A stretch of DNA of 55,933 nucleotides, from NCBI GenBank assembly GCA_937923575.1, contig CALDUL010000096.1, forward strand, positions 1-55,933, read 5' to 3'. The position numbers and the translations under genes are program-made. Shown piece after piece: positions 1 to 55,933 of the stretch (its first letter is position 1; every line of letters starts with the position of its first letter). This stretch comes from an uncultured Algimonas sp. (GTDB lineage: Bacteria; Pseudomonadota; Alphaproteobacteria; Caulobacterales; Maricaulaceae). The notes under the pieces were generated by a model. It was given only the letters and a program-made list of their open reading frames with translations. It was not told the DNA's origin and made no database searches.

Positions 1-1046
1 GTGCATGGGCGAGCGTTTCGCTGGGTCTCATCATTGCCCTGACGGCGCGTCCGGCGCGGGCGGGCGATCCGGTGCCGGCAGATGCGTTCGATCTGTCGCA
101 TTGGAACATCACCTTGCCGATGGATGACGACGGCAATGGCAAGGCGGATCAGGTCAAGGTCAAGGCGCTGCGCCGCTATGCCCATCCAGACTTCTTCCAT
201 CTGGATGCGGAAGGACGGATGGTGTTTACCGCGCCGAACAAGGCGGTGACGACGAAGAATTCGTTTAACACGCGGTCCGAGCTGCGGCACATGCTGCGCG
301 GATCGAACACGCGGATTGGCACACATGACGGTGGCAATAATTTCGCGGTCAGGGCGCGGGTGGACTCGGACAAATTCGGGCGCGTCGGCGGACGTCTGGA
401 CGCGACGCTCCGCGTCGATCATGTTGCGCGCCGAGCGGGCAACCCCGACGCCAAGGCCGCCTACTCCGCGGTTGTCGGGCAGATCCACGCCGTGAAATAC
501 AAGAGCACAGAATCCGGTTTCGGCCATGGCAATGAGCCGTTGAAGATCTTCTTCAAGAAACACCCCCACCACGACTATGGCTCGGTCTTCTGGACCTATG
601 AGCGCAATCTGGCGAAGGGTGATCCAGACCGCACGGACATCGCCTATCCGGTCTTTGGCAATCTCTGGGACAACCCATCGGAGCCCGGTCCGGCCGGCAT
701 ACGGCTGGGCGAAGACTTCAGCTATACGGTCAATGTCCATGAGAACACGATGCATCTGAGCTTCTCCACCGCGCGTCACGGCACGGTCGATTACGCCATC
801 AATCTCGCCAATAATGTCGATGCCAATGGCGAGGTGGACAGGCTGGACAACCGCTATAGCTACGGCGGCGACTCGCTCTATTTCAAGGCGGGCGTCTACA
901 ATCAATGCAGCACGAAATCCGGTGGCGGCACATGGTATGCCGCCTGTCCCGGCACGGGCGATTGGGTGATAGACGAGCCGAATGGCGACTTCGCGAGAGC
1001 GAGCTTCAGCCAGCTTGACGTCGGGGAGTCGACCCCGCCCGAATAG
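1..1046 (+). CDS. Secreted alginate lyase, polysaccharide lyase family 7 (5' partial)
   Basis: The reading frame is open from base 3, so the gene starts before the window. The first visible residues form the end of a signal peptide (hydrophobic run, then a PARA-type cleavage site near base 61). An internal GTG at 72 would remove this signal and is probably not the start. The mature part has the three PL7 hallmarks in order: RSELR (about base 275), QIH (about 480) and YFKAGVYNQ (about 880), which line the alginate-binding cleft and hold the catalytic His and Tyr. Known family role: beta-elimination of alginate; a QIH (rather than QVH) middle motif is often linked to guluronate-containing substrate. 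It converges on mmsA with a 2-base gap. No other alginate genes are visible, so pathway context is missing. Confidence 0.9.
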   Translation, partial: AWASVSLGLIIALTARPARAGDPVPADAFDLSHWNITLPMDDDGNGKADQVKVKALRRYAHPDFFHLDAEGRMVFTAPNKAVTTKNSFNTRSELRHMLRGSNTRIGTHDGGNNFAVRARVDSDKFGRVGGRLDATLRVDHVARRAGNPDAKAAYSAVVGQIHAVKYKSTESGFGHGNEPLKIFFKKHPHHDYGSVFWTYERNLAKGDPDRTDIAYPVFGNLWDNPSEPGPAGIRLGEDFSYTVNVHENTMHLSFSTARHGTVDYAINLANNVDANGEVDRLDNRYSYGGDSLYFKAGVYNQCSTKSGGGTWYAACPGTGDWVIDEPNGDFARASFSQLDVGESTPPE

Positions 1047-1048
1047 CT

Positions 1049-2545
1049 CTAGCCGAAATGCGGGATGATGAAGGCTGAGTCTTCCGTCTCGCCCTCCGGC
1101 CAGCGCTGCGTGACGGTCTTCACCTTGGTGTAGAAGCGCAAGCCCTCCATTCCGTATTGGTTCGCATCGCCAAAGGCGGAGCGTTTCCAGCCGCCGAAGG
1201 AATGGTAGCTGACGGGCACGGGGATTGGCACATTGATGCCGACCATGCCGACTTCGACGCGGTCCGCGAATTCCCGCGCGACGCGGCCATTGGCGGTGAA
1301 GATGCAGACGCCGTTGCCATATTGATGCTGGGACGGTAGCGCCAAGGCTTCCTCGAAATTCTTGGCCCGGACGATCTGCAGCACGGGGCCGAAGATCTCG
1401 TCCTGATAAGTTTCCATATCTGTCGTGACGTCGTCGATCAGCGTCGGCCCGACGAAGAAACCGTCCTCATGGCCTTGCAGCGAAAAGCCCCGGCCATCGA
1501 CGACGAGCGTCGCGCCTTCCGCTTCGGCTTTGGCGATCTGGCGCTCGATGCTCTCCTTATGGGCCCGGGTCACGACGGGGCCGTAATCCGCATCCGGGTC
1601 GGTCGAGGTCCCAACGCGCAGCGCTTCGAGCTTGGGCATGAAGGCCTCCAGAAAGCGCTCCGCCGTACCTTGACCCACCGGCACGACGACCGGCAGCGCC
1701 ATGCAGCGCTCGCCTGCCGAACCATAGGCCGCGCCGAGAATATCCTTGGCCGCCTGCTCCATATTGGCGTCGGGCATGATGATGCCGTGGTTTTTCGCCC
1801 CGCCCATGCACTGCGCGCGCTTTCCGGTCGCGGTTGCACCGGCATAGACATATTGCGCGATGTCGGAAGAGCCGACGAAGCTGACCGCCTTGATATCGGG
1901 ATGGGCCAGGATCGCGTCGACCATTTCCTTGTCGCCGTTCACGACGTTGAGCAAGCCCACCGGACCGCCCGCTTCAACGAAGAGTTCTGCCAGCCGCATC
2001 GGAACGCTCGGGTCTTTCTCGGACGGTTTGAGCACGCAGGCATTGCCCGTCGCGATGGCCATGCCGAACATCCACATCGGGATCATGGCGGGGAAGTTGA
2101 ACGGCGTGATACCCGCAACCACGCCCAGTGGCTTGCGCATGGAGTAGACGTCGATTTCTGGGCCCGCGCCATAAGTGTGCTCGCCCTTCTGTGCGTGAGG
2201 GACACCGCAGGCGAACTCGATCACATCGATGCCGCGCATGACGTCGCCGCGCGAGTCGGCCACGACCTTGCCGTGTTCTTCTGACAGTAGATGAGCGAGC
2301 GCGTCCGTGTGTTTCTCGACCAGTGCCTTGTAAGCGAACAGCACGCGCGCGCGACGTTGCGGATTGGTATTGGCCCAGATCTTCTGCGCCTTCACCGCCG
2401 ACGCGACGGCCGCATCCAGATCGGAGGACGTCCCGAGCGCCACTTTGCGCCGGACCTCTCCGGTATTGGGATTGTAGATGTCGTGCGTGCGGTCGCCCGA
2501 TGCTTTCACATGGGCGCCGTCAACATAATGTCCGATAGTATTCAT
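1049..2545 (-). CDS. mmsA: CoA-acylating methylmalonate-semialdehyde dehydrogenase
   Basis: A 498-residue aldehyde dehydrogenase of the usual MmsA length. It oxidises (methyl)malonate semialdehyde to propionyl- or acetyl-CoA with NAD, in valine and myo-inositol breakdown. The catalytic cysteine is in GERCMA (about residue 281), and the N-terminal half has the ITPFNFP cofactor-loop motif typical of MmsA. The start is supported by AGGAG seven bases upstream of the ATG. It lies 51 bases downstream of rtcR on the same strand, so read-through from rtcR is possible, but no functional link is evident. Confidence 0.93.
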   Translation of the reverse strand: MNTIGHYVDGAHVKASGDRTHDIYNPNTGEVRRKVALGTSSDLDAAVASAVKAQKIWANTNPQRRARVLFAYKALVEKHTDALAHLLSEEHGKVVADSRGDVMRGIDVIEFACGVPHAQKGEHTYGAGPEIDVYSMRKPLGVVAGITPFNFPAMIPMWMFGMAIATGNACVLKPSEKDPSVPMRLAELFVEAGGPVGLLNVVNGDKEMVDAILAHPDIKAVSFVGSSDIAQYVYAGATATGKRAQCMGGAKNHGIIMPDANMEQAAKDILGAAYGSAGERCMALPVVVPVGQGTAERFLEAFMPKLEALRVGTSTDPDADYGPVVTRAHKESIERQIAKAEAEGATLVVDGRGFSLQGHEDGFFVGPTLIDDVTTDMETYQDEIFGPVLQIVRAKNFEEALALPSQHQYGNGVCIFTANGRVAREFADRVEVGMVGINVPIPVPVSYHSFGGWKRSAFGDANQYGMEGLRFYTKVKTVTQRWPEGETEDSAFIIPHFG

Positions 2546-2596
2546 GGCGCTCTCCTAGGGTTTGCGCTCCGGCTTGCCAGAGCGGAGGCGAGGCCA

Positions 2597-4207
2597 TCAT
2601 GCTTTTGATAGGTGACGTTCCGCATCCGCGTCCCAGCGCAGGCCGTGGCGGGCGAGATATTTCTTGAGGCGGTCGGCGTCGTTTGTGGATTTGCGCTGTG
2701 TGCGGGAGACGGAGAAGAGCGTGCGTCCCGCCTCGGACAGGCTGCGGGAGGCCGCGCAAACTCGGATTGCGCCCGCGAGCGACGGGCGGTCGAAAGGGTC
2801 GACGGCCTGCAGCGCATCGCGTCCCAGCGTCTCCACCAATAATGCCTCATCGGGATCGCTAGCCGCCAGACGCCAATTGCGGCGCAGGCGCTCGATCTCC
2901 CGCTCCACGGTCACGCGGTCGATTCGCGCACCCGTGGTGAAGGTGCATAGGCGTGTGACTGAGGCGGAGAGATCGCGGAAGTTGGCTGACCAGGCCGCTT
3001 CGGGCGAGGTCGCGAAAGAGAGATAGGCCGCCCTCGCCTCCTTGTTGAACGTCACGCGGCGACCCTCTCGGTCGGCAAAGCGCGACAGTTCGAAGTCGAG
3101 ATTGGGCGCGATGTCCTCGCGCCGCTCCGCCAGACCCGGCAGGTCGTAGCGCCACATGTCGATGCGCGCGAGCAGGTCTTCGCGGAAAGCGCCGTCCGCC
3201 ACCGCTTCCGTCAGGTCCACCGTCGTGCCCGCGATGAGCTGGAAGTCGGAGCGGACCTCCTCGTCCGCGCCGAGCGGGTAGAACGCCCCGTCTTCCACCG
3301 CGCCCAAGATCATCGCCTGTTCGTCCAGCCCCAGCGCTTCGATCTCGTCCAGGAAGACCAGCCCCTTGTCGGCCGCGCGCAATAGCCCCGCCCGGTCCTT
3401 GGTCGCGCCGTGGAAGGCGCCGCGGCGGTGTCCGAACAGTGCGCTCATCGCACCCTCGCCCCGAAGTGTGGCGCAGTTGATGGCGACATACTCACCGCGG
3501 ATCTGATTGCGGCGGCGTTTGAGGTCAAAGATCGCGCGCGCCAGACGCGACTTGCCTGCACCTGTCGGACCAGCAAGCAGGACCGGGTTGGTCGTGCGGA
3601 TGGCGACCTCCTCTATCTCCTCTATCATCGCGTTGAAGGCGGCGTTGTCGGTCTTGATGCCGGACTTCAGGAAGGATGTGTCGTCCACCCGCAGATCCGA
3701 CATGCGATCGGCCAAGCGGTCATAGCGCGACAGGTCGAGGTCGAGCACGCTGAGCTGGCCTATATCTGCCTTCTTTCGCTGCGGCGGCGGGGAAAGCTGC
3801 AGAATGCGCGCGGGCATGAAGCGCGCTTCGGCCAGCAGGAACAGGCTGATCTGAGCCACATGTGTGCCCGTCGTGATGTGGAGCAGATAGTCTTCCGCAT
3901 CCGTGTCGAAGCGGTAGAGCTCCGCCCAATCAAGCAGCGCGCCGTAGACCTCCTCCAGGTCCCACGGATCGTCGATGGCGAGCGCGTTGAGCACAACCTC
4001 GGTCTGCGGTGAGATCAGCGCGATGTCCGCGACGAGCTGATCCGCAATGCGGTGGTAGCGCGGGTCAAGAAACAGCTCGAAGCGGTCCACCGCCATGTCC
4101 GGCTGTCGGCATACATCGATAGTCGGCCGCCAGCGCTCCCAGCGGTCGGGCCGTGTACCGCTATCGAGCTTGGTCCCGATGAAGCCAATGACGACGTTGC
4201 GTTTCAT
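2597..4207 (-). CDS. rtcR: RNA-repair operon regulator RtcR (CARF + AAA+ + HTH)
   Basis: A 536-residue bacterial enhancer-binding protein close in length to E. coli RtcR. Residues 1 to about 180 are the RtcR-type CARF sensor (start MKRNVVIGFIGTK, with DYLLHITTGTH in the core), which in characterised RtcR recognises RNA ends. The AAA+ domain has Walker A GPTGAGKS (213-220) and Walker B LVFLDE; the C-terminus is the RtcR-type DNA-binding region. The loop that contacts sigma54, normally GAFTGA, reads GAFHGA here (residues 263-268, bases 3404-3421). The ATG at 4207 is chosen over an in-frame codon at 4303 because AAAGGAT lies just upstream and the family starts there. Divergent from ro60, as in known rtc loci, so it likely controls that operon. 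Confidence 0.93.
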   Translation of the reverse strand: MKRNVVIGFIGTKLDSGTRPDRWERWRPTIDVCRQPDMAVDRFELFLDPRYHRIADQLVADIALISPQTEVVLNALAIDDPWDLEEVYGALLDWAELYRFDTDAEDYLLHITTGTHVAQISLFLLAEARFMPARILQLSPPPQRKKADIGQLSVLDLDLSRYDRLADRMSDLRVDDTSFLKSGIKTDNAAFNAMIEEIEEVAIRTTNPVLLAGPTGAGKSRLARAIFDLKRRRNQIRGEYVAINCATLRGEGAMSALFGHRRGAFHGATKDRAGLLRAADKGLVFLDEIEALGLDEQAMILGAVEDGAFYPLGADEEVRSDFQLIAGTTVDLTEAVADGAFREDLLARIDMWRYDLPGLAERREDIAPNLDFELSRFADREGRRVTFNKEARAAYLSFATSPEAAWSANFRDLSASVTRLCTFTTGARIDRVTVEREIERLRRNWRLAASDPDEALLVETLGRDALQAVDPFDRPSLAGAIRVCAASRSLSEAGRTLFSVSRTQRKSTNDADRLKKYLARHGLRWDADAERHLSKA

Positions 4208-4271
4208 ATTTATCCTTTGAGATAAATCAATCGTATTGTATATAGACATGTGGAGAGAAGCAGAGGCAAGA

Positions 4272-4300
4272 TTGACCGATCCGACCGCGGTTTCTATAAA
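4272..4300 (+). promoter_or_regulatory. Sigma70-like promoter upstream of ro60
   Basis: TTGACC at 4272-4277 and TATAAA at 4295-4300 are separated by 17 bases, one mismatch each from the consensus hexamers. It sits 109 bases before the ro60 start. I looked on both strands of 4208-4408 for the GG-N10-GC core of a -24/-12 promoter, expected for an RtcR target, and did not find one. Confidence 0.5.
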
Positions 4301-4408
4301 CAATCTTTGTTTTTCAGTTCTCTACCGATTTCCAGCCAAATAGTTTTTCCACCGCTCGCCAGCTCCGTCATCTTGATCTCACAACTCGAGAAGAGATGAG
4401 AGACCATC

Positions 4409-5998
4409 ATGGCGAACAAATCCGTGTTTGCATCAACGTTTGGAAAGCTGCTCCCCGCGACGGATGCGGTGAACCGCGAGGGCGCCCCTGCCTACCAACT
4501 GTCCCCGCGCGATGCGCTGGCGCAGCTGGCGGTGACGGGGTGCTTTAACGGCACGCTCTACGCCTCCGCCGGGGAGCAGCTGGACGAGACCCTGCGTCTG
4601 GCGAAAGCTTGCGATCCCGAGTTCGTGGCGAAGACGGCAGCCTATGCCCGCTCCGCCGGGATGAAGGACATGCCTGCTTTGCTCGCCGCGCATCTTTGCG
4701 TGGCGCGTGACGGCGAGGCGCAAGCTCCGTCCGTGATGGGCGCGACATTTGCCTCCGTGATCGACAACGGCAAGATGCTCCGCAATTTCGTGCAGATGCT
4801 GCGCTCGGGTGTGGTGGGACGCAAGTCCCTGGGCACGGCGCCCAAGCGGCTCGTCCAGCGTTGGCTCGTCAATGCGTCCGACGCGCAGCTCATCCGCGCC
4901 ATGGTCGGCACCTCGCCTTCGCTGGCGGATGTGATCAAGATGGTTCACCCCAAGCCGGACACGGCCGAGCGGGACGCCTTCTTCGCCTACATCCTCGGCA
5001 AGGATCACGATGCAAGCTTGCTGCCCGACGCGATCCGTGCGTTCGAAGCGTTCAGGGCCGATCGTTCGCAACCCGTGCCGGATGTCCCGTTCCAGATGCT
5101 CACCGCGCTGGAGCTGGGGGCCACGCACTGGCTGCGGCTCGCCCAGCGGGGCGGGTGGCACTTTGTGCGGATGAACATCGCGACGCTCAAGCGTCACGGC
5201 GTGTTCGAGCTGGAAGGCGCGACCGCCATGATCGCGGAGCGCCTGATCGACTCGGACGCCATCGCCCGCTCGCGCGTCATGCCCTATCAGGTCATGACGT
5301 CGTGGACGGCGGCGAAGAATTGCGGTGCGCCGCAGGAGATCGTCAACGCCTTGGAGATCGCGATGGATGTCGCGCTCGCCAATGTGCCCTCGCTGGACGG
5401 CCTTAACATCGCCATCTGCCCGGACGTGTCCGGATCGATGGGTTCGCCCGTGACGGGGTTCCGCCGCGGTTCGACCACGGCGGTGCGCTGTGTCGATGTG
5501 GCGGCTCTGTTTGCAACGGCGCTGGCCCGCCCGAACCCGACGGCGCGTGTGCTGCCGTTCGACACCGAAGTGCGGACGCTCGATTTTGAAGTGGACGCGT
5601 CGGTGATGGACAATGCGCAAGTGCTGGCCGCCGCCTGCGGTGGCGGAACGTCCTGCGGCAAGCCTGTGGCGGAACTGGTGGCCCAGCGTCGCCCGGTCGA
5701 TCTGGTGGTGATGATCTCGGACAACCAGTCCTGGATCAATGCGGACCAGTCGCAGCGTTGGGCGCGCGGTACGGACCTGATGGCGCAGTGGCAAAAGCTG
5801 CGCGCCCGCAATCAGGGCGCGAAGCTGATCTGCTGGGACATCCAGCCGGGCGCCACGGTTCAAGCCATGAACCGGGCGGACATCCTGAATGTCGGCGGCG
5901 TGTCGGACAAAGTGTTCGACGCCATCGCAGCATTCGCCAAGGGTCCAACCGGCTCCTTCGCGGACATCATCGAAGCGACGCCGATCGTGCGTCACTGA
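4409..5998 (+). CDS. Ro60/Rsr-type TROVE and vWA domain RNA-binding protein
   Basis: A 529-residue bacterial Ro60 orthologue. The N-terminal ~330 residues are the alpha-helical TROVE repeat ring, which in characterised Ro proteins binds misfolded RNA ends in its hole and Y RNA on its outer face. The C-terminal part is a von Willebrand A domain with the MIDAS signature DVSGSMG (339-345), a GGGTS loop and a later ISDNQ aspartate. In Deinococcus and Salmonella, Rsr with Y RNA works with PNPase in RNA degradation. It is the first gene of ro60 - three Y-like RNAs - rtcB - rtcA and divergent from rtcR. A GAGAGACC stretch before the ATG at 4409 can serve as a ribosome site. Confidence 0.92.
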   Translation: MANKSVFASTFGKLLPATDAVNREGAPAYQLSPRDALAQLAVTGCFNGTLYASAGEQLDETLRLAKACDPEFVAKTAAYARSAGMKDMPALLAAHLCVARDGEAQAPSVMGATFASVIDNGKMLRNFVQMLRSGVVGRKSLGTAPKRLVQRWLVNASDAQLIRAMVGTSPSLADVIKMVHPKPDTAERDAFFAYILGKDHDASLLPDAIRAFEAFRADRSQPVPDVPFQMLTALELGATHWLRLAQRGGWHFVRMNIATLKRHGVFELEGATAMIAERLIDSDAIARSRVMPYQVMTSWTAAKNCGAPQEIVNALEIAMDVALANVPSLDGLNIAICPDVSGSMGSPVTGFRRGSTTAVRCVDVAALFATALARPNPTARVLPFDTEVRTLDFEVDASVMDNAQVLAAACGGGTSCGKPVAELVAQRRPVDLVVMISDNQSWINADQSQRWARGTDLMAQWQKLRARNQGAKLICWDIQPGATVQAMNRADILNVGGVSDKVFDAIAAFAKGPTGSFADIIEATPIVRH

Positions 5999-6009
5999 CC
6001 CCATAAACG

Positions 6010-6037
6010 GCGGCCCGCGCAATTCGGCGCGGGCCGC
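6010..6037 (+). terminator. Perfect 11-bp hairpin after ro60, no U tract
   Basis: Arms 6010-6020 and 6027-6037 are perfectly complementary (all but one pair in the 5' arm region are G-C) around the loop AATTCG. It begins 12 bases after the ro60 stop. No run of T follows, so it may be a processing or mRNA 3'-end protecting element, or a partial terminator that sets the ratio of ro60 mRNA to the downstream RNAs, rather than a full stop. Confidence 0.55.
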
Positions 6038-6066
6038 ATGGAAAACACAGAACGAAAGGAATGCGC

Positions 6067-6182
6067 GCGAAGGGCGAATGCCGGCGTGACTACATTGGTT
6101 AGCCTTTTTGGCTCGGGGTTCAATTCCCCGCTTTCCCACCAGCTGGTGGGATCGCTGTCACGTCACCCTTGTCGCCAATCGC
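6067..6182 (+). ncRNA. Y-RNA-like RNA, copy A (reduced tRNA-like module)
   Basis: First of three tandem units. The closing stem pairs GCGA/TCGC (6067-6070, 6179-6182) and GGCGA/TCGCC (6073-6077, 6172-6176); an inner helix pairs CGTGAC (6085-6090) with GTCACG (6157-6162). It shares with the other copies the 5' block GGCGAATGC (6073), ACTACAT (6089) and the 3' block TTGTCGCC (6169), the expected Ro-binding-type stem. The module contains a hairpin AGCC-T5-GGCT (6101-6113), a tRNA-like T-arm CGGGG-TTCAATT-CCCCG (6114-6130), and a 7-bp acceptor-like hairpin closed by AGCT (6134-6151). No D-arm is seen, so this copy is reduced or diverged. Strand follows the flanking genes and the T-loop consensus. 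Confidence 0.8.
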
Positions 6183-6192
6183 ATCAGGACAA

Positions 6193-6316
6193 TCCCGGCG
6201 AATGCCGTGGAGACTACATCGTAGCGGAGGTCGCGGGTTCGAATCCCGCTGGCGGCAACGCCCATGGCTCAGAGGTCAGAGCACCGTTTTCGTCTCCTCA
6301 GATTTTGTCGCCGGGA
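6193..6316 (+). ncRNA. Y-RNA-like RNA, copy B (permuted tRNA mimic)
   Basis: The outer stem TCCCGGCGA/TCGCCGGGA (6193-6201, 6308-6316) is a perfect 9 bp; the inner stem GGAGAC/GTCTCC (6209-6214, 6292-6297) is a perfect 6 bp. Inside, in order: T-arm GCGGG-TTCGAAT-CCCGC (6233-6249) with a canonical T-loop; a short acceptor-like stem GGCG/CGCC closed by the GNRA tetraloop GCAA (6251-6262); a D-arm GCTC-AGAGGTCA-GAGC (6267-6282). The T-arm precedes the D-arm, so the tRNA elbow is circularly permuted and has no free CCA end. This matches the general design known for bacterial YrlA RNAs, where the tRNA-like module hangs on the Y stem. Confidence 0.88.
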
Positions 6317-6324
6317 CTGGTCAA

Positions 6325-6468
6325 CGCTCATGGCGAATGCTGCGGGAGACTACATTTAATACTGGTGACGCGGGTTCGAATCCCGCCGCTCTCGTCACGG
6401 GAAACCGAACGAGGCGTAGCTCAGCCCGGTAGAGCACAGCTGTCTCCCCACCCCTTGTCGCCCGAGCG
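6325..6468 (+). ncRNA. Y-RNA-like RNA, copy C (permuted tRNA mimic)
   Basis: Closing stems CGCTC/GAGCG (6325-6329, 6464-6468) and GGCGA/TCGCC (6332-6336, 6458-6462); inner stem GGGAGAC/GTCTCCC (6344-6350, 6442-6448). The T-arm GCGGG-TTCGAAT-CCCGC (6370-6386) is identical to that of copy B. The acceptor-like arm pairs CGC and CTCGT with ACGAG and GCG around a bulged T, capped by CGG-GAAA-CCG, again a GNRA tetraloop (6387-6416). The D-arm GCTC-AGCCCGGTA-GAGC (6419-6435) has the GG expected in a D-loop. The acceptor sequence differs from copy B while the fold is kept, which argues for selection on structure. It ends 29 bases before rtcB. Confidence 0.9.
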
Positions 6469-6497
6469 GATGCCCAAACGCACACAGGACAAGAACC

Positions 6498-7754
6498 ATG
6501 GAAAACGAATTCGACACCACTCTGCACGCCGCCAATGAGGGCTATGACGTCATGCACAACGATCACGGCGTGCCCGTGAAGATCTGGGCGCGCGGCGTGC
6601 CCGTCGACGAGCGCGCGCGCGAGCAGTTGCTCCGCGCCGCCTCCATGCCGTTCATTCACAAGCACATCGCCGTCATGCCCGACGTCCATGTCGGGCTCGG
6701 CGCGACGATCGGCTCGGTCATCCCGACGAAGAAAGCGATCATCCCGGCCGCTGTCGGCGTGGATATCGGCTGCGGGATGATGGCATGTCGCACGACCCTC
6801 ACGGCCGTTGACCTGCCCGACGATCTGAAGGGTCTTCGGTCCGCCATCGAGCGCGCCGTGCCGCATGGCCGTTCGGCCAGCCGGCGTGGCCGCGACAAGG
6901 GCTCCTGGGGCGAAGCGCCCGAGACGTCGGTGGCCGCCTGGGCCGGCATTTCGGACCGCTTCGACGTGCTCTGCGACAAGCATCCCGTGCTTCGCAAGAC
7001 CAACAACCTGAAGCATCTCGGTACGCTGGGCACGGGCAACCACTTTGTGGAAGTCTGCCTGGATGGGGAGGACCGCGTCTGGTTCATGCTCCATTCCGGC
7101 TCGCGCGGGGTGGGCAACCGGATCGGTCGCTACTTCATCGAGCTGGCGAAGCGCGACATGGAAAAGTGGTTTATCAACCTGCCCGACCGTGACCTCGCCT
7201 ATTTCGCCGAAGGGACGGATCATTTCGACGACTATGTCGAAGCGGTCGAGTGGGGTCAGGACTTCGCCTTTCGCAATCGGGCCGTGATGATGCAGAACGT
7301 CATCCGGGCCGCGCGCACGGTGATCGCCAAGCCGTTCGACGCCGAGGTCGAAGCCGTCAACTGCCACCACAACTACGTAGAACGGGAGAATCACTTCGGC
7401 GAAAATGTCTACGTCACGCGAAAAGGCGCCGTGCGCGCGCGCAAGGGTGACATGGGCATCATTCCGGGCTCGATGGGGACACGCTCCTACATCGTACGCG
7501 GGCTCGGCAATGAGCAGTCCTTCCACTCGTGCAGCCACGGTGCCGGACGGGTGATGAGCCGGACGCAGGCGCGCAAGGAGGTCTCCATGGAGGAGCACCT
7601 CATCGCCGTTGGTCACGTGGAGTGCCGCCGCGACGCCGCTGTGCTCGACGAGACGCCGTCCGCCTACAAGTCCATCGACGCCGTGATGGAGGCGCAGAAG
7701 GACTTGGTGGAAGTCGTGCACACGCTGCGTCAGGTGGTGTGCGTGAAGGGCTGA
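6498..7754 (+). CDS. rtcB: RNA-splicing ligase RtcB
   Basis: A 418-residue RtcB, which seals RNA 2',3'-cyclic-phosphate or 3'-phosphate ends to 5'-OH ends using GTP and Mn2+. The metal and guanylate pocket motifs are visible: PDVHVG, DIGCGM, GTGNHFVEV, and the nucleotidyl-acceptor histidine in SHGAGR (about residue 347). An AGGAC ribosome site precedes the ATG at 6498. It follows directly on the Y-like RNAs, so the three RNAs are probably processed from the same transcript or driven from an internal promoter. Ligase, cyclase and Ro protein together form an RNA-end repair or triage system. Confidence 0.95.
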   Translation: MENEFDTTLHAANEGYDVMHNDHGVPVKIWARGVPVDERAREQLLRAASMPFIHKHIAVMPDVHVGLGATIGSVIPTKKAIIPAAVGVDIGCGMMACRTTLTAVDLPDDLKGLRSAIERAVPHGRSASRRGRDKGSWGEAPETSVAAWAGISDRFDVLCDKHPVLRKTNNLKHLGTLGTGNHFVEVCLDGEDRVWFMLHSGSRGVGNRIGRYFIELAKRDMEKWFINLPDRDLAYFAEGTDHFDDYVEAVEWGQDFAFRNRAVMMQNVIRAARTVIAKPFDAEVEAVNCHHNYVERENHFGENVYVTRKGAVRARKGDMGIIPGSMGTRSYIVRGLGNEQSFHSCSHGAGRVMSRTQARKEVSMEEHLIAVGHVECRRDAAVLDETPSAYKSIDAVMEAQKDLVEVVHTLRQVVCVKG

Positions 7755-7865
7755 ACCGAAGAATTGATCCGGTGGATCAATTCGCGGTTCAGTGGAGCCA
7801 GCGCGCAAGCGCTGTCGTTGGCTCCCATCTCGATTAAATCGACGGACCGCCCTCGCTGGCGGTCC
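7751..7865 (+). other. Structured rtcB-rtcA spacer: four consecutive hairpins
   Basis: Four inverted repeats fill the 132-base spacer. (1) CTGAACCG and GAATTGATCC pair with GGATCAATTC and CGGTTCAG (7751-7792) around GGT, swallowing the rtcB stop codon. (2) GGAGCCA/TGGCTCC encloses AGCGC-GCAA-GCGCT with a GNRA loop (7794-7825). (3) TCGATT-A-AATCGA (about 7830-7842). (4) GGACCGCC/GGCGGTCC with a 6-base loop followed by GTTTC (7844-7865). The last could terminate weakly. The set may control rtcA expression, be an RNA element of the repair system, or be a REP-like repeat. Confidence 0.6.
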
Positions 7866-7886
7866 GTTTCAGTATAGGACAACCTC

Positions 7887-8921
7887 ATGATCACCATTGA
7901 TGCATCCCTGGGCGAAGGCGGCGGGCAGGTTCTACGCACGGCCATTTCGCTATCGTCTATTACCGGCAAAGCCGTAACGCTGGAGGGTATCCGCGGCGGG
8001 CGGTCCAAACCCGGCCTGATGCGCCAACACCTGACCGGCGTGCGCGCGGCCGCGCAGATCACGGGCGCGAAGACGGACGGCGCCGCGCTGAGATCCCAGA
8101 CGCTGGTGTTCGAGCCCGGCCCGATCCAACCCGGCGATTACGAAGTCGCGGTCGGCACGGCCGGCTCGACCGTTCTCGTCGCGCAGACCGTGCTGCCGAT
8201 CCTCGCTTTTGCGGACGCTCCGTCCAGCCTCACCGTCTCTGGCGGGACGCATGTGAAGTGGTCGCCGAGTTTCGATTTCTTCCACCAGAGCTTTCTGCCG
8301 CAAGTCAATGCGATGGGGCTGAGCGCGAGCGCCGAGCTGATCGCGCACGGCTTCTATCCGGCGGGCGGCGGGACGATCCGCGTGGATGTGCAGCCCTGGA
8401 CCGAAACGCGCGGGCTGGAGCTGGTGGACCGCGGCGAGAGCGAGGGCCTGCATGCCGAGGTGCTGCTGGCCCATGTCAAACCCTCGGTCGGTACGCGCGA
8501 GCTGGATATGCTGGAGCGACGGCTGACCTTGGCCTCACAGGACCTGCGCAACGTCGACGCGGCGGGCGGCGGCAATGCGCTGACCGTGGCCGCGCGCTTT
8601 GCCAATATCGACATGCTTTTTACCGGCCTTGGCGAGCGCGGCGTGAAGGCGGAATCTGTCGCGCGCAGCGTGGCCGACCGCGTGCGCCGCTATGTCGGCG
8701 GTACGGCCTGCGCCGAGGAATATCTGGCGGATCAACTTTTGCTGCCCTGCGCGCTCGCCGCCCTGTCCGGGCACAGCTCACGCTTTACCGCGAGCGAGAT
8801 CAGCCTGCACACGCGCACCAATATCGACATTATTCGCGCCTTTCTGCGGGTCGATATCGACCTGCATCAGACCGATCGCACGGTATGGGAGATCACGGTG
8901 AAGCCTTCCAAGGCGGACTAG
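7887..8921 (+). CDS. rtcA: RNA 3'-terminal phosphate cyclase RtcA
   Basis: A 344-residue cyclase converting RNA 3'-phosphates to 2',3'-cyclic phosphates through an AMP intermediate, which produces substrates usable by RtcB. It begins with the family motif GEGGGQVLRTA, has the central HVKWSPSFDF segment and ends with EYLADQLLLP and the catalytic histidine in SLHTRTNID (about residue 308, near the position of His309 in E. coli RtcA). It is separated from rtcB by 132 structured bases and converges on the efflux gene with a one-base gap, so it is the last gene of the repair operon. Confidence 0.95.
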   Translation: MITIDASLGEGGGQVLRTAISLSSITGKAVTLEGIRGGRSKPGLMRQHLTGVRAAAQITGAKTDGAALRSQTLVFEPGPIQPGDYEVAVGTAGSTVLVAQTVLPILAFADAPSSLTVSGGTHVKWSPSFDFFHQSFLPQVNAMGLSASAELIAHGFYPAGGGTIRVDVQPWTETRGLELVDRGESEGLHAEVLLAHVKPSVGTRELDMLERRLTLASQDLRNVDAAGGGNALTVAARFANIDMLFTGLGERGVKAESVARSVADRVRRYVGGTACAEEYLADQLLLPCALAALSGHSSRFTASEISLHTRTNIDIIRAFLRVDIDLHQTDRTVWEITVKPSKAD

Positions 8922-8922
8922 T

Positions 8923-10314
8923 TCATCGAGCAGGCCCGGCGGCCAAATGCGCGTCCGCGACCGCCTGTAGATAGCCCGCTTCGGTCCGTATGCGGTCGGC
9001 GCGGATCGCGTTCACCCGCCGCTGCACGGTCAGCACGTCGAGCAGGATCGCCTCGCCCAGATCATAGCGAATGCTTTCCAGATCAAGCGCGGTCTCGGCG
9101 GCGCGGGCGGCGACGTCCAACGCGGCGAGGCGCTGTTCAAATACATGGGCGCGATCGAAACCCGCGACGAGTTCGCGGTAGGCCTCGCGCGCGCGCGCCT
9201 CATAGCTGGCGAGCTGCGCGTCGACATTGGCCTGCGCGCCGTCGATGCGCGCGACCTCCGCTCCGCCGTCAAACAGCGTTTCGGCGAGGCTCGCGGTGAG
9301 CCGGGCGATATAGCTGTCGATGTCGAAGAGATCGGACAGCGCCAGCCCGCCCGACGCGCCGCCGCTCAGGCTGACGCTCGGCAGGGCGGCGGCTTTCGCG
9401 GCGTCGACATCGGCCACAGACGCCACGAGCGCGAGGCGCGAGGCCTGCACATCATAACGGGACATCACGGCGCGGCTGGCCGTCTCTGCCAACCCCAGAC
9501 CTGAATCCGACACGTTCGGCAGATCATTGGCAACGCGCAGATCCTCATCCGCGAAATCACCAATCAGAGAGGCGAGCGCCCGGCGCGCGTCGCGGACACT
9601 GCCTTCCTGCGCGGCGAGTGACGCGCGGGCGTTTTCATATTCGGCTTCGGACAGGGCGAAGTCGGCGCGCGCGATGGCCCCGCCCTCGAACCGTGCGCGG
9701 CTGACCCGCAGCGTTTCGCCGAGAAATTCGAAATTCTCCCGCGCGAGGGCGAGCTGCAGGTCTGATGCGATCACGTCGATGTAGCTCTGCGCCGTCCGCG
9801 CGAGCACGACGCGCTGCAGCCGGGCGAGCTCGGCGGACTGCACCGCTTGGCGTGCTTCGGCGGAGCGGACGTTCGCGCTGATCCGGCCGAAGACATCCGG
9901 GTCGTAGCCGAAGCTCAGCCCCGCCCCGCCGCTGTCGCTGAAGTCGAAATCCGAGATCAGCGTGGCCGCGCCGGCCGACCCGCTGGCGGACAGGGTCAAT
10001 GACCGGGCCGCGCGCGCCTGTGCGGTCTGAGCTTCGGCAGCCCGCAAGCGCGCACGCCCGCCGATCAGATCGGTATTCGCTGCCAGGGCACGATCGAGAT
10101 AGTCCGACAGCCGCGCGTCCTCGAACAGCGACTGGAACGCATCCGAGCGCACCGGATCGACGGTGAACGGCAGGGTGGACGGCAGCTCGCTCGGCAGCTG
10201 CGTCTCCACCCCAGCAGCGAGCGGCGTCGGGTCGGTCGGATCCGCAAGCGTGGCGCAGGAGGCGAGCAGGCAGGAGGCGAGCAGGCTAGCGGTGAGCGGG
10301 ATAGCGTTATTCAT
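8923..10314 (-). CDS. TolC/NodT-family outer-membrane efflux lipoprotein
   Basis: A 463-residue outer-membrane factor with two repeats of the coiled-coil/beta-barrel OEP domain. The N-terminus is a lipoprotein signal with LLASC (acylated Cys at about residue 20, or the earlier Cys at 15). It would form the trans-envelope channel for the ABC transporter encoded upstream. It is the last gene of a four-gene minus-strand operon, 21 bases after the permease. Substrate cannot be read from the sequence. Confidence 0.88.
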   Translation of the reverse strand: MNNAIPLTASLLASCLLASCATLADPTDPTPLAAGVETQLPSELPSTLPFTVDPVRSDAFQSLFEDARLSDYLDRALAANTDLIGGRARLRAAEAQTAQARAARSLTLSASGSAGAATLISDFDFSDSGGAGLSFGYDPDVFGRISANVRSAEARQAVQSAELARLQRVVLARTAQSYIDVIASDLQLALARENFEFLGETLRVSRARFEGGAIARADFALSEAEYENARASLAAQEGSVRDARRALASLIGDFADEDLRVANDLPNVSDSGLGLAETASRAVMSRYDVQASRLALVASVADVDAAKAAALPSVSLSGGASGGLALSDLFDIDSYIARLTASLAETLFDGGAEVARIDGAQANVDAQLASYEARAREAYRELVAGFDRAHVFEQRLAALDVAARAAETALDLESIRYDLGEAILLDVLTVQRRVNAIRADRIRTEAGYLQAVADAHLAAGPAR

Positions 10315-10335
10315 GGCGCATCATTCGTGGCCCCT

Positions 10336-11571
10336 CTATTCATGTCTGAGCGCTTCCACGGGGTTCAGTCGCGAGGCACGGCGCGCGGGCAGATAGCCGA
10401 AGACGACGCCGATCAGCACGGCCGAGCCGAAAGCGATGAGCGCGGTCGGCACATCGGTCACGGTCTTGAACAGCGCTTCGCCGTTCTGGACGGACGCTTT
10501 TTCCGCGAACTGGCTGGCCCCATAGCCCACCGCCAATCCGATGGCGCCGCCCAGCCCGCAGAGAACGACGGCTTCCACCAGGAATTGTCGCAAGATGTCG
10601 GAGCGGCGCGCGCCAATGCTCATGCGCAAGCCGATCTCGCGCGTGCGCTCGGTGACGCTGACCAGCATGATATTCATTACGCCAACCCCGCCGACGACAA
10701 GCGAGATTACGCCCATGGAGGCGAGCAGCACGGTGAAAATCCGGCCAGATTCGGCGCGGCTCTGCTGCATGGCGGCAAAGTTGCGCGCCGCGAAGTCGGG
10801 GGCGTCGGCGGCCGACAATCCGCGGCGACGCCGCAGGAGATAGTCAATATTGTTCTGCAGATTGGCGACCGCTCCCTGATCGCGCGCGACAACGCGGATA
10901 TTGTCGATCTGGTTGCGTACCAGCCAGTCATTGCCGAACAGCCGGTTGCGCGCCGTGGTGCGCGGAATCAGGATAAAGTCGTTCTCATCCCCGCCCCAGC
11001 TGATCTCTCCCTCTTTTTCGGCGACAAGACCGACGACCTCGAACGGGACCTTGCGGATGGAGATCGTCTGCCCGACCGGATAGCTCTGCCCGAACAGGCG
11101 CGACGCGGCGGCTGAACCTACAACGGCGACCGTGCGCCCGAACTCGAGATCTTCGGGCGTGAGATTGCGCCCGCCCGCCATCTCCATGCCTTCGGTGTAG
11201 AGGTGGTTTTCATCCGCGCCCGTGATGGACGTCGCCCAATCCGCGCCGGGGACCACGGCTGTCTCTTCCCGGCCGAGCGTGCCCGAGACCAGCTCCACAT
11301 CCGGGAGGGCGGCGAGCTCCTTCAAGTCCGCTTCGTCGAAGCGGCGATAGGGGCGGCTCTGCGAGGAACGGCGACCCGTCCAGAGCGGGCGCAGGGAGAC
11401 GGTGCGTGTCGAGAGCTCGTCGAAATTTTCCAGAATGCTCTTCTTCGCACCGTTACCGATGGCGAGCATGGCGAAGACGGAGGCCACGCCGATGATGATG
11501 CCCAGCATGGTCAGCAGCGAGCGCAGCTTTCGCTCCATCAGCGAGCTGAAGGCGAGACGGAGCAGCGTCAT
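10336..11571 (-). CDS. MacB-type ABC transporter permease (FtsX fold)
   Basis: A 411-residue permease with one N-terminal transmembrane helix (about 15-40), a large periplasmic MacB_PCD domain (about 45-245) and three C-terminal helices of the FtsX domain. It corresponds to the membrane half of E. coli MacB, with the ATPase on a separate gene. It overlaps the ATPase gene by 4 bases (ATGA), indicating translational coupling. MacB-type machines do not pump through the membrane but drive substrates from the periplasm through a TolC-like channel (family knowledge). Confidence 0.9.
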   Translation of the reverse strand: MTLLRLAFSSLMERKLRSLLTMLGIIIGVASVFAMLAIGNGAKKSILENFDELSTRTVSLRPLWTGRRSSQSRPYRRFDEADLKELAALPDVELVSGTLGREETAVVPGADWATSITGADENHLYTEGMEMAGGRNLTPEDLEFGRTVAVVGSAAASRLFGQSYPVGQTISIRKVPFEVVGLVAEKEGEISWGGDENDFILIPRTTARNRLFGNDWLVRNQIDNIRVVARDQGAVANLQNNIDYLLRRRRGLSAADAPDFAARNFAAMQQSRAESGRIFTVLLASMGVISLVVGGVGVMNIMLVSVTERTREIGLRMSIGARRSDILRQFLVEAVVLCGLGGAIGLAVGYGASQFAEKASVQNGEALFKTVTDVPTALIAFGSAVLIGVVFGYLPARRASRLNPVEALRHE

Positions 11572-12260
11572 GCCGCGACCGCTTTCTCGTTCATCCGGTC
11601 TTCGAGGATCTGCCCGTCGCGCATAGTGATGATGCGCTGCGCATATTCCGCGACCTCTAGATCATGTGTGATGAGCACGATGGTCAGCCCCTCGCGTCCC
11701 AGCCGGACCAAGAGCTCCATGATGTCGTCCGAGGTCTGACTGTCGAGCGCGCCCGTCGGTTCATCTGCCAGCAGCAGCTTTGGATCGCCCACCAGCGCGC
11801 GCGCGATAGCGACGCGCTGTTGCTGCCCGCCGGAGAGCTGCGTCGGTTTATTGGTCAGCCGGTCGCCGAGCCCGACCGCGCCCAGCACAGCGGCGGCGCG
11901 TTCGTTGGCGTCTGCGGGCTTGGGACGGCGATAGGAGAGCGGCAGGGCGACATTGGCGACGGCCGTCTGACGCGGCATCAGCTGGAAGCTCTGGAAGACG
12001 AAGCCGAGCGTCTCATTCCGGAAGCGCGCGAGCGTCTTCTGACCCAGCCCGGCGATGTTCTGCCCGTTGATCTCGACAGACCCACTATCCGGACTGTCGA
12101 GCCCGCCGAGCATGTTCATCAGCGTCGACTTGCCGGAACCCGACGCGCCGATCACGGCGACAAACTGGCCATCGGGAATATCCAGCGACACGCCGTCCAG
12201 CGCGTGGATCGTCTGTCCGCCCATAGTGTAGGTCTTGCGAAGGTCGGCCGTGCGGATCAT
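11568..12260 (-). CDS. ABC transporter ATPase, MacB/LolD type
   Basis: A 230-residue ATP-binding subunit. Visible motifs: Walker [11 protein letters not shown]-loop region [10 protein letters not shown], signature LSGGQQQR, Walker [10 protein letters not shown] and the switch histidine in ITHD. It powers the adjacent FtsX-type permease; 4-base overlaps on both sides link it to the permease and the adaptor gene, so the three are translated as a unit. Confidence 0.93.
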
Positions 12261-13756
12261 GGGCGCGCGCTACCCGGACGTCTGCCACCGGGACGGCCGC
12301 CGCCCTGGCCCGCGCCGCCTGCCGCGATCCCGGTTACGACGCGGTCACCCTCAGCGAGGCCGTCGACGACTTCGATAAAGCTGCCGTCCGATAGCCCCAG
12401 CCGCACGGTGCGCTGGCTCATCTTGCCACCATTTTCCACCCAGAGATCGACCGGGCGGATGGTGCGCTCGCTCGCGACCAGCTCGGCATAGGCCTGACGC
12501 TCATCCGCGGACAGGAAGCTGTTGACCTGATTGTCCATCAGCTCCGCGAGCTGGGTCCGCATGCGCGCGTGCATCCATGGCATTTCGGGATTGTTTATGA
12601 CGTCGCGCACTTTCTGGGTGGCGACTTCGGCGCGGGACTTGAACTGATCGATACGCGAGTCTGCGAGTCCGATTGCGCGCAGCCGGTCATAGGTGGGTTG
12701 CAGCATGTCAGTCGGCGCGTCGTCTGCGGAGGCGGTCTGAAACTCCGCAATATCGGCCGGCGACGGGCGGAAGCGCTCGGCCGCGACGGGCAGGCGCAGC
12801 ACGCCGTTCTTTGTCTCCGTCGTGATCTGCAGGTTCGCCGTCATGCCCGGAATCAGCATACCGTTCGGGTTCTCCGCCTCGATGACGGCGGTGTAGGACA
12901 CGATGTTGTTCTGCTCGGTCGGCTTGAGGCGCAGCTGCCTGACCACGCCTTCCACCGGATCGTCGGGATAGGCATCGACGGTGAAGCGCGCCGTATCGCC
13001 CGCCTCCAACCCTGCGACGTCGCTCTCCACGACCGAAGCATCCACCGTGATTTCGGACAGATCAGCGGCGATGGCGAAAAGCTCCGGCGCGTTGAAGCTG
13101 GACTGCACCGTCTGGCCGGGATCGATCTTGCGGTCGATGACGACGCCGTCGATGGGCGAGCGGATCGTCGTGCGCGCGAGATCGGCGCGGGCTTCGGAGA
13201 CCTGCGCCAGGAGCTGCCGCTCGGATGCCTGGCTGGCGACGAGCCGGGCTTCGGCCAGCGCCATATCGGCCTTGGCGAGACCCATGTCGCGCTGCGCCTG
13301 TTCGAGTTGGGATTCGGAAATCGCGTCCTGATCGAACAGCCCCTGCTGGCGCGTCATCTGGCGCTTTGCATTGTCGAAGCTGACCTGCGCGCGTTCAATC
13401 GAGGCCTGCTGCACGGCGATCTGTGCGCGGGCATTCTCCAGCTGACCCTGCACCTGTTTCAGCCGGTTCTGCGAGGTGGTCGGGTCGATGATGGCGAGGA
13501 CCTGGTCGACCGACACCATGTCGTTAAAGTCGACCAGAACCTCGAGCACCCGGCCGGAGACTTCGGAACCGACGGTGACTTCGTCCCGCGCGGCGATCTT
13601 TCCGGTCGCGCCGACGACACGGCGGATTTCTCCGCGGTCGGGAGAGATGGTCGAGAGCGCACGTTCCGGCGCGGCGACTTCGGGTTCTCCGCATGCGGAG
13701 AGAAGCAGTACCGCCGCGAGCGCTGTAGGTACGCCGAAAACTCGTCTCTTGATCAT
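12257..13756 (-). CDS. MacA/HlyD-family periplasmic adaptor lipoprotein
   Basis: A 499-residue membrane-fusion protein and the first gene of the efflux operon. The N-terminal signal ends in a lipobox LLSAC (Cys about 22). A lipoyl/barrel-sandwich domain, a long alpha-helical hairpin (rich in Q, A and R, about 105-210) and a beta-barrel with IRSPIDGVV follow. An insert of about 100 residues before the last beta domain is larger than in E. coli MacA. The C-terminal tail is Gly/Arg/Pro-rich. With the downstream ATPase, permease and outer-membrane factor it forms a MacAB-TolC-like pump. Confidence 0.88.
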   Translation of the reverse strand: MIKRRVFGVPTALAAVLLLSACGEPEVAAPERALSTISPDRGEIRRVVGATGKIAARDEVTVGSEVSGRVLEVLVDFNDMVSVDQVLAIIDPTTSQNRLKQVQGQLENARAQIAVQQASIERAQVSFDNAKRQMTRQQGLFDQDAISESQLEQAQRDMGLAKADMALAEARLVASQASERQLLAQVSEARADLARTTIRSPIDGVVIDRKIDPGQTVQSSFNAPELFAIAADLSEITVDASVVESDVAGLEAGDTARFTVDAYPDDPVEGVVRQLRLKPTEQNNIVSYTAVIEAENPNGMLIPGMTANLQITTETKNGVLRLPVAAERFRPSPADIAEFQTASADDAPTDMLQPTYDRLRAIGLADSRIDQFKSRAEVATQKVRDVINNPEMPWMHARMRTQLAELMDNQVNSFLSADERQAYAELVASERTIRPVDLWVENGGKMSQRTVRLGLSDGSFIEVVDGLAEGDRVVTGIAAGGAGQGGGRPGGRRPGSARP

Positions 13757-13879
13757 TCGTCAGCCCGCCTTTGCCTCGTCCGCCTTGGTCTCTCCCGGAG
13801 ATACGGATGACATAACCAGTGGAGGAGGACGAGGTCGGGTTTAAAGTGAATTATTACACAGCCGAACCGAAAAACCGGC

Positions 13880-15370
13880 TCAAACGCTCGCGGTTGCGAA
13901 CCAGTCGGTGAAGGCTGCCCGCTCCGCCTCGCTCATGTGCAGGCCGGTCTTGGTACGCCGCCACATGACATCATCGGCCTGAGTGACGAACTCGCGTTCG
14001 CGCAGATAGATCGCCTCCGCCGCGCAAGGCCCGTGGGCGCCGAACTGCTCTCCGGTGCCGCCTTGCAGAATATGACCGACCTCGGTCCCATAGGCGCGGG
14101 CGAGACGCAGCAGTAGCGGTGGGGGCACGTCGGCATGTGCGTCGGCCAGAGCGCGGTAGAAAGCCTCGAAATCATCGTCCGGCATGTCGCCACCCGGCAG
14201 GGCCGCGTCGCGCGTCCAGGCCTTGCCCATCTCCGGGTAGGTATCGCCCAGCTTTTCCATGACATGTTCGGCGAGCTTTCGAGACGTGGTGATCTTGCCG
14301 CCATAGACCGACAGCAGCGGATGGTCGGGCGCCGGTTCGTCGATCTGCAGGACATAGTCGCGGGTGACGGCGGACGCGTCCTCCGACTTGTCATCATAGA
14401 GCGGGCGCACGCCGCTATAGGTCCAGGCGACATCATCGGGTCCGATGTCGTGTTCGAAATACTCGTTCGCCGCACTGCAGAGATATTCGATCTCTTCCGG
14501 GCTGCATTTCACGGGGCCGTCGCTCGGCTGGTAGGGCACATCGGTCGTGCCGATCAGCGTGTAGTCGCGCTCATAGGGAATGGCGAAGATGACGCGGTCG
14601 TCGGCGTTCTGGAAGATATAGGCGTGGTCGCCCTCGAACAGTTTGGGCAGCACGATATGGCTGCCCTTGACCAGACGCAGGCCCGCTTCGTTCCGGTCCC
14701 TGACGGCCTTGCCCAGCACCTCGTCTACCCAGGGACCGGCGGCGTTGACGACGCCGGTCGCGGTGACGGTGCGGCTTTTACCATTCGTTTTCACGGTGGC
14801 CTCATAGCCCGCATCGCCCGCCGACAGCGTCGTCACCTCGCTGCGGGTCCAGACCTGCGCGCCGCGCGCCTTGGCATCGACAGCGTTGAGCACGACCAGC
14901 CGCGCGTCCTCGACCCAGCAATCGGAATACTCGAACCCCGTCTTGAGCCGGCTCTCCAGCACGCCCGCATGGGGCGCTTCCGTCAGGTCCACCGTCTCGG
15001 TCCCCGGCAGCGCTTCGCGCCCGCCAATGTGGTCATAGAGAAACAGCCCGGCGCGCAGCATCCACTTGGGTCGCATCCCCTGATCGAACGGCAGCACAAA
15101 GCGCATGGGCCAGATGATATGCGGCGCGGCGCGCAGCAGGACTTCGCGTTCCTTCAAGCTCTCGCGTACCAGCCGGAATTCGTAATATTCCAGATAGCGC
15201 AGACCGCCGTGGATCAGCTTGGTGGAGGCGGACGAGGTATGGCTCGCCAGATCGTCGCGCTCGCAGAGCAGCACTGACAGCCCGCGCCCCGCGGCGTCGC
15301 GCGCGACGGCTGTCCCATTGATGCCCCCGCCGATGACGAGGAGGTCGTAGTGTTCGGAAGTATCGGCCAT
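13880..15370 (-). CDS. glpD: Glycerol-3-phosphate dehydrogenase (FAD)
   Basis: A 496-residue respiratory enzyme that oxidises glycerol-3-phosphate to dihydroxyacetone phosphate and passes electrons to quinone at the inner membrane. The N-terminus carries the FAD-binding motif VIGGGINGT, followed by STKLIHGGLRYL, which is diagnostic of GlpD; the C-terminal alpha-helical DAO_C domain is present. No glpF or glpK is next to it. The gene 31 bases downstream, on the same strand, appears unrelated. Confidence 0.93.
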   Translation of the reverse strand: MADTSEHYDLLVIGGGINGTAVARDAAGRGLSVLLCERDDLASHTSSASTKLIHGGLRYLEYYEFRLVRESLKEREVLLRAAPHIIWPMRFVLPFDQGMRPKWMLRAGLFLYDHIGGREALPGTETVDLTEAPHAGVLESRLKTGFEYSDCWVEDARLVVLNAVDAKARGAQVWTRSEVTTLSAGDAGYEATVKTNGKSRTVTATGVVNAAGPWVDEVLGKAVRDRNEAGLRLVKGSHIVLPKLFEGDHAYIFQNADDRVIFAIPYERDYTLIGTTDVPYQPSDGPVKCSPEEIEYLCSAANEYFEHDIGPDDVAWTYSGVRPLYDDKSEDASAVTRDYVLQIDEPAPDHPLLSVYGGKITTSRKLAEHVMEKLGDTYPEMGKAWTRDAALPGGDMPDDDFEAFYRALADAHADVPPPLLLRLARAYGTEVGHILQGGTGEQFGAHGPCAAEAIYLREREFVTQADDVMWRRTKTGLHMSEAERAAFTDWFATASV

Positions 15371-15401
15371 GCACGCTGATTAGCACATGGCCCGCACGCG
15401 A

Positions 15402-15824
15402 CTAGTATTCTTCGCCGCCCTCGGTCTGGAATCGCTCCATCAGCGTGTAGACCAGCCCCGCGGTCGGAAACAGGCGGCGGCGGTCGATGCCGCTGGGCCC
15501 GGTCCAAATGCACTCGGCAAGACTTTCCCCGTCGCGTTCGCGCATGCGGCCGACACTCATCACGGGCCCGCGCGAGCGCAGGCGCACTTCGACGCCCGAG
15601 GTGATCGGGCGTTCGGGCGACGGACGCGGAAAGACATCGACGCTGGCGGCCGGAAAACTGGAAAAGCGCAAGCTGTCCTGACCCTCGAACCAGCAGCAAT
15701 CGACAACGAGGCCGAACTGTCCCGGGCGCACACCTTCGACCGTCATCAGCTGCATCCGATCGCGCAGGGTGACGACATCGCCCACGAGGTAGGCGTCGTT
15801 GGTATGAAGTTTAAATACGGCCAT
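15402..15824 (-). CDS. Tandem DUF2158 (YodC-like) protein
   Basis: About 140 residues from the ATG at 15824, chosen because GGGAAGG precedes it; an in-frame codon at 15902 would add 26 low-complexity residues. Two copies of a small beta-barrel domain resembling DUF2158/YodC are seen: the first with GDVVTLRDRMQLMTVEGV and CCWFEGQD, the second with VRLRSRGPVMSVGRM and CIWTGPSG. The family usually has one copy and no firmly established function. The protein has no signal peptide. The two copies have diverged from each other, so the duplication is not recent. Confidence 0.65.
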   Translation of the reverse strand: MAVFKLHTNDAYLVGDVVTLRDRMQLMTVEGVRPGQFGLVVDCCWFEGQDSLRFSSFPAASVDVFPRPSPERPITSGVEVRLRSRGPVMSVGRMRERDGESLAECIWTGPSGIDRRRLFPTAGLVYTLMERFQTEGGEEY

Positions 15825-16093
15825 GATGACCTTCCCGGCGCTGTCTTGCGTGCCCGCCCCGGGTGGGGACAGCGTCATATCGACTGGCCTGAGTGTGCCC
15901 ATGCCAGAAAACCCCGGTTTTGTCCAAAGCTCTGTTCGCGCAAGGCTTTGTAATCGCCCATTGGTTACGTCGCGTTCAAACTCAAAACAGTTTTAATTGA
16001 AATATTTGAAAGAGTATCGCGGAGCAAACCGCGCCTGTGCAAAAGCTGCACCCTCGACATTCCCCCGAACCGGACGGCTTGGTAGGAGCGCGC

Positions 16094-17248
16094 GTGGCTT
16101 TCCGTTTCATCCACACGGCCGACTGGCAGCTGGGGCGACGCTTCGGGCGGTTCGACGACGCCTTGTCGGGACAGCTTTCCGCCCAACGCACGGAAGTCAT
16201 CACCCGCATCGCGCGTGCAGCCGCCCAGCACGACTGCGCCCATGTGCTGGTCGCGGGCGACGTCTGGGACACGACCACGCCCAGCAATGCCGTGCTCCGG
16301 CAACCGCTCGACGTGATGGGCGAGCACCCGGACGTGACCTGGTGGCTGCTGCCCGGAAATCACGACGCGGACGGGCCGGACGGGCTATGGGACCGCGTCG
16401 AGGCGCGCGCGCCGGACAATGTGCGCGCCCTGCGCGTGGCGGAACCCGTCGAACTCGAACCCGGGGTCCAGCTCCTTCCCGCCCCTTGGGCGCGAATCCA
16501 TCACGGCGAAGACCTGACCCGCTGGATGGAAAGCGCGCAGACGCCGATTGGTGCGATCCGCATTGGCCTCGCCCATGGCTCCATCAAGACCTTCGGCACC
16601 AAGAACGATGGCCAGGCATCCGGCGAAACAGCCGAGATCATCCCACCCGACCGCGCGGCCTCGGCCCGGCTCGACTATCTCGCGCTGGGCGACTGGCACG
16701 CCCGCGCAGGCGTAAATGCGCGCACCCACTATCCCGGCACGCCGGAGCCGGATCGGTTCAAGACGGGCGATCGCGGGCAGGTGCTGCTGGTCGAGATAGA
16801 CGCGTCTGGCTCCGAGCCGCGCGTGACCGATATTCCGACGGCGCAATATCGCTGGCCCGTGATCAGCGCGACGCTGCGCGTGAACGGCCATGACGCGGGC
16901 GCAGATGTCGAGCGCCAAATCGAGGGCAGCGCCGCGCGGCATACGCTGGCGGAGATCCATCTGTCGGGCGAGACGACCGTCGCTGAATGGGCCGCGTTTG
17001 AGGCTTACCTCGCTGACCTCACCGACCGCTGCGCCCATGTCGAAATCCGCGGCGCCTCGTCGGTCGATCTGAAAGTCGTCGCAGAAGACCTGGACGCGCT
17101 CGACGCACAGGGCTCCGTGCGTGGGGCGGCAGAAAACCTGCGTGCCCGGCGCGGGGATATGAGCCTGTCGGAGTCTGAGCGCCAACTCGCGGGCGAGGCG
17201 CTGCGCCTGCTGTTCGGTTTTGCGGCCACCGCTGAGCCGGCCTCATGA
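16094..17248 (+). CDS. Metallophosphoesterase DNA repair nuclease (SbcD/YhaO-like)
   Basis: A 384-residue calcineurin-like phosphoesterase related to SbcD/Mre11. Metal-binding motifs are in order: HTADWQLG (variant of DxH), GDVWD, GNHD and a later GDWHAR. The GTG at 16094 is chosen because AGGAG lies five bases upstream; an ATG at 16037 is in frame but has no site and adds a poorly folded leader. It overlaps the ATPase gene by 4 bases (ATGA). By analogy with SbcCD the pair would process DNA ends or hairpins; substrate is inferred. Confidence 0.85.
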   Translation: MAFRFIHTADWQLGRRFGRFDDALSGQLSAQRTEVITRIARAAAQHDCAHVLVAGDVWDTTTPSNAVLRQPLDVMGEHPDVTWWLLPGNHDADGPDGLWDRVEARAPDNVRALRVAEPVELEPGVQLLPAPWARIHHGEDLTRWMESAQTPIGAIRIGLAHGSIKTFGTKNDGQASGETAEIIPPDRAASARLDYLALGDWHARAGVNARTHYPGTPEPDRFKTGDRGQVLLVEIDASGSEPRVTDIPTAQYRWPVISATLRVNGHDAGADVERQIEGSAARHTLAEIHLSGETTVAEWAAFEAYLADLTDRCAHVEIRGASSVDLKVVAEDLDALDAQGSVRGAAENLRARRGDMSLSESERQLAGEALRLLFGFAATAEPAS

Positions 17249-19878
17249 AGCTCGATGCCTTCCGCTTTCGCCATGTCGGCCCGTTCGGGTCCGAAGGTGT
17301 CTCCGTCTCTGGTCTACGCCCCGGCCTGAACGTCGTCTCGGAACATAATGAGCGCGGCAAATCCAGCCTGCTGTCCGCGCTGGAGACGGTGCTGTTCCTG
17401 CCGCACACGAGCTGGAAGGGACCGGCCAAACAGCTCGGACGCGAGGACGGCGCGCCCATGGGCGAGATCGATTTTACCGTCGCGGGCACGCACTACCGAC
17501 TCTCCAAGACCTTCCGCACCGGCAAGACGGCGGCGCTGACCAATCTCTCCACCGGGGCCATCGTCGCCACCAAGCGCGAGGCCGAAGAGCGCGTGGCCGA
17601 AATGCTCGGCTTCGAGCCGGGGTCGGGCCGTGGGCCGTCGGGCCTGCTGTGGGTGCGCCAAGGCAATTCCATGGAGGCGGCGCAGGACGACGGGCAGGTC
17701 GCATCTCGGCTGGAGTCGGAACTGTCGACACTCGTCGGCGGCGACCGGGCGCGGGCCTATCTGGAACGCACAGAGGCCGAGCTGGGCGAGCTACTGACGC
17801 GCACGGGCCGTGTGAAAACAGGCGGGCCGCTGCAGCTGGCCGAAGACCGACTCGCCGCGACCGAAGCGCAATTGGAGCGCGCGCAAGCGGCCGCGGACCA
17901 GACGCGGCAGTTGGGCCTCGACCTGCAAGCGGTGGAGGCGCGTATCGCGTCGCTGCAATCGGACACACCAACGGACGCGCATGACGCCATCGAGCGCACG
18001 CGCGCGGAGCTGAGCACGGCGCGCGAGGCCCGCGGGCGGCTGGATGCGCTCAGGGCAGACGCGGCGCGGCGGGCGGCCGAGGGCGAACGCGCGGACGACA
18101 AGTTGGCCGCACATATGGCCGCGGTGCAGGGCTATGATCAGGCACAGGCGCGGCGGGCTGACATCGACGCGGCATTGGAGGACCTCGCCAGGACGGAGGC
18201 CGAGGCGCAAACGCGGCTTTCCGCTCTGGGCGAGGAACTCTCCGCTCTCTCCACAGCGCGCGAGCGGTTGGAGCGCGCGGACCGGGCATCGGCAATCGGC
18301 GAGCGCCTGGCCGAGCGCAACGCGGCGCTGCAGGACGCGCTGGCCAATCTCGACGCGCTGCAGACGGAAGCCGGACGCCGCGCCGACCTGGTCGCCACGC
18401 GCGACGGCCTAGCTGCCGTGACTCGCGGCGATCTGGATGCCCTCTCACGGTTGGAGCGCGAGCGCGAAGCAACGGCGCGCGATCTCGCGGGGCTGCAGGT
18501 GACGTTGATCCTCGAGCTGGACACCGGCGCGACAGCCACGCTGGACGGCAAGGCCATATCCTCCGGGCCCGTGCGCGTATCAGCGGCGAGTGAACTGTCC
18601 CTGCCCGGCGGACGCATCCGGATGGACGCTCCCGAAGCGGAACAGTTGCGCAGCACGATGGCACGTTTGGAAAACGACGCCGCCGCCTTGCTCGAAAAAC
18701 TGGATATCGAGAGCGCGGAAGCCGGCGAAGCGGCCATGCGCGAGCGGGCCGAACTGGACGCCGACATTGCGCTGATCGACCGCCAGATCGGACTCATCGC
18801 CCCTGACGGCGTGGCCGCGGTGGAGGATGCGCGCGACCGGCTGGCGACCGAAGTGGAGCGCCTGTCCGAGCAGCTGAACGGCTTCGAGGATATTGCCGCC
18901 GATACCGACACGGACCCGGCGACACTGGCGCGTGAACTGAACCGGGTCGAAGGCGAGCGCCGCGCAGAACGCGCACGCGCCGAGCAGCTGGGCCGCGACC
19001 GTGTGCGGCTGGAGGTCGAAGCATCCAATGCGCAGCGCATGCTCGCCAATGCACCCCTTAGCGCAACTCCGTCCGAGCGCGAGGCCGCCATCGCCGCTCT
19101 GTCGTCCCGCGCCTTGCTCGCGCGTCAGCAGGGTGAGCAGTCCCGCGCCGCACTGGACGAGGCGCAAGCCCAGGCACCGACCGACCCGGCCCTGATCGAG
19201 GCGCGGTTGAAACGCCTGTTGGACGCGCAGTCCAATCGTCAGGACACGCTGTCCCGACTGGAAATCGAGCGCACCGAACTATCCGCGCGCCGCCGTCAGG
19301 TCTTCGACGATCAGGACCCGGAGGCCGAGGCCGAACGGCTGGCCGAGGTGGCCGTCCGCCTGCGCGAGGATGTGGCGCAATACCGTCTGCGGGCGAATGC
19401 GCTGAGCCTGTTGCGCGATACGTTGCGATCGTCGCAATCCGCGCTGCAGGACCGCTATACGGCTCCCGTGCGCGCGGAGCTGGCCCCGCTGCTGTCGCGC
19501 GTCATCACGGGGGCGGAAGCGGAGCTGTCCGAGCATTTGGGCCCGACGGGGCTGCGCCGGAGCGGCGGGGACGATCCGCTGGAACGGCTGTCCGGCGGCA
19601 CGCAAGAGCAGATCGCCGTACTGACCCGGCTGGCGTTTGCGCGGCTGCTGGCACGGGGCGGGCAGCCCTGCCCGGTGATCCTGGACGATGCGCTGGTCTA
19701 TGCCGATGACGGACGCAGGGAGGCCATGTTCGATGTGCTGAACTATGTCGCGGCCGAAGGGACCGACGGCCAGCCGGGGCTGCAGCTACTCTATCTTTCG
19801 TGTCATGCGCGCGCGACGGAGACGCTGGGCGGACATGTGTTGCAGCTCACGCCTTGGCCTTTATCCGGGCGAGAATAA
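17245..19878 (+). CDS. SMC-like AAA ATPase (SbcC/YhaN-like)
   Basis: An 877-residue partner of the preceding nuclease. The N-terminal ATPase half has Walker A HNERGKSS; the C-terminal half has the ABC-type signature LSGGTQEQ and Walker B PVILDDALVY. Between lie long coiled coils (about 180-410 and 470-760), rich in A, R and E. No CxxC zinc hook is visible. Instead, residues about 415-465 form a predicted beta-rich insert (LELDTGATATLDG onwards) at the coil apex, as I would expect for YhaN-type rather than classical SbcC proteins. The 3' end overlaps the convergent ATP-grasp gene by 32 bases. Confidence 0.87.
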   Translation: MKLDAFRFRHVGPFGSEGVSVSGLRPGLNVVSEHNERGKSSLLSALETVLFLPHTSWKGPAKQLGREDGAPMGEIDFTVAGTHYRLSKTFRTGKTAALTNLSTGAIVATKREAEERVAEMLGFEPGSGRGPSGLLWVRQGNSMEAAQDDGQVASRLESELSTLVGGDRARAYLERTEAELGELLTRTGRVKTGGPLQLAEDRLAATEAQLERAQAAADQTRQLGLDLQAVEARIASLQSDTPTDAHDAIERTRAELSTAREARGRLDALRADAARRAAEGERADDKLAAHMAAVQGYDQAQARRADIDAALEDLARTEAEAQTRLSALGEELSALSTARERLERADRASAIGERLAERNAALQDALANLDALQTEAGRRADLVATRDGLAAVTRGDLDALSRLEREREATARDLAGLQVTLILELDTGATATLDGKAISSGPVRVSAASELSLPGGRIRMDAPEAEQLRSTMARLENDAAALLEKLDIESAEAGEAAMRERAELDADIALIDRQIGLIAPDGVAAVEDARDRLATEVERLSEQLNGFEDIAADTDTDPATLARELNRVEGERRAERARAEQLGRDRVRLEVEASNAQRMLANAPLSATPSEREAAIAALSSRALLARQQGEQSRAALDEAQAQAPTDPALIEARLKRLLDAQSNRQDTLSRLEIERTELSARRRQVFDDQDPEAEAERLAEVAVRLREDVAQYRLRANALSLLRDTLRSSQSALQDRYTAPVRAELAPLLSRVITGAEAELSEHLGPTGLRRSGGDDPLERLSGGTQEQIAVLTRLAFARLLARGGQPCPVILDDALVYADDGRREAMFDVLNYVAAEGTDGQPGLQLLYLSCHARATETLGGHVLQLTPWPLSGRE

Positions 19879-20713
19879 ACGCTTCCGCTGCGTCGCCGAT
19901 CTCGGTGAGCACCGCTTCCAGCTCCCGCCACGGGAGCGCCAGCACGGGCATGCAGGTCTTGTTGACGTCGACAATATAGAGCCGCCCGTCGCGGTCGCGC
20001 AGCGCGTCGATGCTACCGAAGTCCAGACCCATGGCTTTGAGGAAGTCGCGAATGGAGGCGCGCTCTTCTTCACTCAGATGCTCATCCACCGCGACCGCTT
20101 CCGTCTTCAGATAGTTCGCCGAAAAACGCGCGTGCGCGGCCTTCTCCTTGCGCACGGCGACCACGGTCGTCCCGCCGACACAGGTCAGGCGCAGTTCTTC
20201 GGTGACGCCGGGTCGCACTGTCGTGTCGATCAGGCGTTGGTAGGCCGCGCCTGCACGCGGCTCACACGGTCCCTGCACGATGCGCCCGTCATGGACGCCG
20301 TTGAGATCCGACTTCTCCACAATGGGGCCGGTATGAGCGCGCGGGTCGACGGCCAGGCTGTAGCCGAAGCTCTGCGCGAAGACGCGGGCGACACGCTCTT
20401 TGGAGATGTCGTGAATTGTGCCGTTGATCGCACCCGGCAGATCCACCGCATCGGCTTCCGTACGGTCGTCGAACAGAACAGTGACACTGGCGTTTCGTCG
20501 CTGTGTGCGCACGCCCGTGCCTGCGAGGCTCAGCGGCAGTGTGTACCACGGCCCCGCCGGATGCGGGGCGTAGTGGATGGTCGCAGTCTGGGGTCGCCTG
20601 CGCAACCGCGCCCGCACCCAGATCCACGGCACGATCCAGAGCGCGCGCGCAAAGCCGCGGTCCACGACAACACGCGCGCGCACATCGCGCCAATAGGAAA
20701 GCCAGCCGCTCAT
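19847..20713 (-). CDS. ATP-grasp-like protein, function unknown
   Basis: 288 residues with a recognisable ATP-grasp C-terminal core: the segment GLDFGSIDALRDRDG followed by LYIVDVNKT supplies the acidic and Asn metal ligands typical of the fold, and the lysine-containing strand IVEKSDLNG may bind ATP. The N-terminal ~70 residues are basic and Trp-rich, with no close family that I recognise. Related proteins form amide or ester bonds on peptides or sugars, but no substrate can be inferred. It is convergent with and overlaps the SMC-like ATPase, and divergent from the RibD-like gene with a 65-base gap. Confidence 0.6.
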   Translation of the reverse strand: MSGWLSYWRDVRARVVVDRGFARALWIVPWIWVRARLRRRPQTATIHYAPHPAGPWYTLPLSLAGTGVRTQRRNASVTVLFDDRTEADAVDLPGAINGTIHDISKERVARVFAQSFGYSLAVDPRAHTGPIVEKSDLNGVHDGRIVQGPCEPRAGAAYQRLIDTTVRPGVTEELRLTCVGGTTVVAVRKEKAAHARFSANYLKTEAVAVDEHLSEEERASIRDFLKAMGLDFGSIDALRDRDGRLYIVDVNKTCMPVLALPWRELEAVLTEIGDAAEAFILARIKAKA

Positions 20714-20778
20714 CCGCCTTCCATAGCGCAGTCATCGCACCGCTTGCAGCACGATTGCTGCCGCGTCATGACGTTTGC

Positions 20779-21840
20779 GTGAGCGTCACCCTGCATCTTT
20801 CCTGCGCCGTATCGGCGGACGGCTATCTCGACGATGTGTCGAGCGAGCGTGCCGTGCTGTCTTCCCCCGAAGACCTCGCCGCCGTGCTGGCGCTTCGAGC
20901 AAAGATGGACATGATCGTGGTGGGGGCGGAGACGCTGCGCCGGGACGACCCGTCGCTGGCCACGCGCGGGGAGCAAAACGTCAAAGCCCGCCGCGCTGCC
21001 GGAAAACCGGACCATCCGATCAAGATGGTCGTGACGCGCTCGGGCAATATCCCGGCTGACCGCGCCTTCTTCCGCGACGGCAATGCTGAGAAGATCGTGC
21101 TCAGCCAGACAGAAGTCGAAACACCCGGCACGCTGGAGCTGTTCGAGGGTTCTGTCGTCGAGGCCATCATCCGCGTGGCGGAAAGTCGGGGCGCGCGCGA
21201 CGTAATGATCGAGGGCGGCGCGCAACTGCTGCAACAGGCGGCGGATCACACGCGCTCTCTGCGTCTCGCGGTCAGCCCGAGAAGACTAGGCGAGCGCGGC
21301 CATGCCCGGTTGATAGACGATCCGCAGAGCTATCTCGATCTGGCCGAGGTCACGCGGACCGAACAGCTCGGCAACACGATGGTCTATTGGATCGACCCGC
21401 TGCTAACGCATTTGAGGCTCGATATGGAGACGGCGTTTGCGATGTCGGAGGAATGTCCGCCTAGCGAGACGGCCTTTGCGGTGGGCTGCGTCGGCTGGAC
21501 GAGAGACCGTAGCGAGCAGGCAACAGGCTACTCCCGCGAGACCGGTCCGTCTGATCACGCCGAAGAAGCGCTGCTGTCCAAGCTACCCAACCCGCAGACG
21601 GTCGTCGTGACGCTGGAGCCCTGCCTGCACCGCGCGTCCAAGCCGACGGGCTGTGCGGAGCGGCTGGTCGCGGCGGGGGTGAAGCGCGTCGTCTACGCAC
21701 TCGCCGAAGACGAGACGTTTACGCGCCAATCGGGCCTCGCTTACCTGCGCGACAACGGCGTGGAGGTGATCCACCTGCCGGGGTTCGAGGAGCGTTTCCG
21801 CGCGGTGAACGCCGCGATCTACGGACCCGGCCCTGACTGA
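20779..21840 (+). CDS. RibD-like fusion with reversed domain order (reductase then deaminase)
   Basis: About 353 residues from a GTG at 20779; upstream in-frame codons overlap the divergent gene. Residues 1 to about 215 are a RibD_C/DHFR-like reductase (start LHLSCAVSADGYL, with MIVVGAETLRRDDP and VMIEGGAQLL). Residues about 230-353 are a cytidine/riboflavin-type deaminase with zinc motifs HAE (about 260) and EPCLHRASKPTGC (about 280-291), keeping the key Glu. Canonical RibD has deaminase first. The activities match the two middle steps of riboflavin synthesis, deamination then NADPH reduction, but a related specialised pathway is possible. No other rib genes are nearby. Confidence 0.78.
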   Translation: MSVTLHLSCAVSADGYLDDVSSERAVLSSPEDLAAVLALRAKMDMIVVGAETLRRDDPSLATRGEQNVKARRAAGKPDHPIKMVVTRSGNIPADRAFFRDGNAEKIVLSQTEVETPGTLELFEGSVVEAIIRVAESRGARDVMIEGGAQLLQQAADHTRSLRLAVSPRRLGERGHARLIDDPQSYLDLAEVTRTEQLGNTMVYWIDPLLTHLRLDMETAFAMSEECPPSETAFAVGCVGWTRDRSEQATGYSRETGPSDHAEEALLSKLPNPQTVVVTLEPCLHRASKPTGCAERLVAAGVKRVVYALAEDETFTRQSGLAYLRDNGVEVIHLPGFEERFRAVNAAIYGPGPD

Positions 21841-21986
21841 GAACCGCACAAGAGCGGGGCGAATCCGCCGACATAGCGCACAATTCCTGCGCCGCGCGCT
21901 GCAATACAAGGCACGGTTGCCCCGCCGACTCCCGGCGAGCTTTTCCCAGACGCATGTCTTCGCCCACTTAATTGGAGGGAATTCTC

Positions 21987-23366
21987 ATGCGCCTATTGGG
22001 CACCATCACGGCAGGGATACTGCTGACAACCGCGCTGGGCGCGAGCGCGTTCGCGCAGGACGCGGAGGCGATTGCGGTCGTCGAAGCGGCCAATAGCACC
22101 GCCTATATCTTCAACACGCTCTTGTTCCTGATCGGCGGCTTCCTCGTCATGTGGATGGCGGCAGGCTTCGCCATGCTCGAAGCGGGTTTCGTGCAGACCA
22201 AGAACGTCTCCATGCAGTGCCTGAAAAACATCATGCTCTACAGCCTGGCGGGTTTGGCCTTCTGGCTGTTTGGCTATGACATGCTCTATGCGGGCGCGTC
22301 GGACTTCATCAACTTTGCCTCCGTCATGGACCCCGGCTATGCGCTGGAGCCGGTCGGCTTGACTGTGCTTGACGCCGCGGGTGAGGTCGACGCGGCCGCA
22401 ACAGCCGCCGCGCAAAGTGCTGCGCTCGGCACGGGATACTCCGTGGCCTCCGACTGGTTCTTCCAGATGGTGTTCTGCGCCACGACGGCGTCCATCGTGT
22501 CCGGCACGGTGGCGGGCCGCATCAAGTTCTGGCCGTTCTTCATCTTCGTCGCCATCCTGACGGCCTTCATCTATCCGATCGTGGCTTCGTGGGAATGGGG
22601 CGGTGGCTTCCTCGACGACATGGGTTTCTCCGACTTCGCGGGCTCCACTCTGGTGCACAGCACAGGTGGCTGGGCCGCTCTGGTCGGTGCCATCATCATC
22701 GGGCCACGCCTTGGCAAATATGTCGACGGCAAGGTGAACCCGCTGCCAGCGAGCAACATCCCGCTCGCCACGCTCGGCATGTTCATCCTGTGGCTCGGTT
22801 GGTTCGGGTTTAACGGCGGCTCGCAGCTCGCCTCCGGCTCCATCGGCGACGTGACGGATGTCTCGCGCATCTTCGTCAACACCAATATGGCCGCCGCCGC
22901 CGGCGCCATCGCCGCCATCATCTACACCCAGCTCCGCTACGGTAAGATCGACGTGACCCTGGCCATCAACGGCGCGCTGGCCGGCTTGGTCGCCATCACA
23001 GCGGAACCGCTGGCGCCGTCCATCGGCCTGTCGGTTCTGATCGGTGCGATCGGTTCGATCCTCGCCTGCCTGACCGTGCCGCTGCTCGACAAGCTGAAGA
23101 TCGACGACGTCGTCGGCGCCATCCCGGTGCACCTGGTCGCGGGTATATTCGGTACGCTGGCTGTCGCCATCTCCGTCGAAGGCGTTCTGGTCGCGCAGAT
23201 CGTCGGAGTGATCTCCACCGCCATCTTCGTGAGCGTTGTTTCGGCGATCATCTGGCTGGCCATGAAATACACGGTCGGACTGCGCCCATCGGCGGAAGAC
23301 GAAATGGCCGGTCTGGACCAAGCCGAAGTCGGACTGCTGGCCTACCCGGAGTTCGTGAACACCTGA
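21987..23366 (+). CDS. amt: Ammonium transporter Amt (first copy)
   Basis: About 459 residues. The ATG at 21987 is preceded by GGAGGGA; an upstream TTG lies inside that site. A cleavable signal peptide (ending ASAFA-QDA) is followed by the Amt fold of 11 helices. Motifs include AGFAMLEAGF, the Amt signature HSTGGWAALVGA and the pore-region WLGWFGFNGGS. It imports ammonium in the inner membrane. The C-terminal cytoplasmic tail LRPSAEDEMAGLDQAE is the part GlnK binds in known Amts. No glnK is adjacent; a second amt follows after two hairpins. Confidence 0.93.
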   Translation: MRLLGTITAGILLTTALGASAFAQDAEAIAVVEAANSTAYIFNTLLFLIGGFLVMWMAAGFAMLEAGFVQTKNVSMQCLKNIMLYSLAGLAFWLFGYDMLYAGASDFINFASVMDPGYALEPVGLTVLDAAGEVDAAATAAAQSAALGTGYSVASDWFFQMVFCATTASIVSGTVAGRIKFWPFFIFVAILTAFIYPIVASWEWGGGFLDDMGFSDFAGSTLVHSTGGWAALVGAIIIGPRLGKYVDGKVNPLPASNIPLATLGMFILWLGWFGFNGGSQLASGSIGDVTDVSRIFVNTNMAAAAGAIAAIIYTQLRYGKIDVTLAINGALAGLVAITAEPLAPSIGLSVLIGAIGSILACLTVPLLDKLKIDDVVGAIPVHLVAGIFGTLAVAISVEGVLVAQIVGVISTAIFVSVVSAIIWLAMKYTVGLRPSAEDEMAGLDQAEVGLLAYPEFVNT

Positions 23367-23373
23367 TCCTCGC

Positions 23374-23405
23374 AGCGCCCGCCGCACTCCGACGGGGCGG
23401 GCGCT
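23374..23405 (+). terminator. GC-rich hairpin after first amt
   Basis: AGCGCCCGCC (23374-23383) pairs perfectly with GGCGGGCGCT (23396-23405) around a 12-base loop, 8 bases after the amt stop. No clear T run follows, so it may stabilise the 3' end or act with the next terminator. Confidence 0.55.
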
Positions 23406-23453
23406 GTCAGACTTTCCCCTCGCGCAACTCTCCCCGAGCGACGCGATTACACT

Positions 23454-23488
23454 GCCCGCCCTGCATTTATGCAGCGGCGGGCTTTTTT
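23454..23488 (+). terminator. Rho-independent terminator between the two amt genes
   Basis: GCCCGCC (23454-23460) pairs with GGCGGGC (23476-23482), with an inner CTGCAT/ATGCAG helix, followed directly by six T. It is a textbook intrinsic terminator and indicates that the second amt has its own promoter. Confidence 0.88.
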
Positions 23489-23625
23489 ATGTGAAATCCT
23501 GTGCATCGACCTGCAACCCCCAGAGTCTCTGTGCCAGCGAGTCGCAGCCCTTGCGCCGCGCACTAGCCAGTCACGCACAAAGCGAGGGCGGAACCTTCGC
23601 GAGATTTGCGAGGGGAATTCGCACC

Positions 23626-24891
23626 ATGACACATAAGCTCAAGGCCGCAGCTATCACGCTCGGCACAACACTGACGGCCACGCCGGCATTCGCGCAGGAC
23701 GCCGTCATCAATTCTGGCGACACAGCCTGGATCCTGACCGCCACGGCGCTGGTCCTCTTCATGTCGCTGCCCGGCCTAGCGCTGTTCTACGGCGGTCTAG
23801 TGCGCGCCAAGAACTATCTCTCGGTCCTGATGAAGGTCTTCGCCATCGCGGCGCTCGCCTCCGTCGTCTGGGTGATTGCGGGCTACAGCATCGCCTTCGG
23901 CGGTGACGGCGCTTGGTGGGGCGGCTTGGGCAAGATGTTCTCCAATGTCGGCACTGACAGTGTGTCCGGCACGATCCCGGAAAACGTCTTCCTCGCCTTC
24001 CAGATGACCTTTGCCGTCATCACGCCCGCGCTGATCGTCGGCGCCTTCGTTGAACGGGTGAAGTTCACGGCCGTGATGGTGTTCACGGCTCTTTGGCTGC
24101 TCTTCGTCTATGCGCCGGTCGCCCATTGGATCTGGGGCGGCGGCTATCTGGCCACGACCTTCGGCACGGTCGATTTCGCGGGCGGTCTCGTCGTGCACGC
24201 CACGGCCGGTATCGCGGCACTCGTCTTTGTCGCCATGCTCGGTAAGCGCGCGGATTTCCCGGCCGATCTGTCCGTCCCGCATCGTCCCGGCATTGTCATG
24301 ATCGGCGCCTCCATGCTCTGGGTCGGCTGGTTCGGTTTCAATGGCGGCAGCCAACTCGCGGCTGACGGCGGCGCGGGCATGGCCTTGCTGGTGACCCACA
24401 TCGCGGCCTCCATGGGCACACTCTCCTGGATCATGCTCGAAGGCATCCAGAACAAGAAAAGCACCCTGGTCGGCGCGGCCACCGGCACGATTGCGGGTCT
24501 TGCGACCGTCACGCCGGCAGCCGGCGTGCTCGGCCCCGCAGGTGCGCTGTGCATCGGACTGATCGGGGGCGTGGTCTGCTACTTCGCGGTCCACCTGATC
24601 CGCGTGAAGCTCAAGGTCGATGACAGCCTCGACGTCTTCGCGGTTCACGGCGTGGGCGGCATCCTCGGCATCCTGCTGCTGCCATTCCTCTCCACCACCG
24701 CGCTGGGCGGCACGGGCGGCGGTGTCTTCTCCGACCAGCTGTTTTCCACGCTGATCGTAATCGCCTACACGGCCGTCGTTACCGCCGTGATCCTGCTGGC
24801 GATCAAGCTGACCATCGGTCTGCGCGTCTCACCGGAACAGGAGAGCGAAGGCCTCGACATCAGCCTGCACGGCGAGAGCGCCTATAATTAA
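23626..24891 (+). CDS. amt: Ammonium transporter Amt (second copy)
   Basis: 421 residues from the ATG at 23626, ahead of which lies GAGGGG. A signal peptide ends PAFA-QDA, then 11 helices. It has the motifs PGLALFYGGLVRAKN, AGGLVVHATAGIAAL and WVGWFGFNGGSQLA of the classical bacterial AmtB group and is closer to E. coli AmtB in length than the first copy. The two copies have clearly diverged, so this is an old duplication or two subfamilies with different regulation or affinity. The start at 23491 that would extend the frame lies in an unlikely leader region and is rejected. Confidence 0.93.
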   Translation: MTHKLKAAAITLGTTLTATPAFAQDAVINSGDTAWILTATALVLFMSLPGLALFYGGLVRAKNYLSVLMKVFAIAALASVVWVIAGYSIAFGGDGAWWGGLGKMFSNVGTDSVSGTIPENVFLAFQMTFAVITPALIVGAFVERVKFTAVMVFTALWLLFVYAPVAHWIWGGGYLATTFGTVDFAGGLVVHATAGIAALVFVAMLGKRADFPADLSVPHRPGIVMIGASMLWVGWFGFNGGSQLAADGGAGMALLVTHIAASMGTLSWIMLEGIQNKKSTLVGAATGTIAGLATVTPAAGVLGPAGALCIGLIGGVVCYFAVHLIRVKLKVDDSLDVFAVHGVGGILGILLLPFLSTTALGGTGGGVFSDQLFSTLIVIAYTAVVTAVILLAIKLTIGLRVSPEQESEGLDISLHGESAYN

Positions 24892-24919
24892 TCCCGCGAA
24901 ATCACGCGAGACGACATTG

Positions 24920-24951
24920 ACGGTCTAGGATTAAACTCCTAGCCCGTTTTT
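24920..24951 (+). terminator. Intrinsic terminator after second amt
   Basis: ACGG and CTAGGA pair with TCCTAG and CCGT around TTAAAC, ending in five T. The T tract stops one base before the ATG of the S24 repressor, so the repressor must be transcribed by read-through or as part of a differently started RNA. Confidence 0.8.
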
Positions 24952-24952
24952 C

Positions 24953-25579
24953 ATGCTCAATCACTCGGATATCTGGAATGCGCTCGACCGACTGGCAGGC
25001 CGTCTGGAAACATCCCCTTCAGGCCTCGCGCGCCGCGCCGGGCTCGACCCCACCACCTTCAACAAGTCCAAACGCTACAGCCCGTCCGGCAAGGCGCGCT
25101 GGCCATCGACCGAGTCCCTCGCCAAAGTGCTGGGCGAGGTCGGGATGACGTTTGAGGATTTCGCCCGCCATGCCGACGGCACCCACGCGCGCGGGCCGTC
25201 CGTTCCTCTGATCGGTCACGCCCAAGCCGGCGACAGCGGCTTTTTCGACGATAGCGGCTTTCCCGTCGGCTCTGGCTGGGACGACGTGCGCGTGCCCGGC
25301 GTGCAGGATCCCGGCGCCTATTGCCTGCAGATCGCCGGCGACAGCATGGCCCCCGTCATGCGCGCCGGAGACCGCGTTGTCGTCAACCCCGGAGAGACCG
25401 TCCGCCGCGGCGACCGTGTCGTGGTCAAGACGGTGGAAGGCGAAGTCATGGCCAAGGAACTGCACCGCATGAGCGAAACGCAGGTGGAGCTGGTGAGCTT
25501 GAACCCTGAGTATGATGATCGGGTCATACCCCGCAAAGACGTGGTGTGGATTGCCCGCATCGTATGGATCAGCCAATAA
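24953..25579 (+). CDS. LexA/CI-like repressor, HTH plus S24 peptidase
   Basis: 208 residues. The N-terminal ~75 residues form an XRE-like helix-turn-helix (SGLARRAGLDPTTFNKSK, unusually close to a HTH seen in phage-type repressors but with a long wing containing RYSPSGKARWPS). The C-terminal part is an S24 self-cleaving peptidase: Ala-Gly cleavage site in GHAQAGDSG, nucleophile Ser in GDSMAP (about 131) and Lys in VVVKTVEGE (about 159). Such proteins repress until RecA- or damage-linked autocleavage. No phage genes are present, so this looks like a chromosomal stress regulator common in alphaproteobacteria. Target unknown. Confidence 0.83.
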   Translation: MLNHSDIWNALDRLAGRLETSPSGLARRAGLDPTTFNKSKRYSPSGKARWPSTESLAKVLGEVGMTFEDFARHADGTHARGPSVPLIGHAQAGDSGFFDDSGFPVGSGWDDVRVPGVQDPGAYCLQIAGDSMAPVMRAGDRVVVNPGETVRRGDRVVVKTVEGEVMAKELHRMSETQVELVSLNPEYDDRVIPRKDVVWIARIVWISQ

Positions 25580-25595
25580 AGCCGACCTCTCCCAC

Positions 25596-25651
25596 AACAG
25601 AAACACCCGCTCCGAAGGCGAAGCCGTAGGGGCTGTAGTGGTGTTTCTGTT
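25596..25651. repeat. 12-bp inverted repeat after the S24 repressor
   Basis: AACAGAAACACC (25596-25607) and GGTGTTTCTGTT (25640-25651) are perfect reverse complements with a 32-base loop containing GGC-GAA-GCC. It could be the 3' terminator of the repressor transcript (no T run) or an operator. Confidence 0.5.
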
Positions 25652-25654
25652 AGC

Positions 25655-25789
25655 GTCCGAAGGACCGTCAAACGAAGTTTGAACCCCGCCTTATGAGGTG
25701 GGACGATCGCGAAGCGGTCGAATTCCAATGTCCCTCACCCGACAATTCCAACGGTCATCGTCCCTCTCACTGAAGGGAGAAGGACGATG
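25655..25789. repeat. Cluster of small GAA-triloop hairpins and an 8-bp palindrome
   Basis: Consecutive hairpins share a GAA loop: GTCC-GAA-GGAC (25655-25665), TCAAAC-GAA-GTTTGA (25668-25682), and CGATCGC-GAA-GCGGTCG (25704-25720). A further inverted repeat pairs CATCGTCC (25756-25763) with GGACGATG (25782-25789). Nothing here looks coding. It fills most of the 254-base gap before the convergent HAD gene. Confidence 0.45.
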
Positions 25790-25833
25790 TCTTCGAATGG
25801 TAATGTGGCGCGAGGCCGGCGAGCCACTCCACA

Positions 25834-26493
25834 TCACCCTCTTGTCAGCGCGCCCTGCAACCACCCAGCCAAATCCCCCGTCACCGCGTCCACATAGCCC
25901 TCCGGCGCTTCGTCCTCCGCCGTAATCCACACAGTCGTCATTCCCATCGCCTTCGCCACCTCCAGATTGCGGCGCGTGTCCTCAAAGAAGATCGCGCGGG
26001 TCGGATCGAAGTCATAGGCCTCGACAAACAGCTCATAGGCGCGGCGTTTCGGTTTGGGCTCGTAATGCATGTCCTCGATCGCAAAGCCGCCTTCGAACAG
26101 ATCGAGTAGGCCCAGATGGTTTGCGACATTGCGGTAGTGTCCGCGCGAGCCGTTGGTGAAGATGATCCGGCGGCCCGGCAGCGCGGCGATGGCTGTCCTC
26201 AGCGCCGGATTGGGCGTCAGCACGGATAGATCGACATCGTGGACATAGTCGAGAAAAGGCGCCGGATCCATGCCGTGAATATCCATCAGCCCGGACAGCG
26301 TTGCCCCGTAGTCGTGAAAATACTCCTCTTGGAGCATTCGCGCCTCGTCCGGTTGCAGGGCCAGGTGGCGGGAAATGAAGGCGGTCATCTTTTCGCCGAT
26401 GTCAGCGAAGAAGGAGACGTCGGCGCGGTAGAGTGTGTTGTCGAGATCGAAGACCCAGGTCTCTATATGCGACAGGTCGAGCGTTTTGCTCAT
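25834..26493 (-). CDS. HAD-family pyrimidine 5'-nucleotidase-like hydrolase
   Basis: 219 residues from the ATG at 26493; a start at 26538 would overlap the upstream gene and adds no conserved sequence. HAD motifs: I, WVFDLDNTLY; II, IIFTNGSRGHY; III, the KPKRRAYE lysine; IV, IFFEDTRRN. This matches the SDT1/YjjG-like group of pyrimidine nucleotidases, which removes phosphate from UMP, CMP or damaged nucleotides. The cap is the small helical type. It lies 13 bases after the DUF1036 gene on the same strand. Confidence 0.85.
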   Translation of the reverse strand: MSKTLDLSHIETWVFDLDNTLYRADVSFFADIGEKMTAFISRHLALQPDEARMLQEEYFHDYGATLSGLMDIHGMDPAPFLDYVHDVDLSVLTPNPALRTAIAALPGRRIIFTNGSRGHYRNVANHLGLLDLFEGGFAIEDMHYEPKPKRRAYELFVEAYDFDPTRAIFFEDTRRNLEVAKAMGMTTVWITAEDEAPEGYVDAVTGDLAGWLQGALTRG

Positions 26494-26506
26494 CGCAGGC
26501 CCAGCT

Positions 26507-27601
26507 TTATCGAAGACCAAGGGGATTCTCTTCGGCAAAGTCCGAGTCCGTCAAACGCATGCGCGCGCCCGGTGCATCGGTCGGGACCGGGCGGAAGGAA
26601 CCGATCCCGTAACCCTTGTCGGCGCAGAATTCATTGCCGCGCGCATCGAACCGCGATTCCGCAATGCAGAACTGCGCAGGCGTGGCGGAGGCGGTGCGCA
26701 GGCGGCGGTCGGCCTCTCCGTCCTCCCCCTTTTGCACGGCGAAGACATGGGCTTCGGTTCCCGTCAGAGGCACGTCGAGCGGGCGGGCGCAGGCGCCGGG
26801 TTCCGCGCGCCACCAGCCGCGCGAGCGCCATTGGCCGTCGTTTCGTGTGGCAACGGCCGACCAGACGGCGCGCGTGCCCTCATTGCAGATTTCCAGCCCG
26901 ACTGTGTCCCGCCGCGTGCGCGCGGCCTCCATCATGGCGCGCAGCAATGGCTCGCCGTCGACCGTCGCTTCAAGCCCTGCGTCCTTGCGAAAGGACCGGA
27001 TGGTGGCGGATGTCTTGCGGCCCGTCAGCCCGTCGATGCGCGAGACGTCATAACCCGCGTCGCGCAGCAAGCGTTGCTGCGCGGCGATGACGGCCTTGAA
27101 CGGACCATAGTCATTGGGCTCGACCAGCGTGGTGACGGGCTCTCCCGGACGCACGGCGAAATAGCCACGGGTCGTGCGATTGGCGAGGCGGCAGTCCTCG
27201 GTCGCGTCCGACTCGAAGTCCTCGTCTTCGACGCAGAGCTTGGTCTCGCCCTTCCACTCGCGCACGCCGCCCAGATGCAGGGTTGCACTCTCGGCAAAGA
27301 GGAAGCGTGGGCTGTCGACCGGCGTGATCTGGGTGATGCAGGTTCCGGGCAGCGCCTCGTCCCAGCCCTTGGCGACCATGCGGCCACCGCGCAGAAAGGC
27401 CGATGACAGCCGCAGCACATAGGAGGTTTCGTTGCAGAGCTGCCATTCGGTCGTCGGACCGATCAGTGTGGAGGCGGGTTCGGATGGCGCGGGTGTCGCG
27501 GTGTCGGTCGGTGAGCCTGCGGGCGCGTCGGTCGTCATGTCCTGCGCAAGGGCGGGTGACGCGACCAGCAGCGCAGCAAGAGTTGCAAGCGCCCTACGCA
27601 T
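26507..27601 (-). CDS. Exported DUF1036/peptidoglycan-binding-like protein
   Basis: 364 residues from the ATG at 27601. This start overlaps the argB end by 8 bases and gives a clean signal peptide (MRRALATLAALLVASPALAQ). Two DUF1036-like beta domains (around WQLCNETSYVLRLSSAF and LEICNEGTRAVWSAVATR), each with paired Cys, flank a short alpha-helical PG_binding_1-like unit (RLLRDAGYDVSRIDGLTG...). DUF1036 proteins are periplasmic and of unknown role; the PG-binding motif suggests attachment to the cell wall. Link to argB is positional only. Confidence 0.68.
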   Translation of the reverse strand: MRRALATLAALLVASPALAQDMTTDAPAGSPTDTATPAPSEPASTLIGPTTEWQLCNETSYVLRLSSAFLRGGRMVAKGWDEALPGTCITQITPVDSPRFLFAESATLHLGGVREWKGETKLCVEDEDFESDATEDCRLANRTTRGYFAVRPGEPVTTLVEPNDYGPFKAVIAAQQRLLRDAGYDVSRIDGLTGRKTSATIRSFRKDAGLEATVDGEPLLRAMMEAARTRRDTVGLEICNEGTRAVWSAVATRNDGQWRSRGWWRAEPGACARPLDVPLTGTEAHVFAVQKGEDGEADRRLRTASATPAQFCIAESRFDARGNEFCADKGYGIGSFRPVPTDAPGARMRLTDSDFAEENPLGLR

Positions 27602-28463
27602 GAATGAGCGATCCCGCGCCGTCGTCGGTGAAGAGCTCGACCAGCAGGCCATGCGGGCGGCGACCGTCGATGATCACGACCGCTTCGACGCCGCCCGAGA
27701 CCGCGTCCATCGCGGTCTGCAGTTTCGGTATCATGCCGCCTTGGGCCGTGCCGTCTTCGATCAACCCCTGCACATCAGGGATGGAGAGATCGGACAATAG
27801 CGCCTTGTCCTTGGACAGCACGCCCGTGACATCCGTCATCAGCAGCAGCCGCGCCGCGCCGAGCGCCGCCGCCAGAGTGCCGGCCGCTGTATCGGCGTTG
27901 ATATTGTAACCCTGGCCGTCGCGGTCCGCGCTGATTGGCGAGATGACGGGAATAAAGCCGGCCTCGGACAGCGTGGTGACCACACCCGTATCGGTCGCGA
28001 CGGGCACGCCGGTAAAGCCCAGCCCTTCGGCTGCGGGCGCGGCGGTGATCAGCTTGGCATCGCGGCCGGACAGTCCGACCGCCCGACCGCCCGCGCGGTT
28101 GATGGCCGACACGATCGCCTTGTTGATGGCGCCGGAGAGCACCATTTCCGCGACACCGACCGTTTCCATGTCGGAGACGCGAAGTCCGTCCTTGAACTTC
28201 GTCTCGATACCCAGACGTTCCAGCATGCTGCCGATCTGCGGGCCGCCGCCATGCACGACCACCGGCCGCACGCCGACCTGGGCAAGCAGCACGATGTCCT
28301 TGGCAAACTCGGCGGTCAGTTCCGGTGTGCTCATGGCGTGGCCGCCGAATTTCACCACGACCGTCGCCCCGCTATGGCGCTGAATGAAGGGCAGTGCGGC
28401 CGACAGCGTCAGCGCCGCGTTCCAACCGCCCGAGTTCTTGCGTCTGTCGTGAGTTACCGTCAT
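27594..28463 (-). CDS. argB: Acetylglutamate kinase
   Basis: 289 residues of the amino-acid kinase fold, phosphorylating N-acetylglutamate in arginine synthesis. Motifs: VVKFGGHAM at the phosphate end, VHGGGPQIG and NINADTAAGTLAAAL for substrate and ATP binding. The C-terminal segment VIIDGRRPHGLLVELFTDDG is typical of the arginine-sensitive class. It lies 9 bases downstream of engB and overlaps the next gene by 8 bases, so it is within the rpmH-yidC operon strand. Confidence 0.94.
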   Translation of the reverse strand: MTVTHDRRKNSGGWNAALTLSAALPFIQRHSGATVVVKFGGHAMSTPELTAEFAKDIVLLAQVGVRPVVVHGGGPQIGSMLERLGIETKFKDGLRVSDMETVGVAEMVLSGAINKAIVSAINRAGGRAVGLSGRDAKLITAAPAAEGLGFTGVPVATDTGVVTTLSEAGFIPVISPISADRDGQGYNINADTAAGTLAAALGAARLLLMTDVTGVLSKDKALLSDLSIPDVQGLIEDGTAQGGMIPKLQTAMDAVSGGVEAVVIIDGRRPHGLLVELFTDDGAGSLIHA

Positions 28464-28472
28464 CGCTGCTAT

Positions 28473-29126
28473 CTATACGTCTGCGGCGGGCAGCGCCAAG
28501 CTGGCAATTTCAGCGCGCAGATCATCCAGCCCGTGGCGCTTTTCCGAACTGGTCAGCGACAGCACGGGAAACGCGGCCGGGCGCTTGGCGATCGCGGCCA
28601 GTGTCTTCTCTTCCATCCGCGCGAGCTGTCCCTTTTTGAGCTTGTCCGTCTTGGTCAGCACGATCTGATAGGTGACGGCCGTCTCGTCGAGCATGCCCAT
28701 GAGCTCCAGATCGACCTCCTTCAGCCCGTGGCGGCTGTCGATCAGAACGAAGACCCGGCGCAGCGTGGCGCGGCCGAAGAGGAATTGGCGGGTCAGGGCG
28801 GTCCAGGCCTTGACCTTATATTTGGGCGCTTTGGCATAGCCATAGCCCGGCAGGTCGACGAGATAGAGCCGATCCTGGGCCGAGAAGTAGTTCAGCTCCT
28901 GCGTGCGGCCGGGCGTATTGGAGGCGCGCGCCAGACCATGCTGTCCCGTCAGCGCGTTGATCAGCGTCGACTTGCCGACATTGGACCGCCCCGCAAAGCA
29001 GACTTCCGGCGGGCCCATGGGCGGGAGCGTGTCCAGCGACACGGCCGATTTCATGAAGGTGATCGGCCGCGCGAATAGCAGGCGACCGTCCTCGATTTGC
29101 TCATCGCTGTAGCGCGGTTCGCTCAC
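28473..29126 (-). CDS. engB: Ribosome biogenesis GTPase EngB/YsxC
   Basis: 217 residues from the GTG at 29126, nine bases after the yidC stop; a longer reading frame would run inside yidC. It has the GTPase motifs G1 [10 protein letters not shown]3 DLPGYGYA, G4 TKTDKL and a G5-like TSSEK. Essential in most bacteria, it acts in 50S assembly. Its place after yidC is common in alphaproteobacteria. Confidence 0.94.
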
Positions 29127-29134
29127 TTGTCCGG

Positions 29135-30916
29135 CTACTCGGCCGCGTCGACCGGGTCGGGACGACCCGTGATCTTGCGCAGGAAGGCATCGACCGGCGT
29201 GTCCACGCCGTTGCGGCGCGTGATGAACCATTGCTGCAGGAAGGACAGCACATTGTTCGACACCCAGTAGAGCAGCAGCCCGGCCGGGAAGCCCGCGAGG
29301 ATGAACATGAACAACCATGGCATCAGCTTGAAGATCTTGGCCTGTGTCGGATCACCGGTCGGCGGGGTGAGCGTATACATCAGGCTCATCGACACGCCGT
29401 AGAGAATGCCGAGCGGGCCGATCGCGATCAGCGACAGGATACCGTCAACCGGCGCGTCCCATGGCAGCAGGCCAAAGCCGTTCAAAATATTGACCGGCTC
29501 GCGCACGGATAGATCCTGGATGTAACCGATGAACGGTTCCTGCCTCAGGTCGATATCGATGAACACGGCCTTGTAGAGCGCGAAGAAGACGAAGATCGTC
29601 GGGATCATCGGCAGGCAGCCGGCCGCCGGGTTCGCGCCCTCTTTCTTGTAGAGCGCCATCATCTCGCGTTGCAGGGTGGGGCGGTCGTCCTTGTAGCGCT
29701 CCTGCAGTTTTTTGACCTGCGGCATGACCTTCTTCATCTTGGCCTGGCTCTTGTACTGCTTGTTGAACAGCGGGAACATGAGCAACTTGATGATGACGGT
29801 CAGACCGATGATGGCGAGACCGAAATTGCCGAGCACATTGCCCAGCCAGCTCAGCAGCCACATGATCGGGCGCACCAGCAGACCCATCGCGCCCCAGTCG
29901 ATGGCGCGGGTCATGCCGGTGATGCCCGCATCCTCATAGGCCTGCAGCGTGTCGCGTTCCTTGGCGCCGGCGAACATATAGCCGACGGATTCGATGGTCG
30001 CGCCGGGCGTCAGTGTCAGTGCGCCGGTGGAATAGCGCGCATCCCACGCATCGACACCGTTGATCAATTGATGGTCGAAATCGACTTCGATCGTGCCACC
30101 TTGCGGCGCGATGGCGGCCTGCAGCCAGTATTTGTCGGTCAGGCCGGTCCAGCCCGCCTCTCCCGTGTCCGACCATTTTTTCTTGGTCGTCTTCTTATAT
30201 TTCTCGTCGTGATAGCTATCATCCAGCACCGAGATCGGGCCTTCCTGGATGATGAAGAAATTCGTCAGATCATCCGGCAGGCCGATCTGGCGCGACACGC
30301 CGATACGCTCCAGCGCGACCGGCTGGCTGCCCGTATTGGTCAGGCTGTCCGAGGTGGTGATCAGGAATTTGTCGTCCACAGAGAGTGTCCGCGTGACCGT
30401 GACGCCCGCGACCTCTGTGCGCAGCACGACGGGGCTGGACGGCGTCAGCCGATCGCCGCCGACCACGGACCAATTGGTTTCCAGTCCCAGACCGGAGCCT
30501 GCGACAACCCAGTTATCGGCCACGAGCGCGGCGCGTTCCGAGCCCACGGGGGAGAGCAGCTCGACCTGACCGTCTTCTGGGTCCAGCGTCTTGTCATATT
30601 CATTGAGCGTGACGTCATCGAGGCGCGAGCCGGTGGTCAGCAGCGAGCCGCGAATGCCGGGCGCGTCGATCGGTATGCGCACGGCCGCGCCGCCACCCGT
30701 GACTGTCGCTGGCCCGGTCTGTGTCAGCTCTTCGCGTGTGGGCGGCACGACGGGCGCGACCTGCGTCTGGGCGGCGAGCGCCTGTTCGCGTTCGAGCTCC
30801 AGCTGCGCATCGGCGCGGGCGGCCTCCTGCGTCGGAATCATGACGAGGAAATAATAGGCCATGAACACCAGGCCCGACAGGACCATGGCGAGGATGAAAC
30901 GGCGCTGTTCGTCCAT
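29135..30916 (-). CDS. yidC: Membrane protein insertase YidC
   Basis: 593 residues. N-terminal transmembrane helix (about 6-26), a long beta-supersandwich periplasmic domain (about 60-360), then five conserved helices with the catalytic-groove Arg region and an extended C-terminus (RKITGRPD...). The region [15 protein letters not shown] near the lateral groove follows family pattern. It inserts and folds inner membrane proteins with or without Sec. It follows rnpA by 80 bases; yidD, often found between them, is absent here. Confidence 0.96.
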
Positions 30917-30996
30917 GGGAGGGATCGCTTCGTTTTGAGGGCGGTTGTGCGGGTTGGTTCTTGCAGCGGCTAAGCCGCAAAATGGTTTGCGTCTGG

Positions 30997-31371
30997 TTAA
31001 GGTGCGCCTTGCCCCGAAAGCGCATCGCTTTGCAAGGCGCGGCGCGCGTCCTCTAGCAGTTTGGACCAGTCGCGGACCGGCGTGCGGTCGCGCGCAATCA
31101 GGACATAGTCATGCCCGGGACGACCCAACTCGGCCAGAAGCGTCCGGGCGACGACACGCAGGCGGCGCTTGGCGCGGTTGCGGGTGACGGCATTGCCGAT
31201 GCGTTTCGTCGCCGTGATGCCGTAGCGCACGCGGTCATGCGCGGGGTTGGCGCGGCATTGGATGACGACAGCGCCCTTGGCGGAGTAGGCTCCCTCCCGC
31301 ACAAACAAAAACTCGGAACGCTTTGTCAGCGTCCCGAGTGCTTTGTTTTGGTCAGCCACATCTGCGGCCAA
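30997..31371 (-). CDS. rnpA: Ribonuclease P protein component
   Basis: 124 residues with the basic RNA-binding motif AVTRNRAKRRLR and the N-terminal LTKRSEFLFVREG segment. It is the protein subunit that helps the P RNA cut 5' leaders from tRNA precursors. The order rpmH-rnpA-yidC is nearly universal; spacing to rpmH is 14 bases. Whether RNase P acts on the permuted tRNA-like modules at 6193-6468 is an open question. Confidence 0.95.
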   Translation of the reverse strand: MAADVADQNKALGTLTKRSEFLFVREGAYSAKGAVVIQCRANPAHDRVRYGITATKRIGNAVTRNRAKRRLRVVARTLLAELGRPGHDYVLIARDRTPVRDWSKLLEDARRALQSDALSGQGAP

Positions 31372-31385
31372 GAGACAGGGTCCGC

Positions 31386-31520
31386 TTATGCGGAGAGCTT
31401 CTTGCGGCCCTTGGCACGGCGACGCGCCAGCACGGCGCGGCCATTTTTCGTCGCCATGCGCGCGCGGAAGCCGTGACGGCGGGCGCGAACGAGATTGGAC
31501 GGCTGGAAAGTGCGTTTCAT
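31386..31520 (-). CDS. rpmH: Ribosomal protein bL34
   Basis: 44 residues, too small for a usual length filter but unmistakable: it begins [20 protein letters not shown] and ends in a Lys/Arg-rich GRKKLSA tail. It is part of the 50S subunit. It is the first gene of the rpmH-rnpA-yidC-engB strand. Confidence 0.97.
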
Positions 31521-31577
31521 CGGATTGCTCTATAGATAGTCGAGCGCGGATGGAGACCGCGCGAAATTCAGTTGCGC

Positions 31578-31606
31578 CACGTAATGGCAGGCAGGCGAGC
31601 CGTCAA
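31578..31606 (-). promoter_or_regulatory. Possible promoter for rpmH operon
   Basis: On the minus strand TTGACG (31606-31601) is followed after 17 bases by TACGTG (31583-31578), 58 bases before rpmH. The -35 is strong and matches the TTGACG often seen in alphaproteobacteria; the -10 is weak. Confidence 0.35.
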
Positions 31607-31799
31607 GCTCGGTCGTGCACCCTATCCATGGGACGTCGGAGCCGTCATAGCACCGTTCACACAGCTCTCACACAGCTTCGTGAATAGCTGTGTAGAGCCT
31701 TTTTGGACCGAGCGGGCTAACAGGCTGCCAGTACACGACACCGGCTGCACGCCCCGATCCCTTCGCTGGGTCTGCAACTGCCAATATGAGAGACATTCG
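31607..31799. other. Noncoding stretch with a terminator-like hairpin
   Basis: Between rpmH and the DUF547 gene. ACACAGCT (31670-31677) pairs with AGCTGTGT (31686-31693), flanked by CTC/GAG, then GCC and five T (31700-31704), on the plus strand. No coding gene precedes it on that strand, so it could end a short RNA or be a 5' leader element. Nothing else recognisable. Confidence 0.4.
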
Positions 31800-32600
31800 A
31801 TGACACGCAAACTCCTCCTTACCTCCGTCGCGCTTCTCGTGGCCTGCGGACCTGCCGCAGCCGAGAGCCCATCCAGTAGCAAGGACAGCATGACCAAGGA
31901 CACGATGAGCTCGACCGCGACCCAGGCCTATGCCGACGTTCTGGCCAAGCGCATCACACCCGGCCCGGACGGGATCACCCTGTTCGACTATGCGGGCGTG
32001 GCGGGCACAGCGGATCACCGCGCCATCGAGGCCTTCATCACGGAGCAGACCGCGCTGAGCCCGTCCACCTTCAGCGAGCCGGAAGCCCTCGCCTATTGGG
32101 CCAACCTCTACAATGCCGTGACGCTGGACGTCGTTCTGGACGAATACCCCATCAAGTCGATCCGCGAATTCGGCGCGTTCAACACAGGCCCCTGGGACCG
32201 CAAGCTGATCACCGTGGAAGGCGCGGAGATGAGCCTGAACGATATCGAGCACGGCACGATGCGCGAGAAATATCCGACGCCCTACATCCATTACATGGTC
32301 AACTGCGCCTCCATCGGTTGTCCGAACCTGATGGATCGCCTGTGGGACGCCGACACACTAGACGCGGATAAGAAAGCTGCCGCGCGCGCCTATATCAATT
32401 CCGACCGCGGCCTGCGCGTGGACGGCAAGACGATCTCCATTTCCAAGATATTCAAATGGTATGGGGACGACTTCGGGACCAAGGACGAGATGCGCGCCCA
32501 CTTCAAGACCTACGCCACGGGCGAGCGGCTCGACCTGCTGAACCGGGACGCGCGATTCAAGGGGTCCCACTACGACTGGGCTCTGAACCAGGCCCGCTAG
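31800..32600 (+). CDS. Exported DUF547 domain protein
   Basis: 266 residues from the ATG at 31800; a start at 31572 would add noncoding-like sequence and lose the signal peptide. A Sec or lipoprotein signal (LLLTSVALLVACG, Cys about 16) is followed by the DUF547 fold: ANLYNAVTLDVVLDEYP, HYMVNCASIGCP and KWYGDDFG. DUF547 resembles papain/transglutaminase-like folds; the Cys in NCASIGC may be catalytic, but no function is proven. It precedes TVP38 and a flavin oxidoreductase, a common trio in marine alphaproteobacteria. Confidence 0.83.
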   Translation: MTRKLLLTSVALLVACGPAAAESPSSSKDSMTKDTMSSTATQAYADVLAKRITPGPDGITLFDYAGVAGTADHRAIEAFITEQTALSPSTFSEPEALAYWANLYNAVTLDVVLDEYPIKSIREFGAFNTGPWDRKLITVEGAEMSLNDIEHGTMREKYPTPYIHYMVNCASIGCPNLMDRLWDADTLDADKKAAARAYINSDRGLRVDGKTISISKIFKWYGDDFGTKDEMRAHFKTYATGERLDLLNRDARFKGSHYDWALNQAR

Positions 32601-32617
32601 GGCCGGGAGCGAAAACC

Positions 32618-33376
32618 ATGACCGATATGACGATTGCACACGACACGCCGGGCAAATCCATCTGGGTGCGCCTCTGGCCGATCTACATCATCCTGGCCGG
32701 ATTGGCGCTGGCCATCTCACAGGGCTGGCACACGCAGCTGACCCCGGCCGCGCTGGGCGAGAATGCCGTCTATCTGAACGGGCTGGTGCAGGATAATTTC
32801 TGGCTGGTGCTGGTGGCCTTCATCGTCATCTACGCGGCCGCCACGGCCTTCATGGTCCCGGCCAGCGCGCTTACCATCGGTGGCGGCTTTCTGTTCGGGC
32901 TGGCCATCGGCACGCCTGCGACCGTGATCGGCGCCACGGCAGGCGCCTGCATATTGTTCCTCGCCGCGCGCAGCTCTATCGGCGCGGCGCTAAAATCGAT
33001 CGCGGGGCCGTTTCTCGGCAAGATGGAAGCGGGGTTCAACGAAAACGCCCTGTCCTACATGTTCACCCTGCGCTTGCTCCCGATCTTTCCCTTCGCCGTC
33101 GTCAATATCGCCCCGGCCGTGCTCGGCGCAAAGTTCCGCGACTACTTCATCACCACGCTGTTCGGCATCATCCCGGGTACGCTCGCCTATAGCTGGATCG
33201 GCGCAGGGCTGCGCGGCACGCTGCTGGACGCGGCAGAAGCGGGCGAAAGCGTCGATGTCGGCGCGCTGGTCAGCAGCGCGGCATCTAACCTCATTCCCGC
33301 ACTCGTTGCGCTGGGGGTCGTTGCCCTCATGCCGGCACTCTACAAACGGTTCTTCGGCAAGCCCGCGACCGCGTAA
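32618..33376 (+). CDS. TVP38/TMEM64 (DedA-like) membrane protein
   Basis: 252 residues from the ATG at 32618, 17 bases after the DUF547 stop. Hydrophobic with about six helices; the SNARE-assoc/DedA core has GGGFLFGLAIGTPATVIGAT (reentrant loop), LRLLPIFPFAVVN and GTLAYSWIGAGLR. Known relatives are lipid scramblases or proton-linked transporters. Linked to the following disulfide reductase by 11 bases, a frequent pairing whose substrate is unknown. Confidence 0.88.
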   Translation: MTDMTIAHDTPGKSIWVRLWPIYIILAGLALAISQGWHTQLTPAALGENAVYLNGLVQDNFWLVLVAFIVIYAAATAFMVPASALTIGGGFLFGLAIGTPATVIGATAGACILFLAARSSIGAALKSIAGPFLGKMEAGFNENALSYMFTLRLLPIFPFAVVNIAPAVLGAKFRDYFITTLFGIIPGTLAYSWIGAGLRGTLLDAAEAGESVDVGALVSSAASNLIPALVALGVVALMPALYKRFFGKPATA

Positions 33377-33387
33377 GGACACCCATC

Positions 33388-34809
33388 ATGGACAAGACTT
33401 TTCACGACGTCGATCTCTGCGTCATCGGCGCAGGCTCGGCCGGGCTCTCGGCCGCCTATGGCGCCTCTCATCTGGACCGCTCGGTCGTGCTGTTCGAGCG
33501 CGAGGAGATGGGCGGCGACTGCCTGAACACGGGCTGCGTGCCCTCCAAGGCGCTGATCAAGGCCGCCAAGATGGCTCACTCTCGCAGCCACGGCGCGGAG
33601 TTCGGCATCGCGCCGACAGAAGCCGCCGTCGATTGGGACGCGGTCAAGGCACACATCCAGGGCGTCATCGACCAGATCGCACCCGTCGACTCGGTCGAGC
33701 GTTACAGCGGCTTCGGCGTGAATGTGATTACCGAGGACGCGGCCTTTGTCGACGAACGCACGGTGGAATCAGCCAACCATATCGTGCGCGCCAAGCGCAT
33801 TATCGTGGCTGCTGGATCCCGCGCGGGCGTGCCGCCCATTCCCGGCCTTGCCGACGTTCCCTATCTCACCAACAACTCGATCTTCCAGGTTGCCCAGCTG
33901 CCCAAGCATTTGCTCATCATCGGCTCCGGGCCTATCGGACTGGAGATGGGACAGAGCTTCCGCCGTCTGGGATCAGACGTCACCATCATCGACATTGCCG
34001 AACCGCTCGGCCGTTCGGACCCCGAACATGCGGCGGAACTGATCGCGTCGCTCAAGGCGGAAGGCGTCAATTTCCGCGCGCCCGCCAAGACGAAGCAAGT
34101 CAGCCAGGACGGCAAGCAGATCCGCGTGTCGTTCGAGGACGGAGACGACCTGCTCGGCTCGCACATCCTCGTGGCCGCCGGTCGCCAGCCCAATGTCGAA
34201 ACGCTCAACTTGGAGGCCGCCAAGGTCACCTATGACCGCAGGGGCATCGACACGGACGAGGCCCTGCGTACGTCCAATCCGCGCGTCTATGCCGCCGGAG
34301 ATATCGTGGCGGGCAAGGGCGGACTGACCCATGCCGCGGGCTTTCACGCAGGCGCGCTAATCAAGAACCTCTATTTCATGCCGCCGGGACTGGGGAAATT
34401 CTTCGCCAAGGCGACGACGACCCGCATGCCCGCCGTCATCTACACCCAGCCGGAATTGGGCGCGATCGGAGCGGGGCCTGACGAGGCGGCGCGCACGCTG
34501 CATTTCGAATTCAATGAAAACGACCGCTCCATTGCCGAGCGCGACACGGCGGGCGGGTTGAAGCTCTATCTCAACGCCAAGAACCGCATCATCGGCGCGA
34601 GCTGCCTCGGCAGTCAGGCGGGCGAGATAATAAACACGGTCAGCCTTGCCATGGCAGCGGACGCCAAGCTCTCGACGATCACGTCGATGATCAGCCCCTA
34701 CCCCACGCGCACCGAAGTGGTGAAACGCGCCGCCTCATCCGCCTTCACCGACGCGATCTTCGGCCCCAAGGCGAAATGGCTGTCAGGCTTTTGGACGAAG
34801 TTCCAGTAG
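33388..34809 (+). CDS. FAD-dependent disulfide reductase (mercuric reductase/lipoamide dehydrogenase-like)
   Basis: 473 residues. FAD motif IGAGSAGLSAAYG, redox disulfide GGDCLNTGCVPSK, NAD-binding IGSGPIGLEMG and the C-terminal dimerisation domain. The usual active-site HPT near the end is PYPTRTEV, a feature of the MerA-like/RclA side of the family rather than true lipoamide dehydrogenase (which keeps His). No N-terminal HMA domain, so mercury is not indicated. Paired with TVP38, it may reduce a quinone, thiol or metal at the membrane; inferred only. Confidence 0.85.
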   Translation: MDKTFHDVDLCVIGAGSAGLSAAYGASHLDRSVVLFEREEMGGDCLNTGCVPSKALIKAAKMAHSRSHGAEFGIAPTEAAVDWDAVKAHIQGVIDQIAPVDSVERYSGFGVNVITEDAAFVDERTVESANHIVRAKRIIVAAGSRAGVPPIPGLADVPYLTNNSIFQVAQLPKHLLIIGSGPIGLEMGQSFRRLGSDVTIIDIAEPLGRSDPEHAAELIASLKAEGVNFRAPAKTKQVSQDGKQIRVSFEDGDDLLGSHILVAAGRQPNVETLNLEAAKVTYDRRGIDTDEALRTSNPRVYAAGDIVAGKGGLTHAAGFHAGALIKNLYFMPPGLGKFFAKATTTRMPAVIYTQPELGAIGAGPDEAARTLHFEFNENDRSIAERDTAGGLKLYLNAKNRIIGASCLGSQAGEIINTVSLAMAADAKLSTITSMISPYPTRTEVVKRAASSAFTDAIFGPKAKWLSGFWTKFQ

Positions 34810-34812
34810 GGA

Positions 34813-36495
34813 TCACTCCGCGGCGGGTAGGATGTCGATCGGCAAGGTCAGCCGCGTGCCGGCCTCGCCCGTGATCGCGTTTGTGCCGTGCCAGAGATAG
34901 CTCGGGAACAGCACCAGCCGTCCGGGAACGGGCTCGATCTCCAGTTCTGCATCCTGCCCTAGCGCGCGGTTCAGCGGCGCGGGCGGTTCGCCGAATTTGA
35001 TCCAGCCTTCACGGCCTTTCGCGGGCGGTATATCGACATAATAGGCCGAACTGATCCAGCCTTCCGGATGGATGTGATTGACGTGGTGCCCGCCCGCGCC
35101 CAGCCGCACGCTCCACGCGCTGCGAATGCGGTAACCGCCCATATTGCGGCGCAGGAAGGCGTGATGCGGATCGCGACCGATCTCCTCGACATAGCTGCGA
35201 ATGGCCGGATCGACCGCCTTGAAGAAGGCCCGAATGGCCGGACTGTCGACATACCGCAGGTCCGCCGCCGTCTGCGTGCCCAGCCGCAGCGTCTGGTCCA
35301 GCGGCGCGTCCTGGAATCCGTGCAGCGCGTCCAACTCCGCCTTCAGCGCCGCGTTGAACGCTGCCATTTCGGGCCAGCCGTCAGGCGGACTCAGATCATA
35401 GGGTTTCACAAAACGCGCGTAGTCGAAATAATAGCCGTAATCCTGCCCGCGCGCGCGGCCGGCCGTCGCCTTGACCGCATAGTAGAACTGATTGTTCGGC
35501 TCTGCCCGGAGGCCGTGATCGGCGACCTGTTGCGCGGTCTCGAAATGGCCTGCCCCCAACGCGGCGCGGCAGAGGGACTGCATCATCGGCGCGTGACCGG
35601 GCGCGTCCTTCAGAGCGGCCATCGCGGCCTCCTCGGCCTCCGCAAAGTGCTCCTGCTCGATCAGCAATTCGGCGCGAACCAACTCCACATCCATCCCTTT
35701 CGGAGCCTGGCCGAGCAGCGCCTTGGACGCGCGCAGATCGCCCGATTTGTAGAGCGCACGCAGGCCGGCGGCCCAAAGGCCCGGTCGGTCCGGGTGCTGG
35801 GACAGCGTGTCGGTGATCAGGCTTTCCGCCTCGTTCCAACGTCCGGTCATGCGCAAGATCTGCAGCGCAAGCGCCATGGCATGGCCTCCGCGTGCGGGGT
35901 CGGTCGCCACCTCACGCGCGAGCCGCTGCGCCGTGTCCAGCTCGCCGCGGTTGAACGCCAGCCGGGCACGGAGCTGGCCGCGTTCCGGTTCAGGCAGCGG
36001 TGCGTCCGCGATGGCTGCGCTGGCCGCATCCAGCTGCTGGCTTTCCAGCAGCGCCTCGATACGCCCGCGCCAGGCATTCATATGATCCGGCGCGCGGGTG
36101 AGTACCCGCGCGAACTCATCCGCCGCCTCCGCATATTGCGAGCTGTCCAGCTGCAGCCGGGCAAGATTGAACCGCGCGACATCGTAGTCGGGCTGCCCAT
36201 CGACGGCCGCGGCAAAGGACTGCTCCGCCTGCACGTCATAGCCCATGGCGCGCAGGATATTGCCCTGGGTGTTGAGGCGTTCAGCCGTGTTGGTCGGATG
36301 TTGCAGCGCCTGCTGGATGCGCTGCAGCGCGCTCATGTGATCACCCCGGTGAGTTGCGATCATGGCGCCGAGCTGTTGCGCCAAGGCCCGTTCGGCGCGA
36401 CTGGCCGACGCGGACTGCATCAACGGGCCGATTATCTCTTCCGCCTCGATGAGACGTCCGGCCTGATAGGCGGCGTGTGCGGATTGCAGACTCAC
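34813..36495 (-). CDS. TPR protein with C-terminal 2OG-Fe(II) oxygenase-like domain
   Basis: 560 residues, starting with GTG at 36495. The N-terminal ~320 residues are tetratricopeptide repeats (pairs of A/L/E-rich helices). The C-terminal ~210 residues match the putative 2OG-Fe(II) oxygenase family that includes HVNHIHPEGWISSAYYV (iron His) and LVLFPSYLWHGTNAI (distal His) with GTRLTLPID supplying the 2-oxoglutarate Arg. A peptide or protein hydroxylase acting on a TPR-bound partner is plausible. It ends 4 bases from the reductase stop and is divergent from gspE with 102 bases between. Confidence 0.83.
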   Translation of the reverse strand: MSLQSAHAAYQAGRLIEAEEIIGPLMQSASASRAERALAQQLGAMIATHRGDHMSALQRIQQALQHPTNTAERLNTQGNILRAMGYDVQAEQSFAAAVDGQPDYDVARFNLARLQLDSSQYAEAADEFARVLTRAPDHMNAWRGRIEALLESQQLDAASAAIADAPLPEPERGQLRARLAFNRGELDTAQRLAREVATDPARGGHAMALALQILRMTGRWNEAESLITDTLSQHPDRPGLWAAGLRALYKSGDLRASKALLGQAPKGMDVELVRAELLIEQEHFAEAEEAAMAALKDAPGHAPMMQSLCRAALGAGHFETAQQVADHGLRAEPNNQFYYAVKATAGRARGQDYGYYFDYARFVKPYDLSPPDGWPEMAAFNAALKAELDALHGFQDAPLDQTLRLGTQTAADLRYVDSPAIRAFFKAVDPAIRSYVEEIGRDPHHAFLRRNMGGYRIRSAWSVRLGAGGHHVNHIHPEGWISSAYYVDIPPAKGREGWIKFGEPPAPLNRALGQDAELEIEPVPGRLVLFPSYLWHGTNAITGEAGTRLTLPIDILPAAE

Positions 36496-36559
36496 GAGCG
36501 GACCTTGTGGTGGCGAATTGAGACGCCCCGCCTAACCCAACTGGACCCCGTATGAAACT

Positions 36560-36573
36560 TAAGTGTCCACTTA
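36560..36573. promoter_or_regulatory. 14-bp palindrome before gspE
   Basis: TAAGTG-TC-CACTTA lies 25 bases upstream of the gspE start and 65 bases upstream of the divergent TPR gene. It is placed where an operator or promoter element would sit. The TTAA and TTA parts weakly recall the CtrA box, but the spacing is wrong for it. Confidence 0.35.
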
Positions 36574-36597
36574 CCGGAAGCGCGCTATAGAGCTCCC

Positions 36598-38067
36598 ATG
36601 AGCCGCCCCGTTCTCTCCTATGCGTTTGCCCGCCAGCACGGCGTGCTCGCGCTCGAATCGAACGATGGTGTCGTCATCGCCCATAAGCAGAGTGCGCCTC
36701 TGCCCGCCCTGTTGGAGGCCCGCCGCGCGGTGGGGCGCTCCGTCACGCGCGAAGTCCTGACCCCCGAAGCCTTCGAGCAGCGCCTGTCCGCAACCTATGC
36801 CCAGGCCGATCTGGCGGGAGCCTCGGAAGACGCGCTCGGCGCGCCGCAGGACTTGAGCGCCCTCGCCGACGGCCTGCCGCGCACGTCCGATCTGCTCGAC
36901 AGCTCAGACGACGCGCCGATCATCCGGCTGATCAACGGCGTGCTGCAGGAGGCCATCCGAGCGCGCGCGTCCGACATCCATATCGAACCCTATGAGCAGC
37001 GGCTGTCCGTGCGCTTCCGCATCGACGGCACATTGTCCGAGGCGCTGTCCCTGCCCGCGCGGCTTGCACCAGCGCTCACCTCTCGCGTTAAAGTCATGTC
37101 GCGGCTCGACATTGCGCAAAAGCGGATACCCCAGGATGGCCGCTTCTCACTGAACCTCGGCGAGCGTCGGATCGATCTGCGCGTTTCCACCCTGCCGTCG
37201 CGCCATGGCGAGCGGGTGGTGATGCGTATTCTGGAAAAGGACACGCAACGCATGGCGCTGGAAGAGCTCGGCATGGACTCCGACGTGCTCGACGGTTTTG
37301 CCAGCGCGCTCGCCCGGCCCAACGGCATCATCCTCGTCACCGGCCCGACGGGCTCCGGCAAGACGACCTCGCTCTACGCCGCGCTGTCGCGGCTCAATGA
37401 CGGCTCGCGCAACATCCTGACGGTCGAGGACCCGGTGGAATATGCGCTGGACGGGATCGGTCAGACGCAGGTCAACACGGCCGTCGGCATGAGCTTTGCG
37501 GCAGGCTTGCGCGCTATTCTGCGCCAAGACCCGGACGTGGTCATGGTCGGCGAAATCCGCGATCCCGAAACGGCCGAGATCGCCGTGCAGGCCGCACTGA
37601 CGGGCCACCTCGTGCTGTCCACCGTGCACACAAATTCCGCAGTCGCGTCCGTGGCCCGCCTGCGCGACATGGGCGTGGAGCCGTTCCTGCTGAGCTCAAC
37701 CCTGACCGCGCTGGTGGCGCAGCGCCTGGTCCGCAAGCTTTGCGACGCCTGCAAGGAACCCTACTCTCCGCCCGCTGTGGAGTTGGCCGAGCTGGGCTTG
37801 TCTGGTCGCGGCCATACTTTCTACCGCCCGGTCGGCTGTCCGGCTTGCTCCGGCGTGGGCTATGTCGGTCGCCTCGGGATCTACGAGATCGTGCCGATGA
37901 CGGAGCAGCTGCGCACCATGATCCATGACGGCGCGACGGAGAGCCAGATGTCCGCGGTCGCCTTTGCCGCGCGCCAGACGCTGCTCGCGGACGGAGCAGA
38001 GAAGGTCGCGGCGGGCCTCACCTCTCGCGACGAGGTGCTGCGCGTGTGTCGCACGGACGAGGGTTAG
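36598..38067 (+). CDS. gspE: Type II secretion ATPase GspE
   Basis: 489 residues. It has an N-terminal N1E-like region (about 1-95) and the ATPase with Walker A GPTGSGKTTS, an Asp box, the Walker B VMVGEIRDPETAE and the His box VLSTVHTN. Four Cys (CDACKEP ... CPACSGVG) form the zinc subdomain of GspE. It powers pseudopilus assembly at the inner membrane. First gene of a cluster running to gspM; gspC and gspD, normally upstream, are missing here. Confidence 0.95.
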   Translation: MSRPVLSYAFARQHGVLALESNDGVVIAHKQSAPLPALLEARRAVGRSVTREVLTPEAFEQRLSATYAQADLAGASEDALGAPQDLSALADGLPRTSDLLDSSDDAPIIRLINGVLQEAIRARASDIHIEPYEQRLSVRFRIDGTLSEALSLPARLAPALTSRVKVMSRLDIAQKRIPQDGRFSLNLGERRIDLRVSTLPSRHGERVVMRILEKDTQRMALEELGMDSDVLDGFASALARPNGIILVTGPTGSGKTTSLYAALSRLNDGSRNILTVEDPVEYALDGIGQTQVNTAVGMSFAAGLRAILRQDPDVVMVGEIRDPETAEIAVQAALTGHLVLSTVHTNSAVASVARLRDMGVEPFLLSSTLTALVAQRLVRKLCDACKEPYSPPAVELAELGLSGRGHTFYRPVGCPACSGVGYVGRLGIYEIVPMTEQLRTMIHDGATESQMSAVAFAARQTLLADGAEKVAAGLTSRDEVLRVCRTDEG

Positions 38068-38076
38068 GGCCAAGCC

Positions 38077-39288
38077 GTGGAAGCCTTCGACTACGCCGCC
38101 ATCGATTCAGCGGGCACCCGCCGTACCGGCACGCTGATGGCGGAGTCAGCACGGGCGGCGCGGGATCAGCTGCGGGCGCGTCGCCTGACGCCGGTCGAAA
38201 TGCGCGCCTCCCGCCAGAGCAAGACCAAAGACGAAGACGATTCTGCGGGCAAGTCGCGCATCAAGCGTACGCACATCACCCGCGCGGCGCGGCAGCTGTC
38301 CATCCTGATCGGCGCGGCGACCCCTGTGGAGGAAGCCCTGCGCATCACCGCGCTGCAGTTCGAGCGCTCGCGCCTGCGCGGCGTGCTGCTGGATGCGCGG
38401 TCGCGCGTCATGGAGGGCGCGCGATTGTCCGAAGCGCTGGCCGGGCATCCCAAGGTGTTCGACCCGCTGTTCACAGCCGTCACGGCGGCGGGCGAGACAT
38501 CCGGACAGCTCGGTCCCGTGCTGGAGCGCCGCGCCGACGATATGGAAGCCTCTGACGCCATTCGTCGAAAAGTGCTGGGCGCGGTGATCTATCCGGTCCT
38601 GCTGATGGTGGTCGCCTTGATCGTCACGACCGTCTTGCTGACTCTGGTCGTACCCAAGGTCGCGGAGCAGTTCACCGTGCTGGGCGAGGAGTTGCCCGCG
38701 CTGACCCGCGCGACGATTTCCGCGTCCAATTTCCTGAAGGCCAATGGGCTGTGGCTGATGATCGGCCTGGGCGTGCTCTACGCCGCGTTTCACTTTTGGA
38801 AGCGCGGGCCGGGACGCGCGACCTGGGACGGGTTCAAGCTGCGCCTGCCGGTGCTGGGCCGCATTATCCGCAATCTCGAAGCGGCGCGGTTTTCGCGCAC
38901 GATCGCCGGGTTGATCGACGCGGGAACGCCTGCCTTGTCGGCCATGGAAACAGCGCGCCATACATTGTCCAATTCCGTGATGAACGCGGCGGTCAGCGAT
39001 GCGGCCGCCCGCGTGCGCGAGGGCACGGCGATCTCGGCCGCGCTTAAAGGAACAGGCGTCTTCCCGCCCCTCGTCGTGCAGATGGTGCTCGGCGGCGAGC
39101 GGGCGGGCGACACAGGCACCATGTTCGCCAAATCCGCCGACTATCTGGAGGGCGAGTTCGAGGCCGCTACGGGCGTATTCCTGGCCTTGCTGGAACCGCT
39201 GATCATCATCCTGCTGGGCGGGATTGTGCTGCTCATCGCAGCCGCTATCTTCCTGCCCATATTGCAGCTCAACACGCTGTCCTTCTGA
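38077..39288 (+). CDS. gspF: Type II secretion inner-membrane protein GspF
   Basis: 403 residues from a GTG 10 bases after gspE. Two GspF cytoplasmic helical domains (each with AGETSGQLGPVLERRAD or GGERAGDTGTMFAKSAD, the conserved glycine-rich motif) and three transmembrane helices at about 170, 220 and 375. It forms the platform that connects GspE to the pseudopilus. Overlaps gspG by 1 base (TGATG). Confidence 0.94.
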   Translation: MEAFDYAAIDSAGTRRTGTLMAESARAARDQLRARRLTPVEMRASRQSKTKDEDDSAGKSRIKRTHITRAARQLSILIGAATPVEEALRITALQFERSRLRGVLLDARSRVMEGARLSEALAGHPKVFDPLFTAVTAAGETSGQLGPVLERRADDMEASDAIRRKVLGAVIYPVLLMVVALIVTTVLLTLVVPKVAEQFTVLGEELPALTRATISASNFLKANGLWLMIGLGVLYAAFHFWKRGPGRATWDGFKLRLPVLGRIIRNLEAARFSRTIAGLIDAGTPALSAMETARHTLSNSVMNAAVSDAAARVREGTAISAALKGTGVFPPLVVQMVLGGERAGDTGTMFAKSADYLEGEFEAATGVFLALLEPLIIILLGGIVLLIAAAIFLPILQLNTLSF

Positions 39289-39752
39289 TGGAGCGAAATG
39301 TGCCGAATACAAAAGACGACAGCCCGCGCGACTATGATGGCGAGGCCGGCTTCACCCTGACCGAAGTGTTGGTGACCATGGCGATCATCGGCCTGCTGGC
39401 GGGCGGGGTCGCGCTGGCCGTGCTGCCGCGGCTGGGCGACGCCAACATCACCAAGGCCCGGTCCGACATCGCGCAATTCGAGACCGCGCTGGGCCTCTAC
39501 CGGCTGGATCATTTCCGCCTGCCGGAAGAGCAGGACGGGCTGAACGCGCTGGTCGAAGCGCCGTCCGGTGTGGACGCGGCCAAGTTCCCGGCCGAAGGCT
39601 ATGTCCGGCGCATCCAGAACGACCCGTGGGGTAATCCCTACATCTACCGCAATCCGGGTCAGAACGGGGCTTACGATATTCTGTCCTACGGGGCGGACGG
39701 TCGTGAGGGCGGAGAGGGTCAGGACGCCGACATTGGCAATTGGCAGCTCTGA
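39288..39752 (+). CDS. gspG: Major pseudopilin GspG
   Basis: 154 residues. The prepilin peptidase site is G21-F22 (GEAGFTLTEVLVTMA) with the Glu at +5. The C-terminal body has the LRLDHFRLPEEQDGL and GYVRRIQNDPWGNPYIY motifs, including the calcium-site region expected in GspG. Its leader (20 residues) is longer than most. It is the main subunit of the secretion pseudopilus. Confidence 0.95.
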   Translation: MERNVPNTKDDSPRDYDGEAGFTLTEVLVTMAIIGLLAGGVALAVLPRLGDANITKARSDIAQFETALGLYRLDHFRLPEEQDGLNALVEAPSGVDAAKFPAEGYVRRIQNDPWGNPYIYRNPGQNGAYDILSYGADGREGGEGQDADIGNWQL

Positions 39753-40221
39753 TACGAACCCACCGTCGCGCGAAGACGGCTTCTCGCTGGTCGAGCTGCT
39801 GGCCGTGCTTGCCATCATGAGCCTCATGGTCGGCGCGGTCATCGCGGGACGGCCCGACGGCCCCACGCGCACGGACCGCGAGACGGCGCGCATGACCGCG
39901 CAGCTGCAGCGCTTTTTCGACGACGCCGCGCTGGCGGGTGAAATCCGCGCGCTGGGCGCATCGACGGACGGGCTGATGCTCTATACCCATGACGGCGTGC
40001 AATGGGTGGAGCGTGCTGAACTGCCTTGGCCGGAGGATGCTCGGGTCGAGCTGCGCGCCGACGAAGTGCGGATCCAGCTGACCGATGACGCCGTGCCCGC
40101 TTACCGCTTCGAGCCTTACGGCAACGTGCCGGAGCTCGTGCTGTCCATGCGAGGACCCGACGCGACCTATGTGCTGTCCCCCGATGACCGTGGCCGCTTC
40201 ACCCGCGAGGTGGAGAGATGA
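39733..40221 (+). CDS. gspH: Minor pseudopilin GspH
   Basis: About 162 residues. The TTG at 39733 is the most plausible start; it overlaps the gspG 3' end by 20 bases and there is an AGGGTCAGGA stretch ahead of it. The prepilin motif EDGFSLVELLAVLA is followed by a GspH body (DDAALAGEIRALGAS...). Member of the tip or minor subunits. Start remains uncertain. Confidence 0.85.
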   Translation: MAIGSSDTNPPSREDGFSLVELLAVLAIMSLMVGAVIAGRPDGPTRTDRETARMTAQLQRFFDDAALAGEIRALGASTDGLMLYTHDGVQWVERAELPWPEDARVELRADEVRIQLTDDAVPAYRFEPYGNVPELVLSMRGPDATYVLSPDDRGRFTREVER

Positions 40222-40649
40222 GCGCGCGGTCCAATCAGGACGGCTTCACCCTGGTCGAGGTGCTGGTCAGCCTTGCCATATTCAGCGTTGCCATCATCGG
40301 CCTTCAGCGGGCGGCCACACTGGCCGTGCGCGGGACGTCCCAGCTGCAGCTGCGGACCCATGCGGGGTTCGTCGCCGACAATATAGTCGCGATCAACGGG
40401 CTGGAGCCGATCCGCGCGGTGACGGTCGAGGGGCAGGCCGTGAGCGGCGGAATCCGCTTCGTCACGGAAACCACGACGGTGGAGACCGAACTGCCGCGCT
40501 TCTATGAGGTCAGTGTCACCGTCCGGCAGGAAGACAGCGAGACGATCATCGCCAGCCGCCGCGCCTTTCGCCGCATGCCGCCGGTGCGTAGCCCGCGGCC
40601 AGCGCAGGACGACGCGGCGGGCGGTCCCACAGAGGACGGCGGGCGATGA
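40218..40649 (+). CDS. gspI: Minor pseudopilin GspI
   Basis: 143 residues; prepilin motif QDGFTLVEVLVSLAIFS, overlapping gspH by 4 bases (ATGA). Body AVRGTSQLQLRTHAGF and NIVAINGLE matches GspI. It forms the quasihelical tip with GspJ and GspK. Confidence 0.9.
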   Translation: MSARSNQDGFTLVEVLVSLAIFSVAIIGLQRAATLAVRGTSQLQLRTHAGFVADNIVAINGLEPIRAVTVEGQAVSGGIRFVTETTTVETELPRFYEVSVTVRQEDSETIIASRRAFRRMPPVRSPRPAQDDAAGGPTEDGGR

Positions 40650-41299
40650 GCGCGCATCCGACATCACCCGCCACTTCGGATGCCGGCTTCACCCTTGTCG
40701 AGGTGCTGGTCTCTCTGTTCATCTTCTCGCTGATCAGCGTGGCGGGTTTCATCGCGCTGTCGGCCACGCTGGACGCGCGCGAACGGTCTGAGGCGCGGCT
40801 GGACGAGATCGCACCGCTGGTCGCCATGCGCCGACTGATGGCGGACGACATTGCGGCCATCACGCCCCGGACCAATCGCGACGGGTTGGGCGGCATCATC
40901 CGCACGGAGGAGGTGGCCTACACCCCCGGAACGCTACCCCTAACACGGCGCGCGCGTCCCAACCCGGGAGGCGAGGCGGCACGCGGCGATCTGCAGCGCA
41001 TCGAGTGGCGGGTGCAGGACGGCCAGCTGATCCGCGCCTTCCTGCCGCATGAGAACCCCGCCCTCGTCGAGCCGCCCCGCGACCGCGTCGTGCTGGACGG
41101 AGTAGAATCCATGCGGGTCGAGGTACTGTTCGCGAGCGGCCGCAGGATCACCGCGACCAATCCGAACTTTACCGCGCCACACCGTGCTGCCCACATCGCC
41201 CGGCAACAGGGCAGCCAGTCCGTCGCGCTGGACGTCCTGCTGACCCACGTGGACGGCACGACGACGCGCCATGTCTTTCCGGTGCCGTCTCTTGGCTGA
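40646..41299 (+). CDS. gspJ: Minor pseudopilin GspJ
   Basis: 217 residues, overlapping gspI by 4 bases. Prepilin motif DAGFTLVEVLVSLFIFS; the body has RRLMADDIAAITPRTNRD and an extended beta sheet with VEVLFASGRRI, as in GspJ. It joins GspI and GspK in the pseudopilus tip. Confidence 0.9.
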   Translation: MSAHPTSPATSDAGFTLVEVLVSLFIFSLISVAGFIALSATLDARERSEARLDEIAPLVAMRRLMADDIAAITPRTNRDGLGGIIRTEEVAYTPGTLPLTRRARPNPGGEAARGDLQRIEWRVQDGQLIRAFLPHENPALVEPPRDRVVLDGVESMRVEVLFASGRRITATNPNFTAPHRAAHIARQQGSQSVALDVLLTHVDGTTTRHVFPVPSLG

Positions 41300-42317
41300 G
41301 CGCAAGACGAATGAGGACGGTACGGTCCTGCTCGCCACCTTGCTGGTGCTGAGCCTTATGAGCGCGGTCGCCATTGCCCTGCTGGCGACATTGCGGCTCT
41401 CCGTCGAGCGCGCGACCACGGCGCGCGACATGGCTCAAGCCGATCTCTATGCCGACGGAGCCGAACAGTTTGCGCGCTACCAGATCGACCAGCTCGCCAA
41501 CTTGGAAGGCCCGCAGATCAACCGCCTGCTGGACGCGTCCGAGCCGATCATTCTGCCCTTCGAGAACGGTGCCATCACGGCGGTCATGCGCGACGGCACC
41601 CATTGCTTTCGCCTTTCCGACCTGGCCGATGCGGGCGGGCGCGCCAATGCGGTTGCGACAGCGCAGCTCGCCCGGCTGATGGGCATTGTCTGGAACGACC
41701 GCTTCCTCGGCGAGCGCATGGCGGCGGTTGCCACCGATTGGTCGGACGCAGACAGCGTCACCCTGCCGGGCGGCGCGGAGGACGGCGTCTATCTATCCCG
41801 CCCCCTGCCCCACCGCACGGCCAATGCGCTGATGGTGTCCGAGACCGAGCTGCGCACGCTTGACGGCATGACGGAGGAGATGTTCCAAGCGCTTCGCCCG
41901 CATGTCTGCATTGGCACGCTGCAATTGCCGACGCGGTTCAATATCGAGACCGCAAAGCCACAGCACGCGCCGGTGCTGGCGGCGATCATCGGCGGGGACA
42001 ATGCGTTGCGCGACGCGGTCGATCTGATCGAGAGCCGTCCGACCTCCGGCTACGTCCAGCGCGACACGCTGCTCGCCGCGCCCGCGCTGTCAGAACCGCG
42101 ACCGGAGCTCAACCCCGATGCCATCGTCTTCTCCCCCGACCGGATCGAGATCGAGGCGCTGGTGAATTTCGGGCAGGTCACCCGCGCGCGGCGCTTTGCA
42201 TTTGAGGGATTGGACGTTAACTATCCGCGCCTATCCTATCGCGATTGGGGGCGGGAGACCTTCCGCCCGATAATGACCGACACCAGCGTGAGCACGTTCG
42301 AGGGAGGGCTGCCGTGA
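41271..42317 (+). CDS. gspK: Minor pseudopilin GspK
   Basis: 348 residues if the ATG at 41271 is used; a TTG at 41292 would give the usual short overlap and is an equal candidate. N-terminal pseudopilin helix EDGTVLLATLLVLSLM lacks the +5 Glu, which is normal for GspK, the pilus cap. A large alpha domain follows, with helix-hairpin-helix-like segments. It overlaps gspL by 4 bases. Confidence 0.9.
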   Translation: MSFRCRLLAERKTNEDGTVLLATLLVLSLMSAVAIALLATLRLSVERATTARDMAQADLYADGAEQFARYQIDQLANLEGPQINRLLDASEPIILPFENGAITAVMRDGTHCFRLSDLADAGGRANAVATAQLARLMGIVWNDRFLGERMAAVATDWSDADSVTLPGGAEDGVYLSRPLPHRTANALMVSETELRTLDGMTEEMFQALRPHVCIGTLQLPTRFNIETAKPQHAPVLAAIIGGDNALRDAVDLIESRPTSGYVQRDTLLAAPALSEPRPELNPDAIVFSPDRIEIEALVNFGQVTRARRFAFEGLDVNYPRLSYRDWGRETFRPIMTDTSVSTFEGGLP

Positions 42318-43339
42318 CCGACACCGTCCTATTCCTGCCGAGTCAGCCCGGCGGCGATGCGCTGCTGCTGCGCCGCGAGAATGTGGTCGAGCGCGGCCCT
42401 GTCGAAGCGCTGAACACGGTTGGCCCGCTGGTGGCCGTGCTGCCCGGACAGGACGTGCGCGCCTTTGCGACCGAGCTGCCCGGCAAGCTGAAACCATCTG
42501 ACCGCCTCGCCGCCGCGCGCTTTGCCCAAGAGGACCAGCTGTCGTCCGACCCGGCGGAGCTGCACATCGTGCTGGGTCCCGACAGTCCCGCCACGACGGC
42601 CGTGGTTGCGCCCGCCGTCATGGAGGCGGCTATCGCCTTGAGCCCGGCGCGCGTGATCAGCGATTTCGACGCCCTCGCCGGATTGGGCGAGGAGCCTGTC
42701 GCCCTGCTGGACCGCGTCGTCTATCCCGGCCCGACCGGATATGCCGTCGATGCGGATTGGAGCGAGCTGCGGCCTGCGCCCATGCTGGACGAGGATCTGC
42801 GCGACGCCGTGTTCAAACGGCTGGATTCCGGGCTGACGCTCGATCTTCGCACCGGACCCTACCGCCGTCGTTCTCAGCTCTCGCTCGGGCGCTGGAGTGC
42901 TGTCGCGGCGACCGCTCTCGTCTGCGCCGGGCTCGGGCTTGGCCTTGCTCTGTCCGATGCCCTCGCCGTGCAGGCCCAGGCCGAGATGATCCGAACGGAA
43001 GCGCGCGCACTCTATGAAAACCGCACCGGACAGCCCGCGCCAGCGAGCCTCTCGCAGCTGCCGAGCGGGCCGGCCGATGATGCGCGTTTTCTTACACTCA
43101 GCCAGGCGCTATTCGCCGCCACAGCCAATCATCCCGAAATCGAAGTCGAACGCCTGTCATGGGAAGCGCGCGACGGCGTGTTGCGTCTGCGCCTGGTCTA
43201 TCCCGATTTCGACGCAGCGACCGCGCTGGAGGCGAGCTTTGCCGCCCAGTCCGGCGCGCAATTCACCACGGGCGGCGTGCGCGAACAAAACGGCCGCTTT
43301 ATCGGAGACGCCGCGCTCGCCTCTGAGGGGGAAAGCTGA
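42314..43339 (+). CDS. gspL: Type II secretion protein GspL
   Basis: About 341 residues from a GTG at 42314 that overlaps the gspK stop (GTGA). An actin-like cytoplasmic domain (about 1-190, start TVLFLPSQPGGDALLLRR) is followed by one transmembrane helix (about 200-220) and a ferredoxin-like periplasmic domain. It links GspE to the inner-membrane assembly with GspM. Confidence 0.88.
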   Translation: MTDTVLFLPSQPGGDALLLRRENVVERGPVEALNTVGPLVAVLPGQDVRAFATELPGKLKPSDRLAAARFAQEDQLSSDPAELHIVLGPDSPATTAVVAPAVMEAAIALSPARVISDFDALAGLGEEPVALLDRVVYPGPTGYAVDADWSELRPAPMLDEDLRDAVFKRLDSGLTLDLRTGPYRRRSQLSLGRWSAVAATALVCAGLGLGLALSDALAVQAQAEMIRTEARALYENRTGQPAPASLSQLPSGPADDARFLTLSQALFAATANHPEIEVERLSWEARDGVLRLRLVYPDFDAATALEASFAAQSGAQFTTGGVREQNGRFIGDAALASEGES

Positions 43340-43788
43340 TGGGCGGTGTGCGCTCATGGTGGGACGGGCTGGCCGCGCGGGAGCGTGTGTTGCTAGGCGT
43401 GCTCGGCGCGCTGGTGGCGGGGCTGATCCTGGTCTTCGCGCTGATCCTGCCCGTGATCGACGCTCGCGACGATGCCGCCAATGCCCTGCGCGCGGCCAAG
43501 ACCGAGCAAGCCCTGCTCGCCCGCGCCGCGCCATCGGGTAACGCAGCGCGACAGCCCTTCACCCGGAGCGCACTGCTGCAATCCGCGCGCAGCCAGGGCA
43601 TTCAGATTTCGCGCATTCAGCCCGGCAGCGCGGGCGAGTTTTCCGTCTGGATCGACGATGCACCGACAGAGGCGCTCTACGCCCTGTTCGAGGATCTGCT
43701 GGGCAGCACGACAGCCAAGCTGGACCGGGCCGTGCTCAGCAGCGACGCCAATGGCCGGCTCTCGGTGCAGTTCACCGTTGGCGGTTAA
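43339..43788 (+). CDS. gspM: Type II secretion protein GspM
   Basis: 149 residues, TGATG overlap with gspL. Begins with a short cytoplasmic stretch (WWDGLAARERVL), a transmembrane helix (about 16-38) and a small periplasmic domain. Completes the E-M run; gspN is not present. It converges on the Sel1-repeat gene with a 6-base gap. Confidence 0.87.
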   Translation: MGGVRSWWDGLAARERVLLGVLGALVAGLILVFALILPVIDARDDAANALRAAKTEQALLARAAPSGNAARQPFTRSALLQSARSQGIQISRIQPGSAGEFSVWIDDAPTEALYALFEDLLGSTTAKLDRAVLSSDANGRLSVQFTVGG

Positions 43789-43794
43789 GGTCGG

Positions 43795-45036
43795 CTAGTC
43801 GCAATCGGCGAAGTTCGTCGCGGTACAGGTGGCAGCGAGGCTTTCCGCCTTTTTGCGCTGCCATGACGTCAGCTGACTTTTAAGGATCTCGCTATTGTCT
43901 ATGCCCAGCTGCTCGCCCTGTTCGGCGGCGAGAAGATACCATTTATAGGCCTGCATCGGATTGCGGCGCACACCGGTTCCGTCCTGATACATCGTGCCGA
44001 GATTGTTCTGCGCCGTCGCGTGGCCCAGAACGGCCGCATCGCGGTACCAGCGTACGGCTGCTTTATCGTCCTTCGCCACCCCGTCGCCGAAATCGTAGCT
44101 GACGCCGAGATTATACATGCCGGCCGCATTCCCGTTTTCGGCCGAGAGCCTGTAGAAGCGCACGCCTTCCACCTTGTCCGTCTCCACGCCCTCCCCATTG
44201 TCATAGGCGTAGCCGAGGCTGTTCATCGCGTCCGTGTCGCCCTGATCGGCCGACAGCCGGTACCAGCGCACGGCCTCTGACCAGTCTTTGTCGACGGCGA
44301 TGCCGTGCTGGTAGTTATAGCCGACATTGTATTGCGCCGTGCGGTTGCCGCCCTCGGCCGCCGAGAGATAGAGAGCCATGGCCTCTTCGACATCCTTTTC
44401 GACACCGAGGCCTTCGTCATAATGATAGCCGAGCTGCGCCTGGGCGCGCACATCGCCCTGCTCGGCGGCGGCGCGGTACCATGTCACGGCTTCGGATATT
44501 GCCGCGTCGGTCGCTTCGCCGCGGCTCAGCACATTGGCAAGCGCGCGCTGTGACGGCGCGTGACCCTGTTCGGCGGCGAGCCGGTATTGGCGTGTCGCGG
44601 CGGCGAGATCCGCCTCAATGTAATTGCCGTTTTCCAGCACCAGACCATAGGAATACTGGCCGTAGTCAAAGCCGGCATCGGCCGATCGACGGTACATCTC
44701 CACAGCCGCCGGGCCGTCCTCCTCCACCCCGTCGCCGCCCCACAACACGTCGCCGTAATAGGCCATGGCGCGTGCATTCCCCTGCTCCGCACTGGCGCGG
44801 TAATACCCCGCCGAGCGCACCCGGTCCTGCTCCACCCCGTCGCCATTACGGTAGCGCACACCCAGATCGAGTTGCGCGTCCGCATCTCCGGCCTCGGCTT
44901 TTGCATGCAATGCGTCGATCTCTGCCTGGGCGGGCGCTTCTGACGTCGCGTCAGATGCGGCGTCTTGAGCATGGATCGGGGAGGTCGCCAGCGCGGCGAG
45001 CATGAGAGCAGTGAGAGAGATACGCGTCAGGGTCAT
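43795..45036 (-). CDS. Secreted Sel1-like repeat protein
   Basis: 413 residues. A signal peptide (LTALMLAALATSPIHA) is followed by about nine Sel1 (SLR) repeats of roughly 36 residues, each with the pattern A-x-LG-x2-Y-x-G-GV...A-x2-WY-x-A-A-x-GN/GD. SLR proteins are periplasmic or surface scaffolds for protein interaction. Its partner is unknown. The two Cys at the end (CTATNFADCD) may form a disulfide. Confidence 0.86.
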   Translation of the reverse strand: MTLTRISLTALMLAALATSPIHAQDAASDATSEAPAQAEIDALHAKAEAGDADAQLDLGVRYRNGDGVEQDRVRSAGYYRASAEQGNARAMAYYGDVLWGGDGVEEDGPAAVEMYRRSADAGFDYGQYSYGLVLENGNYIEADLAAATRQYRLAAEQGHAPSQRALANVLSRGEATDAAISEAVTWYRAAAEQGDVRAQAQLGYHYDEGLGVEKDVEEAMALYLSAAEGGNRTAQYNVGYNYQHGIAVDKDWSEAVRWYRLSADQGDTDAMNSLGYAYDNGEGVETDKVEGVRFYRLSAENGNAAGMYNLGVSYDFGDGVAKDDKAAVRWYRDAAVLGHATAQNNLGTMYQDGTGVRRNPMQAYKWYLLAAEQGEQLGIDNSEILKSQLTSWQRKKAESLAATCTATNFADCD

Positions 45037-45165
45037 GCCGATAGGGTCGCGCCGAGATGGCGCAAGTGCAAGCTGGAATTGCGGATAGGCTGTGGAGAGC
45101 GGATCGTGAGAGCGCCGGAAGACTCGGTCAGAGCTTCAGCTTCGATGTTCGAATGTGGGCGCTTC

Positions 45166-45180
45166 GGCTGCTTCGCAGCC
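45166..45180. repeat. GAA-triloop hairpin in Sel1-lptB gap
   Basis: GGCTGC-TTC-GCAGCC; on the other strand the loop is GAA, the same form as the hairpins at 25655-25720. It lies in a 223-base gap that holds no gene. Confidence 0.4.
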
Positions 45181-45214
45181 GTCGATCCGTTCGCTTCGCT
45201 CTCGGCGCTGCGCT

Positions 45215-45257
45215 ATTTTTGGTCCCCCGGACCAAAAATTCCCGGCGAAGCCGGGAA
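45215..45257 (-). terminator. Double hairpin terminator after lptB
   Basis: Read on the minus strand, TTCCCGGC-TTC-GCCGGGAA (45257-45239) is followed by TTTTT, then ATTTTTGGTCC/GGACCAAAAAT (45239-45215) with a 3-base loop. The first is a good intrinsic terminator three bases beyond the lptB stop; the second can act in both directions and would also stop any plus-strand transcript. Confidence 0.8.
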
Positions 45258-45259
45258 CG

Positions 45260-46039
45260 CTACGCGTATTTCTCGCCCAGATAGACCCGGCGCACATCCT
45301 TATTGGCGCGAATTTCATCCGGTGTGCCTTCGAACAGCGCTTCGCCCTGGAACAGGATCGAGGCGCGGTCGACGATGTCGAGCGTTTCGCGCACGCGGTG
45401 ATCGGTGATGAGAATGCCGATGCCGCGCTTTTTGAGGTAGAGGACCAGCTCGGAAATATCGGCGATGGCGATGGGGTCGATGCCGGTAAACGGCTCGTCG
45501 AGCAGGATGAAGCTCGGGCGGCTCGCCAGCGCGCGGGCGATCTCGACGCGGCGGCGCTCACCACCGGACAGGGCGAGCGCGGGGCTCTTTCGGATGTGGC
45601 CGATGTTGAGTTCATCCAGCAGGGCGTCGACATTGTCGTTCCATTTGGATTTGTCGCTCTCCGTCAGCTGCACCACGGCCTTGATGTTTTCCTCGACCGA
45701 CAGCCCGCGGAAGATGCTCTGCTCCTGCGGGAGATAGCCGACGCCCAGACGCGCGCGCTGGTACATCGGCAGGCGGGTAATGTCCTGGCCGTCGAGCGTA
45801 ATGGAACCGCGGTCGGCCTCGATCAGCCCCATGATCATGTAGAAGCTGGTCGTCTTGCCCGCGCCGTTGGGGCCCATCAGCGCAACGACTTCGCCGCGTT
45901 GGACGGTCAGGGTGATATCCTTGACCACGACGCGGCCACGATAGGCCTTGCCGATATTATTGGCGGCGAGACCTGTCGCGGGCGGGGTGATGATCTGGCC
46001 CGTGGCCTGATCCTGCGGAGCGTCGAGAGTGTCGGCCAC
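45260..46039 (-). CDS. lptB: Lipopolysaccharide export ATPase LptB
   Basis: 259 residues from the GTG at 46039, 5 bases after lptA. Motifs: Walker A GPNGAGKT, signature LSGGERRR, Walker B FILLDEPFTGID, and the LptB-type ending. It drives LPS extraction from the inner membrane with LptFG. An N-terminal extension of about 18 residues (DTLDAPQDQATG) precedes the core. Confidence 0.95.
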   Translation of the reverse strand: MADTLDAPQDQATGQIITPPATGLAANNIGKAYRGRVVVKDITLTVQRGEVVALMGPNGAGKTTSFYMIMGLIEADRGSITLDGQDITRLPMYQRARLGVGYLPQEQSIFRGLSVEENIKAVVQLTESDKSKWNDNVDALLDELNIGHIRKSPALALSGGERRRVEIARALASRPSFILLDEPFTGIDPIAIADISELVLYLKKRGIGILITDHRVRETLDIVDRASILFQGEALFEGTPDEIRANKDVRRVYLGEKYA

Positions 46040-46044
46040 GGGGC

Positions 46045-46602
46045 TCAGGATCCCGGAGCGAGGCTGGTGTCGGCGTTTTTGATCAGAATGGCGACGCGGC
46101 GGTCGCGGCCGCATTTGCGGCCCTTGCAATCGGCGATGACCCGCGCGCGTTCTGTTCCCAGATCATAGATCAGGCGGTTGCCGCGCACGACGCTGTCTTC
46201 CTGGACCAGCACGACATTGCCGGTGATCTCGAAGCTGTTGGTGGACTGGGTGTAGACGCCGTTGTCGCCGCGCACATTCTGTTCCGGCGTGATGTAGTAG
46301 AAGTCGCCCGTCGCCACGATGCGGTCGATATCGCCGCCCGCTGCGCCGAGGTTCGGACCCGCCGTCGTACGCCCTCCCGCCTTGGGGTAGATCACCATCC
46401 TGTTGGCGAGGATGCGGACGTCGCCTTGCCTCACATCGACCTGACCGGTCAGGGTAATGACATTGTTTTCGCTGACCACGTCATCTGCGTTCAGCGTGGT
46501 GTCGCCGCTGCCGCCGAGCGAGAGCTGCGCCGCTGCCGGGCTGGAAAACATCAGGGCCACGGCGAAAGCCGAGACCCAGCGTGAGGCTTTGGAGAGCGTC
46601 AT
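46045..46602 (-). CDS. lptA: Periplasmic LPS-bridge protein LptA
   Basis: 185 residues from the ATG at 46602. A signal peptide (FAVALMFSSPAAA) is followed by the OstA/LptA beta-jellyroll with repeated NxxTLTGQVDVRQGD and GVYTQSTNSFEITGNV strands. The C-terminus has CKGRKCGRD, a pair of Cys. It bridges LPS from the inner to the outer membrane. One base separates it from the LptC fusion. Confidence 0.92.
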   Translation of the reverse strand: MTLSKASRWVSAFAVALMFSSPAAAQLSLGGSGDTTLNADDVVSENNVITLTGQVDVRQGDVRILANRMVIYPKAGGRTTAGPNLGAAGGDIDRIVATGDFYYITPEQNVRGDNGVYTQSTNSFEITGNVVLVQEDSVVRGNRLIYDLGTERARVIADCKGRKCGRDRRVAILIKNADTSLAPGS

Positions 46603-46603
46603 A

Positions 46604-47803
46604 TCAATTCCTGCCCTTGATTGTAATGGTCGAGCGCCCGCCCGAGTCGCAGTTCCGGCCGCGGCACTGGCCCGAAAAGCGCAACGTTTCGGTTCTAGTG
46701 TCATAGACCAGTCGATCGGTCGAGACCGTGTTGCCACCCGGTTGGACGACGGTGACATTGCCGGTCACGGTCACGCGGTTCAGGTCGCGCTCATAGACGC
46801 CTTTGTCGCCGCGCACGTCGTTATCTGAAGAGACGTAGCGGAAATTGCCCGTACCGGTGATCCGGTTGACCGCACCGAGGCTCAGCGTGCCGGCCTGCGC
46901 ATTCTCGCTGGAATCGCGCAGGATGATCATATCGTCGGAATAGACCGTCGCGCCGTTCTGCTTGACGACGACGTCGCCAGCCAGATCCGTGCGGCCCTTA
47001 AAATAGCTGGCTTCGCGCGCGACGATGTCGATCGGTCCGTCACCACCAAAGGCGAAGGCGCCGCTGGGCTGCGCCTCGGCCAGATCGAACTCCGGATCGA
47101 GCGACGGATCGGTTTTCTCCACAATGCGTCCGGTCATGCCGTCCTTGAAGACGAAGACGGTGTAATTGTCGTTCACAGCATAGGTCTGCCCCGCGACCGT
47201 GCCGAACTCGCCGACGCAGGTGATCGGCTCGTCGCCGACGATGCGCTTGTCGCGGGTGCGGATGCGCGCGTGGGTCGTCTCGCAGCGCACGCCGTCATCC
47301 GTTTCCAAAACCACCAGATCGGACCCGGCCACATCCTTGGGATCGAGGCGCAGGTCGAGCACTTTCTCGACGTCGTCATATTTGCCGAAGGCGGCGGTCA
47401 CGAAACTGCTCTGCGCGCCCCGGCTGCGGTAGAATTCCAGCACGGGCTGCACGAGAGAGACCTCATTGCGGGAATCGAGCTGGCGGCGGGCCGAGTCCGA
47501 TGTCAACTGGTAAGGTAGTCCGTCCGAGGTGCGCCCGGAATAGCGCGGCCCGATCATGCGCACAGAGGTGTCGGTCTCATCCTTCCAATCGCGCGAAGGA
47601 CCTTGCGCGACGAAATAATAGATCAGCGACACCACGAGCAGTGCGGCCGCCGCGATCAGTGCGCGGCGCAGCCATTGAATGCGGATGGTGTGCGCGCGGG
47701 CCGCCGAGAGCGTCAGTGTGCGTTTGGGCTCCCACAGGCCGAGCGCGTCGGATGCGGCATGGTCGCGGACCGGGAGGTTCGATGTGGAGAGCGTGTCAGC
47801 CAT
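46604..47803 (-). CDS. lptC: LptC with C-terminal LptA-like domain (fusion)
   Basis: 399 residues, twice the normal LptC. Residues about 40-65 are the membrane helix, then an LptC beta-jellyroll to about 220. From about 260 to the end comes a second OstA-type fold: GDGPIDIVAREASYFKGRTDLAG, GVYERDLNRVTVTGNVTVV and SGQCRGRNC. This repeats the strand pattern and Cys pair of the separate LptA. The fusion may extend the periplasmic bridge or tether the first LptA unit to the LptBFGC complex. The ATG at 47803 is preferred over a TTG three codons upstream. Confidence 0.85.
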   Translation of the reverse strand: MADTLSTSNLPVRDHAASDALGLWEPKRTLTLSAARAHTIRIQWLRRALIAAAALLVVSLIYYFVAQGPSRDWKDETDTSVRMIGPRYSGRTSDGLPYQLTSDSARRQLDSRNEVSLVQPVLEFYRSRGAQSSFVTAAFGKYDDVEKVLDLRLDPKDVAGSDLVVLETDDGVRCETTHARIRTRDKRIVGDEPITCVGEFGTVAGQTYAVNDNYTVFVFKDGMTGRIVEKTDPSLDPEFDLAEAQPSGAFAFGGDGPIDIVAREASYFKGRTDLAGDVVVKQNGATVYSDDMIILRDSSENAQAGTLSLGAVNRITGTGNFRYVSSDNDVRGDKGVYERDLNRVTVTGNVTVVQPGGNTVSTDRLVYDTRTETLRFSGQCRGRNCDSGGRSTITIKGRN

Positions 47804-47812
47804 GGTTTGCAA

Positions 47813-48101
47813 GGCGCTATAGGGCGGGCTGGGAGGTTTGGCGAGGGGGCGCGGCCATAGGTGAGGGTTTTGTAAACGTCGGGCGTTTCAATTTTAGTCC
47901 CGGGGACGAAAGATAGCCCGACGCCTGTAGCGAAGCGGACGGCTGTTAGCTCGAAGTGGAGACCGCGTGTCTCTCTTGTGCCGCGTCGGGCGAGAGATTG
48001 TATTCGGGACCTGCGGCCCCGGCCTTGCTGGCGTTGCAAGGACATTTGCTACGGCCCTGAAGGGGGACTTAGACCCCTTACGGGGAAGCAAATGTGTGGA
48101 G
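47813..48101. other. Noncoding gap between lptC and rnd
   Basis: 289 bases. The shared promoter region for lptC should be here, but no clear -10/-35 pair is visible. It contains short inverted repeats and GCGAAGC (47930-47936). I see no gene. Confidence 0.35.
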
Positions 48102-48731
48102 CTACTCCTTCCGCCGCATGCGGTGGCTGAAGATATCGACGTCGTCCCAGCCCATCAGATCCAGACGGCAGCGCGTGTTGAGGAACTCGAAACAGCTCTG
48201 GGCGACCTCCAGTCGGCCTTCGCGGATCAGTCGAGCGGTGAGGATATTGCGCAAAGCGTGCAGGTGCAGCACGTCGGACGCGGCATAGGCTTTCTGCGCG
48301 TCGGACAGCTCGCTCGCCGCCCAGTCGGAGCTTTGCTGCTGCTTGGACAGGTCCACGCCGATCAGCTCGCGCGTGAGGTCTTTCAGACCGTGGCGGTCGG
48401 TATAGGTCCGCACGAGTCCGGAGGCGATCTTGGTGCAGAATATCCCGGCCGTGTCGACGCCCAGATCGCGCTGCATGATGGCGACATCAAACCGCGCGAA
48501 GTGAAAGATCTTCACCACATCGGGGTTGCTGACGAGCGCTTTTAGGTTTGGCGCTTCATAGCTGTCCCTGTCCATCTGCACGATATGCGCATCGCCGTCG
48601 CCGGCAGACAGCTGCACCAGGCAGAGCTTGTCACGCACGAGGCTCAGCCCCTGCGTTTCCGTGTCGATGGCGACGGCCGATCCGAAGTCGAGCCCATCGG
48701 GCAGGTCGTGTTTATGGATGTGAATGGTCAT
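48102..48731 (-). CDS. rnd: Short ribonuclease D
   Basis: 209 residues: only the DEDD-y 3'-5' exonuclease domain, no HRDC domains. Motifs: AIDTETQGL, FHFARFDVA and the YAASDVLHLHAL Tyr/Asp pair. It trims 3' ends of tRNA and other RNAs. Such short forms are usual in alphaproteobacteria, where the gene commonly precedes lptC. Its substrates could include RNAs handled by the repair locus, an inference only. Confidence 0.9.
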   Translation of the reverse strand: MTIHIHKHDLPDGLDFGSAVAIDTETQGLSLVRDKLCLVQLSAGDGDAHIVQMDRDSYEAPNLKALVSNPDVVKIFHFARFDVAIMQRDLGVDTAGIFCTKIASGLVRTYTDRHGLKDLTRELIGVDLSKQQQSSDWAASELSDAQKAYAASDVLHLHALRNILTARLIREGRLEVAQSCFEFLNTRCRLDLMGWDDVDIFSHRMRRKE

Positions 48732-48844
48732 GGCCGCGCGCCTAGCGAAAGGCAGACGCCATGACCAGCGCGTAAGGTCAGCTGAAATGATTGGCTGCCG
48801 TTTTTACGGCGGCGAGATGCACCGCATCGTGTTAGGCAATCCGC

Positions 48845-49924
48845 ATGAGCGAGACCCTCGACCTGCCGACGATCCATGCCGCCTTCGCCGCGCGCGCGCC
48901 AATCGCTGCGTCGCCCACAGGCGGGCCGTTCCTCGCCGTCCGAACCACCGGCGTGTTCTGCCGCATCGGCTGCCCTGCCCGCACGCCCAAACTGGAGAAT
49001 TGCGAGGCCTTTGCGGATGCGTCGTCCGCGCTGGAGGCGGGCTATCGCGCCTGCCAGCGCTGCCACCCCCAGAACGCGACAGAGGGACCTGACAACCGGG
49101 TCATTCGCGCCGTCGTGAGGCTGGTGGAAGCGTCAGAGACGCGCGTGACCGAGGACGATCTGCGGCGCGCCGGAATCGATCCCGACACGGCGCGTCGGCG
49201 GTTTCAGAAACGCCTTGGCATCTCCGCCATGAACTATGTTCGGCTGAGAGCGCTGGCGCGCGCGGCGAAGACCCTCAGCGCGGGCGGCAGCGTGACGGAA
49301 GCGCAACTGGATGCGGATTTCGACAGCCCATCGGGTTTCCGTGCCGCCTATGCGCAAGTGCTGGGCGCGGCGCCGTCCAAGCCTCATCTCGAGCCGCTGA
49401 TGGTCGATTGGTGCGAGACACCGCTGGGGCGGATGATCGTCATTGGTGACGACGCACGGCTCTATCTCATCGAGTTCACGGGTAGCCCGAGCCTGCGCCT
49501 TACCCGGCAATTCGCACGGCTGGCCAAGCTGCACCGCAGACCGCTGCTGCCGGGCACGAGCGAGACGACGCGGCGGGCGGCCGCGCAGGTGGCGGAGTAT
49601 TTCGCCGGAGACCGCCACGACTTTTCGGTCCCGCTGGAGCCGTCCGGCACAGCGTTTCAAAAGACCGTCTGGGCCGCACTGCAGACCATTCCTTACGGCG
49701 ACACCTGGTCCTATGCGCAGCTGGCCGCCGCGATTGGGCGGGACAGCGCACACAGGGCGGTGGCCTCTGCCAATGGCTCAAACGGGCTGGCCCTGCTGAT
49801 CCCGTGCCACCGTGTCATCGCGAGCGGAGGCGGGCTCGGTGGCTATGCGGGCGGGCTCGACCGCAAACGCGCCCTGTTGCAGCTGGAAGGCGCGCCCGGC
49901 TTTGCGGGCGGCACGCTCCTATAG
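48845..49924 (+). CDS. ada: Ada-type bifunctional DNA alkylation repair regulator
   Basis: 359 residues. The N-terminal Zn domain has four Cys in the Ada pattern (FCRIGCPARTP, then CEAF and ACQRCHPQ), where the first accepts a methyl from phosphotriesters. An AraC-like HTH follows (about 95-170), then the MGMT domain with PCHRVI (active Cys about 321) that repairs O6-methylguanine. It induces its own regulon after methylation. It is convergent with terC. Confidence 0.93.
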   Translation: MSETLDLPTIHAAFAARAPIAASPTGGPFLAVRTTGVFCRIGCPARTPKLENCEAFADASSALEAGYRACQRCHPQNATEGPDNRVIRAVVRLVEASETRVTEDDLRRAGIDPDTARRRFQKRLGISAMNYVRLRALARAAKTLSAGGSVTEAQLDADFDSPSGFRAAYAQVLGAAPSKPHLEPLMVDWCETPLGRMIVIGDDARLYLIEFTGSPSLRLTRQFARLAKLHRRPLLPGTSETTRRAAAQVAEYFAGDRHDFSVPLEPSGTAFQKTVWAALQTIPYGDTWSYAQLAAAIGRDSAHRAVASANGSNGLALLIPCHRVIASGGGLGGYAGGLDRKRALLQLEGAPGFAGGTLL

Positions 49925-49944
49925 GACTGAGTGGTTAGTAGGAC

Positions 49945-50934
49945 TTAGTGGCCAGCGCCCTTGCCGCGGAATTCGTCGACGGCGGCAACGCCCGCGATTT
50001 CCGGATTGGCACCCAGTATCTCCGCCTGCTTCTGCGCCCAGAGGCGCTTTTGGTAGCGGTTGGAAATGATGTCGGTCACGACCAGCACGCCGACCACCAG
50101 GTAGAAAGACGACTTGGACATGGCGTCGAGCTGATAGCCAAACAGCTTCAGGTGAGCGAGATGCGCGCCCTCGGTCACCAGCAGCACACCGACGAGGAAG
50201 AGGATAAACAGGCCCAGCACCTGATACATGCGGTTCTTCTTCAGGAAGTTGGTGACGCGGTCGGCCAGCAGAATCATGGCGATGCCCGAAGCGACAATGG
50301 CGATGACCATCAGCGGCACCTGGTAGGTCTTCACCGGTTCGCAGGACACGGCGCCCGCGACGGGGTCAGAAATCAGCGCCTGCTCGCAGGTCTCGGCCGT
50401 TCCCGCGAAGGTCTGTATGACGCCGCCAGCTGCGTTCAGAATATTGGCGGTTTCGACATTGGCGATGGCCATGGCGGAGAGAATGGAATCGAATGAGAAG
50501 ACCAGGTTCATCGCCACGATTAGCGCGATGGCCTTGGCGACGGACCGCGCGCCGGAGCCTTCGGAGTGTTCGATATGGTCCACTTGCAACAGGTGGTGGA
50601 TTTCCTTGATCGCGGTGTAGATGATGAACGCCCCGCCGAGGATCGTCACCAGCGCCTGCAAGGTGAACTCGCCGGAAATGACTGAATTGGAGAAGTCGAA
50701 CAGCGGCTCCGCCAGCACGCCGAACAGGCTCACGATCACGAACAGCAGAACGATCCGCAGCGCCACCGCAATGCCGATGCCCCATTGGCGGACCTTCTTG
50801 GCGGCCACCGGATCGCCGACCTTGTTCGATTCGATAGCGATATAAAGCAGGTTATCGAACCCCAGCACGGCCTGGAGCAGGATGAGCGCCCCCAGTGTAA
50901 AGAGAGATGACAGGGTGAAAAGCTCGGCGAACAT
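49945..50934 (-). CDS. TerC-family membrane protein
   Basis: 329 residues from the ATG at 50934. Nine or so hydrophobic helices with the TerC motifs LGFDNLLYIA and MNLVFSFDSILSA, each with Asp. The family is linked to Mn2+ export and to tellurite resistance or protein metalation at the membrane. No riboswitch of the yybP-ykoY kind is seen in the leader. It stands alone, convergent with ada. Confidence 0.88.
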   Translation of the reverse strand: MFAELFTLSSLFTLGALILLQAVLGFDNLLYIAIESNKVGDPVAAKKVRQWGIGIAVALRIVLLFVIVSLFGVLAEPLFDFSNSVISGEFTLQALVTILGGAFIIYTAIKEIHHLLQVDHIEHSEGSGARSVAKAIALIVAMNLVFSFDSILSAMAIANVETANILNAAGGVIQTFAGTAETCEQALISDPVAGAVSCEPVKTYQVPLMVIAIVASGIAMILLADRVTNFLKKNRMYQVLGLFILFLVGVLLVTEGAHLAHLKLFGYQLDAMSKSSFYLVVGVLVVTDIISNRYQKRLWAQKQAEILGANPEIAGVAAVDEFRGKGAGH

Positions 50935-51134
50935 GGGTAGCCCTTGGTAAGGTGATTTAAGCGGCTTTAGCGGCGTGCTCTGCTGCCTGCAACGGCAAGA
51001 GCGCGCAACTGTGCCAACTGCGAGCAAGCGAGCGCGCGATCTCTCGCCCCGCCATAGAGCCACTTGCGCGCGCCGCTGTCACAGTGCACGGGCTTCACAT
51101 CCCGTTCAGACAGGGTGTGGCAGGAGTACGATTG

Positions 51135-51338
51135 ATGAGAAATTCGAAGGTCTTCGTCGTGGGCGTCGCCGCACTGGTCTCGCCCCTTGTTTCCACCGCC
51201 TGCACCCACAAGGTTCAAGTCGTGGCGCCAGACGAGCCGATCCGCATCGAACTGGCGATCAAGATCGACCAGGAAGTGCGGGTGAGGCTGGACAAGGATG
51301 TCGAAAACCTGATCACGGAAAACCCGGGCCTGTTCTAG
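51135..51338 (+). CDS. ynbE: YnbE-like small lipoprotein
   Basis: 67 residues with a lipobox VSTAC (Cys about 23). The C-terminus VRLDKDVENLITENPGLF fits YnbE. In E. coli, YnbE is the outer-membrane partner of the AsmA-like YdbH in phospholipid transport, with YdbL as chaperone. It is followed 27 bases later by ydbL, but ydbH is not in the window. Confidence 0.8.
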   Translation: MRNSKVFVVGVAALVSPLVSTACTHKVQVVAPDEPIRIELAIKIDQEVRVRLDKDVENLITENPGLF

Positions 51339-51365
51339 GTCCACATACCTTTTAAGGAGGTTGGC

Positions 51366-51740
51366 ATGAAAAGACTGATGATTGCGAGCCTGAGCGCTGC
51401 ATTCCTGCTCGGCGGTGGTGCCGTCGCGCTGCACCACACCGGTGACAATGTCGCCCATGCACGCGCCGATGCCAAATCTACCGTGGATGCCGCCAAGGCC
51501 CGCGGCGAAGTCGGCGAACGTATCGACGGCTATCTCGGCGTTGTGTCCACCGCATCCGCCGACGTGCGCGCGGCTGTCGACGAGATCAACATCGGCCGCA
51601 AGACGGTCTACCGCAACCTTGCCCGCGATCAGAATGTCGAGATCAAGGTCGTCGCCCGGCTGACCGGCGAAAAGCTGGTCGCACAGGCCTCGCGCGGTCA
51701 ATATGTCATGACCGACAGCGGCAGCTGGTCGAAGAAATAG
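51366..51740 (+). CDS. ydbL: YdbL-family (DUF1318) periplasmic protein
   Basis: 124 residues with an N-terminal signal (LMIASLSAAFLLGGGAVA) and a DUF1318 helical body (AKARGEVGERIDGYLGVV, AVDEINIGRKTVYRNLA). A strong AAGGAGG site lies just ahead. It pairs with ynbE; the missing ydbH suggests that the operon is split in this genome. Confidence 0.85.
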   Translation: MKRLMIASLSAAFLLGGGAVALHHTGDNVAHARADAKSTVDAAKARGEVGERIDGYLGVVSTASADVRAAVDEINIGRKTVYRNLARDQNVEIKVVARLTGEKLVAQASRGQYVMTDSGSWSKK

Positions 51741-51764
51741 CGCCCCGCCGCACTCAAGGTTCAG

Positions 51765-51796
51765 AGCCGCTCCGTCGCTGACGGGGCGGCTTTTTT
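51765..51796 (+). terminator. Rho-independent terminator after ydbL
   Basis: AGCCGC and CCGTC pair with GACGG and GCGGCT around a 3-base loop, followed by six T. Ends the ynbE-ydbL unit. Confidence 0.85.
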
Positions 51797-51884
51797 GTTT
51801 CCGGGTCCGCGGACCGTGTCGTCCATCGACGCATCACCCACCCAAACAGTTGCAATGCGACGCCCCGCGCTTAAACGACTTCCC

Positions 51885-52520
51885 ATGAGCACCGCCCCCA
51901 AACTGACACCGTCCACTCTCGCTGCACTGCTATGCGCGCGGATTTGCCATGATCTGGTCAGCCCGGTGGGCGCGCTGGGCACGGCCATCGAAATCCTCGA
52001 CGATGAGAGCAATGCGGACATGCATGATGACGCGCTGGCGCTGATCAAGTCCTCCTCGCGCAAGGCGTCGGCCAAGCTGAAATATCTGCGCATCGCCTTC
52101 GGCGCGGCGGGCTCCGCGCCGGGCGTGCTGGCCACAGCCGAGCTGCAGGGGCTGATCGACGACATGTTCGATGATGCCAAAGCCGATCTCGCCTATGACT
52201 GGGACGGCGAAGGGTTGGAGAAATCCCGCGCGCGGCTGCTGCTGGGTCTGATCATGCTGGCCGTGCAATCGGTTCCGCGCGGCGGCGAAGTGCGGGTCGT
52301 CACCGGCAACGGCGCGCTGAAAGTGGTCGCGACCGGAAAGCGCGCGCGTCTGGACGATAACATCGCCCGCGCCCTGTCGGGCCGCGCGCCCGAAGACGGT
52401 TTCGATGGCCGCACCATCGCGCCGTTCTATGCCGGGATGATGGCGCGAGAGCTGGGCGGCACGACCCGCGCGGACATGGTGGACGAGACCGTCACATTCC
52501 GCGCCGACTTCGACAGCTAG
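51885..52520 (+). CDS. chpT: ChpT-like histidine phosphotransferase
   Basis: 211 residues from the ATG at 51885. The helical DHp-like part has the phospho-His in ICHDLVSPVGALGTAIE (about His22), followed by a degenerate ATP-binding-like domain lacking G boxes. In Caulobacter ChpT passes phosphate from CckA to CtrA and CpdR, controlling the cell cycle. It is followed by an unknown protein, a response regulator and a CheR-like enzyme on the same strand. Confidence 0.85.
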   Translation: MSTAPKLTPSTLAALLCARICHDLVSPVGALGTAIEILDDESNADMHDDALALIKSSSRKASAKLKYLRIAFGAAGSAPGVLATAELQGLIDDMFDDAKADLAYDWDGEGLEKSRARLLLGLIMLAVQSVPRGGEVRVVTGNGALKVVATGKRARLDDNIARALSGRAPEDGFDGRTIAPFYAGMMARELGGTTRADMVDETVTFRADFDS

Positions 52521-52688
52521 TACGGACAGGGGACCTCTGGACAGCGCGCCTGGGAGCGTCAGCTTAGAAAAAACCTTGTTCCCACCGCTCGCGCTTAGCC
52601 GGGCATTAACGGTTATCCGGCCATGGGAAGGAGACGACGGTGGGAGGTCCGCTCCCGCTGCACCCATCTCTGGGTAAACCAACTTCGG

Positions 52689-53771
52689 ATGACCATGCGC
52701 CCCAACGCTCCGACATTGCTGCAGACGGCAGATGCCGAGACGGCCGCGGCCTCCGCTGCCCCTGTGGCCTATGAGGGCGGCGACGATATCGGCCGAGCGC
52801 GCGCATTCTGCGACCGGTCGCGCATCGCCATGGACGCCATCATTCACGCATCGCGACAGACGGATCAATGCGAGGGCCGCTGCGCGCATTTCCTGTCCGA
52901 GCACCTCTGCGACATTCAGACGGGTGCCAAGCTCGCTCGCGCACGTGCGGTTTACCGTAGCGCGCAGGATGCCCAAGCCGCGATCCAGTCGCGCGGGCCG
53001 CATCTGCCGATCGACTGGCGCCGTGTCGATGGACGATTGCTGGTACTGAACAAGCTGCTGGGACAATTCGAATCCGGTGTCATCGAGATGGAAGAGGCCT
53101 TCCGTGCCCGCCAGCCGGAGAGCCAGCCCAACGCGCCGCTCGCCAGCAATGACAGCGTGCGCGACACATTGTTCGAGCTGCTCCCCCATGCGGGCGAAGG
53201 AGAACGCGCGGCCCTGCTGCGCCTGATCCGCTGGCGCGACCGCGAGTCCGGTCCGCAGGCCATGGACCATTCCGAATCCGCCGAGCCGAAGGTCGGACTA
53301 TCTGATTCCATGGCCGAGCGCATTCAGGGCTGGCTGAGCCTGGGCCGCGACTATGGCAAATCGATTTCCGTATCTTACGGGCTGGACGAAGTCGCTCTCA
53401 CCCAGGACGCATGCGACGACCTGCTGTCCCGGCTGGACGCGCGGCTGACCGACGTCATCATGAGCTCCATGCCGCTGCAGGGTATCGGTCATCTGGATAT
53501 CGGCGCCGACGATACGGCGCTGCTGGTGACGGGTTCGGGGTTCGAACCATTCCGCGTGGTCTTCGATGCAGCCAAAGACGCCCATATTCCGACACCGCCG
53601 CGCAGGGCCATGATCACGCCGGATGTCGAAGCGGAGCTGCGCGCACAGCTGGGCGCGCTGATGGAGCCGCCAGAGCAAGCACAAGTGAAAGCACAAGAAC
53701 CAGTTCAAGAGCCATTACAATATCTTGGGCAGCCCGAGCTGGGCGCTATCGATCTGGCGGGGAAAGCCTGA
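52689..53771 (+). CDS. Protein of unknown function beside chpT and a response regulator
   Basis: About 360 residues. Starts are ambiguous: ATG at 52689 or 52695 fit better than one at 52623, but no strong site is seen. I do not recognise the family. There is a Cys-rich stretch (about 55-70, CEGRCAHF, LCDIQTG), a helical middle (about 70-130) and a beta-containing part around DVIMSSMPLQGIGHLDI to SGFEPFRVVFD. The last ~30 residues are Gln/Glu-rich and AT-richer in DNA. One base separates it from the response regulator, so it is likely part of the same signalling pathway. Confidence 0.6.
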   Translation: MTMRPNAPTLLQTADAETAAASAAPVAYEGGDDIGRARAFCDRSRIAMDAIIHASRQTDQCEGRCAHFLSEHLCDIQTGAKLARARAVYRSAQDAQAAIQSRGPHLPIDWRRVDGRLLVLNKLLGQFESGVIEMEEAFRARQPESQPNAPLASNDSVRDTLFELLPHAGEGERAALLRLIRWRDRESGPQAMDHSESAEPKVGLSDSMAERIQGWLSLGRDYGKSISVSYGLDEVALTQDACDDLLSRLDARLTDVIMSSMPLQGIGHLDIGADDTALLVTGSGFEPFRVVFDAAKDAHIPTPPRRAMITPDVEAELRAQLGALMEPPEQAQVKAQEPVQEPLQYLGQPELGAIDLAGKA

Positions 53772-53772
53772 C

Positions 53773-54207
53773 ATGATCACGGCACCCCGATGCCTACTGA
53801 TTGACGAGAGCCTGATGGTGCGCCGCGTCGGCGCGCGTATCATCCGCGATTTCGGCTATGAGGTCAGCGAAGCCTCCACCGCGCTCGAAGCGCTTGACAT
53901 GGCGCGTCTCTCCATGCCCGACGTGATCCTAATGGATTGGCGCGCGGGCGAGATGGAGGCCGACGCCTTTATGGAGGCGCTGCGCCGCGAGCCGGGTGGG
54001 GAGGACGTGGTCGTCATCCTCTGCACGGCCGATCGCCGCGTCGAACGCATCACCCAAGCACTGGCCGCGGGCGCCACGGAATATATCATGAAGCCGTTCG
54101 ATAGCGACATCATCGAGAGCAAGCTCGCGCTGGCCGGTCTGCCTACGCGCAGCCTGCCGCCACCCAACACAACGCTGTCAGCGGCCTCCGAGTTGAGATC
54201 GGCATGA
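53773..54207 (+). CDS. CheY-like single-domain response regulator
   Basis: 144 residues. Acidic pocket LLIDES, phospho-acceptor Asp55 in LMDWR, Thr85 and Lys107 in the KPF motif. A short C-terminal tail (LPPPNTTLSAASELRSA) follows. No output domain. It overlaps the CheR-like gene by 4 bases, suggesting coupled synthesis. It may be phosphorylated by ChpT or a chemotaxis kinase, inferred from position. Confidence 0.88.
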   Translation: MITAPRCLLIDESLMVRRVGARIIRDFGYEVSEASTALEALDMARLSMPDVILMDWRAGEMEADAFMEALRREPGGEDVVVILCTADRRVERITQALAAGATEYIMKPFDSDIIESKLALAGLPTRSLPPPNTTLSAASELRSA

Positions 54208-55217
54208 GTGGCGCGCTGTCGCTCAAACCGTCCTATTACGACGCCCTGCGCCGCCTGACTCTGGAACTGGCCGGCGTGCGCATGGGCGCCGATCACGCCT
54301 TTCTGGTCGAAACGCGGTTGGCGGGATTGGCGCGACAAGAGGGATATCCGAGCCTCGATGCCATGATCGACGAGCTGTTCGCGTCCGGACAGACGCGGCT
54401 GGCCGTGCGGGTCGTCTCCGCGCTGGTCGAGCGCGATAGCCATTTCAACCGAGACCCCGCATCTCTGGATGCCATGTTCGAAGACGCGGTCGAGCCGCTT
54501 GCCAGTGCGATACAGAACGGCGAACGCCGGTCGGATAGCGCGAACGCGAACGGGATAGACGTGCTCTGCTATGGCTGCGGCTCGGGACAGGATGTCTATT
54601 CCATCGCCATGCGCGCGCTGAGCTGGTCGGAAGGCCGCAATGCGCACGGCCTGCCGTCACCGCGCGTGAGCGTCTGCGGCGTCGACTATCCGAGCCAGGC
54701 GCTGGAACGCGCGCGCGCCGGACGGTTCACCCATTTCGAAGTGCAGCGCGGCCTGCCCGCCGTGGACCTGCTGCGCTGGTTCAAACCCGTATCGCCTGCG
54801 TCAAAGTCCGCGCTGGTCAAAAACGGTTCACAGAGCGACTGGACCGTAACGCCAGAACTGCGCGAGCTCACCCGCTTTTCCGAAATGCACCTGCTGTCTG
54901 GCCTCGATGAGCTGTCCGACTACGACATCGTGACCTTCCGCGGCAGTCTTGCCCATTACAGCGCGCCGGCACAGGTTCGCGTGCTCAGGGGTCTGACCCG
55001 CCACCTGCGTCCGGGTGGCTATCTGGTGCTGGGGACAAATGAAGGTCTGGGCGAGATGCGCTTTGGGCTGAACCCCGTGCCGGGCCGACCGTCGCTCTAC
55101 ACCAAGCCCGTGCCTGCGCCCGCGCCTTTGGAGCCGGAGGGCAAGCAGCCCAATGGCCGCACGGATTTCGGCCCCGTCAGCGCGCACTCCCGCAAACGTC
55201 GCAGCCTCAGTCGCTAG
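54204..55217 (+). CDS. CheR-like methyltransferase, divergent
   Basis: 337 residues with the CheR layout: small alpha-helical N-terminal domain (about 8-75) and a SAM-binding domain with CYGCGSGQDVYSIAM. The canonical Phe-rich FFR loop is ERDSHFNRD, and the NxxxYF motif is RGSLAHYSA, both altered. It may methylate a chemoreceptor-like protein with different specificity, or be an accessory signalling enzyme. A positively charged tail (HSRKRRSLSR) ends it. Confidence 0.8.
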   Translation: MSGALSLKPSYYDALRRLTLELAGVRMGADHAFLVETRLAGLARQEGYPSLDAMIDELFASGQTRLAVRVVSALVERDSHFNRDPASLDAMFEDAVEPLASAIQNGERRSDSANANGIDVLCYGCGSGQDVYSIAMRALSWSEGRNAHGLPSPRVSVCGVDYPSQALERARAGRFTHFEVQRGLPAVDLLRWFKPVSPASKSALVKNGSQSDWTVTPELRELTRFSEMHLLSGLDELSDYDIVTFRGSLAHYSAPAQVRVLRGLTRHLRPGGYLVLGTNEGLGEMRFGLNPVPGRPSLYTKPVPAPAPLEPEGKQPNGRTDFGPVSAHSRKRRSLSR

Positions 55218-55361
55218 GGCGCGTCGCTGCGCACGCGGTTGCTGGCCGCCGCCGCTTTCTGCGACCCACCCTCGCTCTTGCCAGCCCTGATGTTGCCAGT
55301 TGGCCTGCCCGCCTCTAATGGGCGGCTTTCGCCCTTGCGCCTCCAAGACTTTGACATCTCC
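55218..55361. other. Gap before pheS
   Basis: 144 bases between the CheR-like gene and pheS. CCGCC (55309 region) and GGCGG form a short 5-bp hairpin followed by CTTTC, possibly a weak terminator. No leader peptide with a run of Phe codons is clear. Confidence 0.3.
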
Positions 55362-55933
55362 ATGAGCACTCACACCCCAGCCGATCTAGATGCCGTCAAG
55401 GCCCGCGTCAGCGAGCAGATCGCCGCCGCCTCCGATCTTGCCGCGCTCGATAGCGTGCGCGTGGCGGCGCTTGGCAAGAAGGGCGAGATCAGCCTGATGA
55501 TGCGCGGTCTGGGCAAGATGAGCCCGGAGGAGAAAAAGGTCATGGGTCCGGCGCTGAACGGGCTGAAGACGACGCTCGCCGCCGCAGTCGATGCACGCAA
55601 GGCGGCGCTGGAATCAGAAGCCCTCGACGCGGCGCTGGCGTCCGAGACCATGGATATGAGCCTGCCCGTCGCGCGCAAGACCGGCACGCTGCATCCGGTC
55701 GCGCAAGTGATGGAGGAGATGGCGGTCATCTTCTCCGACATGGGTTTTTCCGTGGCCGAAGGTCCGGATATCGAGGACGATTTTCACAATTTCACCGCGC
55801 TCAACTTCCCGCCCGGACACCCCGCGCGCGACATGCACGACACATTTTTCCTCGGTGACGGAGAGCGTGTTCTGCGCACGCACACATCCCCTGTGCAGAT
55901 CCGCACGATGATGTCGAAGTCCCCGCCCATTCG
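55362..55933 (+). CDS. pheS: Phenylalanine-tRNA ligase alpha subunit (3' partial)
   Basis: 190 codons before the window ends. The N-terminal coiled-coil (about 5-90) is followed by the start of the catalytic core: [45 protein letters not shown] and [10 protein letters not shown], all typical of bacterial PheS. It charges tRNA-Phe with PheT, expected just beyond the end. Confidence 0.95.

Follow-up and report, generated by a model that had tools for sequence, protein, structure and literature searches.

YrlA-type Y RNAs in an RNA-repair operon of an uncultured Algimonas and evidence for a second circular permutation of the tRNA body among their relatives

Between the genes for a Ro60-like protein and an RNA ligase, a 55,933-nucleotide stretch of DNA from an uncultured Algimonas sp. 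(the window; its source is a 2.58-Mb genome assembly of 122 contigs) carries three small RNA genes, copies A, B and C, with tRNA-like arms. In what way do such RNAs attach a tRNA body to the Ro60-like protein Rsr, and do their relatives all do it in the same way?

The Y RNAs of the window and their operon

The features of the locus, with their best model scores, are the following.

2597..4303, minus strand: rtcR, sigma-54 activator with an RtcR/CARF domain (PF06956 251.9 bits, PF00158 148.6 bits); the first codons of the ORF may be untranslated
4409..5998, plus strand: rsr, Ro60-like protein (TROVE/vWA; PF25045 vWA_Ro60 48.4 bits, cut-off 27.7)
6072..6177, plus strand: Y RNA copy A (RF02553 27.9 bits, E 5.8e-4; weaker than B and C)
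6196..6313, plus strand: Y RNA copy B, YrlA type (RF02553 65.2 bits, E 1e-14)
6331..6463, plus strand: Y RNA copy C, YrlA type (RF02553 57.7 bits, E 1.5e-12)
6498..7754, plus strand: rtcB, RNA ligase (PF01139 434.3 bits)
7887..8921, plus strand: rtcA, RNA 3'-phosphate cyclase (PF01137 255.6 bits)

The locus is the known rsr-Y RNA-rtcBA RNA-repair operon, with the three Y RNA copies placed between rsr and rtcB, rtcA next and rtcR divergent. In Salmonella the operon is rsr-yrlBA-rtcBA and is activated by tRNA damage via RtcR, as described in two reports (PMC7790460, PMC9879122). The rsr product is 50-56% identical to its relatives; it scores over the cut-off for vWA_Ro60 and, at 19.2 bits, under the cut-off of 23 for PF05731 TROVE. 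A search for a sigma-54 promoter upstream of rsr (4208-4408) gave no match, either with the pattern or with regular expressions, and shuffled sequence contains the pattern more often than the window does. ARAGORN found no tRNA gene in the window and called none of the Y RNAs as a linear tRNA, and tmRNA models reached only 12.8-14 bits there. Among 37 fetched regions of related genomes, Rsr, RtcB and RtcA occur together in five, and a distant Rsr was present in three others.

Copies B and C are almost certainly YrlA RNAs. A review (PMC8394870) ascribes to YrlA a tRNA-like domain that comprises D, T and acceptor arms, modification by DusA and TruB, binding to PNPase, and binding to Rsr through the basal stem; PMC11472068 shows that the Y RNA 6CU1 can be superposed on tRNAs if a circular permutation is allowed. 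Copies B and C share with YrlA (RF02553; Salmonella YrlA, PDB 6CU1) the order Ro stem, T arm, sealed acceptor and D arm, and likewise lie between rsr and rtcB, beside a Ro60 orthologue. Both match RF02553 over its full length and are probable members by model score and arm order, yet they stay just below its gathering score of 69 bits, as does copy A, and an Rfam search at gathering thresholds returned no family in the window.

The inner Ro stem of copy B is formed by GGAGAC (6209-6214) and GTCTCC (6292-6297) and the outer one by 6197-6201 and 6308-6312. Within them lie a T arm (GCGGG-TTCGAAT-CCCGC, 6233-6249), an acceptor-like stem capped by GCAA (GGCG-GCAA-CGCC, 6251-6262) and a D arm (GCTC-AGAGGTCA-GAGC, 6267-6282). 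Copy C has a T arm with the same TTCGAAT loop (6370-6386), an acceptor-like stem (6387-6416) with an internal loop and a GAAA cap (6401-6404), and a D arm (GCTC-AGCCCGGTA-GAGC, 6419-6435). We read 6223-6227 and 6284-6288 of copy B as anticodon-stem strands making five pairs; copy C appears to have three such pairs only, and neither copy a canonical anticodon loop. In this anatomy each would be a tRNA body cut open in the anticodon arm, with a tetraloop sealing its acceptor ends and with its new ends joined to the Rsr-bound stem. The arm order, the T-loops, the D-arm stems and the two caps are as the initial annotation had given them, and its view of B and C as circularly permuted tRNA mimics with a sealed acceptor end is supported. 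Presenting a tRNA-like module to PNPase, one of the roles it had suggested, is stated for YrlA in PMC8394870. It had counted two tandem Y-like RNAs: B and C are Y-like by the Rfam YrlA model, while the tandem copies number three.

The same annotation had seen selection on shape in the stems and had named a lack of compensatory changes as grounds for abandoning the structure. In 30 YrlA-type RNAs picked by hand, B and C among them, RNAalifold recovered the Ro stems, T arm, acceptor and D arm with two-sided changes in 18 of 29 predicted pairs, mostly in the acceptor stem, the D arm being nearly invariant. The stems covary, and the proposed structure survived. A covariance model of 30 YrlA-type RNAs (R2) gave 92.9 bits for copy B and 93.9 bits for copy C, both of which were in its training set. 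As permuted tRNA mimics B and C are not new: YrlA is in Rfam and its circular permutation is in print. The annotation did not see a second permutation, nor an anticodon arm that is common in relatives.

The D-type Y RNAs of related loci

From an alignment of six Rsr proteins we arrived at 80 named bacterial loci and 34 viral contigs; at least 588 bacterial stretches were candidates, 550 encode a relative, and the best 80 of these 550 were used. A Ro-stem pattern yielded 348 unique Y RNAs from 99 loci, of which 297 are bacterial (window included) and 51 viral, against 11 hits in 1.71 Mb of single-base shuffles of the 80 loci. A stricter pattern found 280 (two duplicate loci dropped), with one hit in 1.70 Mb of shuffled sequence. 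A parser sorted the 297 bacterial Y RNAs into 118 of YrlA type, 33 of a D type with an anticodon arm, 35 of D type without one, 24 with a T arm that stayed unsorted and 87 without a T arm; these counts are heuristic, the parser having known faults such as a shifted D stem taken in copy B, and some long stretches in the class list are false (e.g. L033:6016, L164, L181).

When 193 inserts of at least 45 bases were circularised (doubled head to tail), ARAGORN called a tRNA in 66 of them, compared to two in native order and none in ten shuffled insert sets; the set left out 19 of 267 unique RNAs (longer than 175 bases or unsplit) and 55 with shorter inserts. Copy C was called in this way, and A and B were not among the hits. 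By folding, GNRA loops cap the acceptor stem in 43 of 118 YrlA-type and 15 of 66 D-type RNAs and close 12 of 33 D-type anticodon arms, so this cap is common and not universal.

Several other forms were noted among the candidates. An extra GNRA-capped hairpin lies between the D arm and the Ro stem in the YrlA-type RNAs L074:6791, L082:6617, L100:3766 and L111:6770; a hairpin at this place occurs in 14 YrlA-class RNAs in all, two of them viral (L149:7007 and 7648). The inserts of L090:4823, L140:4847 and L136:4877, and those of L073:6615 and L075:6687, look conserved and have no T arm; an insert of this T-arm-less kind from Acidobacteria is GGTGATCCTAAGCTGTTCATGCGC. The viral contigs L156, L157 and L159 hold arrays of short candidate Y RNAs of 57-64 bases with little or no insert.

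The D-type insert runs from the D-loop GG through the 3' D strand, anticodon arm, variable region, T arm and capped acceptor stem to two bases and the 5' D strand. Unlike YrlA (RF02553), these RNAs carry the Ro stem in the D loop and not in the anticodon arm, and their D strands stand at opposite ends of the insert; the D arm as a hairpin after the acceptor, a feature of YrlA, was not found in the D-type RNAs of relatives. We aligned 22 of them (21 taken by the parser and L082 by eye) without structure. Given no structure, RNAalifold returned the Ro stems, a D stem across the insert, the T stem and, one base beyond the D stem, an anticodon stem, with two-sided changes in 19 of 26 pairs. Paired cells made up 97.3%, a figure that is partly built in because the parser, which chose most of the 22, demands at least 3/4 D-stem pairs. 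Two-sided cells numbered 79, compared to 19.3 in shuffles (0/500) and 4-14 with partners slid; in this count only 2/4 pairs of the D stem had two-sided changes, with 4/5 in the T stem and 3/3 in the anticodon stem.

Thirteen type II members of the D type, with GGTAGACGC...TGGCGGAA, which we take to be tRNA-Leu-like, showed the D stem, T stem and acceptor, and 11 of their 23 pairs changed on both sides. Their D stem is invariant, and RNAalifold missed the inner Ro stem and drew a CUAC/GUAG hairpin. Single-sequence folding gave the D-loop form for L088:7481 (z -4.74) and for the type II RNA L069:6825 (z -2.60), the latter with anticodon, variable, T and acceptor arms present; in the lowest-energy fold of L112:5345 (z -4.04) a clean D stem was not seen.

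A covariance model of the 22 RNAs (R1) gave 40 matches of at least 70 bits, spread over 34 of 84 sources, with 18 of the matches outside the training set and D-type on reading; the titles matched include Mesorhizobium, Variovorax, Qipengyuania, Labrys, Massilia and Acidobacteria. The 70-bit line was set after the scores were seen and is thin, since the best YrlA-type RNA reached 69.0 bits; the D-type RNA L103:6842 scored 68.9 bits and type II members 49-65. On nine sources R2 gave YrlA-type RNAs 78-121 bits and all others at most 54. None of 17 aligned D-type RNAs (12 loci) reached the gathering level of any Rfam family. Below gathering, five D-type RNAs from two stretches were matched by RF02553 with 26-36 bits, so that they are recognisable as distant relatives of YrlA. 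We hold it to be highly probable, judging from sequence and covariation, that two permutations exist.

Where copy A belongs is less clear-cut. It has a Ro stem, a D-loop-like TTGGT (6095-6099), a clear T arm (CGGGG-TTCAATT-CCCCG, 6114-6130) and, three bases beyond the T stem, a clear, capped acceptor-like stem (TCCCACC-AGCT-GGTGGGA, 6134-6151). If the possible D strands TAGC (3', 6100-6103) and GCTG (5', 6154-6157) pair across the insert, copy A may be a reduced D-loop form. Its lowest-energy fold has a different hairpin where that stem would lie, and the D-type and YrlA-type models tie on it (52.3 vs 52.1 bits). Its folding-energy z of -4.16 is stronger than the weak values of B (-1.99) and C (-1.47). 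Copy A is the first Y RNA after rsr, as is YrlB in the Salmonella order rsr-yrlB-yrlA given in PMC9879122.

Two RNAs of the viral contig L149, which has ten Y RNA pattern hits, were candidates for a third permutation. L149:7007-7143 and 7648-7784 have the order T, acceptor, D and anticodon arm, and ARAGORN reads both as tRNA when circularised; the third permutation was not seen in their single-sequence folds (z -1.56 and -1.97). A Ro stem in the variable region is only a lead.

Anticodon arms and operon tRNA genes

The class parser ignores the anticodon region, and we searched the YrlA-type RNAs for the canonical loop form YU-NNN-R-H. Of the 118 bacterial YrlA-type RNAs, 59 have such a loop between 17 and 11 bases ahead of the T stem, where a tRNA whose variable region has five bases would carry it; 12 other registers held 0-11 loops. 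The other half, to which B and C belong, lack it. The outer pairs 27-43, 28-42 and 29-41 all form in 75 of the 118 (null 13.6, maximum 26 of 1000). In 53 of the 59 RNAs with the loop, pairs 31-39 (AT, CG or GC) and 30-40 (GC, CG or TA) were found together at the 5' side of the insert (null 14.2, maximum 24 in 2000), which places the entry of the Ro stem in the 5' strand of the anticodon stem. When each group (genera or higher, hand-set from titles, remaining loci counted singly) was represented by a single RNA, the loop was present in 28 of 43 (other registers 0-5) and the two pairs occurred together in 29 of 33 (null 9.6, maximum 19 in 5000). In the lowest-energy fold of L131:3326 the anticodon hairpin was not seen. 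The Rfam consensus of YrlA has no anticodon hairpin, whereas such a hairpin is present in about half of the YrlA-type RNAs considered here.

The 59 loops carry 29 different triplets, which vary even within Variovorax. We considered whether the RNAs are copies of the tRNAs that their triplets name. With the triplet masked and the RNAs un-permuted, the nearest of 361 tRNAs from the fetched loci had the same anticodon in one of the 59 cases and the same amino acid in three (null 1.5 and 3.3). Their bodies do not fit their own triplets, and the YrlA-type RNAs are therefore not recent copies of the named isotypes.

These operons also carry tRNA genes. In 22 of the 80 loci (best 80 of 550) tRNA genes lie on the operon strand within the fetched flanks, and in all 80 there were 164 tRNA calls on that strand against three on the other, at least two of the calls being Y RNAs themselves (L078:2066 and L094:4522). 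The commonest were Asn(gtt) in 13 loci, Pro(tgg) in 12, His(gtg) in 10 and Gln(ttg) in 10, with Met(cat), Arg(acg) and Lys(ttt) also leading; several of these are classical targets of anticodon nucleases. Repair operons with such spare tRNAs include L070, L071, L072, L079, L094, L140 and L142. Y RNAs alternate with tRNA genes in L094 and L140; this, together with the operon-strand tRNAs, hints that the permuted Y RNAs may have originated across adjacent tRNA genes.

The D-type permutation and the anticodon arm were absent from Rfam release 15 and from the literature searched, which left out central YrlA papers, so that their novelty is provisional.

Possible roles of the arrays

B and C being almost certainly of YrlA type, we think it likely that the Y RNAs of these loci are arrays of tRNA bodies opened at two places and hung on Rsr. 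In the YrlA type the Ro stem enters the anticodon arm, and in about half of that type it sits in the 5' strand of the anticodon stem, leaving a paired anticodon arm with a canonical loop. In the D type it enters the D loop just before the GG; with the Ro stem there, the arms of anticodon and acceptor would be directed away from Rsr, and it follows from this anatomy that the tRNA body of the D type would be turned round on Rsr. A tRNA-like body in permuted order is likewise found in permuted tRNA genes and permuted tmRNA, and in both of them processing yields a chargeable end, whereas the acceptor strands of these Y RNAs stay joined.

For function we would give even odds to the following reading. 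Damage to tRNA would turn the operon on, the arrays would present the tRNA shape in different orientations to effectors that handle tRNA, and decay or repair of broken tRNA would be steered in this way. More tentatively, the arrays could be tRNAs opened at different places, the 5' anticodon-stem strand and the D loop, each hung on Rsr and sealed at the acceptor, and Rsr would thereby display the tRNA shape in several orientations. Damaging nucleases attack the parts of tRNA where these openings lie, and each RNA may represent one break. Such RNAs could have come from tandem tRNA genes of the same operon, the 3' part of one tRNA being combined with the 5' part of the next.

Other explanations fit part of the evidence. 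The Y RNAs might be decoys that compete with tRNAs for the anticodon nuclease that induces the operon, the constant loop frame with its changing triplets then being the mark of an arms race. Competitive inhibition by YrlA was raised by the authors of PMC7790460, who state that the role of Y RNAs on tRNA damage was not addressed; the many triplets in the canonical loops, their turnover within Variovorax and the spare tRNA genes of the 22 loci would suit such a contest. That study found no YrlA fragments, which makes YrlA no substrate of that nuclease. Half of the YrlA-type RNAs, B and C included, have no canonical loop to offer, and the D-type anticodon arm often ends in a GNRA tetraloop. We consider decoys unlikely. 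Less probable still is a repair platform in which opened tRNA bodies stand in for broken tRNA and recruit RtcB or RtcA. The opening sites, anticodon arm and D loop, would suit it, and both in the window and in five regions of related genomes the Y RNA genes adjoin rtcB and rtcA, but the partner of Rsr and YrlA named in PMC8394870 and PMC9879122 is PNPase, not RtcB or RtcA.

The possibility that tandem tRNA genes or tRNA remnants were read as permuted tRNAs was already disfavoured and we judge it very improbable. Models that ignore the Ro stem do pick up tandem tRNAs. Of 398 genomes of the phylum, 51 had an R1 match at E 1e-6 and four had one at 70 bits or more, and many of the E 1e-6 matches span only positions 24-107 without a Ro stem; we take these to be tandem tRNAs, the probable cause of part-length R1 matches at about 31-38 bits. 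Weak RF02553 matches at E 0.001 occur in 36 of 299 genomes of the source's order (four over the cut-off) and in 6 of 14 control genomes, and in several of the 37 fetched regions tandem tRNAs lie at the match. The RNAs considered here, however, carry both Ro stems, patterns for which are rare in shuffled sequence; YrlA-type and D-type RNAs both covary; and the window has no ARAGORN tRNA to be misread.

Taken alone, copies B and C are ordinary, and the interest lies in the second permutation and in the anticodon arm of their relatives. The known structure of YrlA shows a tRNA hung on Ro60 in one manner. Covariation supports a second permutation, in which the Ro stem sits at the elbow, and this would mean that evolution has varied the orientation of the tRNA on Rsr. 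Many YrlA RNAs also retain an anticodon arm, which prompts one to ask what recognises it.
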